Shown in pieces: positions 1-64,000 of a DNA stretch of 64,000 nt. This stretch comes from Candidatus Hydrogenedens sp. (GTDB lineage Bacteria; Hydrogenedentota; Hydrogenedentia; Hydrogenedentales; CAITNO01). The notes under the pieces are model-generated. The model searched no databases and was not told where the DNA came from. It saw only the letters and a program-made list of their open reading frames with translations. Every line of letters begins with the position of its first letter. The stretch's first letter is position 1. Location: the NCBI GenBank assembly GCA_012522755.1, contig JAAYJV010000048.1:16425-80424 (forward strand), written 5' to 3'. The position numbers and the translations under genes are program-made.

Positions 1-342
1 GTGATAGATCTGCGCTATATTTTCGGCGTGGGCAGTGTTCGAGATTTTAAACGGATCGGGCTGATCATCGAACTGGTCGAGGCGGACCCCGAACTCCAGT
101 TTGATCGTCTGGGAATGTCGATGCCCTTCGTTGAAATCCTGGGAGCGCGCATTCCCTACCTGAATATTCCCGTCCGGCCCGGTCGCAATATCGCCATTAT
201 CATTGAGGTGGCCGCACTGAACTGGCGTCTCAAAGAAATGGGCGTGGATTCAGCCAAAATCCTCGATGAAGCTGTCCGTGCAAACAATTTGCGTCGAAAC
301 CGACCGCCTTTAAAACCCGAAAAAAAGAAAGATTTATGGTGA
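1..342 (+). CDS. hprK: HPr kinase/phosphorylase, C-terminal part (5' truncated by window edge)
   Basis: This is the last 113 codons of a bifunctional HPr(Ser) kinase/phosphorylase, which adds and removes phosphate on a serine of HPr-type phosphocarriers and so links carbon or nitrogen status to regulation. The visible part carries the family's C-terminal signature IPVRPGRNIAIIIEVAALN at about residues 57-75, followed by the usual RLKxMG stretch. The Walker A loop lies upstream of the window. The frame is open at base 1, so the GTG there is an internal codon, not a start. It overlaps rsgA by 7 nt, suggesting translational coupling. Family assignment is firm; whether a full PTS is present cannot be seen here. 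Confidence 0.9.
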   Translation: MIDLRYIFGVGSVRDFKRIGLIIELVEADPELQFDRLGMSMPFVEILGARIPYLNIPVRPGRNIAIIIEVAALNWRLKEMGVDSAKILDEAVRANNLRRNRPPLKPEKKKDLW

Positions 343-1436
343 AATCCAAGGGGCGGGGCCGAAAAAAACGCAGTACCGCCCGAGAAAGACAATGGGAGGA
401 AAAGCACGAAGCGTCTTTTACCCATGATCTGGCCAGGCACAGGCGTGGCCGACCCAAACTCTCCGATGCAGCTTTGTCTGCGGCCGGAATTGAGGAGGGG
501 ACATGCGAGCCCAATGCCACCGTGGTCACTCATTCCCGACGGTGGGCTTTTGTAATGCTGGATCAGGATGGTTCTCAAGAAGATCAGGAGGATACCAGCC
601 TTTGCCGCATCGATGAGCGACTCAGGGAAGAGGAAGAAAGTCTGCTCGCTCCCGGTGATCGTGTGCAGGTACGCTTTACCGAAGATGGCGGCCTGGTTAT
701 CGCCGTTGCACCCCGTAAAACAATGCTCATGCGTCTGGGAGGGCCCCACTCACGGATCAAGAGACAAGTTCTTGCGGCCAATATTGATGAACTGGTGATT
801 GTCGCCTCCGTTCAGAAACCCCAGTTCAGCCCGGGGCTCGTCGACCGTTTTCTCATTGCCGCACAACAGGGTGGGGTGGAGCCTGTCCTTTGTTTCAACA
901 AGATAGATCTGGAAGCACCTTCCGAAGAATTTCTCTCTCTTTATAAAGAGCTGGGTATTCCCGTCTATTGTACCAGTTGTGAAACAGGAGAGGGCATAGA
1001 CGCACTGGAGGAGTATCTGGCCGGGAAACTTTGTGTTTTTTCAGGACACAGCGGTGTGGGGAAATCCTCCATTCTCAATGTCATGGATCCCGAGCTGCAG
1101 CTGGTTACACGGGAGGTGAGCGAAGCAACGCGCAAAGGACGGCATACGACCACAGCCGGGGCCTTGTACAGGCTTCATCGGGATATTCGCGTTATTGATA
1201 CTCCCGGTATCCGGGCCTTGGGGTTGTGGGGTCTTTCCGCTGAAGAGGTGTCTTTATACTTTCCGGAAATTGCCGAACAAAGCCTTCAGTGCAAATTCAG
1301 AGACTGCACCCACATTCATGAAAAAGACTGTGCTGTTCAAGAGGCCGTGGAGGAAGGGCGCATAGCTCGGGCGCGTTATGAGTCTTACAGGCGCATACGG
1401 GAAGGCATTGAAGCGCAAAAACCCGAATGGGCGTAG
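336..1436 (+). CDS. rsgA: Ribosome small subunit-dependent GTPase A (RsgA/YjeQ)
   Basis: RsgA is a circularly permuted GTPase that helps mature the 30S ribosomal subunit in the cytoplasm. The permuted motif order is visible: NKID (G4, residues 188-191) comes before the P-loop GHSGVGKSS (237-245), then the TTT switch region and DTPG (G3, 288-291). A zinc site follows with C319, C324, a nearby histidine and C332. An N-terminal basic stretch (KGRGRKKR) precedes the OB-fold region (about 60-125). At 366 residues it is slightly longer than the usual 290-350 because of this N-terminal extension. Start is ATG at 336, overlapping the hprK stop by 7 nt. Confidence 0.95.
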   Translation: MVKSKGRGRKKRSTARERQWEEKHEASFTHDLARHRRGRPKLSDAALSAAGIEEGTCEPNATVVTHSRRWAFVMLDQDGSQEDQEDTSLCRIDERLREEEESLLAPGDRVQVRFTEDGGLVIAVAPRKTMLMRLGGPHSRIKRQVLAANIDELVIVASVQKPQFSPGLVDRFLIAAQQGGVEPVLCFNKIDLEAPSEEFLSLYKELGIPVYCTSCETGEGIDALEEYLAGKLCVFSGHSGVGKSSILNVMDPELQLVTREVSEATRKGRHTTTAGALYRLHRDIRVIDTPGIRALGLWGLSAEEVSLYFPEIAEQSLQCKFRDCTHIHEKDCAVQEAVEEGRIARARYESYRRIREGIEAQKPEWA

Positions 1437-1465
1437 CGATACATGATCCCAGAGGGAGGGAAATA

Positions 1466-1810
1466 TCAGGGATAGGGAAGAAGGGGGTCGTGTTTTTCAT
1501 AATGATAGCGCCAGGCTGGGCCATGGAGATGGATCCATTCGAAGTAAGCCATCTGCCCGACATCATACCCGACCTCCTCCGAGCGGAGCCATTTGTGCTC
1601 TTTCATTTTCCTGCGTTGTATGGCCATGGCATTTAAATGATCAGCTTTACGCCATTTCACAGCACAGTGCTCAAACCAATCCTCCATGGCCTCCTTATAA
1701 GTAATTTTGGGGCCATGCTCCTTACGCAAGTGAACATAGTGCCTGTATATGGCACGCAGTTCACGTCTGGAAACCCTGTCCAGAGAGTCCTCTTTGTAGA
1801 AAGTAGCCAT
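1466..1810 (-). CDS. Hypothetical protein, 114 aa
   Basis: I do not recognise a family. The protein is basic and aromatic-rich, probably soluble, with no signal peptide or membrane segment; it has many Trp, Tyr and His residues (ending WRYHYEKHDPLLPYP). It is supported as a real gene by a good ribosome-binding site (AAGGA, 8 nt before the ATG at 1810), a consensus-like promoter at 1863-1891, and an upstream terminator that isolates it as a single-gene unit. The long N-terminal helix-like region is rich in Arg, Lys and Glu. No function is proposed. Confidence 0.7.
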   Translation of the reverse strand: MATFYKEDSLDRVSRRELRAIYRHYVHLRKEHGPKITYKEAMEDWFEHCAVKWRKADHLNAMAIQRRKMKEHKWLRSEEVGYDVGQMAYFEWIHLHGPAWRYHYEKHDPLLPYP

Positions 1811-1862
1811 GATAACGATCCTTATTTATAACACCGTTCACTTTCTCCCCTCCGTTAGTATC

Positions 1863-1891
1863 ATTGTATACCGAAACACTCCAGATGTCAA
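1863..1891 (-). promoter_or_regulatory. Sigma-70-type promoter for the 114-aa hypothetical gene
   Basis: On the minus strand the -35 box TTGACA (1891-1886) and the -10 box TACAAT (1868-1863) are separated by 17 nt. The distance to the ATG at 1810 leaves a leader of about 45 nt containing the ribosome-binding site. Confidence 0.65.
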
Positions 1892-1930
1892 GAGCTGATG
1901 CAAAAAAGATTAAAAGTTCATCAGAATCCA

Positions 1931-1965
1931 TAAAAAACCCCGGATATTCAAAGAATACCCGGGGT
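1931..1965 (-). terminator. Rho-independent terminator after the sugar isomerase/epimerase gene
   Basis: Minus strand: a stem of 12 pairs with one mismatch (1937-1949 with 1953-1965), a 3-nt loop and a run of six U (1937-1932). It lies 32 nt after the stop codon of the epimerase gene and separates it from the small gene downstream. Confidence 0.85.
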
Positions 1966-1996
1966 CAGACAATCAGCCAGAGCATAGAATAGGACG

Positions 1997-2890
1997 TCAG
2001 TCAGCGGCCAGTTCTTCAGCCACCTCATTGAAATAGGCTACACAAGCTGCAATATCAGGTACATTGTTATCCCAGTTATACTCATATTCAATAAAGAACA
2101 TGGGATCTTTCATCTCTTGTCTGACAATTTCAGTCAAAATGCCTTTGACATCGCAAATACCTGTTCCCCAGATTACATCATGGGCTTCTTTATTGCCGAA
2201 TTCCATCAGATCCTTCAGGTGGAAAGAGATCAGACGACCTTCCAGAGCCTTTACCGCTTCCAGCGCATCGATTCCGGAACGGGGCCAGTGACCCGTATCA
2301 GCGCAGGCGCCTACCAGAGGAGACAGGCCTTCCACCGCTTCCAGAACCGTTGTATAATTCCAGTACAGAGACGGTTCGGGATGATTGTGAATGGCTACCC
2401 GGATACCATATTCATCGGCCAGTTTCGAAACGAGAGGCATGTTTTTCTTGAGCGGCTCAGAAGCGATGGTTCCGATGCCCATGTCTTTTGCAAATTCAAA
2501 GACTTCACGGGCCTTGGATTCATTGGTCGGAAGAGATACCACCCCATAAGAGAGAAGGGTGATACCGGCTTTCTCCAATTTTTCTTTGGCAAGAGCACGG
2601 TGTTCTTCGCTCATACTGTGGATAAAGGTGACTTTTTCGGGCAGATCAGTGCAAAGTCGTTGACCCGGAAAAGCCTCGGCATATTTCAGGCCCAGAGAAG
2701 CGGTTTTGTCAATGGCTTCACTGAAACTGAATTTGTTGAAACTCCACAACTGACAGCCTATGCGCCAGCCCAGAGCTTCAGCAGCGGGAGCACCCGGTCC
2801 GGGAGCATCCGCCAGAGCTGAAGAAGAGATGCCGACCACAGCCAGCAGAGCAATACAGGGCACTACGAACCGAAGGGATCTGAAATACAT
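1997..2890 (-). CDS. Secreted sugar phosphate isomerase/epimerase (AP endonuclease 2-like TIM barrel)
   Basis: A xylose-isomerase-like TIM-barrel protein. The chosen ATG at 2890 has an AAGGA ribosome-binding site and opens with a signal peptide (FVVPCIALLAVVGISSSALA, cleavage near residue 27), so the protein is probably exported; an upstream in-frame ATG at 2956 would bury that signal. The barrel begins with WRIGCQLWSFNKFSF and contains likely metal-site elements HNHPEP, DTGHWP, FHLKD and EYEYN in the expected order. Members of this family act on sugar or inositol derivatives, but the substrate cannot be told from sequence. It is a single-gene unit with its own promoter and terminator. Confidence 0.85.
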   Translation of the reverse strand: MYFRSLRFVVPCIALLAVVGISSSALADAPGPGAPAAEALGWRIGCQLWSFNKFSFSEAIDKTASLGLKYAEAFPGQRLCTDLPEKVTFIHSMSEEHRALAKEKLEKAGITLLSYGVVSLPTNESKAREVFEFAKDMGIGTIASEPLKKNMPLVSKLADEYGIRVAIHNHPEPSLYWNYTTVLEAVEGLSPLVGACADTGHWPRSGIDALEAVKALEGRLISFHLKDLMEFGNKEAHDVIWGTGICDVKGILTEIVRQEMKDPMFFIEYEYNWDNNVPDIAACVAYFNEVAEELAAD

Positions 2891-2991
2891 AGTCTTTTCC
2901 TTCTTGTCTTGATTCGGTTGGAAATACTGTGGAAAGAACAGATCTTTCCAGTACACAATGAGTCGGGAAGCACTATCCCACTTGAAGGATT

Positions 2992-3020
2992 ATCATACCA
3001 CCCATGCCATAAAAGGACAA
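2992..3020 (-). promoter_or_regulatory. Candidate sigma-70 promoter for the secreted epimerase
   Basis: Minus strand -35 TTGTCC (3020-3015) and -10 TATGAT (2997-2992) with 17-nt spacing, about 100 nt before the ATG at 2890. Confidence 0.5.
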
Positions 3021-3140
3021 AATCACAGTTCTTTACGCTGGTGGAAAGAAACAAGAGTGGGATCCTGCTGAACTTGTCGGAAAGTATTTGATGGCAATGG
3101 TTCAGCCTGGAAGCCAGCAGGACACGTTTTTCTCATGAAA

Positions 3141-3171
3141 TTTACACATAATTACAAATTTGCGGTATAAT
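3141..3171 (+). promoter_or_regulatory. Candidate promoter for the response-regulator gene
   Basis: A perfect TATAAT -10 box (3166-3171) is preceded by TTTACA or TTACAC 18-19 nt upstream. If used, it gives a leader of about 300 nt before the GTG at 3482. The 2891-3481 spacer holds otherwise only this promoter, the epimerase promoter and the structured leader; I see no RNA gene in it. Confidence 0.35.
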
Positions 3172-3422
3172 CTTCATAAAGATAAGAGTTGAGAGTCGCC
3201 CCTGTACTTCAAAATCGTGGTAAGAATCGATTTGCGAAAGTGGACATACAAGCATAGCAACCCTGAAAAACCTCAGAGTATCACGCTTGTGAACTGTGTC
3301 CGGGCTGATATCTTTCATTGAATCAAAACACTGTCTCCGGAGCGGTGTATCCACGGATCCGGAGCAAGAGAATAGAGAACAAAAGCAGGATACACACCCG
3401 AAGCGGTGTAATAAGCTGAGTC

Positions 3423-3456
3423 GTATCATCCCGGCTTATCTGTTCCGGAATGATAC
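3423..3456 (+). promoter_or_regulatory. Hairpin immediately upstream of the response-regulator ribosome-binding site
   Basis: GTATCAT (3423-3429) pairs with ATGATAC (3450-3456), and inside it CCGG pairs with CCGG across a 10-nt loop, giving 11 pairs with one internal mismatch. It ends 10 nt before the AGGAG of the next gene. It could protect the leader or tune translation; no known riboswitch class is recognised. Confidence 0.45.
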
Positions 3457-3481
3457 AGGATACTCAAGGAGAAACAGGACA

Positions 3482-4429
3482 GTGCACGCCATAACCATTT
3501 GCATTGTGGAAGATTATCAAGACGAAGCCCTGGTATTGAGCGAGGGGCTCAAACTTTTCGGGTATGAGACAGTGATCGCCGGTACCGGATATGAAGCGCT
3601 CAATCTGTGCCGTCAGGGCGGTGTACATCTTGTATTGCTTGATGTGGGGCTGCCTGACATGGACGGCTATGAAGTCTGTCGCCAGTTGAAAGCCGATCCG
3701 CAAACCATGGATATACCCGTTATTTTTGTGACCGCCAGAGGGGATGCCGGCGATGTGGAGCAAGGCTATGCCCTCGGTGCTCTGGACTATGTCGCCAAAC
3801 CCTATAACCTGCCCATGGTCATCGTCCATATTGATGCGGCTTTGCGTACCCGCCAGGGGGGTACGGAGCTCGTCTCCGGCCCCTATATGCTCATCGATCC
3901 CGCTTATACCGATCAACTGACAGGACTGCGAAACAGACGTTTTCTCATTGAGCGCCTTCAGGAAGAATCGGCCAAGGCCTATCGTTATGATTACCATCTT
4001 TCATGTCTTATGCTTGAAGTTGAAGAGGCGCCTCAGGATGGGCTCGGAGACAGACTTCCCGACGAGCTGCTGGTGGAAGTGGCCATGACACTGCGTAAAA
4101 GTTCCCGTACCTTTGATATAGTCGCCCGCTATGATGAGGCACAGTTCGCGGCTGTTCTTCCCCATACCAATCTGGATAATGCTGTTGCCTATGGCCGGAA
4201 AATTCAGCACGAACTTTCCCGGGCCATTGCCGCAAGCTCTTGCGTTCTCAAAGAACCCCGGGTATGCATGGGCATCACCACCTATTACTGCAACAAACAA
4301 TCCGAGGAAGACAAGTATAAACGACCGGACAGTGCCGAAGAATTTCTGGGCGCCTCCATGAACAAACTGTTGATTGCCAAAAACAATGCCCCGGAATTCA
4401 TCGTTGCAGGTGAAACCAGCGGTTCCTGA
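3482..4429 (+). CDS. Response regulator with degenerate GGDEF domain
   Basis: A two-domain signalling protein of 315 aa. The N-terminal receiver domain (about 1-120) keeps the acidic pair E10/D11, phospho-acceptor D54 in LLDVGLP, T84 and K106 in AKPYN. The second domain has the GGDEF-family lead-in DQLTGLRNRR (144-153), but the catalytic loop reads RYDEAQF instead of RYGGDEF, so the diguanylate cyclase site (GG and the acidic pair) is lost. It probably acts as a phosphorylation-controlled binding module rather than making c-di-GMP. GTG at 3482 is preferred because AGGAG sits 10 nt upstream; a longer ORF back to 3296 lacks a site and has an unstructured N-terminus. No partner histidine kinase is adjacent. 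Confidence 0.88.
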   Translation: MHAITICIVEDYQDEALVLSEGLKLFGYETVIAGTGYEALNLCRQGGVHLVLLDVGLPDMDGYEVCRQLKADPQTMDIPVIFVTARGDAGDVEQGYALGALDYVAKPYNLPMVIVHIDAALRTRQGGTELVSGPYMLIDPAYTDQLTGLRNRRFLIERLQEESAKAYRYDYHLSCLMLEVEEAPQDGLGDRLPDELLVEVAMTLRKSSRTFDIVARYDEAQFAAVLPHTNLDNAVAYGRKIQHELSRAIAASSCVLKEPRVCMGITTYYCNKQSEEDKYKRPDSAEEFLGASMNKLLIAKNNAPEFIVAGETSGS

Positions 4430-4446
4430 TTCTTCCGGTTGAGCCT

Positions 4447-5340
4447 GTGGACAGTCATCTTTTAGTTCCGGAAGATCCCCCCTCTCCGAAATCCCACCTC
4501 TCAAGTTATGTCGGTACAGCCGGCTGGAGTTATCCGGACTGGGAAGGGATTGTATACTCTTCTTCTGAAGCCCGGGCAAGACAGTCACTGACAGCCTTGA
4601 GCCGTCTGGTGGATCTCATCGAAATCAATGTGACTTTTTACCAGCCTGTCACGACAGCCATGACTTCCACCTGGTTGCAGACAGTACTGTCCCGTCCTCA
4701 TTTCCGTTTCAATGCAAAAGCACCCTCTCTGCTGACTCATGAGCGTCGGAAGTTCCCGGATCAGGGGCTTGTCCGCAGTTTTTTGAACAGCCTGCGACCC
4801 ATCATTGAGGGCGAGCGTTTCGGAGCGATTCTTTTCCAGTTTCCCTGGAGTTTCAGACGGACCCCTGAAAACCGCAGTTATCTGGGACGCCTGATGGATC
4901 TTTTTCACCACATGCCCTGCTGCATTGAAATGCGCCACGATTCCTGGAATCATGAAGGATTCTTTGAAGGACTGAAAGAACGGGAGATCGCCTTCTGCAA
5001 TATTGATCAGCCTTTGCTTCAACATTGCCTGGAACCTTCCGCCAGGGTCACCGGCCCTTTCGCCTATGTGCGATTGCATGGCCGTAATACCCGCCAATGG
5101 TTTGATCAGGAAACGGATCGGGACGGACGTTATAATTACCTCTACAGCAAAGACGAACTGAAGGATTGGATGGAGCGTATTTTTTCCATGCAAAAGGAAG
5201 CGAAGGAAATATACGTAGTGACCAACAACCACTATCAGGGAAAATCAGTGGTCAATGCGCTGGATATTCAACAGGCACTGGGAATGCCGCCCCGGCGGAT
5301 TCCTGAAACACTTCGCTTCCTTTATAATAATCGCCCCTGA
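4447..5340 (+). CDS. DUF72 domain protein (YecE family)
   Basis: A DUF72 family TIM-barrel-like protein of 297 aa. Family hallmarks include YVGTAGWSYPDW near residue 21, EINVTFYQP, FNAKAP, LFQFPWSF, IEMRHDSW, YVRLHGRN and the C-terminal VVTNNHYQGKS. The biochemical role of the family is not established. The start is GTG at 4447, 18 nt after the response-regulator stop, with only a weak ribosome-binding site; the two genes may be cotranscribed. Confidence 0.88.
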   Translation: MDSHLLVPEDPPSPKSHLSSYVGTAGWSYPDWEGIVYSSSEARARQSLTALSRLVDLIEINVTFYQPVTTAMTSTWLQTVLSRPHFRFNAKAPSLLTHERRKFPDQGLVRSFLNSLRPIIEGERFGAILFQFPWSFRRTPENRSYLGRLMDLFHHMPCCIEMRHDSWNHEGFFEGLKEREIAFCNIDQPLLQHCLEPSARVTGPFAYVRLHGRNTRQWFDQETDRDGRYNYLYSKDELKDWMERIFSMQKEAKEIYVVTNNHYQGKSVVNALDIQQALGMPPRRIPETLRFLYNNRP

Positions 5341-5441
5341 GCAGAGTGTGAAAAGGAGCGGAAGAGCCGGGCCGGTTGAATCCTCCGGGGATACCGTGGC
5401 AAAATGCCGCTGGGTGGAAGGGATAGATTGGATAATTCGTC

Positions 5442-8285
5442 ATGACCAGACTTGAAAAAATACAACGGGAATGCCGCTGTCCCGTTTTTCTCGATGATTT
5501 TACACGCCAGCTTTATGCCACGGACGCTTCCATTTATCAATGCATGCCCCGGGCTGTGGCTTTTCCCAGAACAGCTCCGGAGACAGCGGAACTCATGGCC
5601 GCAGCAGCCGCTGAAGAGATCCCGATCATACCCAGAGGAGCCGGGAGCGGTCTGGCCGGTGGAGCCATTGGCGACGCCCTGATTCTCGATATGTCGCGGC
5701 ACAACCAGTTCATTGCTGACTTCAATGAAGAAGCCCGGACCATCCGTGTGGGAGCCGGTACAGTGCTCGATGCCCTCAATGAATATGTACAGTCCAGCGG
5801 ATTGACTTTCGGTGCTGATGTGGCCACCAGTTCACGGGCAACCGTCGGTGGTATGATCGCCAACAACAGTTCCGGAGCCCGGGCCCCGCTCTATGGCATA
5901 ACCCTGGATCATGTGGATTCGCTGGAACTGATTACAGCCGATGGGAAAATCCATACCCTTTCCGCCGGATCAGAAGACATGAAAGAGCGGCTGGAGGTGA
6001 TACAGGGCAAAGTGATCGATTCACGCCGTGAAATTGAAACACGTTTCCACAGGGAGATCTGCAAACGCTGGCCGGGGTACGGACTCGACCGGTATTTGCG
6101 GAGTATTCTTGCTGAAGCGGCCAATCCGGCGCAGCTCGTAGGCGGGAGTGAAGGCACCTTGTGCACAGTCTTTTCAGCGACGCTCCGGCTTGTTCCTCTG
6201 CCGCCCGGAACAGGTCTGATCCTGCTGTTCTTTGATCGTGTGCAGGACGCCATGGAAGCTTCAGCATCACTGCTGGACCTGGAACCGGCCAGCATCGAAC
6301 ATATGGATCGGCTGCTCTTTGATCAGACCCGGGATAACAGAAATTTCGAAAAAGCCCGTGCCCTGCTGGAGCTCGATGAAAAACCCTGTGAGGGAATCCT
6401 TCTCGTTGAGTTTTATGATCATATAGAAGACAAGCTGGAAGAGGTCAAAAAGCGTGGCCTGGGTCAGCGTCATCTTCTGTGTGCAACGGAAGAAGAGAAA
6501 GCGCTGGTCTGGCATCTGAGAAAAGCGGGGCTGTCATTACTTACCGGGTGTGCCGGTGCAGCCAAGCCCACAGCCGGTATTGAAGATGTTGCCGTACCTC
6601 CGGCGCAGCTCCCCCGTTATGTGGAATCGTTGCGTTCTGTTGTGGAACGCCTCGGGCTGAAAGCTTCTTTCTATGGTCATGCCGCTGCGGGACTGCTCCA
6701 TGTGCGGCCTGTTCTGGATTTACGGAGCCGCAAAGATATAGAAGCTTTCCGGGCATTGGCCGAAGAAGTATCCGCTCTTACTCTGGAATTCAAGGGATCC
6801 CTTACAGCGGAACATGGCGTGGGGATCAACCGCACCGAGTTCATGACAGAGCATATCGGCACGGAACTGCTGAAGATCATGGAAGAGGTGAAAGAGATCT
6901 TTGATCCCCGGGGGCTCATGAATCCCGGCAAGGTTCTGGATACCGGACGATGGCGCATCGACAAAGATCTGCGTATGGGCGACGGCTATGCCTTGCCTGT
7001 TCCTTTCGAGCCTCTTCTGCTCTTTCAGGCCAAGGATCATTCCTTTACAGGCAATCTCGAACAATGCAACGGCTGCGGCGGCTGTCGCAAGGAACCGCCT
7101 GTCATGTGTCCCACTTTTCAGGCTGCGGGCGACGAAGCACTCTCCACTCGGGGCAGGGCCAATATCATCCGTGCCGTTCTGGAAGGCCGCCTCGACAGCG
7201 ACAAAGCGCCGCTCCTCTCAGAGTCTCTGGAATCAGCGTTGAGCAACTGTCTGTCCTGTAAAGCCTGCACTTCAGAATGTCCGTCCAATGTGAACATGGC
7301 CTTGTTGAAGGCCGAGCTGCTTCATGCGCGACATCGCAAACATGGTGTGCCTTTTTATGCACGCCTTCTCAGCCGTGTTGATCTGCTGGGTGCTCTCGGA
7401 AGTGCTTTTCCCCGACTCACCAATGCCAGTTTTTCTTTTCCTCCCTTCCGATGGCTCCTGCAACGGCTGGTGCATATCGCTCAGGAACGATCCCTGCCGC
7501 CCTATGCACTCCAACGCTTTGACCGCTGGTTCAGAAAAGAAGGTCTGGAGAAAAAGACCGCTCACAGGGGTACTATTCTTTTATGGGATGATTGCTTTGT
7601 CCGACACAACGAACCTCATATCGGCCGGGCCGCTGTGCGTGTATTGGAAAAGGCCGGTTATTCACCCCGGCTCGTGGAAGGGCATGCCTGTTGCGGCCGT
7701 CCTGCCTTCAGCATGGGGCGTCTTGATGTGGCCAGAAAATTCGGCAACAAAAATCTGAGACTGTTGAGAGAGACTGAAGGGCCCATCCTTTTTCTTGAGC
7801 CTTCCTGCTATGCCATGTTCCGTGAGGAATACCGGGAGCTGGGGCTGGAAGGGGCTCAGGAAGTGGCGGAACGGGCTGTGCTCTTTGAGCAGTTCATCGA
7901 GCAGCTCCTTCAGAAAGAACCGGATGCCCTTCCCATCAAGAGGCTGCCCTATGGTCTGGCTATCCATGCCCACTGCCATGCAAAAGCCCAGGCTGATACG
8001 AGCATCCATACACTCCTGGCGCAACGTCTTACAGGTGCCCGGGCCTCCATGCTCAACAGCGGCTGTTGTGGTATGGCGGGAGCTTTCGGGGTGCTGGAGG
8101 ATAAATATGCGCTGAGTCTTGCAGTGGCTGAGCCCTTGCTCGCCATGATCGACGCCTTGCCCGAAGATACGGCTGTGATTTCATCAGGAGCCAGTTGCCG
8201 TCATCAATTGACCGACCTTTCTTCCCGGCCACCCCTTCATTTTGCCGAGGTGCTGGATCTGGCTTTGAGCGACTGTGCAGACTGA
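5442..8285 (+). CDS. FAD-binding and Fe-S oxidoreductase fusion (GlcD/D-lactate dehydrogenase-like + CCG domains)
   Basis: A 947-aa flavin/iron-sulfur dehydrogenase of the type represented by YdiJ and some D-lactate dehydrogenases, which oxidise D-2-hydroxyacids and pass electrons on, usually to quinone. Order of domains: FAD-binding PCMH domain (about 30-270) with PRGAGSGLAGG; FAD-oxidase C-terminal domain with EHGVGINR (about 460); two ferredoxin-like 4Fe-4S motifs (CNGCGGCRKE...C and CLSCKACTSEC, about 540-615); and two cysteine-rich CCG motifs (HACCGRP and SGCCGMAG). The substrate is not determined by the sequence. Its stop lies only 4 nt from the convergent feoB stop. Confidence 0.9.
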   Translation: MTRLEKIQRECRCPVFLDDFTRQLYATDASIYQCMPRAVAFPRTAPETAELMAAAAAEEIPIIPRGAGSGLAGGAIGDALILDMSRHNQFIADFNEEARTIRVGAGTVLDALNEYVQSSGLTFGADVATSSRATVGGMIANNSSGARAPLYGITLDHVDSLELITADGKIHTLSAGSEDMKERLEVIQGKVIDSRREIETRFHREICKRWPGYGLDRYLRSILAEAANPAQLVGGSEGTLCTVFSATLRLVPLPPGTGLILLFFDRVQDAMEASASLLDLEPASIEHMDRLLFDQTRDNRNFEKARALLELDEKPCEGILLVEFYDHIEDKLEEVKKRGLGQRHLLCATEEEKALVWHLRKAGLSLLTGCAGAAKPTAGIEDVAVPPAQLPRYVESLRSVVERLGLKASFYGHAAAGLLHVRPVLDLRSRKDIEAFRALAEEVSALTLEFKGSLTAEHGVGINRTEFMTEHIGTELLKIMEEVKEIFDPRGLMNPGKVLDTGRWRIDKDLRMGDGYALPVPFEPLLLFQAKDHSFTGNLEQCNGCGGCRKEPPVMCPTFQAAGDEALSTRGRANIIRAVLEGRLDSDKAPLLSESLESALSNCLSCKACTSECPSNVNMALLKAELLHARHRKHGVPFYARLLSRVDLLGALGSAFPRLTNASFSFPPFRWLLQRLVHIAQERSLPPYALQRFDRWFRKEGLEKKTAHRGTILLWDDCFVRHNEPHIGRAAVRVLEKAGYSPRLVEGHACCGRPAFSMGRLDVARKFGNKNLRLLRETEGPILFLEPSCYAMFREEYRELGLEGAQEVAERAVLFEQFIEQLLQKEPDALPIKRLPYGLAIHAHCHAKAQADTSIHTLLAQRLTGARASMLNSGCCGMAGAFGVLEDKYALSLAVAEPLLAMIDALPEDTAVISSGASCRHQLTDLSSRPPLHFAEVLDLALSDCAD

Positions 8286-8289
8286 AAAA

Positions 8290-10392
8290 TCAGATGAGCA
8301 GCGAGCCGATCTGATAAAAGGCAATGGCCAGAATAAAGGCAAATGTCGTGGAATAGAGAGTGGCGAACAGCGCCCACTTCCATGAACCGCTTTCACGCCG
8401 GATCACGGCGATTGTGACCAGACAGGGCGCATAGAGCATGACAAAGACCATGAGTGCAAAGGCGCGAACAGGATTCCAATCAGGCTTCTGAGCCAGGTGT
8501 TCAGACAGGGAGAGGAAATTATCCTCATCCGTATTTTCCAGGGCATAGGCTGTGCCGAGAACGCCCAGAACCACTTCTTTCGCTGCAAAACCGCCGATGA
8601 GCGCAATATTCGTGCGCCAGTCGAAACCGGCGGCCTGACTCACAGGCTCCAGCGCTTTACCGGCACGACCCGCAAAACTGAAGGCCAGATGCTCATCAGC
8701 GGCCACATCTTCAGCGGGTCGGGGAAAATACATGAGTGCCCAGAGTACCAGATTGATGGCCAGAATGACTGTCCCGGCTTTCTTCACGTACATCCAGGTG
8801 CGTTCCCAGGTGTGGCGCAGAACTCCACGCAGCACAGGCATGTGATAGGGGGGCAGTTCCATGACAAAAGGCATCTGCTCGCCCCGGACAAGTGTACGCC
8901 GCAGAATCCAGGCGGCCACCAGTGCCGTGATCCAGGAAAGAGCCCAGAGAATCATCATGATGAGCGTGCGGTTATGGGGAAAAAATGCCGCAATGAGCAT
9001 GGCATAAACAGGCATTTTCGCTCCGCAATTCATGAAGGGCGTGACAAGCATGGTGACCAGCCTGTCCCGGTCCTCGCGCATGGTGCGTGTGGACATGATC
9101 CCCGGAACAGCACAACCGCCCGCACCCAGACCGCCGGCAACGATAAAGGCGAGGATGCTTTTTCCCTGCAGTCCGAAAGTGCGCAGAGGGCGGTCCAGAA
9201 TAAAGGCCACCCGGGCGATATACCCGCTGTCTTCCAGTGCCGCGACAAAAAGAAACATGAAAAATATGAGAGGCACAAAACTCATCACACCGCCCACGCC
9301 TCCGATAACACCGTCATTCAAGAGGGAATAAAGCATGGGCATGCTTTCCTCCAGAGGCGTTATAAAGCGGGACAGGGAAAGAAAGAGCGTTTCCATGAAG
9401 CCCGTGGGACTTTGGAAGCCATCGAACCAGGGAATCCATGCCCATTCATCAGAGACTTTGAAGACCCAGAAAAAAAGGGCCGCCACAACCATAACAAGAA
9501 TGAGAGGACCGGCAATACGGTTGCAGACAATAAGATCGAGACTTTCCGTGATGTCACGGCGGTTGCTCGCCGTATGGGTCACGCAGCTTTTCACCATTCC
9601 GGCCGCAATGCCGTAGCGGTGTTCCGCCACAAGAGTGGAGGCATCCGCATTGAAATGTCTTTCAATACGACTGATGGCATCATCGGCCTGCTTCAAAAGT
9701 GCATCGCTTTCAGAAGGAGTCAGGTCCCGTATTTCAGTGGCTGCACGCTCATCTTTTTCCAGAAGTTTGACAGCCAGCCAGGCGGGTGAAAAACGTTCTT
9801 TCAGAGCCGGAATCTTTTCGATAACCCGGGTCAGGGACACCACCTCATCGTCCACACCGTGACCATAAGACAGGGGGGAGGGATCGGCCTTTTCTTTTCC
9901 GTGAAGAACAGCCAGGCTTGCAGCGGATATCTCATCAATACCCTTATCCCGGCAGGCGATGGTGGGGATAACCGGAACACCCAGAAGCTGTGAGAGACCT
10001 TCCACATCAATCTTGTAGCCGCGCCGCTCAGCCGTATCCATCATGTTCAGTGCGATCACCATGGGTATCTGCATTTCCATGAGCTGAATGGTCAGATAGA
10101 GATTGCGCTCAAGATTGGATGCGTCAACAACATTGATGATGAGGGAGGGATGCTCATCGAGAATAAAATTACGGGCTACCAGTTCTTCTCTGCTGTAGGC
10201 CGTCAGTGAATAGGTACCCGGAAGATCCACCACAGTCGTGCGCTGTCCCTGCCAGCGCAGCACACCGCTTTTGATATCTACGGTAACACCCGGATAATTG
10301 CTGACCTGCTGAGCGGAGCCGGTCAGTGCATTATAGAGGCAGGTTTTTCCTGCATTGGGATTGCCTGCTATGACTATTTTGCCAGAGGACAT
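8290..10392 (-). CDS. feoB: Ferrous iron transport protein B
   Basis: FeoB is the GTPase-coupled inner-membrane Fe(II) transporter. The N-terminal G domain has GNPNAGKT (G1), the NYPGVTVD switch region, DLPGTYSL (G3) and NMMD (G4). It is followed by a long membrane part with nucleoside-recognition-like segments and GAGGCAVPGIMSTRTM. At 700 aa it is of normal size. ATG at 10392 is chosen because the G domain begins at once and AAGGA lies 12 nt upstream; the longer ORF to 10536 would overlap feoA heavily. It is the last gene of the feo operon on this strand. Confidence 0.95.
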   Translation of the reverse strand: MSSGKIVIAGNPNAGKTCLYNALTGSAQQVSNYPGVTVDIKSGVLRWQGQRTTVVDLPGTYSLTAYSREELVARNFILDEHPSLIINVVDASNLERNLYLTIQLMEMQIPMVIALNMMDTAERRGYKIDVEGLSQLLGVPVIPTIACRDKGIDEISAASLAVLHGKEKADPSPLSYGHGVDDEVVSLTRVIEKIPALKERFSPAWLAVKLLEKDERAATEIRDLTPSESDALLKQADDAISRIERHFNADASTLVAEHRYGIAAGMVKSCVTHTASNRRDITESLDLIVCNRIAGPLILVMVVAALFFWVFKVSDEWAWIPWFDGFQSPTGFMETLFLSLSRFITPLEESMPMLYSLLNDGVIGGVGGVMSFVPLIFFMFLFVAALEDSGYIARVAFILDRPLRTFGLQGKSILAFIVAGGLGAGGCAVPGIMSTRTMREDRDRLVTMLVTPFMNCGAKMPVYAMLIAAFFPHNRTLIMMILWALSWITALVAAWILRRTLVRGEQMPFVMELPPYHMPVLRGVLRHTWERTWMYVKKAGTVILAINLVLWALMYFPRPAEDVAADEHLAFSFAGRAGKALEPVSQAAGFDWRTNIALIGGFAAKEVVLGVLGTAYALENTDEDNFLSLSEHLAQKPDWNPVRAFALMVFVMLYAPCLVTIAVIRRESGSWKWALFATLYSTTFAFILAIAFYQIGSLLI

Positions 10393-10453
10393 GGAAAGGG
10401 ATGATCCTTCACACGCTGCGTGAACCAGAGAAAAAAACGATGGGAGGGAAGTG

Positions 10454-10738
10454 TCAGTCCAGAGTATTCTCCGATGCGGACACAAAGGCGACAGGTGTAT
10501 TCTTGATGCGCTCAACCTCAATGGTACGGGCTTCACTCATGCGCACGGCCAGATGGTAGCCTTTGACGAAGATCTCCACAGGATCGCCCAGAGGGGCATG
10601 ACGTTCAACGCGAAGCTCTGCACCTTTTGTAATACCCATATCAAGAAGACGACGACGCAAACTCAACGGGGTATCAGTGCCGATACCCAGGATGATTGCC
10701 GTTTCACCGGTTTTCAATTCTGAGAGTGTGTGTTTTAT
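10454..10738 (-). CDS. feoA: Ferrous iron transport protein A, probable AUA start
   Basis: FeoA is a small SH3-like cytoplasmic protein required for FeoB function. The protein reads (M)KHTLSELKTGETAIILGIG and continues to VERHAPLGDPVEI and LAVRMSEARTIEV, a normal FeoA. The only conventional in-frame start is TTG at 10717, which has no ribosome-binding site and cuts off the conserved LSEL segment. Seven codons upstream, an ATA at 10738-10736 sits 7 nt after AAGGAG and overlaps the upstream gene's stop as ATAA, the geometry of a coupled ATGA junction. I infer translation from AUA, or a point change or sequencing error of ATG. The family call is firm; the start is not. Confidence 0.88.
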   Translation of the reverse strand: MKHTLSELKTGETAIILGIGTDTPLSLRRRLLDMGITKGAELRVERHAPLGDPVEIFVKGYHLAVRMSEARTIEVERIKNTPVAFVSASENTLD

Positions 10739-10956
10739 GACCTGTCTCCTTGTAAGTGAGCTGAAGGATTTTCAGACACGGGCTGAGAGGAGTGAAGTTC
10801 CTGCATCGCACTGCATTGCTGGCGTATTTCTTCTGGAAGGCTGCAGGTGGAGCACCCGCAGCAGGGCGATTGATCACGACGCAGGAAGCGAATTCCATGA
10901 CGGATCAGAAGAATCAGGGCCAAGGCCAGAATAATCAGAACGAAGATTGATTCCAT
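10735..10956 (-). CDS. FeoB-associated Cys-rich membrane protein
   Basis: A 73-aa protein with one N-terminal membrane segment (VLIILALALILLI), a basic stretch, and a cysteine cluster CCGCSTC followed by one more Cys. This layout matches the small FeoB-associated Cys-rich proteins found in feo operons; the cysteines may bind iron or an Fe-S cluster, a role that is proposed but not proven. ATG at 10956 has GAGG about 11 nt upstream. It is the first gene of the feo operon and its stop overlaps the inferred feoA start. Confidence 0.8.
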   Translation of the reverse strand: MESIFVLIILALALILLIRHGIRFLRRDQSPCCGCSTCSLPEEIRQQCSAMQELHSSQPVSENPSAHLQGDRS

Positions 10957-11020
10957 AACAAACATCACCTCATGTTTGACCACCGCCTCCCACAAGGTTT
11001 AATGATGTGTTCACAAGTTA

Positions 11021-11049
11021 AGTATACTATACAAACACATGGAAAACAA
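11021..11049 (-). promoter_or_regulatory. feo operon promoter with overlapping palindromic operator
   Basis: Minus-strand -35 TTGTTT (11049-11044) and -10 TATACT (11026-11021) are 17 nt apart, about 65-70 nt before the first feo gene. The -10 box lies within the palindrome GTATAcTATAC (11022-11032), and a wider inverted repeat ATGTGTT/AACACAT (11005-11011 and 11034-11040) brackets it. This is the expected position for an iron-responsive repressor (DtxR/MntR or Fur class); which one cannot be told. Confidence 0.55.
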
Positions 11050-11139
11050 AATTACTTCCCTCTTGATAAGCCGTCGCAATTCTTTCTTTTGCCCTGAAGA
11101 AAAACAGCGAGAGTAAGGGGTATCTGCTCTCCTTTGTCT

Positions 11140-11235
11140 ACTGAGTCTCGGTAATATCTCGGTCCCGGTTCCCACCTCTCCCAGATCCGACCGATCCGAC
11201 GGATTCCTCTGAAGAATAATCAAGACCTCAAGTCA
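11140..11235 (-). repeat. Degenerate copy of the dispersed intergenic repeat (left module)
   Basis: Read on the minus strand, this region follows the order of the 50.7-kb repeat: CTTGAGGT, a short A/T-rich stretch, CAGAG, GTCGGATCGGTCGGAT, then TGGGAGAGG and a GGG-rich tail. It is clearly related but diverged. It occupies the feo/GH42 spacer between the two divergent promoters. Confidence 0.5.
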
Positions 11236-11281
11236 CAGCTGTCCAAATTAAGGGCACCCTTGAATCCATCTGCGCTGGCTG

Positions 11282-11310
11282 TTATCAAAGAAAATTGATC
11301 TTCTTATAAT
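11282..11310 (+). promoter_or_regulatory. Candidate promoter for the GH42-like / Wzy_C cluster
   Basis: -35 TTATCA (11282-11287) and perfect -10 TATAAT (11305-11310) with 17-nt spacing, 72 nt before the ATG at 11383. Confidence 0.55.
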
Positions 11311-11382
11311 ATGACAGGTAAAATAGCGGTAACACATTTTCTGGTGTCAACAACCCTTTTCAACTAACGATACAGCGAAAGC

Positions 11383-13662
11383 ATGTCTATTTTGGCTCGA
11401 TTTCCTTCTTTGGCGGTGCTCCTCCGCATCATCCTTTTTCTGGTACTGATCTCCAGTGCCTTGATTGCCGGTTCTTTTCTCGGGAAGCGCTCTGTTCCCG
11501 AAATGCCCCCTCTTGCCGTCCAGCCTTCTCACCAGGCGGCCTCTTCTGATACGCCCGACCCTGTGGGAGAGCATGCAGCGCCACTTCTTCAGAGCAGTGC
11601 ACAGGCGCCTCCGCTTTTCTTTTTCGCGGGCAAATCTTCCGATGATGTCTGGTCCACAGTAGCCGAAGAAATCACTCTGGCCAAAGAAGCCGGCATATCC
11701 AATTATGTGGTACCCGTATCTCTGGACTGGTCGGAGTCCTGGCATCCCGAAAAGGCCTCTGAGATTCTGAAGCAATTGAAACGGTATTTTGAGATCAACA
11801 GCCGGACCAAAGTCATGCTCTGGATCAATCTCAATCCGCCCGCTTCCTGGCTGACCCGCAACCCTGAAGCCGCTTTACGTCTTCAGTCCGGCCTGCAGGC
11901 CTATCCCTCCGCAGGTTCCTCTCTCTGGCGGGAACAGGCCTTGGAGATTCTTGCCAGCGAAGTGGAAAAGCTGGAGAAGAGCGATCTGGCCCATCATATT
12001 ACAGGCTATATCGTGGGTGCTCTGGGCGAGCAGCGGTGGCGCCTTCCCGGTGAGCATGATCAGTCGGAGGCCAATCAAAACGCTTTTCGCCAATGGTTGC
12101 GCAACCATTATGAAACAGAGGAAGCACTCACCGGCTCGTGGGGCCGCGATGAACTCACTTTCGATCAATGCGCCGTACCTGTCTTCGGTGAGCAGGATGA
12201 AAGCAAAAGCACGCCTCCTGTTTTTCTCGTACTGCCTCAGATGCAGGTTATGATGGATTATTACCGCTATTGTTCCGATCAGGTTGCCGGGATCATAGTG
12301 GAAGCCGTTGACCGGATCAAAGCAGTCAGCCGTGATGACGTACTCACTCTGGTTCCCTATGGCTTTTCCTATGAATTGACCGAACCGGCATCGGGACATT
12401 ATGCGCTGGAACGACTGCTGCAAAGTGAGCTGGACGGTATCATTCTCCCTGTATCTTATGTGGACCGCGGTCTCGGAGGAACCGGAGGGCCTGTGGGTCC
12501 CGTGGACAGCCTGCTCTCCCGGGGCAAAACATGTTTTATCATGGACGATACACGAACGGGCGTGGAACGTGACGAAAGTACAGGCCGCTTCGGTCGTGTA
12601 CGGGGTATCCGTCCTGATGATATTTTTGAGGTACAGAAACGCAACTTCGCCCTGGCTCTCAGTTATGGTCTGGGGCTTATCTGGACGGATCCCCAGTCGG
12701 AGGGCTGGTTGAATATCCCTGACCAGTGGCGTGAATTTTCCCGGTTGAAACATCTCTATGCCCGGCATCTGAGTGAAGAGGCCAAATCCCGGATGATCGA
12801 CACTCGGGCCACCTTGACTGTGGTGGTGGATGAAGCATCGAATTTCGGCCTCACTTCCGGCGACAGGATCAACACGGCTTTGCTGCAGCAGGGACGTGAA
12901 ATGGCCTTGCGTGCCGGCGTGAGCACCCGTTTTCATCTGCTGAAGGATGTGATTGAAGGCATCGCTCCACCTACACCGGTATATCTTTTTCTCAATGCCT
13001 TTACCTTGAGCGAAGAAGAGCGCGGCCTTCTCCATGCACGACTTACAGGAGAAGAAGCCACGGCCATCTGGCTCTATGCTCCGGGATATTTCGGGATGAC
13101 CCCTGGCACAGCGGGCATTTCCCAGCTCATCGGGATGGAAGTGTCTTCTTTTGATGAGCCGACCTCGGGCGAATCGCTCTATATTCTCTCCGGCCAGTAT
13201 ATGCATCCGGAACAGTCCTTCGGTTCGAAAACGCTCTGGAATCCGTTGTTTTATGTGCGACCCCATGATGATCTTGATTTTCTGGCCCACTATGTTTCGG
13301 ATAAGGACCAGGGAAGTATCGCCATCCGTACTTTTGCGGAAAACTGGACCTCCCTCTTTATCGCCACGCCGGAGCTGAGCCCGCCCCTCCTTCGTGAGCT
13401 CATGGTATTGCTCGAACAGCCCGTGCTGGCCAATGACAGTGAAGAGACCTGGTTTGATACCATTTACGCACGCAATAATCTCATGACCATTCACAGCAAT
13501 CAGGCCGGCCGACGTTCCTTTTCTTTCGGACAGTTTTACGATATAGAAGATCTTTTTGATTCGGCCATGTCCTGGTTCCAGAAAGACACCATTCTCCTGA
13601 CCATGCGCACAGGAGAGACCCGGATGCTGCAAAAAACAACGATTGACACGGAAAAACGATGA
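11383..13662 (+). CDS. Membrane-anchored glycoside hydrolase family 42-like protein
   Basis: A 759-aa protein with an N-terminal membrane anchor (about residues 12-32), a linker, and a TIM-barrel region resembling the catalytic domain of GH42 beta-galactosidases. Supporting signs are VMLWINLNPPASW, the region GYIVGALGEQRW (a possible acid/base Glu), and FRQWLRNHYETEEALTGSWG, which matches the GH42 'FrxWLrxrYgtiealNxaWg' pattern. A second half (about 470-640) resembles the trimerisation/glutamine-amidotransferase-like domain of GH42. The substrate is unknown. It starts a same-strand cluster with a Wzy_C protein and a TPR protein, suggesting work on an exported glycan. Confidence 0.7.
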   Translation: MSILARFPSLAVLLRIILFLVLISSALIAGSFLGKRSVPEMPPLAVQPSHQAASSDTPDPVGEHAAPLLQSSAQAPPLFFFAGKSSDDVWSTVAEEITLAKEAGISNYVVPVSLDWSESWHPEKASEILKQLKRYFEINSRTKVMLWINLNPPASWLTRNPEAALRLQSGLQAYPSAGSSLWREQALEILASEVEKLEKSDLAHHITGYIVGALGEQRWRLPGEHDQSEANQNAFRQWLRNHYETEEALTGSWGRDELTFDQCAVPVFGEQDESKSTPPVFLVLPQMQVMMDYYRYCSDQVAGIIVEAVDRIKAVSRDDVLTLVPYGFSYELTEPASGHYALERLLQSELDGIILPVSYVDRGLGGTGGPVGPVDSLLSRGKTCFIMDDTRTGVERDESTGRFGRVRGIRPDDIFEVQKRNFALALSYGLGLIWTDPQSEGWLNIPDQWREFSRLKHLYARHLSEEAKSRMIDTRATLTVVVDEASNFGLTSGDRINTALLQQGREMALRAGVSTRFHLLKDVIEGIAPPTPVYLFLNAFTLSEEERGLLHARLTGEEATAIWLYAPGYFGMTPGTAGISQLIGMEVSSFDEPTSGESLYILSGQYMHPEQSFGSKTLWNPLFYVRPHDDLDFLAHYVSDKDQGSIAIRTFAENWTSLFIATPELSPPLLRELMVLLEQPVLANDSEETWFDTIYARNNLMTIHSNQAGRRSFSFGQFYDIEDLFDSAMSWFQKDTILLTMRTGETRMLQKTTIDTEKR

Positions 13663-13747
13663 CCCTGCATAAGCCCCCGGTTGAAGTCCGGGCGGGGGAG
13701 AGCTTCTCTTCTTCGCCAGTCAGGTTCTGCGGGAGAAGAGAGTGTTC

Positions 13748-16702
13748 ATGTTGACCCGGAATCACAGATCCGCTATTTGCCGACTTCTCATTTACGGCTG
13801 GATCATAGTGCTCGTTCTCGCCATTCTCCCCTGGACAACCAATCCCGTAAAGCCCATTAAGGATCTTGTGACAGCTGTGGCCGCCGTGCTGGTCAGTCTT
13901 TGCGGTGCGGGCATCCTGTCAAAGCATGCCCTTCACCCGAAAAAATATTTCGCGCCGCCTCTGCTTATTCTTCTACTGTGCTTTCTCTGGTCCTGCATTG
14001 CAGCCCTGGCCTCCAGACATCGCCTCGTGGCTCTGGACGAGCTCCGCCTGTATTTTCCCATGCTGCTCCTTGCCTTTTATTCTTCTCTCCTTTTCCGCAA
14101 CAACCGCGACCGAAAGCATCTGGCACTGGTAATCTGTGTGGCCGTCTGCATCTCCAGTCTCTATGGCTTCTTTCAGTATCTGGGCTTGGATCCTTTCCCC
14201 TGGATCACCCGGGATATTGAGGAATACAGGGGACTTCCCGCCACCTTCGGCAATCCCAATTTTGCCGGTCACAGTCTGGTGCTTGTGATCATTCTTGCAG
14301 CAGGATTGATTGCCGCCCGTCCTTCCGGTTTCGCCTGGCTGCTTCTGCCATTGCCTGTTTTTCATCTGTACCAGACGCACATGCGCGGTGCTTTTCTGGC
14401 TCTTTGTGCGGCCGCCTTTCTCACAGGCATAACGCTCTTCCTGCGACGTCGCCTCTCCTGTGGCGGCACCAGAAAAATCATGCTCGTTTTTCTCTCTCTC
14501 TTTCTTGCGGCACTGGCGGGCGTCAGTCTGGTCCTGCCTCTTTCCAAAAAAGTCTCAGGCTTCTATTTTCCCACGGGCGGCTCACTCATCCTGCGGTATA
14601 ACGGCTATTACGGTGCCACGGAAATGCTTCTCGATCATCCTGTCCTGGGCGTGGGTCCCGGAAACTTCAGCAGCAAAAATATTCCTTACTGGACCTTTTA
14701 TGAAAGACGGTGGTTCGCCGATGAGAACAAGAGAAATACCCGCGTCCATTGTGATCCTCTGGAAAGCGGTGTTGAGGCGGGCTTCCCCGGGCTGGCGCTG
14801 CATTTGTTCCTATTCGTCCTTCTGCTTACCCAGTCTCTGTATCTCGCTTTTGAAGGACCGGATCGGGAAAAGCGACGATGGGGCCTTATAACAGCCGCTT
14901 TCTTTGCGGCTTTTTTCGTGGATGGACTCTTCGGTTTCAATCTTCGTGTTCCCGTGTCCGGAGCGTTCTTTTATCTTCTGGTCGGTGTCTTCAACGGACT
15001 CTGGAAAGAATCCTGGTGCGAGCCTGAGCGCGGGAAAACTTTGCAGAAAGAGAAAAAACAGGCTGCCAAAAAGAAAAAGGAAGATTCTCTTTCTCATGTA
15101 AAAAGAGCATTTCCCTATCTGCTTGATGGACTGCTCATTCTCTTGTGTCTGGGATGTGCCTGGTGGGCATTGCAGCTTTTTCAGGCCGAAATATTGTGGC
15201 AAAAAGGAAACAGTGCGCTGGCCTGGGCCGAAAAAAACACAGGCCATCGTGATGTGCCTTTGTTTCTGAGAAAAGCTGAGGGTGCGGCTGTGCAGGGCTT
15301 TCAAAAATGCCGGTGGGATTCCCGTTACAGTAATCTGCTCGGCCACATCGCCCTGAAAAAAGGGGAGACCCGCGAAGCCATTGCCGCCTACACCCATTCC
15401 ACCGGGCTGGATCCCGACCATCCCCACAGCTCCGCCAATCTTGCCAGAGCCTGGCTCAGTCTGGCCATGCAGTCATTCTCAGGCGACACTCCGGATTTTG
15501 AAGCCCTGGAAAAAGCTCTCAAAGAAGGGGAGGGAGCGGCCCGTCATGGACATCAATTCTGTCCGGAGTCCCCTTATGTTCAGGATGTGCTGTGGCGCAT
15601 CATCCGTGCCCGTGCTCAGCTGGCCGAGCTCAAAGGAGAAGACTCTCTGTCTCTCTGGGAAGAGACCCGGGATCTTGTGGACAACCATTTACGTGATGTG
15701 CCCCTGGATGTACCTGCAGCCCGGCGAGCTCTTTTTGCGGCCTGTCAGCGCACGGACGATCTGGACAAAATGGAGCCCCTGCTCAATGAACTGGCTCTGG
15801 ACCCCGGCTCCGGAGATGAGTTCTGGGACAGTTTCCAGCGCTTTGCGGAAGAAAGAGGGGAAGAGGATGCCTATATGGCTGCACTGTTGAAAGCACTGGC
15901 TCTCCAGCGCACACAGTCCTCTCCGGATCCGGACTGGATTCTGGCACTGCTTCGCCGCCTGGTCTTTGTCTGGAAAAAGGACTGTGATCCTTCCGATGAA
16001 CCCTTCTTTTATCTTGATCAGGCTTTACAATGGTATCCTGAAAAGACCGGGTTCTGGGCCCTGGCCGCACGCTCTCTTCCGGAAGAGAAAATGCAATCCA
16101 TTCTGCAACAGAAAAAAGTGGAGCTGGGCGGGAAAAAGATTTCCGAATTCATCTCCCTCTTCACCACCACACCGGAGAGCGAGACAAAGCTGGCCCGGGA
16201 AGCCACACTCCTGGCCCGCGATGCTCTGGAACGGGGAAGCATGGCCGCGGCGGCTGATTACGCTGTCTTTGCCCGTGCGCTCCTTCAGAAGATGACAATG
16301 CTCCCGATCAGTGCGGAAAAACAAGTGGAGATTCAGGCGAACGTGGCAACGGTTTTTCTGGAAGGAGCCCATTGGTCGGAGGCTGACCGTTATTTCGCTC
16401 TGGCCATTGAAGGGATGTCAGATGAGGCATCGGCCAGATTGAAAGTATCTCGTGCCCGGGCACTGGTCCAGCTGGAGCGACTCCCTGAAGCCCTGGAGCT
16501 CAGCCGTGATGCAGCCCGCAGCGCAACAGAAGATCCGCTGGTACAGCTTATTTATGGACGTATGCTCCGTCTCTCTGGACATAACGAAGAGGCGCAAGCG
16601 ATCCTGAACAAAGGGGCGGCCTTACTGCCTCCGGATTCCGCACTCCGACGTCAGGTATTGCAGGAGCTGCAACAGGCAATGAGGGAGCGTGCAGATGACT
16701 GA
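13748..16702 (+). CDS. O-antigen ligase/polymerase-like membrane protein with C-terminal TPR region
   Basis: About 984 aa. The first ~430 residues form 10-12 membrane segments with the Wzy_C/O-antigen-ligase loop, including GFFQYLGLDPFPW, NPNFAGHSL and the conserved HPVLGVGPGNF near residue 298. A Lys-rich stretch (KEKKQAAKKKKED, about 434-446) leads to another membrane segment and then a long alpha-helical tetratricopeptide region (about 500-980). Such ligase-TPR fusions are known and may transfer glycan to lipid A or to protein. ATG at 13748 is preferred over the GTG at 13742. The stop overlaps the next gene, which is also a TPR protein. Confidence 0.8.
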   Translation: MLTRNHRSAICRLLIYGWIIVLVLAILPWTTNPVKPIKDLVTAVAAVLVSLCGAGILSKHALHPKKYFAPPLLILLLCFLWSCIAALASRHRLVALDELRLYFPMLLLAFYSSLLFRNNRDRKHLALVICVAVCISSLYGFFQYLGLDPFPWITRDIEEYRGLPATFGNPNFAGHSLVLVIILAAGLIAARPSGFAWLLLPLPVFHLYQTHMRGAFLALCAAAFLTGITLFLRRRLSCGGTRKIMLVFLSLFLAALAGVSLVLPLSKKVSGFYFPTGGSLILRYNGYYGATEMLLDHPVLGVGPGNFSSKNIPYWTFYERRWFADENKRNTRVHCDPLESGVEAGFPGLALHLFLFVLLLTQSLYLAFEGPDREKRRWGLITAAFFAAFFVDGLFGFNLRVPVSGAFFYLLVGVFNGLWKESWCEPERGKTLQKEKKQAAKKKKEDSLSHVKRAFPYLLDGLLILLCLGCAWWALQLFQAEILWQKGNSALAWAEKNTGHRDVPLFLRKAEGAAVQGFQKCRWDSRYSNLLGHIALKKGETREAIAAYTHSTGLDPDHPHSSANLARAWLSLAMQSFSGDTPDFEALEKALKEGEGAARHGHQFCPESPYVQDVLWRIIRARAQLAELKGEDSLSLWEETRDLVDNHLRDVPLDVPAARRALFAACQRTDDLDKMEPLLNELALDPGSGDEFWDSFQRFAEERGEEDAYMAALLKALALQRTQSSPDPDWILALLRRLVFVWKKDCDPSDEPFFYLDQALQWYPEKTGFWALAARSLPEEKMQSILQQKKVELGGKKISEFISLFTTTPESETKLAREATLLARDALERGSMAAAADYAVFARALLQKMTMLPISAEKQVEIQANVATVFLEGAHWSEADRYFALAIEGMSDEASARLKVSRARALVQLERLPEALELSRDAARSATEDPLVQLIYGRMLRLSGHNEEAQAILNKGAALLPPDSALRRQVLQELQQAMRERADD

Positions 16703-17489
16703 TCCGACGCTTCAAAAAGATCAACAAAATGAATCGCTGCAGCCGGATGCTTCCAGGCCTGATCAGTTTTTTCTGATCTCCTTCGCCGGCGTACTCACTT
16801 TCATGGCACTGGTCGCCGCTCTTGCGCTGCTGCTGCTCTTTTCCCGAACAGGAGAAACTTTCCTGACCATTCGTGATGATTCTGTGGGAGAAGTTTTGAT
16901 GCGTCGCGGGGACCGCCTGAACAAAACCGCTTATAAGAAAGAAGCGCTGGCCTGTTACGAAAAAGCTTTGAAGGCACGTTTTGCCGGAGCTCAGAACAGA
17001 ACACACAGTCTGGAAGCGGCCGGTCTGATTTTATGGCACTTCGGGGAAGAGAAGAAAGCCCGGGAGTATCTTGAGGCTTCGCTGGCGGGCCCGGAAGCCA
17101 CCACAGCGCCTTATGAAGCGCTGGTGGATATTCACTTGAAAGCGGGGCGTGTGGAAGCGGCCGGGAAGGTATTGGAACAATGGTTACAAACAGAAGCTGA
17201 TCCCGATGGGCCTTCGGAAGAAATGAAGATCTTGCTGGCTTCCGCAAAAATCGCCCAGGCTCAGGGAAGGGAGGAGGAGGCCCGGACACTTTTCAAAGCG
17301 GGAGCAGAGGAAGGGAAAGATCCTGCTTTTTCCGCCTGTCTCGCTCAAAATTATGCCCGGGCCGGAGAGCACGAAAAAGCACTCTCCAGCCTCGAAGTTT
17401 ATTTTCTGCAAGGGGGCGATGAGCAGATGCGAAGCATGCGTCAGCTGTACAGGACGCTCAAATCCGGGGGGATGCCCACAGGATCATGA
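16695..17489 (+). CDS. Single-pass membrane TPR protein
   Basis: 264 aa. An N-terminal cytoplasmic segment is followed by one membrane helix (about residues 26-51, rich in Ala and Leu) and then four or five tetratricopeptide-like repeats, including YKKEALACYEKALKARFAG and HEKALSSLEVYFLQGG. It overlaps the Wzy_C/TPR gene by 8 nt; the ATG at 16695 has GGGAG about 9 nt upstream and is preferred over the GTG at 16689. It probably scaffolds the same envelope process. No enzymatic motif is seen. Confidence 0.75.
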   Translation: MTDPTLQKDQQNESLQPDASRPDQFFLISFAGVLTFMALVAALALLLLFSRTGETFLTIRDDSVGEVLMRRGDRLNKTAYKKEALACYEKALKARFAGAQNRTHSLEAAGLILWHFGEEKKAREYLEASLAGPEATTAPYEALVDIHLKAGRVEAAGKVLEQWLQTEADPDGPSEEMKILLASAKIAQAQGREEEARTLFKAGAEEGKDPAFSACLAQNYARAGEHEKALSSLEVYFLQGGDEQMRSMRQLYRTLKSGGMPTGS

Positions 17490-17517
17490 TGCGACCTCAA
17501 TTGCAGCCTGTAGCCTG

Positions 17518-19110
17518 TCAGGCCCGCTCTTTGCCATTTCTGTATGTTCTCAACAGGAAATATTCAAAACTGTCCAGAAGAGCCACATAAGAGGCTGTGA
17601 TGATATTCTCGGAAACGCCGACAGTGGACCAGCTGTCTCTGGGGTCGGAGGTCTCGATGAGCACCCGGGTCTTTGCCTGGGTGGCCAGCTTCCCGTCCAG
17701 AATGCGTACTTTGTAGTCTTCCAGATGCATCTCTTCAATGGCGGGATAACAAGGCTGCAATGCTTTGCGCAGCGCATTGTTCATGGCGTCAACAGGTCCA
17801 TCCCCTTCGGCCACGACATGGGAAATTTCACCTCCGGGCAGTTCCAGTTTGACTGTCACTTCCGAGAAAGTCGGACCATCGACACGGGGCTGGTTGACGC
17901 GGGCATGATAACCCAGTGTCTTGAAGAGGAAGGGGGTCTGATTGAGAACACGGCGTATGATCAGATGCAGCGAGGCGTCGGCTCCTTCAAATTCATAGCC
18001 TTTGTTTTCCAGATCTTTCACCTGGCGCAGGATTTCGCTCGTATTGGGATCATCTTTCTCCAGAGTGATACCCAGCTCTTCCGCTTTCTGAATGAGGCTG
18101 GAACGGCCGGCAAGCTCACTCACGGCGATGCGTGTGAAGTTTCCGACAAGTTCCGGCTGCACATGTTCATAGCTCGTCTTGTTCTTCTTCACAGCATCGG
18201 CATGCATGCCGCCTTTATGGGTGAAAGCATTCTTGCCCACATAGGGCGCATGATCACGGGGGCTCATATTGGCCAGTTCCGCAATGAAGTGGGAGCGGCG
18301 CGTCAGCTGTGCCAGCTGTTCATCGCTGATGACATCGTAGCCCATTTTCAGTTGCAGCCCGGGGATGACCGTGCAGAGATTCACATTGCCGCAACGTTCG
18401 CCATAGCCGTTCATGGTTCCCTGCACCTGGGTGGCGCCGGCCTTCACGGAGGCGAAGACACTGGCAACGGCACAGCCGCAGTCATTATGGGGATGGATGC
18501 CCACTTGCGTGTTCGGAACTCTTTCCACAGCGGCCCGGGTCATTTCAGCGACGGCATCGGGAAGCTGCCCGCCGTTGGTATCACAAAGAACCACGGCTTC
18601 CGCACCCGCCTCGGCTGCACACTGCAATACGGCGAGGGCGTATTCCGCATCTTCAATATACCCGTCGAAGAAATGTTCCGCATCCAGAAAGACACGGCGG
18701 TCATGGGCTTTCAACCAGGCCACCGATTCAGAGACCAGTGTAAGATTGTCTTCCAGGGAAATTCTAAGGACGTCTTTCACCTGGGAGGGGATGCTTTTGG
18801 CGAAAATGGTCACCACAGGACTGCCCGCCTGGATGAGCGAGTTCAGATTGGGATCATCGTCACAGCTGTATTTGATGTGACGGGTACTTCCGAAGGCCGC
18901 CATGACACTGTGTTTGAGATCCAGATCTTTAACCTGCTCAAAGAGTGCGGCCGCTTTGGGATTGGATCCCGGCTGGCCTCCTTCAATATAGTCCACTCCC
19001 AGAGCGTCCAGTGTTTTCACCACCAGCAGCTGGTCTTCAGCGGAAAATTTGATCCCGGGACCCTGGGCACCGTCCCGTAATGTCGTATCATAAATATGGA
19101 TTTTTTTCAT
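17518..19110 (-). CDS. cimA: (R)-citramalate synthase
   Basis: CimA condenses pyruvate and acetyl-CoA to (R)-citramalate, the first step of the threonine-independent isoleucine route. The HMGL-like TIM barrel begins IYDTTLRDGAQGPGIKFS and has the metal/active-site segments HPHNDCGCAVA and GTMNGYGERCGNVNL, then KGGMHADAV. A C-terminal LeuA-type allosteric domain (about 390-520) is present, so feedback control by isoleucine is plausible. The 530-aa length and the GIKFSAEDQ and YIEGGQPGSNPK sequences fit the CimA branch rather than LeuA. It lies downstream of the ApgM/ThrB-like gene on the same strand. Confidence 0.92.
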   Translation of the reverse strand: MKKIHIYDTTLRDGAQGPGIKFSAEDQLLVVKTLDALGVDYIEGGQPGSNPKAAALFEQVKDLDLKHSVMAAFGSTRHIKYSCDDDPNLNSLIQAGSPVVTIFAKSIPSQVKDVLRISLEDNLTLVSESVAWLKAHDRRVFLDAEHFFDGYIEDAEYALAVLQCAAEAGAEAVVLCDTNGGQLPDAVAEMTRAAVERVPNTQVGIHPHNDCGCAVASVFASVKAGATQVQGTMNGYGERCGNVNLCTVIPGLQLKMGYDVISDEQLAQLTRRSHFIAELANMSPRDHAPYVGKNAFTHKGGMHADAVKKNKTSYEHVQPELVGNFTRIAVSELAGRSSLIQKAEELGITLEKDDPNTSEILRQVKDLENKGYEFEGADASLHLIIRRVLNQTPFLFKTLGYHARVNQPRVDGPTFSEVTVKLELPGGEISHVVAEGDGPVDAMNNALRKALQPCYPAIEEMHLEDYKVRILDGKLATQAKTRVLIETSDPRDSWSTVGVSENIITASYVALLDSFEYFLLRTYRNGKERA

Positions 19111-19241
19111 GGTTTATCTTCTTTCTGTATAGAATGCACCCCTGCATTTGTTTTATGGGTAAAAAGTGTGTGATCCTCCGCAAAATCAGACACTCTTGCG
19201 ATAGTATATCAAAGCCGGGACTTTGATGCCTAACGTCACTT

Positions 19242-20465
19242 TCAGAAGCTCAGCTTTTCATCCTTCAGAAAGTGTGTCGTCAGACGAAAGCCCTCGGGAA
19301 TCATGACGCCGCTGGATAAGGCGGTGCCTTCTCCGAAAGCGGCTGATTCTCCTGGGGTAATTCCCACACCACAGACAGCGAAAGGCACGGCGCCGGAGGC
19401 ATGGGTTTTTGTGCTGATAAGCGTAAAGTGATCGGGAGCCACCAGAACACGGCTGTCGTCCCGTTGCAGGGCATAGTCCAGCATGGGCGCCACAACCTGT
19501 GTATCAAAATCTTCAATGGCCTGAATCTTGAGGGGAACACTTCCCTGGTGTCCTGCTTCGTCCGGGGCTTCCACGTGAAGATAGACAAAGTCATGTTTTT
19601 CCAGGGCATCCAGTGCGGCCTGCACCTTGCCCGCATAGTCCGTATCAATCCAGCCTGTGGCACCTTCCACGTCGATCACTTCCAGACCGGCACACAGGCC
19701 GATGCCTTTCACAAGATCGACAGCGGAAATGACGGCACCACTGAGGCCGAAGCGGTCTTGATAAGATTCCAGGGTGAGTGCCCGCCCCTGGCCCCAAGGC
19801 CACAATGAAGTGGCGGGAAGCTTTCCTTCAGCAACACGGGCCGCATTGACGGGGTGATCTTTCAGGAGTTTTTGCGAAGCTTCCATGAGCGAAAGAAGGA
19901 GAGGAGCCGCTTTTCCCTGAGGCAGCCAGGAGGCATAGGCCTGCCCGGTGATATTGTGGGGAGGCTCACATACGGCCTGTGCGAGATCGTCGATGGAACA
20001 GTCGGCCGAAGCGCTGATGACACCCGTGTGCCTATAGCTCACACCGCCATGAAGACGGATGGGAAAAGATCCGGAGAGTTTCTGATCCAGAAAAGAAATC
20101 AGTTCACGAGCCTCTTCCGTGCTGATGTGCCCGGCCGTAAAATCCTCCAGGGTGCCATTATTCAGCGTCACCAGATTACAACGGAAGGCCACTTCATCTT
20201 CGGCCAGTTGAATGCCCTGATTGGCCGCTTCAATGGCTGCGCGTCCCGAAAAAGAGACACGGGGATCATAGCCGAAAACGGACAGATTACCCACATCACT
20301 GCCGGGAGGCATCCCTTCGGGAATGGGACAGAAGAGACCTGTCACACCCAGACTGACCACGCGATCCATGTTGGGGGTGCGGGCTGCTTCCAAAGGCGTT
20401 TTGCCCTGGCATTCATCCAGAGGATGATCGGCCATGCCATCGCCCAGCAGAATGATGTATTTCAT
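19242..20465 (-). CDS. 2,3-bisphosphoglycerate-independent phosphoglycerate mutase, archaeal type / proposed homoserine kinase
   Basis: 407 aa, alkaline-phosphatase superfamily. It begins MKYIILLGDGMADHP and continues to TPNMDRV and the metal-site region GSDVGNLSVFGYDP, then EAPDEAGHQG and LVAPDHFT with the metal-binding Asp and His. This family (ApgM) includes a bacterial branch proposed to act as homoserine kinase. The neighbouring cimA and the presence of lysC elsewhere make an amino-acid role possible, but glycolytic mutase activity cannot be excluded. ATG at 20465 has AAGGG 8 nt upstream; the longer ORF to 20645 runs into repeat sequence. Confidence 0.85.
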   Translation of the reverse strand: MKYIILLGDGMADHPLDECQGKTPLEAARTPNMDRVVSLGVTGLFCPIPEGMPPGSDVGNLSVFGYDPRVSFSGRAAIEAANQGIQLAEDEVAFRCNLVTLNNGTLEDFTAGHISTEEARELISFLDQKLSGSFPIRLHGGVSYRHTGVISASADCSIDDLAQAVCEPPHNITGQAYASWLPQGKAAPLLLSLMEASQKLLKDHPVNAARVAEGKLPATSLWPWGQGRALTLESYQDRFGLSGAVISAVDLVKGIGLCAGLEVIDVEGATGWIDTDYAGKVQAALDALEKHDFVYLHVEAPDEAGHQGSVPLKIQAIEDFDTQVVAPMLDYALQRDDSRVLVAPDHFTLISTKTHASGAVPFAVCGVGITPGESAAFGEGTALSSGVMIPEGFRLTTHFLKDEKLSF

Positions 20466-20589
20466 GTAATCTACCCTTGTTATTACACCGGGGCCTGTCA
20501 CGATTGGATAAGGTAAGAAGACCCCCAGCATGCCAATACTGTACCATGCTAACGGTTTTAAGGGCAAGAGAATTCCTGAAAAGAGGAAA

Positions 20590-20715
20590 TCAGGGAATAG
20601 GAACGAGGGGCAAGGGCACGTAGGGGAACGGCATGCCGTGCCCACTTTGTCCCCTTAGTCCATTCCGTCCATGACCTCCACTCCGTCCACTTGGTCCACT
20701 CTGTCCACTGAAAGC
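20590..20715 (-). repeat. Dispersed intergenic repeat, right module, with REP-like palindrome
   Basis: Read on the minus strand: AGTGGACAGAGTGGACC, then more GTGGAC/ATGGAC units, then GGGCACGGCATGCCGTtCCC and CTAC, followed by a C-rich CCCTCGTTCC tail. This is the same order as in the two units near 50.7 and 51.1 kb. The palindrome is at 20624-20643 with one mismatch, and GTAG stands at its foot at 20620-20623 on the plus strand. The 20466-20754 spacer holds nothing else I can support. Confidence 0.75.
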
Positions 20716-20754
20716 CGTTTGTGCTCAAACCCCGATTCAAAGCCTGTCCAGTAT

Positions 20755-20787
20755 AAAAAAAGCGACGGCAACCGAAGTTGCCGCCGC
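20755..20787 (-). terminator. Rho-independent terminator of the pilin gene
   Basis: Minus strand: an 11-position stem (20777-20787 with 20762-20772, one mismatch) closed by a UUCG tetraloop and followed by seven U. It is 36 nt after the pilin stop codon. Confidence 0.92.
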
Positions 20788-20822
20788 AGATGATCGACAG
20801 AATAATGTCTGTTAAGACACTA

Positions 20823-21278
20823 TCAGATAGCTGTGCTGTCAGCGTCAGCCTGAGCACCAACTTCCTGACGGATGATGCCGCTGGCATTCACGAAGAAATA
20901 GCGGATACCGGTGGTGCCATCCTGATTGGGATCGGCTGTGACTTCAAAGTCCTGGAAGAGGCCGTTGGCGTCTTCGACTTCACCGGCGAGGTTGAAATCA
21001 TAGCCTTGCAGGGTGTCGCCATTGGCGGTGATTTCCAGATCCAGGAAGGAGGGGCCATCGGTCGGCTCTCTCAGGTCGGACCAGTCTTCAGCATAGCCTT
21101 TGGTAGCGGCGGCATAGGCGGTCTGAGCACCAACGATGGTTTTCAGGTTGCCAATGGCAGCTGCTTCATTGGACTGCAGTCTGGAACGCAGCAAATTGGG
21201 GATGGCGATAGCGGCGATAATCGCAATAATAGCCACAACAATCATCAGTTCGATCAGCGTAAAGCCCTTGTTCTTCAT
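20823..21278 (-). CDS. Type IV pilin / type II secretion major pseudopilin-like protein
   Basis: 151 aa with a short leader and class III cleavage site: MKNKG then FTLIELMIVV, with Glu at mature position 5 for assembly. The hydrophobic N-terminal helix runs to IPNLLRSR, and the globular part includes AIGNLKTIVGAQTAYAA and a G-Y-x-E-D segment typical of the short pilins of PVC/FCB bacteria. A prepilin peptidase gene that could process it lies at 42 kb. The gene has its own sigma-54-type promoter and a strong terminator, as expected for an abundant pilin. It could be the T2SS pseudopilin GspG, but lack of other T2SS genes nearby and the sigma-54 site favour a pilin. Confidence 0.88.
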   Translation of the reverse strand: MKNKGFTLIELMIVVAIIAIIAAIAIPNLLRSRLQSNEAAAIGNLKTIVGAQTAYAAATKGYAEDWSDLREPTDGPSFLDLEITANGDTLQGYDFNLAGEVEDANGLFQDFEVTADPNQDGTTGIRYFFVNASGIIRQEVGAQADADSTAI

Positions 21279-21343
21279 TGGGTAACCTCCGTTTTTGTTG
21301 TTTTGAACAAGTCACACACAAATTGACTAACTGACTACATGAG

Positions 21344-21359
21344 AGCAATTGCCGTGCCA
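21344..21359 (-). promoter_or_regulatory. Sigma-54 (RpoN) promoter of the pilin gene
   Basis: Minus strand TGGCACG (21359-21353), four bases, then TTGCT (21348-21344): a perfect -24/-12 element with the GG and GC dinucleotides in the required register. The start of transcription would be near 21333, leaving a leader of about 55 nt. Confidence 0.82.
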
Positions 21360-21380
21360 ATATCGAAATTCAGGAACTAA

Positions 21381-21479
21381 ACAAATAATTATCAGTTTGT
21401 GACCGGGTTTCACGAAAAAAAACGGTGGGATGGCAAAAAGAATTGACAAAAAATGTCGAGCTTCAACAAATAATTGTCA
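21381..21479 (-). promoter_or_regulatory. Pair of direct repeats upstream of the sigma-54 promoter (candidate activator sites)
   Basis: ACAAATAATTRTCA occurs at 21381-21394 and 21466-21479, identical at 13 of 14 positions, 85 bp apart (close to eight helical turns). Both lie upstream of the -24 element, at about -50 and -135, where an activator such as PilR would bind. The assignment to PilR is inferred from position only. Confidence 0.5.
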
Positions 21480-21510
21480 TGCCAAACTGAGGGTTGTCCG
21501 GTTCTCGGGG

Positions 21511-22593
21511 CTATTGGATTTCCAACATACGCTGTATGGGGATGAGTGCTTGTTTACGGATTTCCTCATCCAGTTCCACCTGATACTGCTTGTTTTTCAA
21601 GGCGTTGAGCGTATCTTCCAAAGTAATATAGTTCATATGCTTGCAGCGGAGGGTACAGGCCCGGACGAGTTTTCTGTGAGGGAATTCAGCAGCGAGATTA
21701 TCGCCCATGGAACATTCCGTGAGAAGGGCATACCAGGGCGCATCCTTATCGCGCACATAATCGACCATGGCTTTTGTGCTTCCGGATTTATCGACCAGGT
21801 CAATGACTTCAGGGGGGCATTCGGGATGGGCGAGGATTACGGCATCGGCATATTGTTTGCGGATATTGGCCACATCCTCAGGGGTGAAAAGTTCATGGAC
21901 TTCACACTTGGCCTTCCACCCGATGACCAGAGGCTGGTCTTTGGAAATAGCGGCGAATCGAGCCTCGTCGGCTTCTGAATCCAGATAGGGGAGTCCCAGT
22001 TGTGTGGCTGTGTTTTCCGCAAGATAGGCATCGGGCAGAAAAATAATACGCTTGTGACCTTCTTCAATGAGTTTGGTCAATACCTTGTCGGCGTTGCCCG
22101 AGGTGCAGCAATAGTCCGATTCCGCTTTGGCATCGGCATAGGTATTCACATAGGTGACGACCACAGCACCGGGAAATTTCTCTTTCAGGTTCCGGATGTC
22201 AGCAGCTGTGATTCCTTCGGCCAGAGAGCAGCCGGCTTTTTCTGAGGGAACGAGCACGGTTTTTCCCGGGTTCAGAATTTTGGCTGTTTCACCCATGAAC
22301 CAGACCCCGCAAAAGACAATGATGTCAGCTGTGGTTCTGGCGGCAATGGAAGACAGTTGCAGGGAATCGCCCGTATAATCCGGGATACTGTGATAGAGTG
22401 CCGGTTCCATATAGTTATGGCCCAGGATCACCGCATTCATTTCATGCTTGAGTTCATTGATCCCATGGGCAATTTCCACTTTGGCTTCAATTTCAATTTC
22501 AGGCACAATACCCTGGAGCCGTTCATGCATAAATTTTCTTGTTTCATCCAGGCTTGCGCGGACCTGCAAAGTATTCATCTGGATATTCGTCAC
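21511..22593 (-). CDS. nadA: Quinolinate synthase A
   Basis: NadA uses a 4Fe-4S cluster to condense iminoaspartate with dihydroxyacetone phosphate to quinolinate in NAD synthesis. The three expected cluster cysteines are visible in VFCGVWFMGE (C95), HPECPPE and LTECSMGDN; other conserved blocks are LGHNYM, GDSLQLS, YVNTYADAKAESD and MNYITLEDTL. Length 360 aa is normal. The start is GTG at 22593; an ATG at 22578 is an alternative. No nadB or nadC is adjacent. It is transcribed on the same strand as the pilin gene but separated from it by a sigma-54 promoter region. Confidence 0.94.
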   Translation of the reverse strand: MTNIQMNTLQVRASLDETRKFMHERLQGIVPEIEIEAKVEIAHGINELKHEMNAVILGHNYMEPALYHSIPDYTGDSLQLSSIAARTTADIIVFCGVWFMGETAKILNPGKTVLVPSEKAGCSLAEGITAADIRNLKEKFPGAVVVTYVNTYADAKAESDYCCTSGNADKVLTKLIEEGHKRIIFLPDAYLAENTATQLGLPYLDSEADEARFAAISKDQPLVIGWKAKCEVHELFTPEDVANIRKQYADAVILAHPECPPEVIDLVDKSGSTKAMVDYVRDKDAPWYALLTECSMGDNLAAEFPHRKLVRACTLRCKHMNYITLEDTLNALKNKQYQVELDEEIRKQALIPIQRMLEIQ

Positions 22594-22643
22594 TTTCTGC
22601 TTGAGAGTTGAAACATGGGGAATCTGAATCGGGATGGAACTTC

Positions 22644-22673
22644 ATTGTAACAGGATACACGCCTGCAAGTAAA
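22644..22673 (-). promoter_or_regulatory. Candidate promoter for nadA
   Basis: Minus strand -35 TTTACT (22673-22668) and -10 TACAAT (22649-22644), 18-nt spacing, about 50 nt before the nadA start. The rest of the 22674-22999 spacer shows no gene I can support; a 98-codon plus-strand ORF there has no convincing homology or ribosome-binding site. Confidence 0.4.
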
Positions 22674-22999
22674 AGACGGCGATGCAGTTTATAAAATGAA
22701 ACAGCAACCAGGCCGTGTTTCAGTCCCGAAGAGAGATTATTTTTGTGAGATGAGCGGAAATGTCTTTTTTTCTTTCATCGCCATTGGCGGCTTCTTTGCA
22801 GTCAAGGGTGCGGTAAGATCTGTTTCGGGAAACAGTGGGCACAGTGGGACAGAGCGGCTGTACCCGATTCCTGACCTGAATTTCCGACCCGAAGACCGAC
22901 CCTGCTTTTCTCCGTCAAGTATGTTATACTTCTTGTTGCTTTCCTTTATTTCCCTCCCCCATCAGCTTTTCAGCAATACCATAATGAATTGACATATAA

Positions 23000-24430
23000 A
23001 TGACTGCTACACAAGTACGACTGCAAGAAGCGCCCTGGACCGGTACCCGTGAGGTATTGTCCATATCAGGCCCCCTTATTCTGGGCATGCTTTCCTATAC
23101 GATCATGGAGTTCGTTGACAAGGTCATGTGCTCCTATCTGGGAACGGATGCGCTTGCGGCTGTGGGCAGTGCGGGTATTGCCTCCTTCACTCTATGCACG
23201 CTTTTTATGGGAATTGCGAGTATTGTCACCACCTTTGTGGCCCAGTGTTATGGTCGTGAAGAATACGAACTGTGCGCCCGTTACTGCTGGCAGGGCATGT
23301 ATATATCCATTCTGGGTATTGTTTTCGCCATTATCCTGTGGCCATTGGCTCCTGCTCTTTTCGGATCCATGGGACATAATGAAGTGGTGACCCGCTATGA
23401 GCTGGAATATTTTCGTGTGCGCGTTCTGGGTTATTTCTTTGTTGGCGCCACAACGGCTCTGGCGGGTTTTTTCCAATCGGTGAGTAAGCCTCGTATCCCC
23501 ATGTATGCGGCCATCATCGCCAACACCACCAATATTCTGTTCAACTATGTGCTCATTTTCGGCAAATTCGGATTCCCACGCATGGAAGTGGCCGGAGCCG
23601 CTGCAGCCACAGTGTTGTCGACGGTACTGCAATGTATTGTCATGCTCTGGTGTTTTCTTCACCCGCATTTTGACCGCAGCTATCAAACCCGCTCGTCCTG
23701 GGCTTTTGACTGGAAACGTCTTCGTGAGATGATCACCATCGGGATGCCAGCGGCCATCAGCATGTTTCTGGATGTCGCCAACTGGTGGATCTTCACCTCC
23801 TTCATTATCGGCCGTTTCGGAGCAGTGCAGCTTGCGGCCAATACCATTGCCGTCAGCTTCATGCATATCGGTTTTCTCCCAGCTGTGGGGCTCAACCATG
23901 GTGTGGCCACCATTGTGGGTCAATGGCTGGGCCGTCGCGATATTGCCCGTGCCAAAGCGCGCACCTATACGGCCATACGCATAGCGGGGGTTTACATGGT
24001 GATCATGGGTCTGACCTTCGCTCTCTTCGGCAATATACTCATCTCCGTGATCTTCCGTGCGGAAATGGATGTGGTGCGTCTGGGCCATAAACTGCTGATA
24101 CTTGCAGCCCTCTTTCAGGCCTTCGATGCGGTAAACATCATTTGCGTGGGTGCTCTGAAAGGTGCCGGAGATACGCGCTGGATGATGTACATCACCTTTA
24201 TCATGTCCTATCTGGTCTTTCTTCCTCTGGCACTGATTTTTGCCTTCTATTTCCAATGGGGTGCCTTCGGTGCCTGGATGGGCGCAACGATCTTCATCAT
24301 ACTGTTGAGTGGCGTTCTCTTTCGTCGTTTCCAGGGAGAAGGCTGGCGACATATCAATATATTTACGCACACCTCTCCCGAGTCCGTATCACTGGCCGGT
24401 TCCACGGAGCCGGGCTGTGCGCAAGAGTAG
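23000..24430 (+). CDS. MATE family efflux transporter
   Basis: A 476-aa multidrug/toxic-compound exporter of the MATE fold with twelve predicted membrane segments in two homologous halves. The N-terminal half opens LSISGPLILGMLSYTIMEFVDKVM and contains ALAAVGSAG, FVAQCYGR and AGFFQSVSKPR; the second half starts near GMPAAISMFLDVANWW and has GHKLLILAALFQAFDAVNIICVGALKGAGDTR. It would use a Na+ or H+ gradient to export small organic molecules; the substrate is unknown. The next gene, a pseudouridine synthase, starts 16 nt after its stop, so they are probably cotranscribed. Confidence 0.92.
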   Translation: MTATQVRLQEAPWTGTREVLSISGPLILGMLSYTIMEFVDKVMCSYLGTDALAAVGSAGIASFTLCTLFMGIASIVTTFVAQCYGREEYELCARYCWQGMYISILGIVFAIILWPLAPALFGSMGHNEVVTRYELEYFRVRVLGYFFVGATTALAGFFQSVSKPRIPMYAAIIANTTNILFNYVLIFGKFGFPRMEVAGAAAATVLSTVLQCIVMLWCFLHPHFDRSYQTRSSWAFDWKRLREMITIGMPAAISMFLDVANWWIFTSFIIGRFGAVQLAANTIAVSFMHIGFLPAVGLNHGVATIVGQWLGRRDIARAKARTYTAIRIAGVYMVIMGLTFALFGNILISVIFRAEMDVVRLGHKLLILAALFQAFDAVNIICVGALKGAGDTRWMMYITFIMSYLVFLPLALIFAFYFQWGAFGAWMGATIFIILLSGVLFRRFQGEGWRHINIFTHTSPESVSLAGSTEPGCAQE

Positions 24431-24446
24431 AACAGGAATGTGAGTC

Positions 24447-25421
24447 ATGCCGTCTCTGGTCCATTTGACAGTTGAGGATACAGGCGAAGCCGTCCGCTTG
24501 GATGTCTATCTGGCTGACACTCTGGACAATCTTTCAAGAAGTTATCTTAAAAAACTTATTCAAAAAGGCAATGTAACCATTGACGGTCAGCCAGGCACGA
24601 AAGCATCGCAACTTCTTCAGGAAGGACAGAAGCTGACGGTACTCCTTCCGGCACCTCCGTCTCTGGTACCGAGTCCCGAAAATATACCCCTGGACATCCT
24701 CCATGAAGACGAGCATCTGGTTGTGGTCAATAAAGCTTCAGGGATGGTGGTTCATCCCGCTCCGGGACATCAGGGAGGCACCCTGGTGAATGCCCTGCTG
24801 TACCACTGTCCCGATTATGAGCAAACAGGCGACGATTCACGCCGTCCGGGAATTGTCCATCGCCTCGACCGCTACACTTCCGGTGTCATGGTGGCTGCAA
24901 AAAATCAAAGTGCTTATTTCCATCTGGCGAAACAGGCGGCCGAACGTGATTTTGAGCGTCGCTACCTGGCTCTGGTGGCCGGTGAATTCCCTGAAGAACG
25001 GGGCTGTATCAATGCCAGTATGGGTCGCAGTCTTGTAGACCCTTCCCGCATGGCCGTAACCGGAATTAATGCGAAAACAGCCATAACGCATTTTGAAACG
25101 CTGGAACGTTTCCAAGTGGCCTGTCTTGTGCGGCTTACACTGGAAACAGGCCGAACCCATCAGATCCGTGTCCATATGCGTTTTGCCGGGCATCCGATGC
25201 TGGGCGATCCCGTGTATGGTATGGACAGTTACGACTCTCTGGGTATTGATGAGGAGCTGATGGCTGCGCTTGAACAACTGGACGGTCAGGCCCTTCATGC
25301 GGAAAAACTGGGATTTACGCATCCTTTTACAGGAGAATGGTTGTCCTTTTCCAGTTCTCCTCCATCAGATTTTCAAGATGCTCTGAATGCACTTCGCAAT
25401 TTGAAGTCAGACAACAAATAA
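24447..25421 (+). CDS. rluD: RluA-family 23S rRNA pseudouridine synthase (RluD-like)
   Basis: 324 aa with an N-terminal S4 RNA-binding domain (about 15-75, RLDVYLADTLDNLSRSYLKKLIQKG) followed by the RluA catalytic domain. The catalytic aspartate is in GIVHRLDRYTSGVMV; the usual HRLDRDTSG has Y in place of the second D, while the catalytic D is kept. Downstream blocks LETGRTHQIRVHM, GHPMLGDPVYG and LHAEKLGFTHP are standard. RluD modifies helix 69 of 23S rRNA; assignment to RluD over other RluA paralogues rests on the S4 domain and length. Confidence 0.9.
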   Translation: MPSLVHLTVEDTGEAVRLDVYLADTLDNLSRSYLKKLIQKGNVTIDGQPGTKASQLLQEGQKLTVLLPAPPSLVPSPENIPLDILHEDEHLVVVNKASGMVVHPAPGHQGGTLVNALLYHCPDYEQTGDDSRRPGIVHRLDRYTSGVMVAAKNQSAYFHLAKQAAERDFERRYLALVAGEFPEERGCINASMGRSLVDPSRMAVTGINAKTAITHFETLERFQVACLVRLTLETGRTHQIRVHMRFAGHPMLGDPVYGMDSYDSLGIDEELMAALEQLDGQALHAEKLGFTHPFTGEWLSFSSSPPSDFQDALNALRNLKSDNK

Positions 25422-25645
25422 GAAGCCGTGACGCATGCCGGCATTTTTGTGGTATAAAAAGTATGGCTCTCTTCGTTCTTGAAAAGATGCTTTTCAGTGT
25501 ATTTTGCAGCTGTACAGTTTATGGTCGCTTGATTACTCAGGTTAATTATTGCTAAGATATACTTCAAATTGTTAAATGTTTTCGGTATCCGCTTCACATC
25601 TCACTGTGGGGAATACTCCCTCTATATCAACTCAGGACGTTTTCT

Positions 25646-26221
25646 TTGAGTGCAACATCCACCAGATGGTCCAAAGAATTTGAAGACTCTGTTATGGAGC
25701 ATGTTGATCTGCTCTATGCGGTTGCTTTGCGCCTGACGCGCAATCATGCCGATGCGGAAGACCTTACTCAGAACACTTTTGTGAAAGCACTTCGTTTTCA
25801 CGATAAATTCAAGCCCGGTACTTATATAAAAGCGTGGTTGCTCACCATCTTGCGCAACACCTTCATCAATGAGTACCGACGCCGTTCCCGCCGTCCTCTG
25901 GAAGTGGAACTTTCCGGTTTTGAAGTTGCCCGGGACACCAATCCTGACCCGGATATTTTCTTTGAGCCCCGTCCCGGCTGTCGTGAAGATTTGCTTGAGC
26001 TTGTGGATGATCCCGTGCGCCAGGCGGTAGAAGCCCTTCCTCCTGAGTTTCGGGAAGCGGTGTTGATGGCGGACTTGGAAGATATGTCTTACAAGGAAAT
26101 TGCCGAAGCCATGGGCTGCCCTCTTGGCACGGTAATGTCCCGCTTGTATCGTGGTCGAAAGTTACTTCGTGATGCCCTTGAGGAATATGCACGGGAGCGA
26201 GGTGTTGTATCTTCTAAGTAG
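25646..26221 (+). CDS. ECF-type RNA polymerase sigma factor
   Basis: 191 aa. Region 2 (DLLYAVALRLTRNHADAEDLTQNTFVKAL) and region 4 (LPPEFREAVLMADLEDMSYKEIAEAMGCPLGTVMSRL) are both clear; region 3 is absent, as in extracytoplasmic-function sigma factors. The start is taken as TTG at 25646 because AGGA lies 8 nt upstream; the next Met in frame (codon 17) would remove part of region 2. No anti-sigma gene follows directly, so its control is unclear. A terminator-like hairpin follows the stop. The 25422-25645 spacer shows no other gene. Confidence 0.93.
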   Translation: MSATSTRWSKEFEDSVMEHVDLLYAVALRLTRNHADAEDLTQNTFVKALRFHDKFKPGTYIKAWLLTILRNTFINEYRRRSRRPLEVELSGFEVARDTNPDPDIFFEPRPGCREDLLELVDDPVRQAVEALPPEFREAVLMADLEDMSYKEIAEAMGCPLGTVMSRLYRGRKLLRDALEEYARERGVVSSK

Positions 26222-26243
26222 ATATTGATCTGAAAAGAGTCGG

Positions 26244-26286
26244 ACCCCGGTTGAAAACAGTATCTTTGAAGGCTGGGGTTCTTTTA
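26244..26286 (+). terminator. Probable terminator after the ECF sigma gene
   Basis: ACCCC (26244-26248) pairs with GGGGT (26275-26279), extended inward by G-U and G-C pairs, followed by TCTTTTAT. Weaker than the other terminators in the window. Confidence 0.5.
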
Positions 26287-26434
26287 TGTGTCTGTTTTTT
26301 CAGCGCATTTCTTTTTTATATCACAGTAAAGTCTTTGTAACAGGAAAGCAGCAGATCCGGTCTTCAATACAGGCAAGCCGATGCCATATCCCTTTCCTCG
26401 GATCTGCTTTCAACAACAACCAGGAGAAAATTAC

Positions 26435-27514
26435 ATGGCAAAGTACTCAGTAGCACTGATTCCCGGTGATGGTACCGGGCCGGAAGTGATGGCGGAAGGA
26501 GTGAAGGTTCTTGACGCTGCGGCGGCAAAATTCGGATTTTCCTTTTCCTATCAGAACTATGATTTTGGCGGCGAACGCTACATGAAAACGGGCGAAGTAC
26601 TTCCCGACTCCGCTATTGAAGAATTCAGAAAGTTTGATGCCCTCTATCTGGGCGCCATCGGTCACCCCGAAGTGGCACCAGGAATTCTTGAGAAGGGTAT
26701 TTTGCTGCGTACACGCTTTGAGCTGGATCAGTACATCAACCTGCGTCCCGTGAAACTTTATCCCGGTGTGGATACGCCTATCAAGGATAAAGGACCGGAA
26801 GACATTGATTTTATTGTGATCCGTGAAAACTCCGCTGATATTTATACCGGTATCGGCGGTGTCCAGCGTAAAGGCACTCCTTACGAAGTGGCCATGCAGA
26901 CCATGGTATACAGCCGCAATGAAGTGGATCGCTGCCTGCGCTATGCTTTCGAATGCACCCGCAAACGCAACAAAGACCTGACCCTCACCCTGTGCGGCAA
27001 AACGAACGTGCTCACCCACGTCTTCGGTCTGTGGGAACGGGCCTTCCATGAAATGGGCGAAAAAGAATTCCCGGATATCAAGCGTGAATATGCCCACGTT
27101 GACGCCACCACCATGTGGATGGTGAAAAACCCTGAATGGTTCGACGTCGTTGTGACGGGCAACATGTTCGGTGACATTATCACGGATCTGGGCGCCATGA
27201 TCCAGGGTGGTATGGGCATCGCTGCCGGCGGTAACCTGAATCCCGAAGGCGTCTCCATGTTTGAGCCCATCGGTGGCAGTGCTCCCAAGTATACGGGCAT
27301 GAATATCATCAATCCCCTGGCCTGTATTTTCGCCGGTCAGATGCTGATGGATGAAGTGGGCGAGCCCGAAGCTGCTCTGAAGATTGAAGAAGCCTGTGTC
27401 GCTTTCCTGACCTCCGGTCAGATCAAAGGCCTGTCCGCCAGTGACATTAAAGCGGCTGGCATGACCACCACCGCCATCGGCGACTGGATTGCCGACTATA
27501 TCGCCAAAAACTGA
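26435..27514 (+). CDS. leuB: 3-isopropylmalate dehydrogenase-like (isocitrate/isopropylmalate dehydrogenase family)
   Basis: 359 aa. The decarboxylating dehydrogenase fold is shown by VALIPGDGTGPEVMAEG, the substrate-site block LRTRFELDQYINLRPVKL, VIRENSADIYTG, the Lys in LCGKTNVL, the Asp pair region NMFGDIITDLGA and the cofactor-side GSAPKYTGMNIINP. The family includes LeuB (leucine), enzymes acting on methylmalate in the citramalate route, and homoisocitrate or tartrate dehydrogenases. With cimA in the window, one enzyme could serve both leucine and isoleucine branches. ATG at 26435 has AGGAG 8 nt upstream; the longer ORF to 26381 lacks this. A strong terminator follows. Confidence 0.85.
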   Translation: MAKYSVALIPGDGTGPEVMAEGVKVLDAAAAKFGFSFSYQNYDFGGERYMKTGEVLPDSAIEEFRKFDALYLGAIGHPEVAPGILEKGILLRTRFELDQYINLRPVKLYPGVDTPIKDKGPEDIDFIVIRENSADIYTGIGGVQRKGTPYEVAMQTMVYSRNEVDRCLRYAFECTRKRNKDLTLTLCGKTNVLTHVFGLWERAFHEMGEKEFPDIKREYAHVDATTMWMVKNPEWFDVVVTGNMFGDIITDLGAMIQGGMGIAAGGNLNPEGVSMFEPIGGSAPKYTGMNIINPLACIFAGQMLMDEVGEPEAALKIEEACVAFLTSGQIKGLSASDIKAAGMTTTAIGDWIADYIAKN

Positions 27515-27531
27515 GTTTGAAATGATGTTGC

Positions 27532-27575
27532 GGGCCCGTGGAGAATGTTGTCTTTGCGGGCCCCTTTTCTTTTTT
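27532..27575 (+). terminator. Rho-independent terminator after leuB-like gene
   Basis: GGGCCCG (27532-27538) pairs with CGGGCCC (27557-27563), followed by CTTTTCTTTTTT. It ends just before the dGTPase start at 27594. Confidence 0.8.
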
Positions 27576-27593
27576 ATCCCGGAATGACAGACC

Positions 27594-28613
27594 ATGCTTG
27601 TTCGTGAAATTCTTGAAGAGGAGGAACTGAAAAGGCTTGCGCCCAATGCGAGCTTTGCCCGTCATACAAAAGGGCGGGTCGTAGAAGAAACTGAAGATCC
27701 CTACAGAACTGCTTTCCAGCGAGACCGTGACCGGATCCTGCATACCAAGGCTTTCCGACGACTGAAACGGAAGACCCAGGTTTTTCTCGCTCCTGAAGGA
27801 GATCATTACAGAACACGGCTGACCCATACGCTGGAAGTATCGCAAATCGCCAGAACCATTGCCCGGGCCCTTTTTCTCAACGAAGATCTCACAGAGGCCA
27901 TTTCTCTGGGCCATGATCTGGGACATACCCCTTTCGGTCATGCCGGAGAAACAGTGCTCAATGAGTTGTACAAACCGGGCTTCACCCATTACGAACAGAG
28001 CTTGCGTATTGTGGAGCATCTTGAACACCGGAAGAGCGGCGCCGGGCTCAACCTGACTTGGGAAGTACGGCAGGGCATTCTCAACCACTCCCACGGAAAA
28101 GTGCTGCTCTACGGCAAAGAAGCTCCCGCCATGTCGGCCGAATGCATGGTGGTGAGTCTCGCCGATGCCATCGCCTATATCAACCACGATATCGATGATG
28201 CCATTGCGGCCGGTGTGATCACCTTTGAGGCTCTTCCAGGAGAAGCGCTCGCCGTCGTGGGCGCAGGCAACTCAACACGGATCAACAGCATGGTCCTCGG
28301 TGTCATTGAAGGGAGCCGGGATAACAAGATCAATATTCTTCCTGAAATCCGGGAGAGCATGCGCATTCTCCGCGATTTTCTTTATCAGGAAGTATATCCC
28401 CGCGAAGAGATTGAGTCAGAAATCCGGCTGGCCCGTCAGATGGTTCGTGATCTGTACTGTTATCTGCTGGAGCATCCTCCGGCCGATTTCAACAGCAGGA
28501 ATTCCGAGGACGATTTTGAGCGACGACTTGTCGATTATATCGCCGGAATGACCGATGAATTCGCCATGCGCCTCCATCATACGCTTTTTGGTGGATCACA
28601 GGCCGGGAAGTGA
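27594..28613 (+). CDS. dgt: Deoxyguanosinetriphosphate triphosphohydrolase-like protein (HD domain)
   Basis: 339 aa, short-form dGTPase-like HD phosphohydrolase that removes triphosphate from dNTPs. It has FQRDRDRILHTKAFRRLKRKTQVFL, RTRLTHTLEVSQIARTIAR (first metal His) and LGHDLGHTPFGHAGE (HD pair and helper His), then NHSHG and LADAIAYINHDIDDAI with the last metal Asp. The length fits the 330-380-aa bacterial group rather than the 500-aa E. coli enzyme. Its 3' end overlaps the convergent bshB1 gene by 18 nt. Confidence 0.92.
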   Translation: MLVREILEEEELKRLAPNASFARHTKGRVVEETEDPYRTAFQRDRDRILHTKAFRRLKRKTQVFLAPEGDHYRTRLTHTLEVSQIARTIARALFLNEDLTEAISLGHDLGHTPFGHAGETVLNELYKPGFTHYEQSLRIVEHLEHRKSGAGLNLTWEVRQGILNHSHGKVLLYGKEAPAMSAECMVVSLADAIAYINHDIDDAIAAGVITFEALPGEALAVVGAGNSTRINSMVLGVIEGSRDNKINILPEIRESMRILRDFLYQEVYPREEIESEIRLARQMVRDLYCYLLEHPPADFNSRNSEDDFERRLVDYIAGMTDEFAMRLHHTLFGGSQAGK

Positions 28614-29315
28614 ATCCAGCGCTACAGGGCCATCAGCATGGAGGGGCTCTCCATAAGTGACGCCAATGCGCCGACCCCAGAAACGGGCACGATGTTCAAT
28701 GGATTCCCAGAATTCAGGGGAAGAAATATAGGTGCTGGCTCCTTTGTAATCGGGATTATGAAACTGAGAACGGTGTGCGGCGATGGACTCCAGTTTCACA
28801 GAGAAATAATCGCTGATATCCATGATGGCGAAGGGTTCGGGAGCCATGTCCAGATAGGGATGAAAGAAAAAGAGTGTTTCCGGACGATAAGGCTCATGAC
28901 CTGTTTCGATACGGCGGAGCCCTGAAAGGAAACAGGCTTCTTTGGCCAGGTGATAAGTGGCCGCATGGTCGGGGTGACGGTCAGGGGTCATGAGTGTCAG
29001 CACGACTTTGGGCCGGAACTGGCGGATATAAGGGATGATGACCTTCCGCTGTTCAGGGGTATTGGACAGGACACCATCGGGCAGACCTGCATTGACCCGG
29101 GCTGTGAGCCCCAGAATCTTTGCAGCCTCCTCAGCTTCCAACTGACGTTCCTCAGGGGTGCCGCGACTGCTCATTTCTCCCCGGGTCAGGTCGAGGATGG
29201 CAACCCGCTTTCCTTCAGCGCTGAGCCGGGCAATGAGCCCGCCAATGCCCAGTTCCACATCGTCGGGGTGGGCGCCAATAGCCAGAATATCTGCAGTGGG
29301 GAAATTCTCATTCAC
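28596..29315 (-). CDS. bshB1: Bacillithiol biosynthesis deacetylase BshB1 (PIG-L family)
   Basis: 239 aa zinc-dependent N-acetylglucosaminyl-malate deacetylase, second step of bacillithiol synthesis. The PIG-L metal motif AIGAHPDDVELGIGG is at the N-terminus, with the second histidine pair in MTPDRHPDHAATY; the C-terminal part RSQFHNPDY and WGRRIGVTYGEP fits the BshB1 subgroup. The start ATG overlaps the bshC stop by 4 nt (ATGA), so the two are coupled. It ends the minus-strand run that begins with dxr. Confidence 0.92.
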   Translation of the reverse strand: MNENFPTADILAIGAHPDDVELGIGGLIARLSAEGKRVAILDLTRGEMSSRGTPEERQLEAEEAAKILGLTARVNAGLPDGVLSNTPEQRKVIIPYIRQFRPKVVLTLMTPDRHPDHAATYHLAKEACFLSGLRRIETGHEPYRPETLFFFHPYLDMAPEPFAIMDISDYFSVKLESIAAHRSQFHNPDYKGASTYISSPEFWESIEHRARFWGRRIGVTYGEPLHADGPVALDSLPGL

Positions 29316-30874
29316 AGTTCAAACTCCTGAACTTGCCCATAGGCCGGTGAGAAGTCTTGAAGCATCCGATCCATGAGCGACCAGCCATATTCAAAGAGAA
29401 AGGAGAAGACCGAGAGGACACGTTCCTGCTCTTTACCTTCAGGGAAATAAAGAGTCTGCAAACGGCTGAGTTGTGCCTCCAGTGTGGCGCGTTTTTCCTG
29501 ATCCGAAAAGAGCAGTGCCTCGCCCAGTCGAGTCAAAGCCAGAAGCTGATTGTCATGAAAGCGTCGGGCCATCTGTTCAATGGACGGCGGGTTTCCTGCA
29601 GACAAATAAGGCCTGATCAGATTTTCAAGAGCTTCGACATACATATATCTGTTCATCTCAAAGCGTTTATACATACCTGTGGTATCGTCTTTTTTCAGGG
29701 CCCGAAGGAGCAAGGCATCGAAATCAAAGGCCTCGGAGGGATCCACATCCAGACGGGTACGCAGTTTGTCGGCTTTCAAAGTGGTGACTCTTCCGCGCAT
29801 CCGTGGATAGACAACGGGCATGGGCCGGTTGAAAAAGCGGAAAATCGGCTGCAGCTGCGCCCAATAGGCGATCTCGCCGGGACCGGCCACATAGGCCAGC
29901 GTCGGAAAAAGGGCCTGCTGAATGATGGGTCGGAGCGCCACATTTCCTGAGAAACGTTCAGGCTCATGAACGAGTCTGGACTTGAGTTCAGCCTGCGAAA
30001 AGGAGAGCCCCTCTTCGGGGATATGAAACTGTCCTGATTCATAAAAAACAGGCCGGCGCCTTTGCTCCACTTCCAGGAAAAAGTTGCAGGCATGAGGTTG
30101 CCGGTGAATAGGCTGGCCGAAACCCAGAGCTTCCAGTTCTTTGCCCCGTTCCAGAAGCAGAGCGGTGCTCCGGAGAGGAGCGTCAATCTCCTGTTCCAGA
30201 ATCAGCGCTGTGATCCGCCGTGCCGCAGACAGGCGGGGATCAAAAATCCGCAATGGTGTGCCGGCGAAAAGGCGCGCCTGAATACGGGAAAACCAGTCAG
30301 CGAAGGAAGCGGCTTCTTCCAGACTGTCTTCCAGAAAAGAAAAAACGGATGGCGTCTCTTCAGAGGAAAAACAATGCTCTTTCGCCTGACGGATTATTTC
30401 TTTCAATTGTTTCGTAAGGGGGATCTCCCCTGCGGGCATGCCTTTGAGATACCCTTCTTCCGCCGAGGGATTGTAACGAAGGGTGAGAAGATCATTGTTT
30501 CGGGTCAGCAGGGTCGCATGGCTGATCTCGTCAAAGTCGTGGTCGTCCGATGCCGTCCAGAAGAGGGGAATCACCGGTGCCCGGGGTTGACTCAGCGTCT
30601 CGGCCAATTGGATGGTCGTAATGCTTTTATAAATGGTGTACAGAGGTCCGCCGAGCAGACCCGCCTGTTGTCCCGTAACAATCACCTGACACTTTTCCGG
30701 GAGCGGATCTTTTTCAAAGGAAAGTGTTTTCTGATAGCTGTTGATTGCCTCGGCAATACCTTCAGGCCAGGATGCCGGATGGACCATCTCTGTTGACAGG
30801 GCTGATGGAGCGTGATCGAAAAGCTCCAGAGCCTTTTCCTCGCCGGAAAGATATGCCTCATGAAATGTACTCAT
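29312..30874 (-). CDS. bshC: Bacillithiol biosynthesis cysteine-adding enzyme BshC
   Basis: 520 aa. BshC joins cysteine to glucosaminyl-malate to complete bacillithiol. The nucleotide-binding-like N-terminal part has VIVTGQQAGLLGGPLYTIYKSIT and PLFWTASDDHDFDEI, and the C-terminal part the coiled-coil-like region ending SLMDRMLQ. ATG at 30874 has AAGGA 6 nt upstream and overlaps the methyltransferase stop as ATGA; the frame can be extended five codons to 30889 without support. Coupling on both sides puts the methyltransferase, bshC and bshB1 in one translational unit. No bshA glycosyltransferase lies in the window. Confidence 0.92.
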   Translation of the reverse strand: MSTFHEAYLSGEEKALELFDHAPSALSTEMVHPASWPEGIAEAINSYQKTLSFEKDPLPEKCQVIVTGQQAGLLGGPLYTIYKSITTIQLAETLSQPRAPVIPLFWTASDDHDFDEISHATLLTRNNDLLTLRYNPSAEEGYLKGMPAGEIPLTKQLKEIIRQAKEHCFSSEETPSVFSFLEDSLEEAASFADWFSRIQARLFAGTPLRIFDPRLSAARRITALILEQEIDAPLRSTALLLERGKELEALGFGQPIHRQPHACNFFLEVEQRRRPVFYESGQFHIPEEGLSFSQAELKSRLVHEPERFSGNVALRPIIQQALFPTLAYVAGPGEIAYWAQLQPIFRFFNRPMPVVYPRMRGRVTTLKADKLRTRLDVDPSEAFDFDALLLRALKKDDTTGMYKRFEMNRYMYVEALENLIRPYLSAGNPPSIEQMARRFHDNQLLALTRLGEALLFSDQEKRATLEAQLSRLQTLYFPEGKEQERVLSVFSFLFEYGWSLMDRMLQDFSPAYGQVQEFEL

Positions 30875-31635
30875 GATGCGTCCTTGCATCCGAGAACAAG
30901 CATCCGGGGACTGAGAGTATCATAAGGCGAAGCGTCGTAGTCGCCCCAGACCTGTCGGATATGCAGTCCCGCCCGGAGGAGCATGGCCTTCAATTCATCC
31001 AAAGCATACATGCGTACCGACTCGCTGTTTTTTCCTATGATTTGTCCATCCCGCTCCACAATAATATTTTTGTTGATGCGCTTTGTATGTTCATCGATCC
31101 AGCGTTTCTCGTGAATCAGATAACCCTTTGATTCGCGGGTGGACTCAGGCACGAGACGGGCTTCAATCTGGTCGGGATTCAGATAGTCAAAGAAGAATCG
31201 TCCTCCTGGAAGCATTGCGGCTTCCATCTGAAGAAGAGCCTTTTCATTTTCCGAATCTTCCATGAAGTAACCGAAGCTCGTGAAAAAATTGAAGACCACG
31301 GAAAAGGTGTTTTGAAAAGGCAGGGCACGCATATCACCCCGTATGAGCGGAACCAAACCTCTGGTGTTTTTTTGTGCCTGGGCGAGGAGCTCCGGTGAAT
31401 AGTCGAAGCCGCACAGCGACACACCCCCTCCGTTCTGCAGCAGATTGGCGAGATGCCGGCCCGTACCGCAACAGAGATCCAATAACCTGTCTTTGGGGTT
31501 GAGCCCGGTTGCCCGGGCTGCAAAGGCTGCTTCCGGTAGAGCCGAAGCGACAGAACGATGGGCATAGACGATGCTGTAGAGCTCACCAAAAGCATCTTCA
31601 TACCAGTTATCAGGAATCACATTGTGCTCGTTCAT
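30871..31635 (-). CDS. Class I SAM-dependent methyltransferase (candidate bacillithiol N-methyltransferase)
   Basis: 254 aa. The SAM-binding glycine loop LLDLCCGTGRH is at about residues 50-60, followed by the acidic residue in GFDYSPELL and motif RGDMRALPF. It ends with 4-nt overlap into bshC. In Chlorobiaceae a SAM methyltransferase (NmbA) makes N-methyl-bacillithiol, so this coupling makes the protein a good candidate for the same step; that is inference from context. A general small-molecule methyltransferase is the alternative. It begins 46 nt after the lysC stop. Confidence 0.85.
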   Translation of the reverse strand: MNEHNVIPDNWYEDAFGELYSIVYAHRSVASALPEAAFAARATGLNPKDRLLDLCCGTGRHLANLLQNGGGVSLCGFDYSPELLAQAQKNTRGLVPLIRGDMRALPFQNTFSVVFNFFTSFGYFMEDSENEKALLQMEAAMLPGGRFFFDYLNPDQIEARLVPESTRESKGYLIHEKRWIDEHTKRINKNIIVERDGQIIGKNSESVRMYALDELKAMLLRAGLHIRQVWGDYDASPYDTLSPRMLVLGCKDAS

Positions 31636-31680
31636 GTCAAGACCGAAGGTTTTTCTTTGCTCAGGATAAGAGGAGGCCTT

Positions 31681-32991
31681 TCATTCCCAGGCATCAAAGA
31701 CACGGTAGATGGCTTCCACCGATTTCTCAAGATCCTGATCTTCCACACCGATGAGAATATTCATTTCTGAAGAGCCCTGATTGATGACCCGGATATTCAC
31801 CCCGGCTCCGGCAAGCGCTCCCGTGAGACGGGCCGCCACGCCGACCAGTCTGTTCATCCCTTTACCCACTGTGGCGATAATAGCCAGGCCGGAAGTCACA
31901 TGAAGTTCATCAGGTTCCAGAAGGCGTTCAATAGCCTCTACAATGACTGTCTCTTTTTCTTTCAGTTCTTCATCTGAGGCGATGATGGAAATGGTGTCGA
32001 TTCCCGTGGGCATGTGTTCCCAGCTCACCCGGTGTTCTTCAAAGATGGAGAGCAGTTTTCTGCCGAAGCCATGTTCCTTGTTCATCAAAGTTTTTTCAAT
32101 ATTGAACATGGTGAAGCCCCGCCGTCCGGCAATACCGCAGACAGGGCGTTTGGAATCCCGGTTGGCCACGATAAGCGTTCCGGGATTATCCGGTTTTTTG
32201 CTGTTCAGGATGTGAATGGGAATCCCGGGCTCACGGACGGGAAAAATCGCCTCGTCATGAAGCACCGTGGCACCCATGTAAGAAAGTTCTCGCAGTTCTC
32301 TGTAGGTGATCTCTTCGATGCGTTTGGCATCAGGAACGATCCGGGGATCAGCCATTCTGAAGCCGGATACATCGGTCCAGTTTTCATAGAGTGTGGAAGC
32401 GGTTGCCCGGGCGACAATGGCTCCTGTTACATCGCTGCCGCCCCGGGAAAAGGTTTTTATCTCACCCTTGGGCGTGGCTCCGTAGAATCCCGGAATGACA
32501 AAGAGTCCGTCCCCCTGCAGACGCTCGGCAAGCAAGGTATAACTTTGAGGATCAAGCTGACCGTTCTTCTTGAACAAGATGCATTCGGCCGGATCCACAA
32601 AGGTGGCTCCCAGTGCTTCCGCTATGAGCCGTCCATTGAGGTATTCGCCCCGGGATGCCATATAGTCCGGCGCCTCGTCTGCAGCGGCATGCCTGGAGAT
32701 TTCCTCCAGACAGGGTTGCACATTAAAGGACACTCCCAGCTCGCGGGCGAGCGATGAGAAACGCTCTTCAATAATGCCTTTGGGTTCCGCCGGATCAAGA
32801 CCCCGCCGTGCCATACTGTGCCAGGCATAGAGAAGATCGGTTATTTTCTGTTCATCGGCTGTCCGTTTTCCCGGAGCCGACGGTACAATATATTTTCGCG
32901 AGGGATTGGCCCGTATGATGTCAATGACCTGCCGTATACAGGCCGCATCAGCAAGAGAAGAACCACCGAATTTACAGGTGATACGCTCCAT
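31681..32991 (-). CDS. lysC: Aspartate kinase
   Basis: 436 aa. Aspartokinase phosphorylates aspartate, the entry to lysine, threonine and methionine synthesis. It starts ITCKFGGSSLAD with the K-F-G-G-S nucleotide/aspartate motif, then GGSDVTGAIVARA and two C-terminal ACT domains (about 300-436; FNIEKTLMNKEHGF and GVNIRVINQGSSEMNILIGV), so it is probably feedback-regulated by lysine and/or threonine. ATG at 32991 is chosen for its AAAGGA 7 nt upstream; the frame continues to 33039 without a site. It follows rseP by 63 nt and is probably cotranscribed. Confidence 0.93.
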   Translation of the reverse strand: MERITCKFGGSSLADAACIRQVIDIIRANPSRKYIVPSAPGKRTADEQKITDLLYAWHSMARRGLDPAEPKGIIEERFSSLARELGVSFNVQPCLEEISRHAAADEAPDYMASRGEYLNGRLIAEALGATFVDPAECILFKKNGQLDPQSYTLLAERLQGDGLFVIPGFYGATPKGEIKTFSRGGSDVTGAIVARATASTLYENWTDVSGFRMADPRIVPDAKRIEEITYRELRELSYMGATVLHDEAIFPVREPGIPIHILNSKKPDNPGTLIVANRDSKRPVCGIAGRRGFTMFNIEKTLMNKEHGFGRKLLSIFEEHRVSWEHMPTGIDTISIIASDEELKEKETVIVEAIERLLEPDELHVTSGLAIIATVGKGMNRLVGVAARLTGALAGAGVNIRVINQGSSEMNILIGVEDQDLEKSVEAIYRVFDAWE

Positions 32992-33054
32992 GAAAATTTC
33001 CTTTAAAGGGTATGGGTCTGCAACCAGAGGAATACACAAAAACTACAGGACACT

Positions 33055-34716
33055 TCAGAACCAGCCGTAAATAAGGCGTTGAATGTCATTGAAGGTCACA
33101 AAAATCATCAGTGCAACCAGCAGAAATATGCCGATCTGCTGCATGCGGATCAGAAGTTTTTCGTTTACAGGCTTGCCCCGGACAGCTTCAACAGTATTCA
33201 TAACCACCTGGCCGCCATCCAGAACAGGCAGGGGCAGAAGGTTCAGCACGAAAAGGTTCACACTGATGAAGGCTGTGATCTTGAGCAACCAGTCCCAACC
33301 GGCCTGTGCGGCCTTGGTGGTAACTTCATAAATCATGACAGGGCCGCCCAGATCCTTGGGACTCACTTTACGCTGTACAAGCCCCACAATGGTCATGATC
33401 GTTCTTTCCACAGCCAGATAGCTCTGATAGACGGAGTGGGGGATGAGCTTGACCAGAGGAACATTGTGCCAGACCATTTTCGGGCGCAATCCCACACCGA
33501 AGGCACGGACGGGAACAATGCTGACAGTGGTCGTAAACTGTTCATCAGGCTTCACCATGCCGAAAAGGAGGCCGGAACGCTGTACCTTGAGTTCCAGATC
33601 CTGGCCGGGATTTTCTTTTTCGAAAAGGGTGAATTCATCAAGATTCATGGAGCGGCCATTGACAGACGTGATGACATCTCCCGTCTTCAAGCCTGTTTCT
33701 TCCGCTGTTTTCGCATCAATGCCCAGAACAGAAAGAGTCTCCCATTTTTCTCCGGAACTGAAGGCGATGCCTTTCACACGGCCTATGGTTTTGGGAGTGG
33801 CCGGGATAGTGAGCAGATTGCCTTCCCGTTCCACCTGCAATGCCACCGTATCCCCTTCAGGAATTGTTTCCACAGCGGCGATGAAGGAGGACAGGGAGAC
33901 CACATTTCCATTGAGAGCGTGAATGATATCCTCCTCCTGCAAGCCCGCAGCTTCTCCGGCGGAATCAGCCATGACCTGTCGGACTATGGCTGTTTCAAAA
34001 GGACCTACGCCAAAGCGCGCATGACCTGATTCATCCAATACTTCAGGCGTTACCGGGGACAGGAATTTCTTTCCGTCTCTTTCCAGAACAATCTCATGAG
34101 ACTTGTCGGGGCCGCCCAGTACAGCGGTAATGGCCAGATCAGTCAAATTGCCGATTTCACGACCATTGACACTGAGAATACGATCGCCCACCAGCCAGCC
34201 CAGACTGTCGGGAGCCCGGTCTGTGTCAGTGATTGTGTTCTCACCGGCCAGAAACAGAGGGGCTTTCGCCACGGGAGAGTTCGCTTCAATTTCGCCCACA
34301 CGGGCCTCTGTTTCCCATTCGGGCACTTGACTGCCGATGAAGCCCACCAGTGCATAAAGGACCACCGCCAGAAGAAGGTTCATCGTCGGCCCGGCCAGAA
34401 GCACGCAGATTCTCTGAAGGACGGGTTTGTTCTGGAACCAGCGTTCTTCAGGAACATGGCCGTATTCTTCTTCCCGCTCTTCATCGCTCAAAGGCACGTC
34501 TTCCTGGCCCGCCATCATGACAAAACCGCCAATGGGCAAGGCGCCTATACAGTAATCTGTTTCACCCCACTGAAAACCGAAGATGCGGGGAGGCATGCCG
34601 ACGCTGAAACGTTTGACGTAAATGCCGAAGCTTTTGGCAGCCAGAAAATGCCCCAGTTCGTGGATGAAAATCAGAAGGCTCAAAACGGCAACAAATACAA
34701 TGATGTTTATCAGCAT
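33055..34716 (-). CDS. rseP: RIP metalloprotease RseP (site-2 protease family)
   Basis: 553 aa inner-membrane zinc protease that cleaves within the membrane, for example anti-sigma factors or signal peptides. The zinc motif HELGH is in IFIHELGHFLAAKSFG near residue 20, and the third ligand region is LLPLPVLDGGQ near the C-terminus. Two PDZ domains lie between (about 160-300 and 300-400), giving more length than the 450-aa E. coli protein. Its start overlaps dxr by 7 nt; the dxr-rseP pairing is common in bacteria. An ECF sigma factor at 25.6 kb is not linked to it here. Confidence 0.93.
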   Translation of the reverse strand: MLINIIVFVAVLSLLIFIHELGHFLAAKSFGIYVKRFSVGMPPRIFGFQWGETDYCIGALPIGGFVMMAGQEDVPLSDEEREEEYGHVPEERWFQNKPVLQRICVLLAGPTMNLLLAVVLYALVGFIGSQVPEWETEARVGEIEANSPVAKAPLFLAGENTITDTDRAPDSLGWLVGDRILSVNGREIGNLTDLAITAVLGGPDKSHEIVLERDGKKFLSPVTPEVLDESGHARFGVGPFETAIVRQVMADSAGEAAGLQEEDIIHALNGNVVSLSSFIAAVETIPEGDTVALQVEREGNLLTIPATPKTIGRVKGIAFSSGEKWETLSVLGIDAKTAEETGLKTGDVITSVNGRSMNLDEFTLFEKENPGQDLELKVQRSGLLFGMVKPDEQFTTTVSIVPVRAFGVGLRPKMVWHNVPLVKLIPHSVYQSYLAVERTIMTIVGLVQRKVSPKDLGGPVMIYEVTTKAAQAGWDWLLKITAFISVNLFVLNLLPLPVLDGGQVVMNTVEAVRGKPVNEKLLIRMQQIGIFLLVALMIFVTFNDIQRLIYGWF

Positions 34717-35879
34717 GGAGGATAACTTTCTGAAGTTGATTTTATATGTGCCCGTGCCAGAAGGCGGGCTTCCCGGTCAGCAGCCAGAACCGCTTCCAGA
34801 TCGTAAGCACTGGAGGATTCACTCTCATCCAGTGTCCGGGCAACTATATCTGCAATGGCAAGAAAGGGGATTGCAGACGCACAAAATGCCGCCACAGCCT
34901 CTTCATTGGCGGCATTGAGAATGGCTGGTGCCGTACCTCCACAGCGGGCCGCTTGCCGTGCCAGATCCAGGCTGGGAAAGGCCTTGCAGTCCGGTTTGTC
35001 GAAGGTGAGGGTTGCCATGTCTGTCAAGTCCATTCTTGTATTGGACAACACCAGACGGGATGGATAACTCAGAGCATAGGCGATGGGCAACTTCATGTCA
35101 GCCGGCCCCAGTTGTGCAATAAAAGACCCGTCAATGAATTCAACGAGACTGTGAACAATGCTCTGGGGATGTATGACCACCCTTATCTGGTCCAATTCTA
35201 GCCCAAACAGCCACATGGCTTCAATTATTTCCAGGCCCTTGTTCATCAATGTCGCCGAATCAACACTGATTTTAGTACCCATGTCCCAGGTGGGGTGGGA
35301 CATGGCCTGGCTCGGTGAGATTTGGCGCATCTCTTCGAGCGAGCAGCGGTAGAAAGGTCCGCCCGAAGCTGTCAGGTGAATTTGACGCACATCCCGGGAT
35401 TCAAAACCTTGCAAACACTGGAAGATTGCACTGTGCTCACTGTCCACAGGAAGGAGCGGGGCGTCATGGGCAATGGACTTCTCCATAACATAACGGCCGG
35501 CCATGACCAGAGGTTCTTTATTCGCTACGGCAACGGGAGTGCCTGCTTCCAACGCGGCCAGGAGAGGATGAAGTCCCACAGCGCCCACTACGGCATTGAC
35601 CACCATGTCCACAGGATGAGAAGCCACTTCAACCAGACCTTCCAATCCGGTGAGAATCTCACAGTCTGTGGTCAGACGGGATTGAAGGGTATCGCGCAGT
35701 GCCGGATCAAAAATGCAAACATAAGGAGGCTGAAATTCCTCGATCTGACGCAGAAGAAGATCCACATTACCCCGGGCTGCAAGAGCCTGGACACAATATT
35801 GATCACGATGTTGGCGGATCACTTCCAGCGTATTGTGACCGATGCTGCCGGTGGATCCCAAAAGAGTAATTTTTTTCAT
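34710..35879 (-). CDS. dxr: 1-deoxy-D-xylulose 5-phosphate reductoisomerase
   Basis: 389 aa, also called IspC; it converts DXP to MEP in the non-mevalonate isoprenoid route using NADPH. The N-terminal NADPH fold has LLGSTGSIGHNTLEVI, and the catalytic blocks VANKEPLVMAG, PVDSEHSAIFQCLQG (metal Asp/Glu) and SVDSATLMNKGLEIIEA are all intact. It is the first gene of the run dxr-rseP-lysC-methyltransferase-bshC-bshB1 and has a good promoter at 35956-35985. Confidence 0.96.
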   Translation of the reverse strand: MKKITLLGSTGSIGHNTLEVIRQHRDQYCVQALAARGNVDLLLRQIEEFQPPYVCIFDPALRDTLQSRLTTDCEILTGLEGLVEVASHPVDMVVNAVVGAVGLHPLLAALEAGTPVAVANKEPLVMAGRYVMEKSIAHDAPLLPVDSEHSAIFQCLQGFESRDVRQIHLTASGGPFYRCSLEEMRQISPSQAMSHPTWDMGTKISVDSATLMNKGLEIIEAMWLFGLELDQIRVVIHPQSIVHSLVEFIDGSFIAQLGPADMKLPIAYALSYPSRLVLSNTRMDLTDMATLTFDKPDCKAFPSLDLARQAARCGGTAPAILNAANEEAVAAFCASAIPFLAIADIVARTLDESESSSAYDLEAVLAADREARLLARAHIKSTSESYPPC

Positions 35880-35955
35880 AAGTGCCTTGAAAAGAGACGG
35901 AAGACAGTTCTTTTTCAGGGAAAAGCATAAGATGGAGGAGCTCAGACTCTCGGCT

Positions 35956-35985
35956 AATATATAACCCCCGGGCTTCTATTGTCAA
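35956..35985 (-). promoter_or_regulatory. Promoter of the dxr operon
   Basis: Minus strand consensus -35 TTGACA (35985-35980) and -10 TATATT (35961-35956) with 18-nt spacing, about 70 nt before the dxr ATG. Confidence 0.65.
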
Positions 35986-36023
35986 TTACCGCTGAAAGGG
36001 ACGGCTCGTTTTTGATCTTATAT

Positions 36024-36052
36024 TTGCAATAACTGACAATCATGGGTATACT
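36024..36052 (+). promoter_or_regulatory. Promoter of the EF-hand surface-protein gene
   Basis: -35 TTGCAA (36024-36029) and -10 TATACT (36047-36052) with 17-nt spacing, divergent from the dxr promoter. It gives a leader of about 155 nt; no further element is recognised in the 35880-36218 spacer. Confidence 0.55.
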
Positions 36053-36218
36053 GGTATTAATGAGAAAAGAATCAATTGCTTTTTTCGGGGCTGGCTGACG
36101 GCTGAAGCATAGCAGCCCTTCCGTGGAAAAGTTTGCGGACAAGAGATTTCTCATCAGAATAGAAATGCCGAAGAAATTGTTTCTTATAAGACCCTGGGTA
36201 ACATGAAGGAAATTATAC

Positions 36219-38330
36219 ATGAACGCACCTTTCTTCACAAAGATGATCAGCGCCCTCTTCCTCCTTTCATTGATCCTTCCGATCCTCCCTGCAAGTGCTG
36301 AAGAACCTTGTCCGCTCACCGGTGAGCAGGTATATCCTGTTCTGGCGGATCTGATATTCGTTGTCTTTGATCTGAACAGAGATGGCAAAATCACCCGTCA
36401 GGAACTGGCGGTCATTTCACCTGATCTGGCCAACAGCGGTTTGGGCGATTTTGTGGGCGACAATGGCACAAGCCGCTGGTGGGTGCAGCGGTATATGGAA
36501 ATTTTGAAACCTCTCAATATGATTGATACCAATCGAAATGGTCTCATCGAATATGAAGAGGTGGGGGACGACGTCCCTCGCGAAATTTTTGACATGCTCG
36601 ACTTCAATGCAAACGGGGTGATTGACTGCGAGGATTTTGATTATCTGACAGAGGAGTATACGGAAGCTGAGGGGGATGAGGAATGTGGATCCAGTGATAT
36701 TCTGGCTCTCATTGCCCGGGGTGGCGTTCTTTATCTTGATCAGGATGGTGACGATCTTATCAGCCAGGATGAAATCATTGTGATCTTGTCCGAATCCGGT
36801 GATCTGGGCTCCAATGCGGATACTTTCCATGCCCTTTTCAATATGCTTGATGCCGACAAGGACGGCTATCTCTCCGCTGTGGAAATACACGGTACCCTTC
36901 TGTCCATCCCCATCAATGTCATCCATATTGTCGACACGAACCGCGATGGTGCCATTCAATATCTTGAAGTTCCCTTTGTGCCTCTCACGCTTTTTGCCCA
37001 GCTGGATACTGTTCCTGATGGAAAACTGGATTGCGCCGATTATATCGACCAGTATGAAAATAATGAGATAGAACTGCCTAAAGGAGCACTGGGAGGTGTT
37101 GTCCGTGATGCCAAGACACAACTGCCCCTTTCCGGTGTGACCGTCAAAGTCAGCCCGGGCGGATTTTCTGATACGACCCTGGCTGTGGTCGGTACTTTTG
37201 GATTTCCTTCCCTGCCCTACAGGCAATACACCCTGACAGCAACCAAAGAAGGATACCAGCCTTACAGCAAAAGCTTCCGCATGGACACTCTCGTGCTTAC
37301 CCTGGATATACTTCTGGAACCGGAAGTGGTGGTTGAAGGAGAAGTTGAAGGGGAAATAGAAGGAGAAATCGAAGGGGAGGAGCCCGTACTGGCTCATGTG
37401 GCCGGTGTTGTCCGTGATGAAGCCACGGGTTTGCCCGTATCTGATGTGCTTATTACCCTGATACCAGGCGATTTCACCGTGCACAGCCTGGATATTCTGG
37501 GTACTTTCCTGATCAATGATATTCCACCGGGCATCTATACAATCACGGCCGAAAAAGAGGGATATTTCAGCTATGAGCAGGAGATTACACTGGACGAGGG
37601 CGAAATAGAACCTCTGGATATCCAGATGATCCCCGAACCCATTGTGGAAGGTGAAGAGATCATTGAGGGTGAAATTATTCCTGAGGGTGAAGAGCTTCCT
37701 GTTGAGGGCGAGAGTGTTCCCGATGACAGGCCCAAAGGCGCATTATCCGGTGTGGTTCGCAATGCCGCCACCGAGTTGCCCGTTCCCAATGCCGCATTGA
37801 CGCTCATGCCCGGCGGCTATCAGGCTGTAAGTCAGGAAATCACCGGATTGTACAGGATTGCGGAAGTGCCTTTCGGTACCTATACACTTCACGTGGCTCA
37901 CCCGGCTTTTGAAAATCACATGACTTCCGTGGAAATCAAACAGACTTCCATCGGTCCTATTGCAGTGACGGAAGTTCTTCTGGATGTTGTTCTCACCATG
38001 AAGACGGGAGAAGGCGAAACGATTGCAACAGATGTGGAAGGTGAAGCCGTCCCGCATGAAGGCGAAACTCTTGAACCTGTGGAAGGTGAAGCCGCTCCGT
38101 CTGAGGGTGAAACCCTTGAGCCTGTGGAAGGCGAGACGATTCAGCCTGAAGGCGAAAGGCCTGTGCTTGAAGGTGAGCAGCCATCCGAGGGTGAAGACGA
38201 CGATGTCGCTCCCCGTTCCGGCTGTAATGGTCGTGTGAGCGTATCCTCCAAATCACTTGCCGACGATTGGTTCCCGCTTATTTCGAGTTTCCTGGCTCTT
38301 CTGTTTTTCTCCGTCTTCGGAAAACGCTGA
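36219..38330 (+). CDS. Secreted EF-hand / carboxypeptidase-regulatory-like protein with GEGE repeats and C-terminal sorting tail
   Basis: 703 aa. It has a signal peptide (MISALFLLSLILPILPASAEE, cleavage near residue 28), then several EF-hand/dockerin-type calcium loops such as DLNRDGKITRQE, DTNRNGLIEYEE, DQDGDDLISQDE and DADKDGYLSAVE. Three CarboxypepD_reg-like beta-sandwich repeats follow, each starting near GVVRDAxTxLPVSxVxV. Between and after them are acidic linkers built of VEGEIEGE and PxEGETLEPVEGE units. The tail has a Cys (RSGCNG), one hydrophobic segment and basic end FGKR, the shape of a C-terminal anchoring/sorting signal. Probably a calcium-stabilised cell-surface protein; binding partner unknown. 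Confidence 0.85.
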   Translation: MNAPFFTKMISALFLLSLILPILPASAEEPCPLTGEQVYPVLADLIFVVFDLNRDGKITRQELAVISPDLANSGLGDFVGDNGTSRWWVQRYMEILKPLNMIDTNRNGLIEYEEVGDDVPREIFDMLDFNANGVIDCEDFDYLTEEYTEAEGDEECGSSDILALIARGGVLYLDQDGDDLISQDEIIVILSESGDLGSNADTFHALFNMLDADKDGYLSAVEIHGTLLSIPINVIHIVDTNRDGAIQYLEVPFVPLTLFAQLDTVPDGKLDCADYIDQYENNEIELPKGALGGVVRDAKTQLPLSGVTVKVSPGGFSDTTLAVVGTFGFPSLPYRQYTLTATKEGYQPYSKSFRMDTLVLTLDILLEPEVVVEGEVEGEIEGEIEGEEPVLAHVAGVVRDEATGLPVSDVLITLIPGDFTVHSLDILGTFLINDIPPGIYTITAEKEGYFSYEQEITLDEGEIEPLDIQMIPEPIVEGEEIIEGEIIPEGEELPVEGESVPDDRPKGALSGVVRNAATELPVPNAALTLMPGGYQAVSQEITGLYRIAEVPFGTYTLHVAHPAFENHMTSVEIKQTSIGPIAVTEVLLDVVLTMKTGEGETIATDVEGEAVPHEGETLEPVEGEAAPSEGETLEPVEGETIQPEGERPVLEGEQPSEGEDDDVAPRSGCNGRVSVSSKSLADDWFPLISSFLALLFFSVFGKR

Positions 38331-38403
38331 TTAACATTCCAATTCATGATAGGCTATAATGGACAGGGAGGGGAATGTCCGCAGAAAAACCTGAAAGGAA
38401 GCC

Positions 38404-39276
38404 GTGAAAGCTGAATTGGATTGTTTGGAGTGTTCTCTGCGACAGGCACTTCGTGCCGCGCGTATGGCCGGAGATGACCCGCAGATGCATCGGAAGGTGA
38501 TGGATGCTGTCGCCGCCGATATCCCGACCATGGATCTCAATGACTCCCCCGCTGTCTTGTCTCTGGGATTGTACCGCTATGCCCGTGAGTTTTCCGGTAA
38601 TCCCGATCCCTACAAGAATATTAAAAAAGAGCAGAATGCCATGGCTCTTGCTCTGGAGCCTGAATTGGACAAGCTGGTGGCGGAAAGCGATACCCCTCTG
38701 CTCACGGCCATCAGACTGGCTGCGGCCGGAAATATCATTGATCTGGGCGTCATGCACACCCATGAGATTGATCCGCGTCTGGCCATCAAAGAGGCCATGG
38801 AAACGACACCGGCCATTGATCACAGCGATCGTTTCATCCGGAGTCTGGAGTCCTGTGAAGACCTGCTGTATCTGCTCGATAATGCGGGAGAAATTGTTTT
38901 TGACAAACCCCTTATCAAGGAGCTGCAAAAGCAAACCCGGGTTACAGCCGTGGTCAAAGCAGGTCCCATCATCAATGATGCCTGCCTGGAAGATGCGGAA
39001 CAGGTGGGGCTTACGGACTTTTGTGAAGTCATCGATAATGGCGGTGCCTTTGTCGGCTCTCCTTTGAAACTCATTCCTCCTTCTTTCCGGGAACGGATGG
39101 AAGCGGCGGATGTGATTCTGGGTAAAGGGCAGGGAAACTATGAGACAGTGGATGAGTTTGACGGAGATGTATACCTCCTGTTGAAAATAAAATGCGAAGT
39201 CATCGCCCGCCATTGCGGGGTGCCCATGGGCGAAAGTATTTTCCTTTCCACCCGTGCCCGCCAAGAGAAGCGTTGA
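38404..39276 (+). CDS. DUF89 / ARMT1-like damage-control phosphatase
   Basis: 290 aa, family of metal-dependent phosphatases proposed to hydrolyse damaged or side-product sugar phosphates. The N-terminal CxxC (DCLECSLRQ) marks the prokaryotic CxxC subgroup. Metal and substrate motifs include LLDNAGEIVFDK, KAGPIINDA and DVILGKGQGNYE. GTG at 38404 follows AAGGAAG by a few nucleotides and is preferred. Not obviously linked by function to the DnaA-like gene that follows 108 nt later. Confidence 0.87.
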   Translation: MKAELDCLECSLRQALRAARMAGDDPQMHRKVMDAVAADIPTMDLNDSPAVLSLGLYRYAREFSGNPDPYKNIKKEQNAMALALEPELDKLVAESDTPLLTAIRLAAAGNIIDLGVMHTHEIDPRLAIKEAMETTPAIDHSDRFIRSLESCEDLLYLLDNAGEIVFDKPLIKELQKQTRVTAVVKAGPIINDACLEDAEQVGLTDFCEVIDNGGAFVGSPLKLIPPSFRERMEAADVILGKGQGNYETVDEFDGDVYLLLKIKCEVIARHCGVPMGESIFLSTRARQEKR

Positions 39277-39384
39277 CTGGACCGGCTCATCCCGGTATAA
39301 TCAACAGTGATCATGCCCGTCCCTGTTGACAGCTGACAATGCCCGGCCCCTGCTGTTTTTCCGGCCGTATAAGGATTCTTATCC

Positions 39385-40392
39385 ATGAAAAGGCTGACCT
39401 TTGACAACTTCATCCCCCATAAAAGTAATCAGGGAGCATACAATATCGCCCGGGAAGTGGCGGGACTGAAGCCTGATCTGCCGCGCCCCATTGTCCTGCT
39501 GGGCGAAAGCGGCGCAGGAAAAACACATCTGCTGTGGGCAACGGTGAATCATTTCCGTGACCGGAACTCTCAGGTTCGGGTGGCGCTCATCTCACCCCGT
39601 GACTTCCCCGACAAAGTGAAAGCTCTGGCCGCCGATGAAGCCAAACTGGCGGCACAGCCACCCATTGTCCTGCTTGTGGACGACTTGCACGCTTTTGATA
39701 AAGAATCGGCTGATCTGGAAAAAACTGTTCTGGCCTTGATGGATCACGGTCACAATGCTGTGTTAACCACGCAAAAACATCCCAATGTGCTTTCCGGCTT
39801 CAGTGGTAAATTCAAAGCCCTTCTCAATGCCGGTGCCATTGCAGGCATCAAAGCCTTGCCCAAAGCCGAAGGAACCATTATCCCTGAAGCGGCGCTGGAG
39901 CAGATTCTCGAACTGAAATCCCGTGTTTCCCAGTTGCAGCGGGACAAGGCATTGCTGGAAGCGGAAAAAGGGGAAGTACAACCCTCCGAAACTCCGCCGG
40001 AGCCTGAACACCTGAAACCGGCACCCGCTGATGACAGTGCTCTCCGTTCAGAACTGGAACAGGTAATGCAGCAGCTTCGCAAAGCCGAGGGAGAGGCGGA
40101 GGCCTGGAAAGAAGCGGCCTCGGCCATGATGAAGCGCGTGGAAAGTTACAAGGCTTTGCAGCAGTCCCAGTTGAGCAGCATTGAAGAACAGATCGCTGAA
40201 GTGCTTTCCTTCGCTGATCAGGCACTGCTTACCCTTGATGAGGAAAGTCTTCGAAATGCCAATGCGGAACTGGCGGCTATTCTGGCGAAAAGCAGTGCTG
40301 AGCATGCGGCTGCATTGCAGGGGGAAGGACGTAAAACATTGCATTCTCTGGCCGAGCAGTTCAAAGAACTGAAAGACCCGCCGGTAACATAA
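39385..40392 (+). CDS. DnaA-like AAA+ ATPase with C-terminal coiled coil
   Basis: 335 aa. The first ~190 residues resemble the ATPase domain of DnaA/Hda: it begins LTFDNFIPHKSNQGAYNIAREVA, then Walker A GESGAGKTHLL (about 42-52) and Walker B VLLVDDLHAF (about 95-104). There is no DnaA domain IV helix-turn-helix. Instead the C-terminal part (about 190-335) is a charged, heptad-rich coiled coil (ELKSRVSQLQRDKALLEAEKG onward) with a Pro/Glu-rich linker. It is probably a regulator or loader-like ATPase rather than the initiator; Hda, DnaC-like loaders or a chromosome-partition helper are all possible. Function is not assigned. Confidence 0.75.
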   Translation: MKRLTFDNFIPHKSNQGAYNIAREVAGLKPDLPRPIVLLGESGAGKTHLLWATVNHFRDRNSQVRVALISPRDFPDKVKALAADEAKLAAQPPIVLLVDDLHAFDKESADLEKTVLALMDHGHNAVLTTQKHPNVLSGFSGKFKALLNAGAIAGIKALPKAEGTIIPEAALEQILELKSRVSQLQRDKALLEAEKGEVQPSETPPEPEHLKPAPADDSALRSELEQVMQQLRKAEGEAEAWKEAASAMMKRVESYKALQQSQLSSIEEQIAEVLSFADQALLTLDEESLRNANAELAAILAKSSAEHAAALQGEGRKTLHSLAEQFKELKDPPVT

Positions 40393-40446
40393 GTCACTCT
40401 CCCGCCTTGAACAAGTCTGCGCTCCCTCCCCAGGAAAGGTATTTTT

Positions 40447-41040
40447 GTGCATCAGGAAGAATTTGCTGAAGCTGTTGTTGAATTGTTCTGGAAGATCCAT
40501 TCTCTGGATCGTGTTCCCCGTGCCGGTTTCCTGCTCCGTGGCGTGCCCGATCCCGAGACTGTGGCGGCACACAGTCACTTCATGGCTTTTCTGGCCTTGT
40601 TGTTTATCAGAGAAACTCCCGGCGATTATGATCTGGGCAAAGCGCTGGCCATGGCTCTGGTCCACGATCTGCCCGAGGCCAGGCTCATGGATGTTCCCAT
40701 GCCCATTGCCCATAAATGGTTGGGAGAAGCCAAAGAACGGGCGGAACAGGGAATTTTCGAGGAAATGTTTTCTTCTTTTCCCGACTATTATGCCGAACTT
40801 CACGCTGAATTTTCCGAAGGCAAAAGCCCGGAAGCGCGCCTGCTCCGGGCTCTGGATAAAGCACAGATGATGCTCAAGGTCATGTATTACGAAAAAGAGA
40901 ACCGGGGCTGTGTGGAAGAATTCTGGCACAACCCCGGCAATTTCAATGATCAGGGCATTCCGGCTGTTTCCGCTCTCTTCGATGCACTGTGTAAAAGGGC
41001 GGGAAGACAACGACCGGCTCAGCCGTCTGAAAATCAATAA
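40447..41040 (+). CDS. HD-domain phosphohydrolase (YfbR-like 5'-nucleotidase type)
   Basis: 197 aa. The HD domain shows VAAHSHFMAFLALLF (first His) and ALVHDLPEARLMDVP (HD pair plus Glu-Ala as in the YfbR/YGK1 group), with the last metal Asp in LRALDKAQMMLKVMYYE. Relatives hydrolyse 5'-deoxynucleoside monophosphates; here the substrate is not known. Start is GTG at 40447 with AGGAAAGG upstream. Same strand as the DnaA-like gene, 54 nt after it. Confidence 0.85.
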   Translation: MHQEEFAEAVVELFWKIHSLDRVPRAGFLLRGVPDPETVAAHSHFMAFLALLFIRETPGDYDLGKALAMALVHDLPEARLMDVPMPIAHKWLGEAKERAEQGIFEEMFSSFPDYYAELHAEFSEGKSPEARLLRALDKAQMMLKVMYYEKENRGCVEEFWHNPGNFNDQGIPAVSALFDALCKRAGRQRPAQPSENQ

Positions 41041-41046
41041 CAACAA

Positions 41047-41790
41047 TCAATCAAGTTGTTCCAGAGGCTGATAGTTGCCCTGCGTGTAGCCCCGGGCCAT
41101 CCGCACAGGAGCCGCCCATTTCACGGCATTATAGATCACCTTCATCACATGTTCATTGTGGTAAATGGGAAAGCTTTCGTGACCGGGCTTGAAATAAAAA
41201 ACACGGCCCGCCTCTTTATGCCAGCAGCAGCCACTGCGGAAGACTTCACCACCCTGGAACCAGCTGATAAAAACCAGTTGATCAGGCTGGGGAATGCCGA
41301 AGGGCTCGCCGTACATTTCCGTACTGGGCAATTCAATATACTCCGGAAGACCTTCCACAATGGGATGGGCCGGGTCGACAACCCAGAGCCGTTCCTTTTC
41401 GCCATGCTCGCCATGTTCACGCCATTTCAGATTGCAGCGTGTGCCCATGAGAGAAGTGAAAGGCTTGGAATAGTGGCCGGAATGAAGAACAATGAGTCCC
41501 ATCCCTTTCAAAACACGTTCCTGAACACGCCGTGCATTTTCATCCGTAACCTGGTCATGGGCTTTGTGACCCCACCAGGTCATGACATCGGTATTGTCCA
41601 GAATCTCTTCAGACAGGCCCTGATCAGGATCGTCAAGCAGCGAGCAGTGTACGGAGGCGATGCCCGGTTGTTTCTCCAGATAAGAGGCAATGGTACCGCC
41701 CATGCCGAGAGGATAAATTTCCTGACAGCGGGGCATTTCCTTTTCATGAATTCCTTCGTTCCATACGGTCACGCGGATTCCCTGAGACAT
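41047..41790 (-). CDS. ThuA-like domain protein
   Basis: 247 aa. ThuA-like proteins have a class I glutamine-amidotransferase-like fold and are often found in sugar catabolism. Typical segments are RVTVWNEGIHE, LDNTDVMTWWGHKAHDQV, GLIVLHSGHYSKPF, the acidic/aromatic ELPSTEMYGEPF, and near the end RVFYFKPGHESFPIYHNEHVMKVIYNAVKWA. ATG at 41790 has AAGGAG 7 nt upstream; the frame extends to 41850 without support. No signal peptide. It is convergent with the HD gene. Confidence 0.87.
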   Translation of the reverse strand: MSQGIRVTVWNEGIHEKEMPRCQEIYPLGMGGTIASYLEKQPGIASVHCSLLDDPDQGLSEEILDNTDVMTWWGHKAHDQVTDENARRVQERVLKGMGLIVLHSGHYSKPFTSLMGTRCNLKWREHGEHGEKERLWVVDPAHPIVEGLPEYIELPSTEMYGEPFGIPQPDQLVFISWFQGGEVFRSGCCWHKEAGRVFYFKPGHESFPIYHNEHVMKVIYNAVKWAAPVRMARGYTQGNYQPLEQLD

Positions 41791-41929
41791 AGTCATACTC
41801 CTTTGTGAAAAGTGGATTGCAATTGCAGTAAGAACAGAGAACATCATCATAGCACCAGCATGGATGTTGAAGGCAAATCAGGAGTGGGGAGGCTTCACCA
41901 TGGAAACCTGGAGAAATGCAGAGCAAGAG

Positions 41930-41990
41930 AAGGGACTGAACAATCTCATCCCTTGTCCCTCATCCCTCGTCCCCGCCTTTTCCCTTTCAA
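41930..41990. repeat. Low-complexity TCATCCC/TCGTCCC stretch
   Basis: A run of variants of CTCATCCC, TTGTCCCT and CTCGTCCCC in the 41791-42053 spacer. Similar C-rich runs end the dispersed repeats at 51094-51165 and, on the minus strand, 20575-20612, so this may be a remnant of the same repeat family. Confidence 0.4.
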
Positions 41991-42053
41991 CTTGCGCCAA
42001 TGCCAATGGAACCCGTATACTTTCCACTCAAGGGGAGGTAAGAAGGGATATTC

Positions 42054-43013
42054 ATGGACACAACTGCTTTACAGCCTTTGCAGGGTCTTTTTCTGCTCTT
42101 TGCCTTTATCTTCGGCCTCAATGTGGGCAGCTTCTGCAATGTATGCATCGGCCGCTGGCCTGCTGGTGAATCAGTCATCAAACCCCGTTCCCGCTGTCCG
42201 CGCTGTCTCAATGCCATCGCCTGGTATGACAATATTCCGCTCATCAGCTGGCTGGTTCTCGGGGCAAAATGCCGTCACTGCTCCAAACCCATCAGCGTGG
42301 TCTATCCCGTGGTGGAAGCGCTGACAGGTATCCTTTTCGCCCTGACTTTCTGGCGTTTCGGTTTTGTAATCGCAAGTCCTGTTTACATGCTTTTCTGTGC
42401 AGCCATGATCATCGTCACTTTTCAGGATTTGGCCGACTGGACCATCCCCAATGAAATCACTTTTCCCGGGATCCCTTTGGGCGTGATCCTGGCTCTGGCC
42501 GGAACCGCCTGGGGTGAAGCATCGGGCCTTCGGGTCACCGATGTGGTTGACTCGCTTCTGGGTGTCCTCCTCGGTGGGGGAATTCTTCTGCTCCTGGATC
42601 GTGTTACTGTATATCTGCTGAAGAAGCCCGGCATGGGATTCGGTGATGTGAAACTGCTGGCCATGATCGGCGCCTTTCTGGGCTGGCAGGGTGCTTTGGG
42701 CACTCTGGTCATCGCCTCCTTTATCGGAAGTTTCGCCGGTATCGCTGTCATTGTCTATTTCAAGTATGTCAAAAAGGAAGCAGCGGCACCCGCGGAAAAG
42801 GCGGAGACAAGCGAAGCTGCGGGCGATAAAGCAGATGATGAAGATGAAGAAATCACGCTGGAAGGGCACTACCTTCCCTTTGGCCCCTATCTGGCCGTAG
42901 GCGCCCTGATTTTCATGTTTGTCGGCCCGGAACTCATAGACTGTTATTTTTCTTTTCTTGAGCCCTCCGGCGGAATTGTTCTGATGAACGAGTTGACGGA
43001 TATCGGATTTTGA
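42054..43013 (+). CDS. Prepilin peptidase (A24 family)
   Basis: 319 aa inner-membrane aspartic protease that cleaves and N-methylates prepilins. The cytoplasmic zinc loop has two CxxC pairs (CPRC and CRHC), preceded by FGLNVGSFCNVCIGRWP; the catalytic aspartates are in TFQDLADWTIPNEIT and GFGDVKLL. About eight membrane segments. An acidic Ala/Glu/Asp-rich insert (about 245-275, including DDEDEE) sits before the last membrane segment and is longer than usual. It would process the pilin at 21 kb. It overlaps the next gene by 1 nt (TGATG). Confidence 0.93.
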   Translation: MDTTALQPLQGLFLLFAFIFGLNVGSFCNVCIGRWPAGESVIKPRSRCPRCLNAIAWYDNIPLISWLVLGAKCRHCSKPISVVYPVVEALTGILFALTFWRFGFVIASPVYMLFCAAMIIVTFQDLADWTIPNEITFPGIPLGVILALAGTAWGEASGLRVTDVVDSLLGVLLGGGILLLLDRVTVYLLKKPGMGFGDVKLLAMIGAFLGWQGALGTLVIASFIGSFAGIAVIVYFKYVKKEAAAPAEKAETSEAAGDKADDEDEEITLEGHYLPFGPYLAVGALIFMFVGPELIDCYFSFLEPSGGIVLMNELTDIGF

Positions 43014-43981
43014 TGAATGCTTTGAATCTTCCCCTGGTGAAAGGATTGCATACAATTCTGACACCCACCCCCTTTCCTGTGGGGCCAGCCAATGTATATC
43101 TCTATGAAAGCGATGAGCTCTATCTGATCGATACGGGCACCAATACGCCTGAATCCTGGGAAGCTTTTCTTCAGGGCATGAAAGCTCTCGGCCGAGCGCC
43201 GGAAGACATCTCCCATATTATTCTGACCCATCATCATCTGGATCACGTAGGACTGTCCCGAAAAATAAAGAAACTTTCCGGCGCAATCATCCATGCCCAT
43301 CCGCTGGTGGCTGATCAGTTCGCTCTTTTCTTCAACGAAAAATTCACACGACACAATCTCGCAGGTGTTCTTTATGAGCTGGGTCTGCCCGCACCTCTCA
43401 TTGAAAGCCTTTGCGAGGAAAGGCATGACTTCAGAGAATATCTGGATGAGTTCACAGTTGATGAAGTGCTCCGGGACGGGGAAATGGTGGGGCCTTTCCG
43501 TGCCTTTTTCCGGCCCGGCCATTCACTCACGGATACAGTGCTCGTACATGAAGAGGAACAGTGGGCTTTCACAGGGGACCACCTGATCCACAACATCACC
43601 TCCAACCCCTTGCTGCGTAGACAGGATGCGGAAGGGCGCCGGGAAAAAAGTCTCATCCAATATCGTGACTCACTTCTGAAGACCAGAGCAATGCCCCTCA
43701 ACTGCTGCTTCGCCGGACATAACAAAGCCTTTGAGAATCATCAGAAAGTCATAGACCGCAATCTGGGGCATCTGGAAAGGCGCAACGAGAAAATTCTCAG
43801 TCTCTTCAATGGCCGGAGTGCCACTCCCTTCGAAATAACGGGACTGCTCTTTCCTCATCTGTCCGACAGTTATCTGTATTATTGCCTTTCCGCAGCCACC
43901 GGACATCTGGAGCTTCTCGAAGAGCAGGGGATTGTCGCCCACGAAAAGCAGTCGGGTGTTCTGCGGTATTTCGCCAGATAA
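43013..43981 (+). CDS. MBL-fold metallo-hydrolase
   Basis: 322 aa. The metallo-beta-lactamase zinc motif is LTHHHLDHVG (residues about 69-78), with LIDTGT before it, further ligand positions in FRPGHSLTD and TGDHL, and the later CFAGHNKAF. The C-terminal helical part (about 210-322) resembles LACTB2-type hydrolases, including EITGLLFPHL. Substrate unknown; thioesters, lactones or RNA are possibilities for the wider family. ATG at 43013 overlaps the prepilin peptidase stop, so it is coupled to it, without an obvious functional link. Confidence 0.87.
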   Translation: MNALNLPLVKGLHTILTPTPFPVGPANVYLYESDELYLIDTGTNTPESWEAFLQGMKALGRAPEDISHIILTHHHLDHVGLSRKIKKLSGAIIHAHPLVADQFALFFNEKFTRHNLAGVLYELGLPAPLIESLCEERHDFREYLDEFTVDEVLRDGEMVGPFRAFFRPGHSLTDTVLVHEEEQWAFTGDHLIHNITSNPLLRRQDAEGRREKSLIQYRDSLLKTRAMPLNCCFAGHNKAFENHQKVIDRNLGHLERRNEKILSLFNGRSATPFEITGLLFPHLSDSYLYYCLSAATGHLELLEEQGIVAHEKQSGVLRYFAR

Positions 43982-44046
43982 TCCTTTCTTTTTTCTCAAA
44001 GGAATTCATTGCCCGAAAGCCTTTTCGGCGGAGGATTAGCATGTCG

Positions 44047-44237
44047 TGGGAGCGCCAATGTCCCCATTGGCAGATAGCGCATGATGGCCTGGAGAATATA
44101 GTGACTTGGTTGCGGCAACAGGCTTCAGGACTTTCTCCACCCATTATTTGCCTCAAGTTCTTGCGTCGCGCCAAGGTTCTACAAAAAAAACACCGTCTTT
44201 GCCGCGATGTGTGCCAATGTGGAAATTGGCGTTCCCA
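44047..44237. repeat. 191-bp element bounded by two inverted 26-bp palindromic ends (REPIN-like)
   Basis: The left end (44047-44072) and the reverse complement of the right end (44212-44237) are identical at 23 of 26 positions. Each end is itself a hairpin, GCCAAT-N6-ATTGGC, after a TGGGA(G/A)C lead. The layout of two inverted imperfect palindromes around a short core is that of REP doublets (REPINs). The core holds no gene I can support; a plus-strand ORF across it runs through both palindromes and looks spurious. Confidence 0.65.
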
Positions 44238-44345
44238 GGTAAGTACCAGACGGTTTTCTGACAGTGTCGAGAAGAAAGAATAACGTAAAGGCGACATACA
44301 ACACTGAAAAGGGCGGTCATACCCCTCACAGTCTTCCCAATCTGG

Positions 44346-44405
44346 ATACCGGTCTTTTTTGCGTTGTGGTGGGACGAAGGGGCCGGGTCGCCAAAAAACC
44401 GGTAT
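44346..44405. repeat. Long imperfect hairpin in the hrcA upstream spacer
   Basis: ATACCGGT (44346-44353) pairs with ACCGGTAT (44398-44405), extended inward by T-run/A-run pairs and GC pairs with small bulges, about 16 pairs around a loop of roughly 25 nt. It is not followed by a U-run, so it does not look like a terminator. Confidence 0.5.
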
Positions 44406-44429
44406 GACGGAGGCGGGGTATGTCTTGGG

Positions 44430-44520
44430 GTAAATAAGAGGCTTGAAGGGATTAATGGTCTCCGGGAAATCGGTCGGATCAGTCGGATCGGACGGATGTC
44501 GAAGGGACGCAGCTGTTACT
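44430..44520 (+). repeat. Degenerate copy of the dispersed intergenic repeat (left module)
   Basis: Contains GAGGCTTGAAGGGATT and then CGGTCGGATC-A-GTCGGATCGGACGGATGT, matching the middle of the units at 50.7 and 51.0 kb; the flanks diverge. Confidence 0.5.
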
Positions 44521-44669
44521 CTTTGGAAATCAGTGTTTATCACTGCGCATCTGTGGTTCCAGGGGCCGTTGTGTCCGTGCTATTTCTTCGAGCTCATCGC
44601 AGTTAAATCAAAAGCTTCATTTGGCTGGGGCCATGCACTTCTGCATAAGTCGGCTGATTTTATGATTTC

Positions 44670-44698
44670 TTGACGTGGCCGGCTTTATATGATACACT
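44670..44698 (+). promoter_or_regulatory. Promoter of the hrcA-grpE-dnaK-dnaJ operon
   Basis: -35 TTGACG (44670-44675) and -10 TACACT (44693-44698), 17-nt spacing. Transcription would start about 7 nt later, inside or at the edge of the CIRCE operator, the usual arrangement for repression by HrcA. Confidence 0.65.
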
Positions 44699-44705
44699 TA
44701 TCCTG

Positions 44706-44732
44706 TTAGCACTCTCCTTGAATGAGTGCTAA
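44706..44732 (+). promoter_or_regulatory. CIRCE operator (HrcA-binding site)
   Basis: Exact match to the CIRCE consensus: TTAGCACTC, nine bases, GAGTGCTAA. The inverted repeat extends three more pairs on each side (CTG/CAG), 12 pairs in all. It lies 20 nt before the hrcA start and places the operon under HrcA heat-shock control. Confidence 0.97.
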
Positions 44733-44751
44733 CAGGCCACAGGAGTGACAA

Positions 44752-45822
44752 ATGAAAGCCGGAAAAGGACGTATGAAACCGCCTGTATCGCTCAATGAGC
44801 GTGAACAGGTGATTCTGCAAGCGGTCATCAACAGTTATGTGGCCCATGCGGAGCCTGTCGGTTCCCGTACCGTCGTGAAGCGTTTTGGCTTGAATTTGAG
44901 TGCAGCCACAGTGCGCAATGTCATGGCTGATCTTGAAGAGCAGGGCTACCTGCAGCAGGTACACACCAGTTCGGGCCGGATCCCCACCGATGCCGGATAT
45001 CGTTATTATGTTGATTATCTGATGAAGGTACAGCGTTTGACTCAGTCCGAGCGTCGGCGTATAGACGATGAGTTTAAAAGACAGCTCAGCGATGTGGACG
45101 GTGTTCTCCGTCACACGAGCCAGCTGCTTGCTCTGGTCTCCCATCAGGCGGGGCTGGTTGAAGCGCTGGATATGGAGCAGGCGAAAGTTCAGCGTTTTGA
45201 GTTGATGCGCATCAGTGATGACCGTGTTGCGGTTCTGATTGTTGACAACTTCGGTTCCGTCCATACCCTGCCCACGACGGTAAAAGCCTCGGCCGGCCAG
45301 GATCAGCTGAGCTCCTTGAGTAATTTTTTGAATTGTAATTTTCAGGGGATGACCCTGGGCACCCTTTCCGGGGCGATTCGCGGCCGACTGGGCGACGAAC
45401 TCGCTGAGCAGCGTGATCTCGCCCACAGCGTACTGGATATTCTGGATACGATGCCTCAGCGCCGGGGACGTCGCCTTTTTTTGGAAGGTGCTGTTCAGCT
45501 ATTTGAACAGCCTGAATTTCAGAGTATTGATCAGGCCCGTGAAGTGTTCGGACTCCTGGACGAGCATGACCGGCTGATTTCGCTTCTTCGCAAGGCTGTG
45601 TCCGAAGATGGCGGCCCTGCAGTATTTATCAGTCAGGAAAAAGACGATACTGTCGGTGTGGAAGATATCGGTGTGGTGGCTGCGCCCTATCATGTTGATG
45701 GTAAACCGGTGGGGCTTATCGGTATTCTGGGTCCCCGGCGTATGCCCTATTCGAAGCTGACGGCTATCGTACAGCATACTTCCGAGGTGGTCGGTCGTTT
45801 TTTAACCCGGCTCATGCGTTGA
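44752..45822 (+). CDS. hrcA: Heat-inducible transcription repressor HrcA
   Basis: 356 aa. HrcA binds CIRCE and represses chaperone genes when unfolded protein is low. The N-terminal winged helix has LNEREQVILQAVINSYVAHAEPVGSRTVVKRFGLNLSAATVRNVMADLEEQGYLQQVHTSSGRIPTDAGYRYYVD in family order (only key parts: HAEPVGSRT and HTSSGRIPTD). The GAF-like middle and C-terminal domain ends with GILGPRRMPYSKLTAIVQH, a strong family block. The perfect CIRCE 20 nt upstream shows autoregulation. First gene of the heat-shock operon. Confidence 0.97.
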   Translation: MKAGKGRMKPPVSLNEREQVILQAVINSYVAHAEPVGSRTVVKRFGLNLSAATVRNVMADLEEQGYLQQVHTSSGRIPTDAGYRYYVDYLMKVQRLTQSERRRIDDEFKRQLSDVDGVLRHTSQLLALVSHQAGLVEALDMEQAKVQRFELMRISDDRVAVLIVDNFGSVHTLPTTVKASAGQDQLSSLSNFLNCNFQGMTLGTLSGAIRGRLGDELAEQRDLAHSVLDILDTMPQRRGRRLFLEGAVQLFEQPEFQSIDQAREVFGLLDEHDRLISLLRKAVSEDGGPAVFISQEKDDTVGVEDIGVVAAPYHVDGKPVGLIGILGPRRMPYSKLTAIVQHTSEVVGRFLTRLMR

Positions 45823-45857
45823 CAGAGCCTGGAAGTTTAAAGAAATCCTGTTAACAG

Positions 45858-46541
45858 ATGAGTGATTCCATGGATAAAACAGAATTCGAAAAAATGTTGG
45901 AACGTAAAGCAGCTGAAGAGCAGGCGGCAAAAATTCTCGAAGAAGTGCAGGAGACTCCTGAAGTGATTATAGAGGAGCCTGCTGCTGAGGACACCGAGTT
46001 GGAGAGCCTGCAGAAAGCGCTTGAAGCAGCCGTGCTGGAGCGTGATGGGCTCATGGACCAGCTCTTGCGTGCCCGGGCCGATTTTGACAACTATAAGAAA
46101 CGCAATTTCCGCGACATGGAGCAGCTCCGTGCGACGGCTTCCATCAATCTGGTGCGGGCTCTCCTGCCTGTTCTTGACAATATGGAACGTGCTCTGGCTC
46201 ATGCAGCTGAGGAGAATCCCCTTACAGAAGGTATTCTCATGGTCCGGAAACAACTGCTTGAAGTGTTGGGTGCCGAGGGACTCACAGCCATTGAAGCCAA
46301 AGGTGCCGAATTTGATCCCAATTATCATGAGGCCCTGGCCATGACACCGGCTGATTGCAGTCCGGGCACTGTCATGGAAGAATATGAGCGGGGCTATCTG
46401 CTCAGGGACGTTCTGTTACGTCCGGCCAAGGTGATTGTAAGTTGTGAATTGGAAGACAGTGTCTCTGATGAGGGAGAGGCTGATTCTGACGATACGATAA
46501 ATGAAACAGTGTTTTCTGAAACAGAAGAAGATGAGAAATGA
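45858..46541 (+). CDS. grpE: Nucleotide exchange factor GrpE
   Basis: 227 aa. GrpE releases ADP from DnaK. It has an N-terminal acidic coiled-coil region, the typical dimer helix (LRARADFDNYKKRNFRDME), then LLPVLDNMERAL and the C-terminal beta domain with FDPNYHEALAM and VMEEYERGYLLRDVLLRPAKVIVS. A Ser/Asp/Glu-rich tail extends the C-terminus. It lies 36 nt after hrcA and 37 nt before dnaK, in the same operon. Confidence 0.96.
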   Translation: MSDSMDKTEFEKMLERKAAEEQAAKILEEVQETPEVIIEEPAAEDTELESLQKALEAAVLERDGLMDQLLRARADFDNYKKRNFRDMEQLRATASINLVRALLPVLDNMERALAHAAEENPLTEGILMVRKQLLEVLGAEGLTAIEAKGAEFDPNYHEALAMTPADCSPGTVMEEYERGYLLRDVLLRPAKVIVSCELEDSVSDEGEADSDDTINETVFSETEEDEK

Positions 46542-46577
46542 TCGTGTGCTGCTACACATCTGAAGGAGAGATAAACT

Positions 46578-48512
46578 ATGGGTAAAGTTATCGGAATAGA
46601 CCTGGGTACGACAAACTCATGTGTTGCCGTCATGGAAGGCGGAGAATCCGTTGTCATTACCAATGCGGAAGGCAATCGCACCACCCCCTCCGTCGTAGCC
46701 TTCAACAAAGAGGGCGAACGGCTTGTCGGTGCTGTTGCCAAGCGGCAGGCTGTGACAAACCCACAAAATACAATTTTCAGCATCAAGCGCTTTATGGGGC
46801 GGCGACACAATGAAGTGAAAGAAGAAGAAAAGATTGTCCCCTTCAGCATCGCTTCCAGTTCATCAGGCGATCTGGAGGTCAGCATTCAGAGTAAATCCTA
46901 TCGTCCCCCTGAAATTTCGGCCATGATCCTCCAGAAAATGAAAGAAACAGCCGAAGCCTATCTGGGCGAGACAGTGACCCAGGCTGTGATAACCGTCCCG
47001 GCCTACTTCAATGATTCACAGCGTCAGGCTACAAAAGACGCCGGGCGTATTGCGGGGCTTGAAGTACTGCGTATCATCAACGAGCCCACAGCAGCCGCGC
47101 TGGCCTATGGCATGGAAAAGAAAAAAGACGAAAAAGTCGTTGTCTATGATCTGGGCGGCGGTACTTTCGACGTCTCTGTGCTCTCCATCGGCGATGACAG
47201 CTTTGAAGTGCTCAGCACCAACGGTGACACCCATCTCGGTGGTGATGACTTTGACCAGAAAGTGATCGACTGGCTGGCGGAAGAATTTCTGCGGGACCAG
47301 GGCATTGATCTGCGCAAAGACCCCATGGCTCTGCAACGCCTGAAAGAAGCGGCTGAAAAGGCCAAATGTGAGTTGTCCAGCGCTACGACCACCGATGTGA
47401 ATCTGCCCTTTATCACTGCTGACCAGGCCGGGCCCAAACATCTGAACTATACCCTGAGTCGAGCCAAACTCGAACAGCTCTGTGATGCACTGTTGCAGCG
47501 TACCAAAAACCCCTGTTACCGTGCTCTCGAAGATGCGGGCCTGTCCTCCGCAGAGATCAATGAAGTGATCCTCGTGGGCGGTATGACCCGTATGCCCGCC
47601 GTGGGACGCATTGTGAAAGAGGTTTTCAATAAAGAACCCCACCGCGGTGTGAATCCTGACGAAGTCGTGGCCTTGGGCGCGGCCATTCAGGCTGGCGTAC
47701 TTTCCGGCGATGTGAAAGACGTGTTGCTCCTGGACGTGACCCCCCTGTCCCTCGGTATTGAAACTCTGGGCGGTGTCACCACGAAACTGATCGAGCGGAA
47801 TACAACCATTCCCGTGACAAAACGCCAGACCTTCTCCACGGCCGCTGACAACCAGAACGCCGTGACGATTCATGTCCTTCAGGGCGAACGTGAAATGGCC
47901 GCAGACAACCGCACGCTGGGCAAATTTGACCTCATCGGGATTCCTCCCGCACCCCGTGGCATTCCGCAGATTGAAGTGTCTTTTGATATTGACGCGAACG
48001 GCATTGTGAACGTCTCGGCCAAAGATCTGGGTACGGGCAAAGAGCATGCCATCCGCATTGAAGCGTCCAGTGGTCTGTCGGAAGAAGAAATCGACAAGAT
48101 GATGCGCGAAGCTGAACAACATGCCGAAGAAGATAAAGAACGGCGTAAAGTCGTTGAAGTGCGTAACAATGGCGATGCCATGCTCTACTCCACGGAAAAG
48201 AGCCTGAAAGAACACGGCGACAAACTTGAGGCACAGGATAAACAGAATCTTGAAGATGCGCTCAATACGCTGCGAGAAGCCTTGAAAGGCGACGATGTTG
48301 CCGCCATTGAATCAGCTTTGGAAAATGTGAATACGGCTGCTCATAAACTGGCTGAAATCCTGTATAAAGATGCCGCACAGGCGCAGGAAGCGGCCGGTGA
48401 TGCAGCCGGTCCCGGCGCCGAATATGTGCGCCCTGAAGATGCCGGAGCAAATACAGACTCCACCGATGCGGATTTCACCGTGTTGGATGACGATGAAAGC
48501 AGCAACAACTGA
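46578..48512 (+). CDS. dnaK: Chaperone protein DnaK (Hsp70)
   Basis: 644 aa Hsp70 chaperone. The ATPase domain starts [20 protein letters not shown] and has [45 protein letters not shown] and [10 protein letters not shown]. The substrate domain follows with [17 protein letters not shown] and the lid. The C-terminal tail (Ala/Gly/Asp-rich) ends in an acidic DDDESSNN instead of the common EEVKDDK. Preceded by GGAGAG ribosome-binding site; third gene of the CIRCE operon. Confidence 0.98.
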
Positions 48513-48592
48513 GTCAGTCAGTGTTGCCTTCTTTGAGATGATTTGATCAATCCCGACCATGGGAAAGAACCTCGTGCAGGAAAGTCATAGCC

Positions 48593-49726
48593 ATGCCTGC
48601 TGCAAAAGACTTATATGAAATCCTGGGTGTGCCCGCCACGGCCAGCCAGGAAGAAATCCGCAAGGCCTATCTGAAGCTTGCCCACAAGTATCACCCTGAT
48701 AAAACAGGGGGAGACAAGGAAGCGGAAGATAAGCTCAAAGAGATCAATGCGGCCTATGATGTGTTGAAAAACCCTGAAAAACGGCAGCAGTACGATCGCT
48801 TCGGCACTGCGGACGGTCAGCCCTTCGGAGGCTTTGAGGGCGGCTTCGGTGGTGGCTTTGAAGGCGGCTTCGGCGGTGGTTTCGGTGATATTTTTGATAT
48901 GCTTTTCGGGCAGCAGGGCGGTCGGCAACGGGCCAACCGTCCTCAGCCCGGACATGATCTGGAATACGAACTGCTTCTGACCATGGAAGAGGTGGTCAAG
49001 CCCCTCAGCAAAAAGATCAGCTTCGCCCGAAAAGAAAACTGTTCGGATTGTAATGGAAGCGGAGCAGCCAGAGGCAGCAGGCCCGAGACCTGTCCCGACT
49101 GTCAGGGCACTGGACAGGTACGCAGCTCTCAGGGCTTTTTCAGTATGAGCCGTCCCTGCGCCCGCTGTTCAGGAACAGGGCTGTTCATCGCCAAACCCTG
49201 CCAGACCTGTAAGGGGAAGGGGCAGGTGCGCTCCAAGCGGGACGTGAGCGTCAATATTCCCGCCGGAGTGGATACGGGCATGCGTCTGCGTCTTGCAGGC
49301 GAAGGCGAAGCGGGGCTTCGCGGAGGACCACGAGGTGACCTCTATATCCGTATCAAAATTGCGCCCCATCCTTTTTTCGAACGGGTGAACGAAGACGTGT
49401 ATTGCACGGCCACTATTTCGTTCACGCAAGCCGCTCTGGGTGCCACAATCCGTGTGCCGACCCTTACAGGCATGGGCGATTTGAAGGTGCCCCCCGGTAC
49501 CCAGTCAGGGGCGAAACTACGCCTTCGCGGCCATGGATATCTCGCCATGCACGGATTCCGCCAGGGTGATCAATTTGTTCTGATCCACGTGGAAACACCC
49601 CAGAAGCTCTCCAGGCCCCAGCGTGAATTGCTTGAAAAACTGGAAAGTCAGGGGAACGCCAAGACCTATCCCAAGCGTGCCGAATACGAAAAAACCATCG
49701 AAAATCTGCGGAAACAGAAAAAATAA
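48593..49726 (+). CDS. dnaJ: Chaperone protein DnaJ
   Basis: 377 aa type I J-protein, cochaperone of DnaK. The J domain (about 5-70) has the HPD motif in KLAHKYHPDKTGG. A Gly/Phe-rich segment (about 80-105, GGFEGGFGGG-like) is followed by the zinc domain with four CxxCxGxG repeats (CSDCNGSG, CPDCQGTG, CARCSGTG, CQTCKGKG) and the substrate-binding C-terminal domain with VNIPAGVDTGMRLRLAGEGEAG. Start ATG at 48593. Last gene of the operon; it converges with the DUF169 gene. Confidence 0.96.
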   Translation: MPAAKDLYEILGVPATASQEEIRKAYLKLAHKYHPDKTGGDKEAEDKLKEINAAYDVLKNPEKRQQYDRFGTADGQPFGGFEGGFGGGFEGGFGGGFGDIFDMLFGQQGGRQRANRPQPGHDLEYELLLTMEEVVKPLSKKISFARKENCSDCNGSGAARGSRPETCPDCQGTGQVRSSQGFFSMSRPCARCSGTGLFIAKPCQTCKGKGQVRSKRDVSVNIPAGVDTGMRLRLAGEGEAGLRGGPRGDLYIRIKIAPHPFFERVNEDVYCTATISFTQAALGATIRVPTLTGMGDLKVPPGTQSGAKLRLRGHGYLAMHGFRQGDQFVLIHVETPQKLSRPQRELLEKLESQGNAKTYPKRAEYEKTIENLRKQKK

Positions 49727-49739
49727 TTTCTTCCCCGGT

Positions 49740-50561
49740 TTATTTTTTCTCTGTCATCAACTGACGCCAATTATCCCGCTGAAGAAAACAACCTTCCACA
49801 TTGGATTCCAGTTCTTTGAACATGGCCGGGGTCAGAGAGAAAGAAAGCATGTCCTTCGGAAGCAGGTGGCGCACATTGATTCGTGCGGATATATCAATCA
49901 TACCCACAATGGCCCGGGGGAATTCCCGTTTCTGTTCATTGTAGAGGGCGATACCCGCCGCCTGGCAGCCGGCGGCGAAGGGTACGATCACACGCTCCTT
50001 ATCGGGATGCTCATAATGACTGAGTACCGTGAGAGCGGACAATTGATCCGGATTGACAAAGAGCGTGATGCTTTGTACCTGCGGATTGTCCAGGTCTCCC
50101 TCTTCCAGGGGGCGAAGGACGACGTACTCTGCGGGAATTTCGCGGGGACCCAGATACTCCACAAAGCGGCGCGCGGCATCGGCATCTTTCAGATAACGTT
50201 CCCCTGAAAGATACTCCCGGGCCATGGCTTTATTACCCGCCTCTGTCATGGCCGTGGCGATCATATCAGCACCGGGGATGTCTTTGTTGCCCTCAGAGAG
50301 GAAACGAAAAAAAGCGTCTTTGCCTCCGGGAAACTGTTCATAACAATTCCCCAGACCCATGCCCACGCCTCCACCGGGACAGCCATAACTTGACCGGGAT
50401 ATGGCTGCGACACGACCCTTGGCAGCCGTTACGAGGTGAAACATGAGACAGCCCCATTTCCCTTCTTTGAATTCCAAAGCCTTTTCCGGTTTCTCATCCT
50501 GCCAGAGCAATGAAACAGGCTTGAACTGCAATTGAAGGGCATCGAGTAATTGACTTTTCAT
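49740..50561 (-). CDS. DUF169 domain protein
   Basis: 273 aa. It matches the DUF169 family: LQFKPVSLLWQDEKP at the start, the glycine/cysteine-rich WGCLMF and YGCPGGGVGMGLG, and a later region VQSITLFVNPDQLSALTVLSHY with VPFAAGCQAAG. Conserved cysteines suggest a metal or redox role in the family, but no function is established. No signal peptide. Single gene on the minus strand, bordering the repeat-rich spacer. Confidence 0.85.
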   Translation of the reverse strand: MKSQLLDALQLQFKPVSLLWQDEKPEKALEFKEGKWGCLMFHLVTAAKGRVAAISRSSYGCPGGGVGMGLGNCYEQFPGGKDAFFRFLSEGNKDIPGADMIATAMTEAGNKAMAREYLSGERYLKDADAARRFVEYLGPREIPAEYVVLRPLEEGDLDNPQVQSITLFVNPDQLSALTVLSHYEHPDKERVIVPFAAGCQAAGIALYNEQKREFPRAIVGMIDISARINVRHLLPKDMLSFSLTPAMFKELESNVEGCFLQRDNWRQLMTEKK

Positions 50562-50684
50562 GGGGGCTGTCCTTTTTTAATAAGGTCTGTGGTTGTGTGC
50601 AGTACGCAATAATGGAATCATAGCAAATCCGGGAAGGAAGAAGAAATTGCTTTTGCCAGAGGGCTGTGCGCCAAGTGGACGGCG

Positions 50685-50892
50685 GGGCGAGCCTCTGGAT
50701 CTTTACAAAGACATTGAGGTTATAAAGATCTCTCAGAGTCGGTCGGATCGGACGGATCGGTCGGATCGGACGGATGTGGGAGAGGCTCGGGTTGGGGTCA
50801 GGACATTTATGATGAGTTAGTGGACAGAATGGACCGAGTTGGACCAATTGGGCACGGCATGCCGTGCCCCTACCTGCCCTCGCTCCTCGTCC
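50685..50892. repeat. Dispersed intergenic repeat unit 1 (~208 bp), with REP-like palindrome
   Basis: Near-identical to the unit at 50922-51111, differing by about a dozen substitutions and by one extra copy of an 18-bp tandem segment CGGTCGGATCGGACGGAT. It contains, in order, GGGCGAGCCTCTGGATC, TTGAGGTTATAA, the GGATCGGACGGAT part, TGGGAGAGGCTCGGG, TTAGTGGACAGAATGGACC and a perfect 20-bp palindrome GGGCACGGCATGCCGTGCCC (50850-50869). On the minus strand GTAG (50873-50870) precedes the palindrome, as in REP sequences bound by RAYT proteins. Confidence 0.85.
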
Positions 50893-50921
50893 TTCGCGCG
50901 GAAAAACCGGGAAGACGGCGG

Positions 50922-51111
50922 GGGCGAGCCTCTGGATCTTTACAAAGACATTGAGGTTATAACGATCTCACAGAGTCGGTCGGATCGGACGGATGTGGGA
51001 GAGGCTCGGGTTGAGGTCAGGACATTTATTATGAGTTAGTGGACAGAATGGACCGAGTTGGACTAATTGGGCACGGCATGCCGTGCCCCTACCTGCCCTC
51101 GTTCCTCGTTC
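50922..51111. repeat. Dispersed intergenic repeat unit 2 (~190 bp), with REP-like palindrome
   Basis: Second tandem-arranged copy of the unit at 50685-50892, same orientation, 30 bp apart, with one copy of the 18-bp segment. Its 20-bp palindrome is at 51069-51088, again followed by CTAC (GTAG on the minus strand, 51092-51089), then a C-rich tail of CCTCGTTCCTCGTTC variants to about 51165. The whole 50562-51263 spacer is made of these units and I see no gene in it. Confidence 0.85.
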
Positions 51112-51263
51112 ATCGCCCCTCATCCCCGTCCCTTGCCCTCGCTCCTTGCCCCTCATAACGCCTTTTGAGTCAGTCTATGTTAAAATATAAACTATTCAGG
51201 GACAGGCTGTTCCAAAGCCTTATCACAGGCTTGTGCAAAGCGACACCATAGAAAGGTATTTCA

Positions 51264-52529
51264 TTGAAAAAACGTTTATCCATTGCTCTGGTTGGTGCCG
51301 GTATGTTTGGCGGTGATGTGCATATGCGCGCTTATTGCCAGTTTGCCCGATATGGCTTGTTGCCCTGGCTGGGTCGTCTGGGTCTGGATTGCAGTGCCCG
51401 TGCTCTGGGCGATATCGAAATCGATTTCGTGGCTTTGGGAACCCGTACGGAAGCTTCAGCAAAAGCACGGCTTGCGGAATTTCAAAAGATGGGTCTGGAC
51501 TTCGCCATTTACCACGGAGAAGAACCCTGGGTGGATATTCTCCGGGATTTCCCTGATCTGGATGTGCTTGCCATTGCCACACCGGACCATCTTCACACGG
51601 CTCCGGCTCTGGCTGCTCTGGAGGCCGGTGCCCATGTGATCATGGAAAAGCCCATGGCTCTAGATGCGGAAGAGGCGGATGCCATCATCGCCGCTGCGAA
51701 AAAATCGGGACGTATCGTCGGTGTGGACATGCACAAGCGTTATGACCCCGATCACCTGCGGATCCGTGATGACTTGCTGGAAAAAATCGGGGAGCCTCTT
51801 TACGGCGTGGCTCTTCTGGAAGAACCTCTGGCCGTGTCCACGGAAGTATTCAAAGGCTGGGCTGAAAAAAGCGATCCTTTCAGTTATGTGGGCTGTCACT
51901 GGACTGATCTGTTCATCGCCATGATGGGTGTGAAACCTGTATCCCTCCATGCTGTAGGCCAGAAGAAAAAGCTTCGCCAGGAATATAACATGGATGCTTT
52001 TGATGCGGTCCAGGTGAAAATTCAATTTGATAACGGCATGAGTATCGACTTTCATAACAACTGGATTCTTCCGGATTCCTTTGAAGGACCCGTGAACCAG
52101 GAAAGCCGCATTTTCGGGACTCATGGTCTTGTTGAATCGGATACGCAATACAGAGGCCTGCGCTTCGTGTCCGAAAAGGAAGGCATGAAGACAGCCAATG
52201 TGCATATGACCCGCAATGTGAAACGACCTGACAACAGTCAGGCCTATTGTGGCTATGGCGTGGACAGTATCACTGTTTGTATCGAAAAAATCGCACAAGT
52301 GAAGTTTCTTGGCAAAAGTCCGGAAGAACTGGCTGATGAGTATCCCAATGCGGAGGAAGGACGCCTCTCCGTCCTCATAGTCCATGCGGCCCGTGAAGTG
52401 ATGATGCGCAATCATGCTTATCTGGAAGAAGGCAAAGGCGCACCTGTGACAGCCCTTTTCAATGTAGAAGGCATTACGATTGTGGATCCTTACAAAGGCA
52501 ATGAACTGATTTACAAGCGTCCGATCTGA
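51264..52529 (+). CDS. Gfo/Idh/MocA family NAD(P)-dependent oxidoreductase
   Basis: 421 aa. The N-terminal Rossmann domain has LSIALVGAGMFGGDVH and the family motif VIMEKPMALDAEEADAI; VDMHKRYDPDHLR and VGCHWTDLF belong to the C-terminal alpha/beta domain with a likely catalytic His. An insertion after residue 20 (ARYGLLPWLGRLGLDC) makes the Rossmann region longer than usual. It likely oxidises or reduces a sugar or inositol derivative; the substrate is unknown. The TTG start at 51264 has AAAGG 7 nt upstream. No signal peptide, so it is cytoplasmic. Confidence 0.9.
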   Translation: MKKRLSIALVGAGMFGGDVHMRAYCQFARYGLLPWLGRLGLDCSARALGDIEIDFVALGTRTEASAKARLAEFQKMGLDFAIYHGEEPWVDILRDFPDLDVLAIATPDHLHTAPALAALEAGAHVIMEKPMALDAEEADAIIAAAKKSGRIVGVDMHKRYDPDHLRIRDDLLEKIGEPLYGVALLEEPLAVSTEVFKGWAEKSDPFSYVGCHWTDLFIAMMGVKPVSLHAVGQKKKLRQEYNMDAFDAVQVKIQFDNGMSIDFHNNWILPDSFEGPVNQESRIFGTHGLVESDTQYRGLRFVSEKEGMKTANVHMTRNVKRPDNSQAYCGYGVDSITVCIEKIAQVKFLGKSPEELADEYPNAEEGRLSVLIVHAAREVMMRNHAYLEEGKGAPVTALFNVEGITIVDPYKGNELIYKRPI

Positions 52530-52585
52530 ATGCACAAGGCACTGTCCGCCTGAAAGGGATGGACTGACCAAGGAGACCTATACCC

Positions 52586-53296
52586 GTGGCTCGTATGGCT
52601 CGTTTTATTGTTCCCGGTTTTGTACACCATGTGGAACAACACAGTTCTCTGGACGCCCCTGTTTTTCGTTCCGACGGAGATTATAAAAAATACCTCAGTC
52701 TTCTGGCGGAGCATGCCCTGGAAAAAGGAGTGTCCATCTGGGCCTACTGTATTCTACCCCACAGCATTCATCTCGTTGTGGTTCCTCGCGACGAAGAGGC
52801 CCTGAGCTCCATGATTCGCGATGTGCATGCTTTCTACTCCGCCTATTATAATTTGACCTATGATCATAGCGGTACACTCTGGCGTGGTCGTTTTCAAAGT
52901 TGTGTCGTTGATGATCTGCTTGTGATGACGGCTGTTCGTCTGGTGGAATGTCACCCGGCGCATCTGGGGCTGGTGGACAGGGCCGAAAAATATGAGTGGT
53001 CCAGTGCGGCCGCCCACAGCAGCCGGGAGGAGCATCCTTTCCTGGAAAAAAGCTTTCCGCCTCCCGATATGCGTGACAACTGGCCTTCTTTTCTGAAGGA
53101 AAGTACACAGGCCGAGGCACTGGAAGAACAGCTTCAGATGTATACCCGTACGGGCCGTCCCTGGGGCACTCTGGAGTTTCTTCTTGGCCTCGAAAAACAA
53201 TATAATCGGAGTTTGATCCCTCGTAAACGGGGACGAAAACCCAAGCAGAAAAACAATGATGATGGAGTATCTGTTGAAGATGAGACAGAGGAGTAG
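52586..53296 (+). CDS. REP-associated tyrosine transposase (RAYT)-like protein, catalytic residues lost
   Basis: 236 aa, Y1/IS200-like fold. It follows the RAYT pattern: MARMARFIVPGFVHHVEQ at the start, VFRSDGDYKKYLSLLAEHALEKG, WRGRFQSC, HLGLVDRAEKYEWSSAAAH and the C-terminal GRPWGTLEFLLGLEKQYNR-SLIPRKRGRKPK with an AT-hook-like basic end. The usual MPNHVHL reads LPHSIHL, so the first His of the HUH motif is Ser, and the usual RYVELNPVRAGLV reads RLVECHPAHLGLV, so the catalytic Tyr is Leu. DNA-binding features remain. It looks like a domesticated or dead RAYT, close to REP-like repeats. Reading starts at the GTG near a GGAG site. Confidence 0.82.
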   Translation: MARMARFIVPGFVHHVEQHSSLDAPVFRSDGDYKKYLSLLAEHALEKGVSIWAYCILPHSIHLVVVPRDEEALSSMIRDVHAFYSAYYNLTYDHSGTLWRGRFQSCVVDDLLVMTAVRLVECHPAHLGLVDRAEKYEWSSAAAHSSREEHPFLEKSFPPPDMRDNWPSFLKESTQAEALEEQLQMYTRTGRPWGTLEFLLGLEKQYNRSLIPRKRGRKPKQKNNDDGVSVEDETEE

Positions 53297-53305
53297 CGAA
53301 AACCC

Positions 53306-54286
53306 ATGGCGGCCATAGTAACCACTGATTTGAGCAAGAGCTACAAGCAACTGGGCAAAGCGACCGTTCATTCTCTCTCCGGCCTGAACATGGAGGTGGG
53401 TGAGAACGAAATCTTCGGTTTTCTGGGAAGAAATGGAGCAGGAAAGACGACAGCCATCAAGTTGCTGACGGGACTGATCCGGGCGAGCCGTGGCGGAGCA
53501 GAAATATTCGGGAAAGATTCACGCCTTCCCGATGCCCGCGCTCATATAGGCTATCTTCCCGAACACCCCTATTTTTATGAGTATCTGACGCCCAGAGAAA
53601 GCCTGGAGTTTTACGCGGAGCTTCGCGGCGTGGAAAAGAGCCGGCGTAAATCGGAATGGCTCCGTATTTCCGAGATGTTGGATCTGGACGAGTTTGCAGA
53701 CAGACGTATCCGTGGCTTTTCCAAAGGCATGCGTCAACGTGTCGGTCTGGCTGTGTCGCTCATTGGCGATCCGCCGTTGCTGATTCTGGATGAGCCCATG
53801 AGCGGCTTGGATCCTCACGGTCGGCGCATGGTTCGCGAGCTCATGCTCCGACTTCGCAGCGAAGGCAAAACTGTCTTTTTCAGCTCTCATATCCTCTCTG
53901 ATGTGGAAGAAATTTCCGACCGCGTCGCCATTCTCGTCTCAGGGAAACTGGCGGCCAGCGGGCGTATTGAAGACTTGAGTGGCGACGGTGAAAAAGCCAT
54001 TGAACTGTGCTGTACCGGTCTGAAGGGGGAAGCTTTAAATGCTCTGGCGGCCCGTGGCATGAAGGGCACAGCCGATGAGGAAGGGCGGATTCGCTTTCTC
54101 GTCCCGGATGTGGACCAGAGTGCTGGCCTCATCACTGAAATTCAACAACAGGGAGGCATCTTACTCTCCATGGTTCCTGTTCTGGAGTCCTTGGAAGACT
54201 TCTTCACCAAACTGGAGCAGCGGGATCCTTCCTCTGGGAGAAAAGAAACGAAATCGGCTGCGAAGGAGACTGAGTCCCATGAATAG
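53306..54286 (+). CDS. ABC transporter ATP-binding protein
   Basis: 326 aa. Walker A GRNGAGKTTAIK, Q-loop region YLPEHPYFYEYLTPRE, signature FSKGMRQRVGLA, Walker B LLILDEPMSGLDPHGRR and H-loop FFSSHILSDV are complete. The C-terminal extension (about 220-326) is typical of ABC-2 export ATPases such as those with NosY-like permeases. It overlaps the permease gene by 8 nt and is preceded by the RAYT-like gene at 10 nt, so it may share a transcript with it. Confidence 0.93.
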   Translation: MAAIVTTDLSKSYKQLGKATVHSLSGLNMEVGENEIFGFLGRNGAGKTTAIKLLTGLIRASRGGAEIFGKDSRLPDARAHIGYLPEHPYFYEYLTPRESLEFYAELRGVEKSRRKSEWLRISEMLDLDEFADRRIRGFSKGMRQRVGLAVSLIGDPPLLILDEPMSGLDPHGRRMVRELMLRLRSEGKTVFFSSHILSDVEEISDRVAILVSGKLAASGRIEDLSGDGEKAIELCCTGLKGEALNALAARGMKGTADEEGRIRFLVPDVDQSAGLITEIQQQGGILLSMVPVLESLEDFFTKLEQRDPSSGRKETKSAAKETESHE

Positions 54287-55043
54287 AATCATCACCATTG
54301 CCCGCAATACCTTCACTGAATCCGTTCGGGATAAAGTTCTGTATGTCCTTCTTTTCTTCGCCCTGTCCACCATTCTGGGCTCCAAAGTACTGGGTTGGAT
54401 CAGTATCGGTCAGAGCATCAAAATCATCAAGGATATTTCTCTGGCGGCCATGTCCGTATTCGGAGCGCTCATCGCCATTTTTGTGGGTGCCACGCTGGTG
54501 TACAAAGAGATAGACAAGAAAACACTCTATACCATCCTGGCGCAACCCATGAAACGCCATGAATTCATTGTCGGCAAATATCTGGGACTGATGAGCCTGC
54601 TGGCCGTATCGCTGTTCATTATGGCGGCCGGTTCCACACTCTACCTGAAAATTTCAGGAGCCAACCTGGGTGTGATCTGGATACAGGCCATTGTGCTGAT
54701 TTATATGAAGCTGCTTCTCATCACCGCTTTCGCCATTTTATTGTCCAGCCTCGTTTCTCCAATTCTGGGAGCAATCATAGTCTTTTCATTTTATGTGGGC
54801 GGTCATGCAACCGATGTTTTCCGTGATCTTCCGCCTCAGTTTAAAGATACCCTTTCCAAGCAGGTTCTGGAGATCCTCTATTATGTGGTTCCCAATCTGA
54901 ATCTTTTCAATATCCAGTCTGAAGCGGCGAATATGGTACCTGTCACCTGGTCTTATGTCTGTTATACCTTCTGCTACAGTCTGAGTTGGACTGTGCTGTT
55001 ATTGATTCTGGCCTGCCTGGCTTTTGAGAGGCGCGATGTATGA
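54279..55043 (+). CDS. ABC-2 type transporter permease
   Basis: 254 aa with six predicted membrane segments, starting MNRIITIARNTFTESVRDKVLYVLL, a common N-terminus of ABC-2 permeases. A cytoplasmic loop TLVYKEIDKKTLYTILAQPMKRHEFIVGKYLG follows the second membrane segment. The start ATG at 54279 overlaps the ATPase gene by 8 nt; a longer reading frame to 54075 lies inside the ATPase and is not used. Together the two genes form an exporter whose cargo is unknown; it overlaps the next gene by 4 nt. Confidence 0.9.
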   Translation: MNRIITIARNTFTESVRDKVLYVLLFFALSTILGSKVLGWISIGQSIKIIKDISLAAMSVFGALIAIFVGATLVYKEIDKKTLYTILAQPMKRHEFIVGKYLGLMSLLAVSLFIMAAGSTLYLKISGANLGVIWIQAIVLIYMKLLLITAFAILLSSLVSPILGAIIVFSFYVGGHATDVFRDLPPQFKDTLSKQVLEILYYVVPNLNLFNIQSEAANMVPVTWSYVCYTFCYSLSWTVLLLILACLAFERRDV

Positions 55044-56068
55044 GCCGCCCCATTCGTATTATAAGCTTTCTTCTCGTGCTTTCCCTCTGCTTCGGCACGG
55101 CGACGATTTTCTTGCAGCTGGCCGATGGCAAGCGCAAAGACCGCGACAATGAAGAACTGCTTTACCTTCCCAATGAAAAACTGTTGAGTTATTTCACAGC
55201 CGGATTGAACACTGTCATTGCCGATTTGATCTGGCTCCATTGCATCCAGTACACGGCCCATGAACACCGGGGCAAGCGGGTCTTCAAATGGCTGGAACAC
55301 ATGCTGATTACGGCGACCCGCCTCGATCCCTATTTTGTGGATGTATACCGCTTCGGCGTCATGTTTCTCGCCGCTCTCAGGGCCGATCCGGACGCCAGTC
55401 TCAATCTGGCTTATGAAGGCGTGAAAGTGAATCCTCATGCCTGGTCGCTGCCTTATGAGGCGGCCATGGTCTATCTGTTGAACAAGCGCGAAGAAGAGAA
55501 TTCACGCTACATGGCCACCCAGCTCTTGAGTCTGGCCACTTCCACAGGCCACGCTCCTGGCGGTATCGTGAATCTTACGGCAAAGCTTCAGGATGAATTC
55601 AATCTTCTCGAAGTGGAGCAGGATATGTGGGTGGAAATGGCCGCCAGCCACGACAGCTTTCTCAGTGAGCTGGGCAAAAGAAAGCTGGAAGAAATTGAAC
55701 TGAAAAAGATTACAGAAATATTGAACAGACAGAGCCGCCTGTATTACCAGGAAAAAGGACAATACCCGAGCTCTCTGGAAGATTTGCTTGAAGCCGGGCT
55801 GATTCCCTATCTGCCAGAAGACGGGCTGGGCGGTGAATTTTTTCTGGGAGACGAAGGCCGGGCATATAATACAACCCTGCTGGAAGATGAGGTGATCCGG
55901 GCCAGAAATATTCTGATCAATGCTCTGGACGTATACCATGCCACGCACAACGCCTATCCCCATACTCTGGAAGGACTGGTGGAAGACGGGCAACTGGACG
56001 CCATCCCGGAGCATCCCTATCCCGGAAAGAGCTGGGATTATGATCCCTCATTGGCCGAGGTGCACTGA
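55040..56068 (+). CDS. Membrane-anchored protein with TPR-like and duplicated pseudopilin-like C-terminal segments
   Basis: 342 aa, unrecognised as a whole. An N-terminal membrane segment (IISFLLVLSLCFGTATIFLQLA) is followed by an alpha-helical, TPR-like region (about 45-210; LDPYFVDVYRFGVMFLA). The C-terminal part holds two related units, YYQEKGQYPSSLEDLLEAGL and YHATHNAYPHTLEGLVEDGQL, each like the T2SS GspG C-terminal motif 'Y..G.YP.sLe.L', and the second ends PYPGKSWDYDP. It overlaps the permease stop by 4 nt, so it is part of the ABC cluster and may be its periplasmic partner. Confidence 0.7.
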   Translation: MSRPIRIISFLLVLSLCFGTATIFLQLADGKRKDRDNEELLYLPNEKLLSYFTAGLNTVIADLIWLHCIQYTAHEHRGKRVFKWLEHMLITATRLDPYFVDVYRFGVMFLAALRADPDASLNLAYEGVKVNPHAWSLPYEAAMVYLLNKREEENSRYMATQLLSLATSTGHAPGGIVNLTAKLQDEFNLLEVEQDMWVEMAASHDSFLSELGKRKLEEIELKKITEILNRQSRLYYQEKGQYPSSLEDLLEAGLIPYLPEDGLGGEFFLGDEGRAYNTTLLEDEVIRARNILINALDVYHATHNAYPHTLEGLVEDGQLDAIPEHPYPGKSWDYDPSLAEVH

Positions 56069-56172
56069 GGCTGGTGCCGGTGAACCCGCCCGGCTGTACT
56101 TCCCACTGACAGACCCGCCTCCAGAGTCAGGCGCCACTTCTTTAACCTGCATGCCAACAGATTGAATCATAC

Positions 56173-57897
56173 GTGAATAACCCCATGATACGCTATCAAG
56201 AAAAACCTGTCATCGTACAATCGGATCGCTCGATCCTGCTGGAAACGGATGGCCCCTGCTTTGAAGAGGCCCGCGATGCCCTGGCCAGTTTCGCCGAGCT
56301 TGTCAAGTCGCCGGAACATATCCATACCTACAGGCTCAGTTCGCTCTCCCTGTGGAATGCCGCGTCTCTCGGCATGACCGTTGACGAAGTCATCGCTTTG
56401 CTGGAGAAGTACAGCCGCTATGAGATACCGCAAAATATTCTGGCCGATATTCAGGATCAGATGTCGCGTTATGGCCGTGTCAGGCTCTATCGCTGCGAAG
56501 ATGGCGGACTGGCTCTCACGGCTGATCACCCTCTGCTCATCCGAGAACTGTTGAGCCATCGCTCAGTGAAAGACTATGTCAGCGGTGTGGAAGCGAACCA
56601 TACTCTACTGGTCAAAGCGGAAAACCGTGGTAATATCAAATCCGCCCTCATCAAAATTGGTTTTCCCGTGGAAGATCTGGCCGGATATGCCGATGGTGCT
56701 CCGCTGGAGGTGGCCATTCGCGACATTTCTCTCTCCGGCCATCCTTTCCAACTCCGCCATTATCAAAAAGAATCGGTGGACGCTTTTTATCTGAACGGAT
56801 CCAACAAAGGGGGGAGCGGTGTCATCGTTCTTCCCTGTGGTGCGGGAAAGACCATTGTGGCCATAGGCGCCCTCACAGCTGTGAAGAGCCATACTCTCAT
56901 TCTCGCAACCAACACGGTGGCACTGCGACAATGGAAGAATGAACTGCTGGACAAAACGACACTGCGCGAAGAGGATATCGGTGAGTACAGCGGTGATCAG
57001 AAAGAGATCAGGCCTGTCACCATCGCCACCTATCAGGTGCTCACCTATCGCAAAACAAAAAACAGCCCCTTCATCCACTTTGATCTTTTTGACAAAGCAC
57101 TCTGGGGACTGGTGATTTATGACGAAGTGCATACCCTCCCGGCCCCTGTGTTCCGGGCGACGGCCTCCATCCAGGCCAAACGCCGGCTGGGCCTCACGGC
57201 AACTCTCGTGAGAGAAGACGGTCAGGAAGAGGAGGTTTTCAGTCTCATCGGGCCCAAGAAGTATGATGTGCCCTGGAAAGTACTGGAGAGACAAGGCTGG
57301 ATCGCCGAAGCCAGTTGCGCTGAGATACGTGTGCCCCTCTCGCAGACCTTGAAGTTTGAATATGCCGTGGCGCAGAAAAGGAAAAAGTTTCGAATCGCTT
57401 CCACCAATAATGCCAAGGTGGAGGTCTGTGAACGCCTCATTGAGCACCATAAAGAGGACAATATTCTGGTCATCGGTCAGTATATCAGCCAGCTCAAAGA
57501 GATCGCCAGACATTTTCAGGCGCCTATCATTACGGGTCAGACTCCGGTCACGAAAAGACAGGAACTCTATGGCGCCTTCCGCAATGGCGAGATCAAATTG
57601 ATCATTGTCTCCAAAGTGGCCAACTTCGCCATTGATCTGCCCGATGCGAATGTGGCGATTCAGGTGAGCGGTACTTTCGGATCCCGTCAGGAAGAAGCCC
57701 AGCGGCTGGGCCGTATTCTCCGACCCAAACAGACCGCATCGCCCAATGCCTGTTTCTATTCTCTGGTGAGCAAAGACACCTGTGATCAGGATTTTGCTCT
57801 GAAACGTCAGATGTTTCTGACGGAGCAGGGGTACAAATATAAAATTATCGACAGTCCCCAGCTCGATGAACTTCTGGGAGGTGTTGCTGATGAGTAA
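56173..57897 (+). CDS. DEAD/DEAH-box helicase of the XPB/Rad25 type
   Basis: 574 aa superfamily 2 DNA helicase. An N-terminal damage-recognition-like region (about 40-190) precedes the helicase core: PCGAGKT (motif I), DEVH (motif II), LTATLVREDGQEEE (motif III with the RED element typical of XPB), and motif VI region EEAQRLGRILRPK. Bacterial XPB proteins are known in several phyla; they may act in repair or transcription-coupled processes, but their role is not settled. Archaeal XPB often pairs with the nuclease Bax1, which is not seen here. It overlaps the HAD gene by 8 nt. Confidence 0.9.
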   Translation: MNNPMIRYQEKPVIVQSDRSILLETDGPCFEEARDALASFAELVKSPEHIHTYRLSSLSLWNAASLGMTVDEVIALLEKYSRYEIPQNILADIQDQMSRYGRVRLYRCEDGGLALTADHPLLIRELLSHRSVKDYVSGVEANHTLLVKAENRGNIKSALIKIGFPVEDLAGYADGAPLEVAIRDISLSGHPFQLRHYQKESVDAFYLNGSNKGGSGVIVLPCGAGKTIVAIGALTAVKSHTLILATNTVALRQWKNELLDKTTLREEDIGEYSGDQKEIRPVTIATYQVLTYRKTKNSPFIHFDLFDKALWGLVIYDEVHTLPAPVFRATASIQAKRRLGLTATLVREDGQEEEVFSLIGPKKYDVPWKVLERQGWIAEASCAEIRVPLSQTLKFEYAVAQKRKKFRIASTNNAKVEVCERLIEHHKEDNILVIGQYISQLKEIARHFQAPIITGQTPVTKRQELYGAFRNGEIKLIIVSKVANFAIDLPDANVAIQVSGTFGSRQEEAQRLGRILRPKQTASPNACFYSLVSKDTCDQDFALKRQMFLTEQGYKYKIIDSPQLDELLGGVADE

Positions 57898-58543
57898 AAC
57901 GCCCGGAAAAAAGATGCCGCTCCTCCTCTTTGATTATGATGGTGTCATCGCCGATTCTTTTCAGGTCTATTTCGAGGAGTTTCAAAAGGCCTGCGCTCTC
58001 ATGGGTTATGACAAGCTCAATTCACGGGAGGAGTTCCTGAAACTCTTCGATAGAAATCTCCTGGTTCAGGCGCTCCGTGCCGGTTTCAACATCAGACAAC
58101 TCAAAAAACTGGCGACGGATTTCATGCCTCAGATGGAAAAGGCCAATGCACGCATCAGCCCCTTTCCGGAAATGCCGTCCATTCTGGCTCAGCTGAGCCG
58201 CCATTATCCCACCCTCATCATCACCTCCAATGCGACGGCGGTGGTACGGAATTTTGTGGAAACTCACAAACTTCACATGGTTTATGATGCTATCGGAAGC
58301 GATATTGAGCCGAGCAAGATCAAAAGAATACGGAAAGCCCGGCGCCTTTTCCCCGCACATGAAGCCTGTTATATCGGTGATACACGGGGAGACATGCTGG
58401 AGGCCCGCCGTGCCGGTGCTTTGCCTGTAGGCGTGGGATGGGGCTGGCACGGCAAAGAACGTCTGCAAAGCGGTCGGGCCGTCCGGTTTATGGACAGCCC
58501 TGTTGACTTGTTGAAATGTTTTCTCCCCGATCTTTTGTCTTGA
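57890..58543 (+). CDS. HAD-superfamily hydrolase (phosphoglycolate-phosphatase-like)
   Basis: 217 aa. HAD motifs are LLFDYDGVIADS (motif I, nucleophile D), IITSNAT (motif II Thr/Ser), a Lys region after it, and YIGDTRGDMLEARRAG (motif IV). An alpha-helical cap domain (about 20-95) follows motif I. The substrate is probably a small phosphorylated metabolite such as phosphoglycolate. ATG at 57890 has GGGAGG 6 nt upstream and overlaps the helicase gene, so a repair-linked phosphoglycolate role is possible but unproven. Confidence 0.87.
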   Translation: MSKTPGKKMPLLLFDYDGVIADSFQVYFEEFQKACALMGYDKLNSREEFLKLFDRNLLVQALRAGFNIRQLKKLATDFMPQMEKANARISPFPEMPSILAQLSRHYPTLIITSNATAVVRNFVETHKLHMVYDAIGSDIEPSKIKRIRKARRLFPAHEACYIGDTRGDMLEARRAGALPVGVGWGWHGKERLQSGRAVRFMDSPVDLLKCFLPDLLS

Positions 58544-58552
58544 CTCCGCTGT

Positions 58553-59287
58553 TTATACCGGATTCAAGATATCGTCAGAGCTGAAACGGTACAAGAGGGG
58601 TGGGGGAGCCTTCCGGGCCCGGGCGAGGCAAGCCAGATGTTTATCATCAACCCGGAAATGATGCAGATGCACTTTTCTTTCCCAAGTCTTGCTGTCCTCA
58701 GCGATATCTTTTAAAAAAGGAAGCAACAGCTCTCCTTCCTCCAGTTTGAATTGTGCTTCCAGTGCTGTCCAGCTCCAGGTGAAAAACAAAGATCGCATCT
58801 CCGGATCATGATCCAGCTCTACCAGTGCTTTCTGGGTGTCCGGAGAAAAAAGTTTTGTTGTCACAGCCAGATAGTTATGCGGATCCCTGATTTGTTGCAT
58901 ATCCACTCCCACAGGCGTCAGCGCACAGGCGACCAGAATCCAGTTCCCGCTATGGCTGGTACTCAACTTCCAACTGGAATCCGGGAAATGCTCTTGTATC
59001 TTCCGACGGAGGAGATGAGCCATACACTTGTGGCGACGCGTGCGATCATCGGAATAGTTGGCCAGATGTCTTCGTTGTCTTGCCGGCATACTGTTGTAGA
59101 CCGGGGACTTTTGAATTGTTTTAAAGGGAGGAACTGCAACACTGATGACGAAGGCTGTATTTTCATCCGGTAAAGAGGCGGGAGGAAAGGCCTCCGTCCA
59201 GGACTCCTTCAGAATTTTCAAAGATCCGGATTCATCCCAGACATCGGGAAGCACCCGGAGATTTTCGGATAAATCAAAAGACTCCAT
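58553..59287 (-). CDS. 4'-phosphopantetheinyl transferase-like protein
   Basis: 244 aa. PPTases load coenzyme A's phosphopantetheine arm onto acyl, peptidyl or other carrier proteins. The core motifs are VGVDMQQI (usual GVDxE/GIDIE, with Q in place of the Glu) and FFTWSWTALEAQFK (usual WTxKEAxxK), with Glu and Lys kept in the second. RRKIQEHFPDSSWKLSTSHSGNWILVACA precedes it with the substrate-site SHS. The Glu-to-Gln change at a metal ligand position may alter activity. It overlaps the upstream GntR gene by 14 nt. Confidence 0.75.
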   Translation of the reverse strand: MESFDLSENLRVLPDVWDESGSLKILKESWTEAFPPASLPDENTAFVISVAVPPFKTIQKSPVYNSMPARQRRHLANYSDDRTRRHKCMAHLLRRKIQEHFPDSSWKLSTSHSGNWILVACALTPVGVDMQQIRDPHNYLAVTTKLFSPDTQKALVELDHDPEMRSLFFTWSWTALEAQFKLEEGELLLPFLKDIAEDSKTWERKVHLHHFRVDDKHLACLARARKAPPPLLYRFSSDDILNPV

Positions 59288-59705
59288 CGTGACCGTCCTG
59301 TCCGTATTCCGCCAGAAAGCCCTGTACGCGAAGCATGATTTCCTTGTCCGTGAGACCCATCTTCCGGGCTTCTGTCACAGATTTCCGCAGAGAGCCGTCT
59401 ATGGCTTTCCGTGCTTTTTCCTTTCCTCGGCCCGGAGCCTCGTCAGCGATGAACATCCCCACGCCCCGCCGGGCAACTATAAGCCCTTGCGCAGCCATAT
59501 CCCTATAGGTTCTGGCGCTGGTATTCAGATTGATCTTCAGTGCCCGGGCAAGGTCCCGGGTGGAGGGGAGCCGGTCGCCGGGCTGTAAGTTTCCTGCAGC
59601 CAGTGCGAGGCTGATGAGGCGGATGATCTGGCTGTAAATAGGCTGTGGATCAGTGGGATCCACCGATTTCAACAGAGAGAGGATCTCAGCTTTTTTCATG
59701 ATCAT
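59274..59705 (-). CDS. GntR-family transcriptional regulator (YtrA-like)
   Basis: 143 aa. The winged-helix DNA-binding domain (about 20-90) reads PIYSQIIRLISLALAAGNLQPGDRLPSTRDLARALKINLNTSARTYRDMAAQGLIVARRGVGMFIA in family order; key blocks are GDRLPSTRDLA and TYRDMAAQGLI. There is no effector domain beyond a short helical tail (about 100-140), as in YtrA-type regulators that often control neighbouring ABC transporters. It overlaps the PPTase gene and probably controls it or a nearby exporter. ATG at 59705 or 59699 are both possible; neither has a strong ribosome-binding site. Confidence 0.87.
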   Translation of the reverse strand: MIMKKAEILSLLKSVDPTDPQPIYSQIIRLISLALAAGNLQPGDRLPSTRDLARALKINLNTSARTYRDMAAQGLIVARRGVGMFIADEAPGRGKEKARKAIDGSLRKSVTEARKMGLTDKEIMLRVQGFLAEYGQDGHDGVF

Positions 59706-59729
59706 GCATTCCAGTGTGGCCGAGGGGGT

Positions 59730-61433
59730 TTATTTGTCTTCGGATTTTTTCGCTGTACTTTTCTTTTTCGCTGCAGTCTTTTCCTTGGCCGGTGCCTTTG
59801 CAGCTTTTTTTGCTGCGGCCTTTTTCGCTGCGGCCTTTTTGCGAGGTTTGGCCGGCTCTTTTTCTTCCACACCTTCCAGCTCAGCAAAGAGAGCACTGTT
59901 TTTGAATACTGTCCAGAGGGCGAGAAGAATACCCAGAGCGAAAAGAAACCAGGGAAGCAATGCAGGCCCCATAGGCAACAGGCGTCGGGCCGGTGCAGCC
60001 ACGGGAAAAGCGTCCACAAAACGTCGCATCACCACCTGATTCGGTTTTGTCTTTTCTGTCCAGTCCAGCAATGCGCCTCGGGGATCCACTGTATGGTGAA
60101 CGGTGTAAAAGCGTCCGTAAGGATCAAAAGTTCCCGATACACCCGTATTCGCACTGTGAAGCAGAGGCAGGCCTGTTTCTATGGCGCGCATGCGGGCAAT
60201 TTCCAATTCCTGAGGAATGGCCGATGTGTTCCCGAACCAGGCCAGATTGGTGACGACAACCAGGATATCGGCTCCTTTCTGGCGCAATTCTTCCGCCATG
60301 GAGCCGAACAGTACTTCAAAACAGATGAGCGGTGCCAGTTTTCTGTCTTTTACGGAGAAAATCTTTTGTTCCTCTCCCGGAGAAATGCCGCTGAAAGCGA
60401 TCCGGCCGATAAAGGGCAGATAACTTTCAAAGGGAATGTATTCACCAAAGGCGGCCAGACGCATTTTGTCGTAGTACCCCGCTTCCCGTCCTTCAGGAGT
60501 GAAGAGAACACTGGAATTGTAACTTTTTCCTGTAGTGGAATCCTCCCGTACGGCTCCGGTAAAAATATAAGATTCTGCAGCCACGGCAATATCCGAAAGG
60601 GCATTATGAAAAAGCGGAATTTTATAGTCTACCGTTACCACTGCTTCCGGCCACACAACGAGATCCACCGCTTTGTGTGCGGCCAGGGATTGTGTCAATA
60701 TCCCTGTTTTTTGCAGCATTTCCGTATAATACTCGGAATCCCATTTCATTTCCTGAGAGAAATTGGGCTGGATAATTCCCGCATTGAATGGCTGCGATTC
60801 ATAGTCAGCCTCCTGAAGCATGAAAAAGCCGCCCAGATGAAGAAGAGCAATGAAAAGCGGCACAAGTGCAACGCGCCACCACCGATGTTTTTTCCCGGAC
60901 CAGGCCAGAGCGATGAGCCCGTTGACAAAAACCAGAGCAAAAGAAATCAGTGATACACCGCCCAGTGAGGCCAACTGAGCCAGCGCCAGATCAGCACCCT
61001 GACTGTAGCCCAGAGCAGCCCAGCCGAATCCCGTAAACAGACGGGCCTGCAGCAATTCCATGCCCACCCAGAGACAGGCCAGGCCCAGAGCGGCTGTATA
61101 GCGTTCCTGACTCGCTCGGAAATAATGCCAGGCCACGGCCGGGAGCAGCCAGAAAAGGCTGAGAATGAAACACAGCAGTTGTTGTCCGAAAACAGCCCAG
61201 CCCCCGGCCCAGAACATATTGGCCCACAGCCATTGCAGCAACAGGGTGTGAAAGAGCCAGCCGCAAATAAAGAAAGCGAGGAGTGTTTTTTTTATCGTGC
61301 CTTCGCGGGTGTATGCCAAAAGGGGCACCAGAGCGATCCAGCCCAGAGGGTAAAAATGAAAACGCGGAAAGGCCCAGCAAAGAAGAAGGGCACTCAGTGC
61401 CGGCCAGAGACTATGTAAAAAAGTTTTTTTCAC
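59730..61433 (-). CDS. lnt: Apolipoprotein N-acyltransferase with histone-H1-like Lys/Ala tail
   Basis: 567 aa. Lnt adds the third acyl chain to lipoproteins in the inner membrane. The catalytic triad is visible: Glu in VVWPEAVV, Lys in YYDKMRLAAFGEYIPF and Cys in LICFEVLFG of the nitrilase domain, after six N-terminal membrane segments. After the last membrane segment (PWFLFALGILLALW) comes a 40-residue cytoplasmic tail built of AAAKK and AKKA-type repeats ending KKSEDK, which is not part of usual Lnt and resembles histone-H1/HupB-like DNA-binding tails. The stop is 25 nt from the GntR gene. Confidence 0.93.
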   Translation of the reverse strand: MKKTFLHSLWPALSALLLCWAFPRFHFYPLGWIALVPLLAYTREGTIKKTLLAFFICGWLFHTLLLQWLWANMFWAGGWAVFGQQLLCFILSLFWLLPAVAWHYFRASQERYTAALGLACLWVGMELLQARLFTGFGWAALGYSQGADLALAQLASLGGVSLISFALVFVNGLIALAWSGKKHRWWRVALVPLFIALLHLGGFFMLQEADYESQPFNAGIIQPNFSQEMKWDSEYYTEMLQKTGILTQSLAAHKAVDLVVWPEAVVTVDYKIPLFHNALSDIAVAAESYIFTGAVREDSTTGKSYNSSVLFTPEGREAGYYDKMRLAAFGEYIPFESYLPFIGRIAFSGISPGEEQKIFSVKDRKLAPLICFEVLFGSMAEELRQKGADILVVVTNLAWFGNTSAIPQELEIARMRAIETGLPLLHSANTGVSGTFDPYGRFYTVHHTVDPRGALLDWTEKTKPNQVVMRRFVDAFPVAAPARRLLPMGPALLPWFLFALGILLALWTVFKNSALFAELEGVEEKEPAKPRKKAAAKKAAAKKAAKAPAKEKTAAKKKSTAKKSEDK

Positions 61434-61673
61434 CGTATGATTAATCCGTTTCCAGAACTGTGCTGCGGCCCGATCGGGTCCCTGTGATATCCACCCCTTC
61501 GCACTTTCAGGGGTCGGACTGCTGTGCTTCTGTCACAATGTGACAGACCTTCATTTGTATCCCTGTGCAGTCACCGGTTACAGTAATACTCTGGAGAAGG
61601 CGGTTGACGTCCCTCACAGCGCCAGTGGCCGGATCGCCACCTGTTTTTCAGTAACCGATCTTATGGATACAGT

Positions 61674-62351
61674 ATGACAATGACCAGTGATATTTCAAGA
61701 AGAGAATTTTTGGTACACAGTGGAATCGTGAGTGCGGCCCTGACTTTTCCCTCTCAGGGAAGGGCAATGTTCCTTTGTCCCGGGAGTCTGGCTGTAGAAA
61801 GTCTGCGCAACGATCTCCAGGCGAATGCCGTGGGAAAATTAAGGAGAATTCACTGTTCCCGTGGTGGATGCAGCCCGGCGACGGTGAGAGAAGAGCATGG
61901 CCGCTGGCTTGATATCTTTCTTGCTCTTGCGGATCGGGACTCCTTGACAAGCCATCATACCATCCACAGTATCGCTCATCCGGAAAAAGGGCTGAAAGAT
62001 GAAAGTTTCATCACATCCCTGTCTTTTGATTCGGCCTTGCAGGTGGAACTGATCACTTCCACAGCCCGAAGCCTTCAGGAGCGCATCACCTTCCGGGGAG
62101 AAGGAGGGGAGATGCATCTGGACACAGCCGGACTGGCCTCTCTGTCCCGAAATTCTTCCCTGAACAGAGCGCGCACGGGGATGCTTCATCACTGCTTTTC
62201 CTTTGACAGGGATGCGGAATCTCTTGAAAGAGCCCCGTTGCAGCATGCTACACTTTTAATGACCATGCTGGAGCAGGCCGAACAAAATACGCTGGTTTCA
62301 GGAAGACTGGATCCGGAAAGACAGCCCTCGCTTCCAGGCATTTCAGTCTGA
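61674..62351 (+). CDS. Tat-exported protein resembling the C-terminal domain of Gfo/Idh/MocA oxidoreductases
   Basis: 225 aa. It begins with a twin-arginine signal, DISRREFLVHSGIVSAALTF. The rest follows the Gfo/Idh C-terminal domain: GKLRRIHC near residue 54, LDIFLALAD, a VELITS-type strand, ITFRGEGGEMHLDTAG and a final helix QHATLLMTMLEQAEQNTL. The N-terminal NAD-binding Rossmann domain (with GxGxxG and EKP) is absent, so the protein cannot work as a normal dehydrogenase. It may be a degraded gene or a specialised binding domain. The downstream Tat epimerase follows 34 nt later. ATG at 61674 lacks a clear ribosome-binding site. The 61434-61673 spacer holds no other gene I can support. Confidence 0.6.
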   Translation: MTMTSDISRREFLVHSGIVSAALTFPSQGRAMFLCPGSLAVESLRNDLQANAVGKLRRIHCSRGGCSPATVREEHGRWLDIFLALADRDSLTSHHTIHSIAHPEKGLKDESFITSLSFDSALQVELITSTARSLQERITFRGEGGEMHLDTAGLASLSRNSSLNRARTGMLHHCFSFDRDAESLERAPLQHATLLMTMLEQAEQNTLVSGRLDPERQPSLPGISV

Positions 62352-62385
62352 TACAAAATATATTTCCTTCAGAAAGGATTGATCC

Positions 62386-63354
62386 ATGAAATCCAAACTC
62401 AGTTTGAACAGACGTGATTTTTTCGTGACAAGTGCCACCGCTGGCGGTGCTTTGCTGGGCGCAGGGCTTTTGTCTTCTCCAGCCCAGGCCGCTCCTGTAG
62501 AAGCAAAGCGCTATCAGGAGGGAGTCAGCCCCTGGCCGCTCGTATTGAATACCAGCACCATCCGTCCCGCATCGCTGGAAGAAAAGATCCGGGTCACAGC
62601 GGAAGCCGGTTGGGATGGTATTGAGCCCTGGATCGATGAATTGAATAACTATGAGCAGGAAGGGGGAGACCTCAAAGAGCTGGGCGCAGAGATCCGGGAA
62701 CTGGGTCTTTACATTCCCAATGTCATCGGCCTTTGGGATGCCATGCCCGCCACGCCCGAAGATTTTCAGGAATCGCTGAAGGTCAGTTGCGAAAGAATGC
62801 GCCAGTGTGCCGCTGTAGGCTCTCTGCATGTGGCGGCCATTCCGGCCCCTGACCGTGCTGATTTCGATCTGGCCTATGGTGCCAAACAGTATAAAGAATT
62901 ATTGAAGATCGGCCGGGAAGAATACGGCATCACCGTTGCCTTTGAATTTGTCGGTTTCATGAAAGGGGTTCATCGTTTCGGTCAGGCGGCCGCTGTTGCC
63001 CTCGATGCCAACGACCGCAATGCCTGCCTGATCATGGATACCTTCCATCTCTTCCGGGGCGGTTCCGGTTTTGATGGTATCAGCAAGGTACAGGGAAATC
63101 TCATTGCCAATTTCCACTGGAATGATGTGCCCGGCGATGTGCCCCGGGAAGAACAGGGCGATGAGCATCGACTCTATCCCGGAGACGGCATTCTGCCATT
63201 GACCCAGATCCTGCAGGATCTCAAGGCAACAGGCTACGACAAAGCCCTTTCTCTGGAAATCTTCCACAGAGCGTACTGGGAGCAGCCGGCTGAAAAAGTC
63301 TCCCGAGACGGTCTGCAGAAAATGCGCGAGTGTGTAGCCGCAGCCGAAGTATAG
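62386..63354 (+). CDS. Tat-exported sugar phosphate isomerase/epimerase (TIM barrel)
   Basis: 322 aa. A twin-arginine signal (SLNRRDFFVTSATAGGALLG, cleavage near the AQA at residue 37) directs export. The AP-endonuclease-2-like barrel shows GWDGIEPWIDE, HVAAIPAP, VAFEFVGFMKG with a likely metal Glu, IMDTFHLFRGG, NFHWNDVPGD and LEIFHRAYW. Its RBS AAGGA lies before the ATG. Together with the preceding Tat protein and the Gfo/Idh and epimerase genes elsewhere it suggests periplasmic handling of unusual sugars or inositols; substrate unknown. Confidence 0.88.
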   Translation: MKSKLSLNRRDFFVTSATAGGALLGAGLLSSPAQAAPVEAKRYQEGVSPWPLVLNTSTIRPASLEEKIRVTAEAGWDGIEPWIDELNNYEQEGGDLKELGAEIRELGLYIPNVIGLWDAMPATPEDFQESLKVSCERMRQCAAVGSLHVAAIPAPDRADFDLAYGAKQYKELLKIGREEYGITVAFEFVGFMKGVHRFGQAAAVALDANDRNACLIMDTFHLFRGGSGFDGISKVQGNLIANFHWNDVPGDVPREEQGDEHRLYPGDGILPLTQILQDLKATGYDKALSLEIFHRAYWEQPAEKVSRDGLQKMRECVAAAEV

Positions 63355-63468
63355 TACCCACGCCTTTAATCAGGAAGCTGACATGCTTGCCCGCCTCTTC
63401 GGAAGGGAGCAGGCCGTCGCTCCTGTAACAGAAGCTCTCCCCGGATTGCCAAGGATTCAGCCAGTTTC

Positions 63469-64000
63469 ATGTCTCATCCCGGAAAAGTATTGTTGAGCGC
63501 ACAAAAAGTCAGTCGGTATTTCGGTGCCCAGCAGGTGCTCAACTCTGTTTCTCTGACCATTCACGACAATGACCGTATCGGCCTCATCGGGCGCAATGGT
63601 TCCGGCAAATCAACTTTACTGCAGATTTTGGCGGGAAAAGTGGAGCCTGACGAAGGCTTCACTACCCGGGCTCAGGGAATTCATGTGTCTTTTCTGGAAC
63701 AGGATCCTGCGTTTCCTTCCGGTCAGACAGTGTGTGACGCCTTGGACCAGGCTGTGAAAAGCTGGCGGACTCTGTTGAAACGCTGGAATTGGCTTAATGA
63801 ACAGATGGCCTCAGCCGCACCCGGAAACCATGAATATCAGCAATGGGAACAGGAGAGCCTGGAGATACACCATCGGCTTGATGTGGCCAACAGATGGGAT
63901 CCCGCACTGGAAATCAAGCTCATGGCCGAAGAGCTTCATCTCCCTGAAGCGGATCGTAAAATGGAGAGTCTCTCCGGTGGCGAATTGCGCCGTGTGAATC
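63469..64000 (+). CDS. ABC-F family ATPase, N-terminal part (3' truncated by window edge)
   Basis: Translation from ATG at 63469 gives 177 codons with no stop before the window ends. It shows Walker A GLIGRNGSGKST (about 43-54), a Q-loop region VSFLEQDP and the signature LSGGELRRV near the edge. The spacing after the Q-loop, with a helical arm-like insert WRTLLKRWNWLNEQMA, fits the ABC-F group (Uup-like) of ribosome-associated or ATP-hydrolysing proteins with two nucleotide-binding domains and no membrane part. Uup acts in ribosome function or DNA-repeat stability; the exact subgroup cannot be set from the N-terminal half. It follows the epimerase by 114 nt. Confidence 0.85.
   Translation, partial: MSHPGKVLLSAQKVSRYFGAQQVLNSVSLTIHDNDRIGLIGRNGSGKSTLLQILAGKVEPDEGFTTRAQGIHVSFLEQDPAFPSGQTVCDALDQAVKSWRTLLKRWNWLNEQMASAAPGNHEYQQWEQESLEIHHRLDVANRWDPALEIKLMAEELHLPEADRKMESLSGGELRRVN

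Follow-up and report, generated by a model that had tools for sequence, protein, structure and literature searches.

The doublet and its surroundings

The window, by which is meant the whole 64,000-nucleotide stretch of Candidatus Hydrogenedens DNA that was analysed, carries at 50685-51111 a pair of adjacent repeat units in a neighbourhood that encodes DnaJ, a DUF169 protein, a Gfo/Idh/MocA oxidoreductase, a RAYT-like protein and an ABC transporter. The features that matter for what follows are these:

50684-50897, minus strand: composite unit 1, consisting of 9-bp arrays, a REP core and the start of a 7-bp array, with an extra 18-bp tandem copy
50739-50775, strand unspecified: TCGG[AT]CGGA 9-bp array, the site of the 18-bp tandem copy difference between the units
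50850-50873, minus strand: REP core GTAGGGGCACGGCATGCCGTGCCC of unit 1
50921-51116, minus strand: composite unit 2, 96-97% identical to unit 1
51069-51092, minus strand: REP core of unit 2
51093-51155, strand unspecified: array of 7-bp period flanking the unit-2 core on its GTAG side, limits set by eye
52586-53296, plus strand: RAYT-like gene with its catalytic residues lost (HUH to SIH, Tyr to Leu), 1.5 kb from unit 2
20620-20643, plus strand: REP core with one mismatch (GTAGGGGAACGGCATGCCGTGCCC), with a 7-bp array 5' and a TGGAC-type 9-bp array 3'
20658-20709, plus strand: 9-bp array of 5.8 copies with consensus GTCCACTCC, next to the 20.6-kb core on its hairpin side
11180-11206, strand unspecified: 9-bp array module without a REP (TCCGACCGATCCGACGGA)
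44469-44497, strand unspecified: 9-bp array module without a REP (ATCGGTCGG)

The original prediction described the units of the doublet as near-identical and set apart mainly by one extra 18-bp tandem copy, and the alignments bear this out. Direct repeats pair 50684-50757 with 50921-50994 at 97% identity and 50757-50897 with 50976-51116 at 96%, and the additional segment of unit 1, TCGGTCGGATCGGACGGA, belongs to an array of 2.1 copies. Both units also contain the expected perfect palindrome, GGGCACGGCATGCCGTGCCC, followed by CTAC, which on the minus strand places GTAG directly at the foot of the hairpin. The first part of unit 2 folds into a long stem (GAGCCTCT/AGAGGCTC), and the 7-bp array beyond its core is the reverse complement of GAGGGGC/GAGGGAC-like heptamers. 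A search of the window against Rfam gave no match. The composite is about 200 bp long and the two cores lie head-to-tail with a spacing of 219 bp, an arrangement that favours duplication and slippage, the origin first suggested, over REPIN transposition. The doublet, then, is a head-to-tail tandem duplication of one such composite.

The other copies in the window fit their first description less closely. The one at 20590-20715 repeats the order of parts in the opposite orientation, as claimed, but its palindrome is not the perfect one, having a single mismatch (GTAGGGGAACGG). The supposed relatives at 11140-11235 and 44430-44520 do share the 9-bp array module, but palindrome and REP are absent from both. 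All copies had been called strictly intergenic; most are, but the 20620 core overlaps a predicted ORF whose 5' end appears to be over-extended.

A REP family with more than a hundred copies

The assembly from which the window comes (4,006,924 bases in 199 contigs, 95.2% complete) holds 137 palindromes at up to 2 mismatches over its 4.0 Mb, against 0 for a reversed-pattern control, so the further copies anticipated in the rest of the genome are indeed there. From 771 kb fetched around most of these palindromes, 114 sites were inspected and oriented by the foot, and 101 of them match the 24-mer perfectly. Conservation per base across the 114 is 96-99% in the GTAG and 97-100% in the core, falling off outside, and an A directly follows the hairpin in 96%. 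The arms of the core measure 10 bp in sequence, while its fold has 8 paired positions and a 4-nt loop; as single-stranded DNA, the 25-mer folds at -10.2 kcal/mol (z -4.2).

The cores avoid genes. Only 16 of the 114 overlap predicted ORFs in sampled DNA that is roughly 85% predicted coding (an approximate figure from a simple ORF caller), far from what a background rate of insertion into genes would give, and most of the 16 overlaps, that of the 20620 copy among them, seem to reflect 5' ends that were called too long. About half of the cores meet no predicted gene before the end of the fetched stretch, which is usually a contig end (L075, L078, L127 and L129 are examples in this genome). The assembly thus breaks at REP composites, and the true copy number may be higher.

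A perfect 20-bp palindrome between genes could in principle be a selected protein-binding operator or a transcription terminator rather than a mobile element. We regard this as extremely improbable, given that an invariant GTAG marks one side of the hairpin and the 3' side reads A-N-T-T with no T-run of the kind found in intrinsic terminators, that the cores show no concentration in convergent gaps (9 of 44), and that the element is nearly absent from most relatives yet abundant in scattered phyla.

Neighbouring cores were counted as pairs when they lay within 400 bp of each other, either inverted with GTAG outward (HH), inverted with GTAG inward (TT), or head-to-tail (HT). The tally was 18 HH, 18 HT and 1 TT. 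A spacing of 83-85 bp forms a sharp class that takes in 11 of the 18 HH pairs, and these carry similar spacers; 13 of the 18 HT pairs, a group that includes the doublet of the window, are spaced at 49-59 bp. Inverted doublets, for which a test had been proposed, do occur in the genome, at 18:1 for HH over TT, but the doublet of the window is not one of them. The resemblance to REPINs (Bertels and Rainey 2011, PMC3116915) lies in inverted REP pairs whose GTAG feet face outward and whose spacers are similar (the 11 at 83-85 bp), the difference in the reported pair being head-to-tail at 219 bp and in the many copies that are single or in tandem. Tandem arrays with a period of 49-50 bp and one REP core per unit were seen at L115:3641-3912, L128:15-137 and L106:34-107. 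The sampled DNA also holds 18 copies of a second GTAG REP class, GTAGGGGCGAAAAATCTTTCGCCC (for example at L080:9787, L114:103 and L116:7824), some of them in hybrid inverted pairs with the first class.

Taken together, the high copy number, the near-invariant GTAG, the hairpin, the intergenic placement and the inverted GTAG-out dimers make secure the identification of the 24-nt GTAGGGGCACGGCATGCCGTGCCC as a REP element, and uphold its first classification as a GTAG-foot REP. Members of the GTAG REP superfamily have GTAG (or GTRG) adjoining a palindromic stem of 5-13 bp (Di Nocera et al. 2013, PMC3733652). Judged by the descriptions of the 24 families of that superfamily rather than by their sequences, the present family shares with them the GTAG foot set directly at a palindrome of 20-40 bp, the many intergenic copies, the preference for HH with TT rare, the tandem HT clusters and the hybrid dimers of two classes, while copies in divergent gaps are more numerous here than has been reported (PMC3733652). 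It is a GTAG REP family: the class is already known, the family member is new. Two things set it apart from the superfamily as described, the fixed 7-bp and 9-bp arrays that flank it and the lack of a detected cognate RAYT in this genome (PMC3733652).

A polar composite of tandem arrays

Flanking the REP, in fixed polarity, are a 7-bp-period array on its GTAG side and a 9-bp-period array on the other. Over 66 flanks genome-wide, autocorrelation 5' of GTAG gives a lag-7 match of 0.452 (0.303 when shuffled), and 3' of the hairpin the lag-9 match is 0.378 (0.271 when shuffled). With similar flanks removed both periods persist, at 0.406 and 0.355, and 0 of 200 shuffles reach either value. By the same measure REP-less intergenic DNA has neither period, and both are absent around the same core in other phyla and around the second REP class here. 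No published description of a composite of 7-bp array, REP and 9-bp array was found in the literature searched.

The 5' flanks across the genome contain G-rich 7-bp arrays of the GGGGATA, GAGGGGC and GAGGGAC types. These could form G-quadruplexes, a parallel to the heptamer repeats of Xanthomonas and Nostoc, which are likewise intergenic G-rich 7-bp arrays (PMC4692102); unlike those, the units here are degenerate and joined to a REP.

Could the arrays, rather than the REP, be what spreads? Around the core, 5' and 3' modules combine for the most part independently of each other, 18 of the 19 sites at which a TGGAC-type array comes after a 7-bp array hold a REP (17 found by pattern and, in the window, the copy with one mismatch), HT tandems at 49-59 bp are common, and the pair in the window is itself a tandem duplication. 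All of this would suit a family that spreads chiefly because entire intergenic cassettes are copied, by slippage and by gene conversion at repeated arrays, with no transposition. That account is nonetheless unlikely, because some cores stand in apparently unique flanks (L082:6297, L130:7581), because the GTAG-out pairs keep a fixed spacing of 83-85 bp, and because identical cores elsewhere occur in unrelated flanks. It is possible, if rather doubtful, that the dispersing unit is the polar composite and not the REP alone, its modules spreading and recombining around the REP without the REP's own transposase. The 9-bp array is also found without a REP. We read the pattern as cassettes copied and reshuffled after the REP had arrived.

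Age of the expansion

A congener (G010, 96% complete) yielded no cores. Its orthologous locus is syntenic across all five genes named above, with amino-acid identities of 72-87%, or 60% for the RAYT-like gene. Between the flanking matches the window has about 640 bp, including both units, and the congener about 150 bp with neither, which means that the units were added later here or lost there. Recent expansion is the simpler reading, since copies here are near-identical and the congener has none. Searches for exact empty sites within the genome itself, by BLAST of the junctions, gave only alignments to other REP-bearing composites, and the match at one REP-less look-alike (L112:8624) was too weak for it to serve as an empty site.

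Another genome of the same family, G013 (L135-L138), carries a different REP, GGGCACGCCATGGCGTGCCC, with GTAG/CTAC, some copies having a foot on both sides. No Y1 transposase was detectable in that genome.

The same core beside RAYT genes of other phyla

REP hairpins of this class are spread by a small transposase. The exact 25-mer occurs in at least 82 stretches from at least 24 genomes of many phyla, among them Fermentibacteria, several Chloroflexi, NPL-UPA2, Accumulibacter, Oxalobacteraceae, Iodobacter, Methylococcaceae and Arenimonas, as well as Phycisphaerales, Caldimicrobium, Acidobacteria, Omnitrophota, Desulfuromonadales, Sumerlaeota and Desulfatitalea. The flanks of identical cores in those genomes are unrelated to the flanks here. 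We do not take the shared 24-mer to prove horizontal transfer: the GTAGGGGC type of palindrome allows about 4^6 inner variants and no more, so that convergence could also produce it. The exact 24-mer had no occurrence in the text of the literature searched.

Alignment of the RAYTs in the 25-mer genomes brings out one type, A1, in which the HUH histidines and the tyrosine are invariant and the consensus runs RRSIRL..YDY..GAYFVT..MPNHxHGI..variable loop..WQRNYYEHVIR..RIRxYIxxNP. The variable loop encodes GTAGGGGC palindromes in frame, and in five genomes (L325, L326, L327, L328 and L330) the exact core lies inside the A1-type coding frame, contributing the peptides VGARHAVP, GTACRAP or RARHAVPLR (GTA GGG GCA CGG CAT GCC GTG CCC reads as VGARHAVP, and in a shifted frame as GTACRAP). 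The linkage extends to the surroundings of the genes, as GTAGGGGC(N11-14)GCCC lies within 1.5 kb of 25 of 29 A1-type loci but of 0 of 65 other RAYT or Y1-type loci, the chance expectation for the A1 set being about 0.04 hits. In-frame REPs in the variable loop, often as an inverted pair and very regular, were seen in A1-type genes of many genomes (L321-L336, L352-L364), and in a Phycisphaerales genome (L333) the second REP class, GTAGGGGCGAAAAATCTTTCGCCC, flanks the A1-type gene.

The solved E. coli TnpA-REP 4er8 is a homologue of the A1 type. TnpA-REP subclass 2.4 is described as carrying in-frame REP insertions between HuH and Y and three G-C pairs at the stem base (PMC6006769), so that REPs embedded in RAYT genes are already published and no novelty of this work. 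The A1 type matches that subclass in its in-frame REPs, G-C stem-base pairs and wide taxonomic scatter, an assignment made by these features and not by the models of the subclass's authors. Where it departs from subclass 2.4 systems is that the RAYT was found in other genomes and not here (PMC6006769).

RAYT genes of this genome and its phylum

A profile of the A1 type gave 0 matches in the 95.2%-complete genome, with all 22-23 first-look candidates scored. A PF01797 search alone recovered a single Y1 gene; NF047646 found a second, intact one.

The RAYT-like gene at 52586-53296 was considered as the mobiliser and set aside. Its motifs read LPHSIHLV and RLVECHP where relatives of the same family have MTNHVHLV and RYVERNP, so that HUH and Tyr are both lost, as they are in the orthologue of the congener (LPDSIHLL and RIVEF). 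Judging from these residues, it is very improbable that the product works as a Y1 enzyme. In both species the gene has kept its place, with the oxidoreductase on one side and the ABC transporter on the other, and it shows a pN of 0.26 against a pS of 0.71 (saturated), and for these reasons its product is probably a domesticated protein, possibly a hairpin-binding one. Related copies beside an ABC transporter in two further genomes (L141, L142) have likewise lost the catalytic motifs.

The intact RAYT, on contig C167 (9040-9453; a 278-aa frame), is of another type. As the genome's one intact RAYT it might have moved the REP in trans: it has both the HUH (NHYHIV) and the Tyr motif (NYTHCNAV), and it went undetected in the congener, where REPs are lacking. 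That said, no GTAG palindrome occurs in the 20 kb fetched around the gene, and 0 of its 8 closest homologues have GTAGGGGC palindromes within 1.5 kb, which makes its involvement very improbable.

The expected cognate enzyme is thus lost, unassembled or not needed; about 5% of the genome is missing and the contigs break at these very repeats, so it may have gone unassembled. Among 62 genomes of the phylum, 9 hold 10 or more GTAGGGGC palindromes and 9 carry an A1-type RAYT; 3 belong to both groups, an association that is not significant (Fisher p 0.11). REPs of the GTAGGGGC kind without a detectable cognate are therefore common in the phylum. Association with a RAYT in the same genome is frequent in the GTAG superfamily, though not universal (PMC3733652), and REP-bearing genomes without a transposase have been noted before (PMC3733652, PMC6006769).

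Origin of the family and its significance

The original prediction invoked mobilisation by a RAYT. By analogy this stands, since the identical 24-mer lies in or beside A1-type RAYTs elsewhere; the A1 type itself was not found here. The most likely explanation is that a Y1 (HUH/tyrosine) transposase of RAYT type A1, matching TnpA-REP subclass 2.4, produced the copies, and we consider it probable, on the strength of that analogy, that such an enzyme acted in this lineage and has since been lost or was not assembled. It would have recognised the single-stranded hairpin with its GTAG foot, then cut and rejoined it. The family would have expanded after the split from the congener, the REPs arriving both singly and in inverted pairs with GTAG outward (putative REPINs, 83-85 bp). 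Cores would next have become fixed in composite intergenic cassettes of 7-bp array, REP and 9-bp array and been copied with them, and the doublet at 50685-51111 would have arisen later, by tandem duplication of one cassette and slippage of the 18-bp repeat.

Several observations weigh against the A1-type explanation. Besides the missing gene in a 95%-complete assembly, REP-rich genomes and A1 carriers overlap only weakly in the phylum, junction searches turned up nothing clean and no exact empty site, and the consistent arrays on both sides suggest that cassettes were copied beside, or instead of, transposition of single REPs.

A REP family of more than 100 near-identical copies is now placed in a little-studied lineage, and its sequence ties it to a single RAYT type of other phyla. 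It is a clear example of a REP that has expanded recently and whose cognate transposase is undetectable, which turns the persistence of REPs without a RAYT into a testable question. As a setting for a REP, the polar 7-bp/9-bp composite is out of the ordinary and worth examining in related strains, and if the composite reading is true, the REP would now work as a joint between exchangeable tandem arrays.
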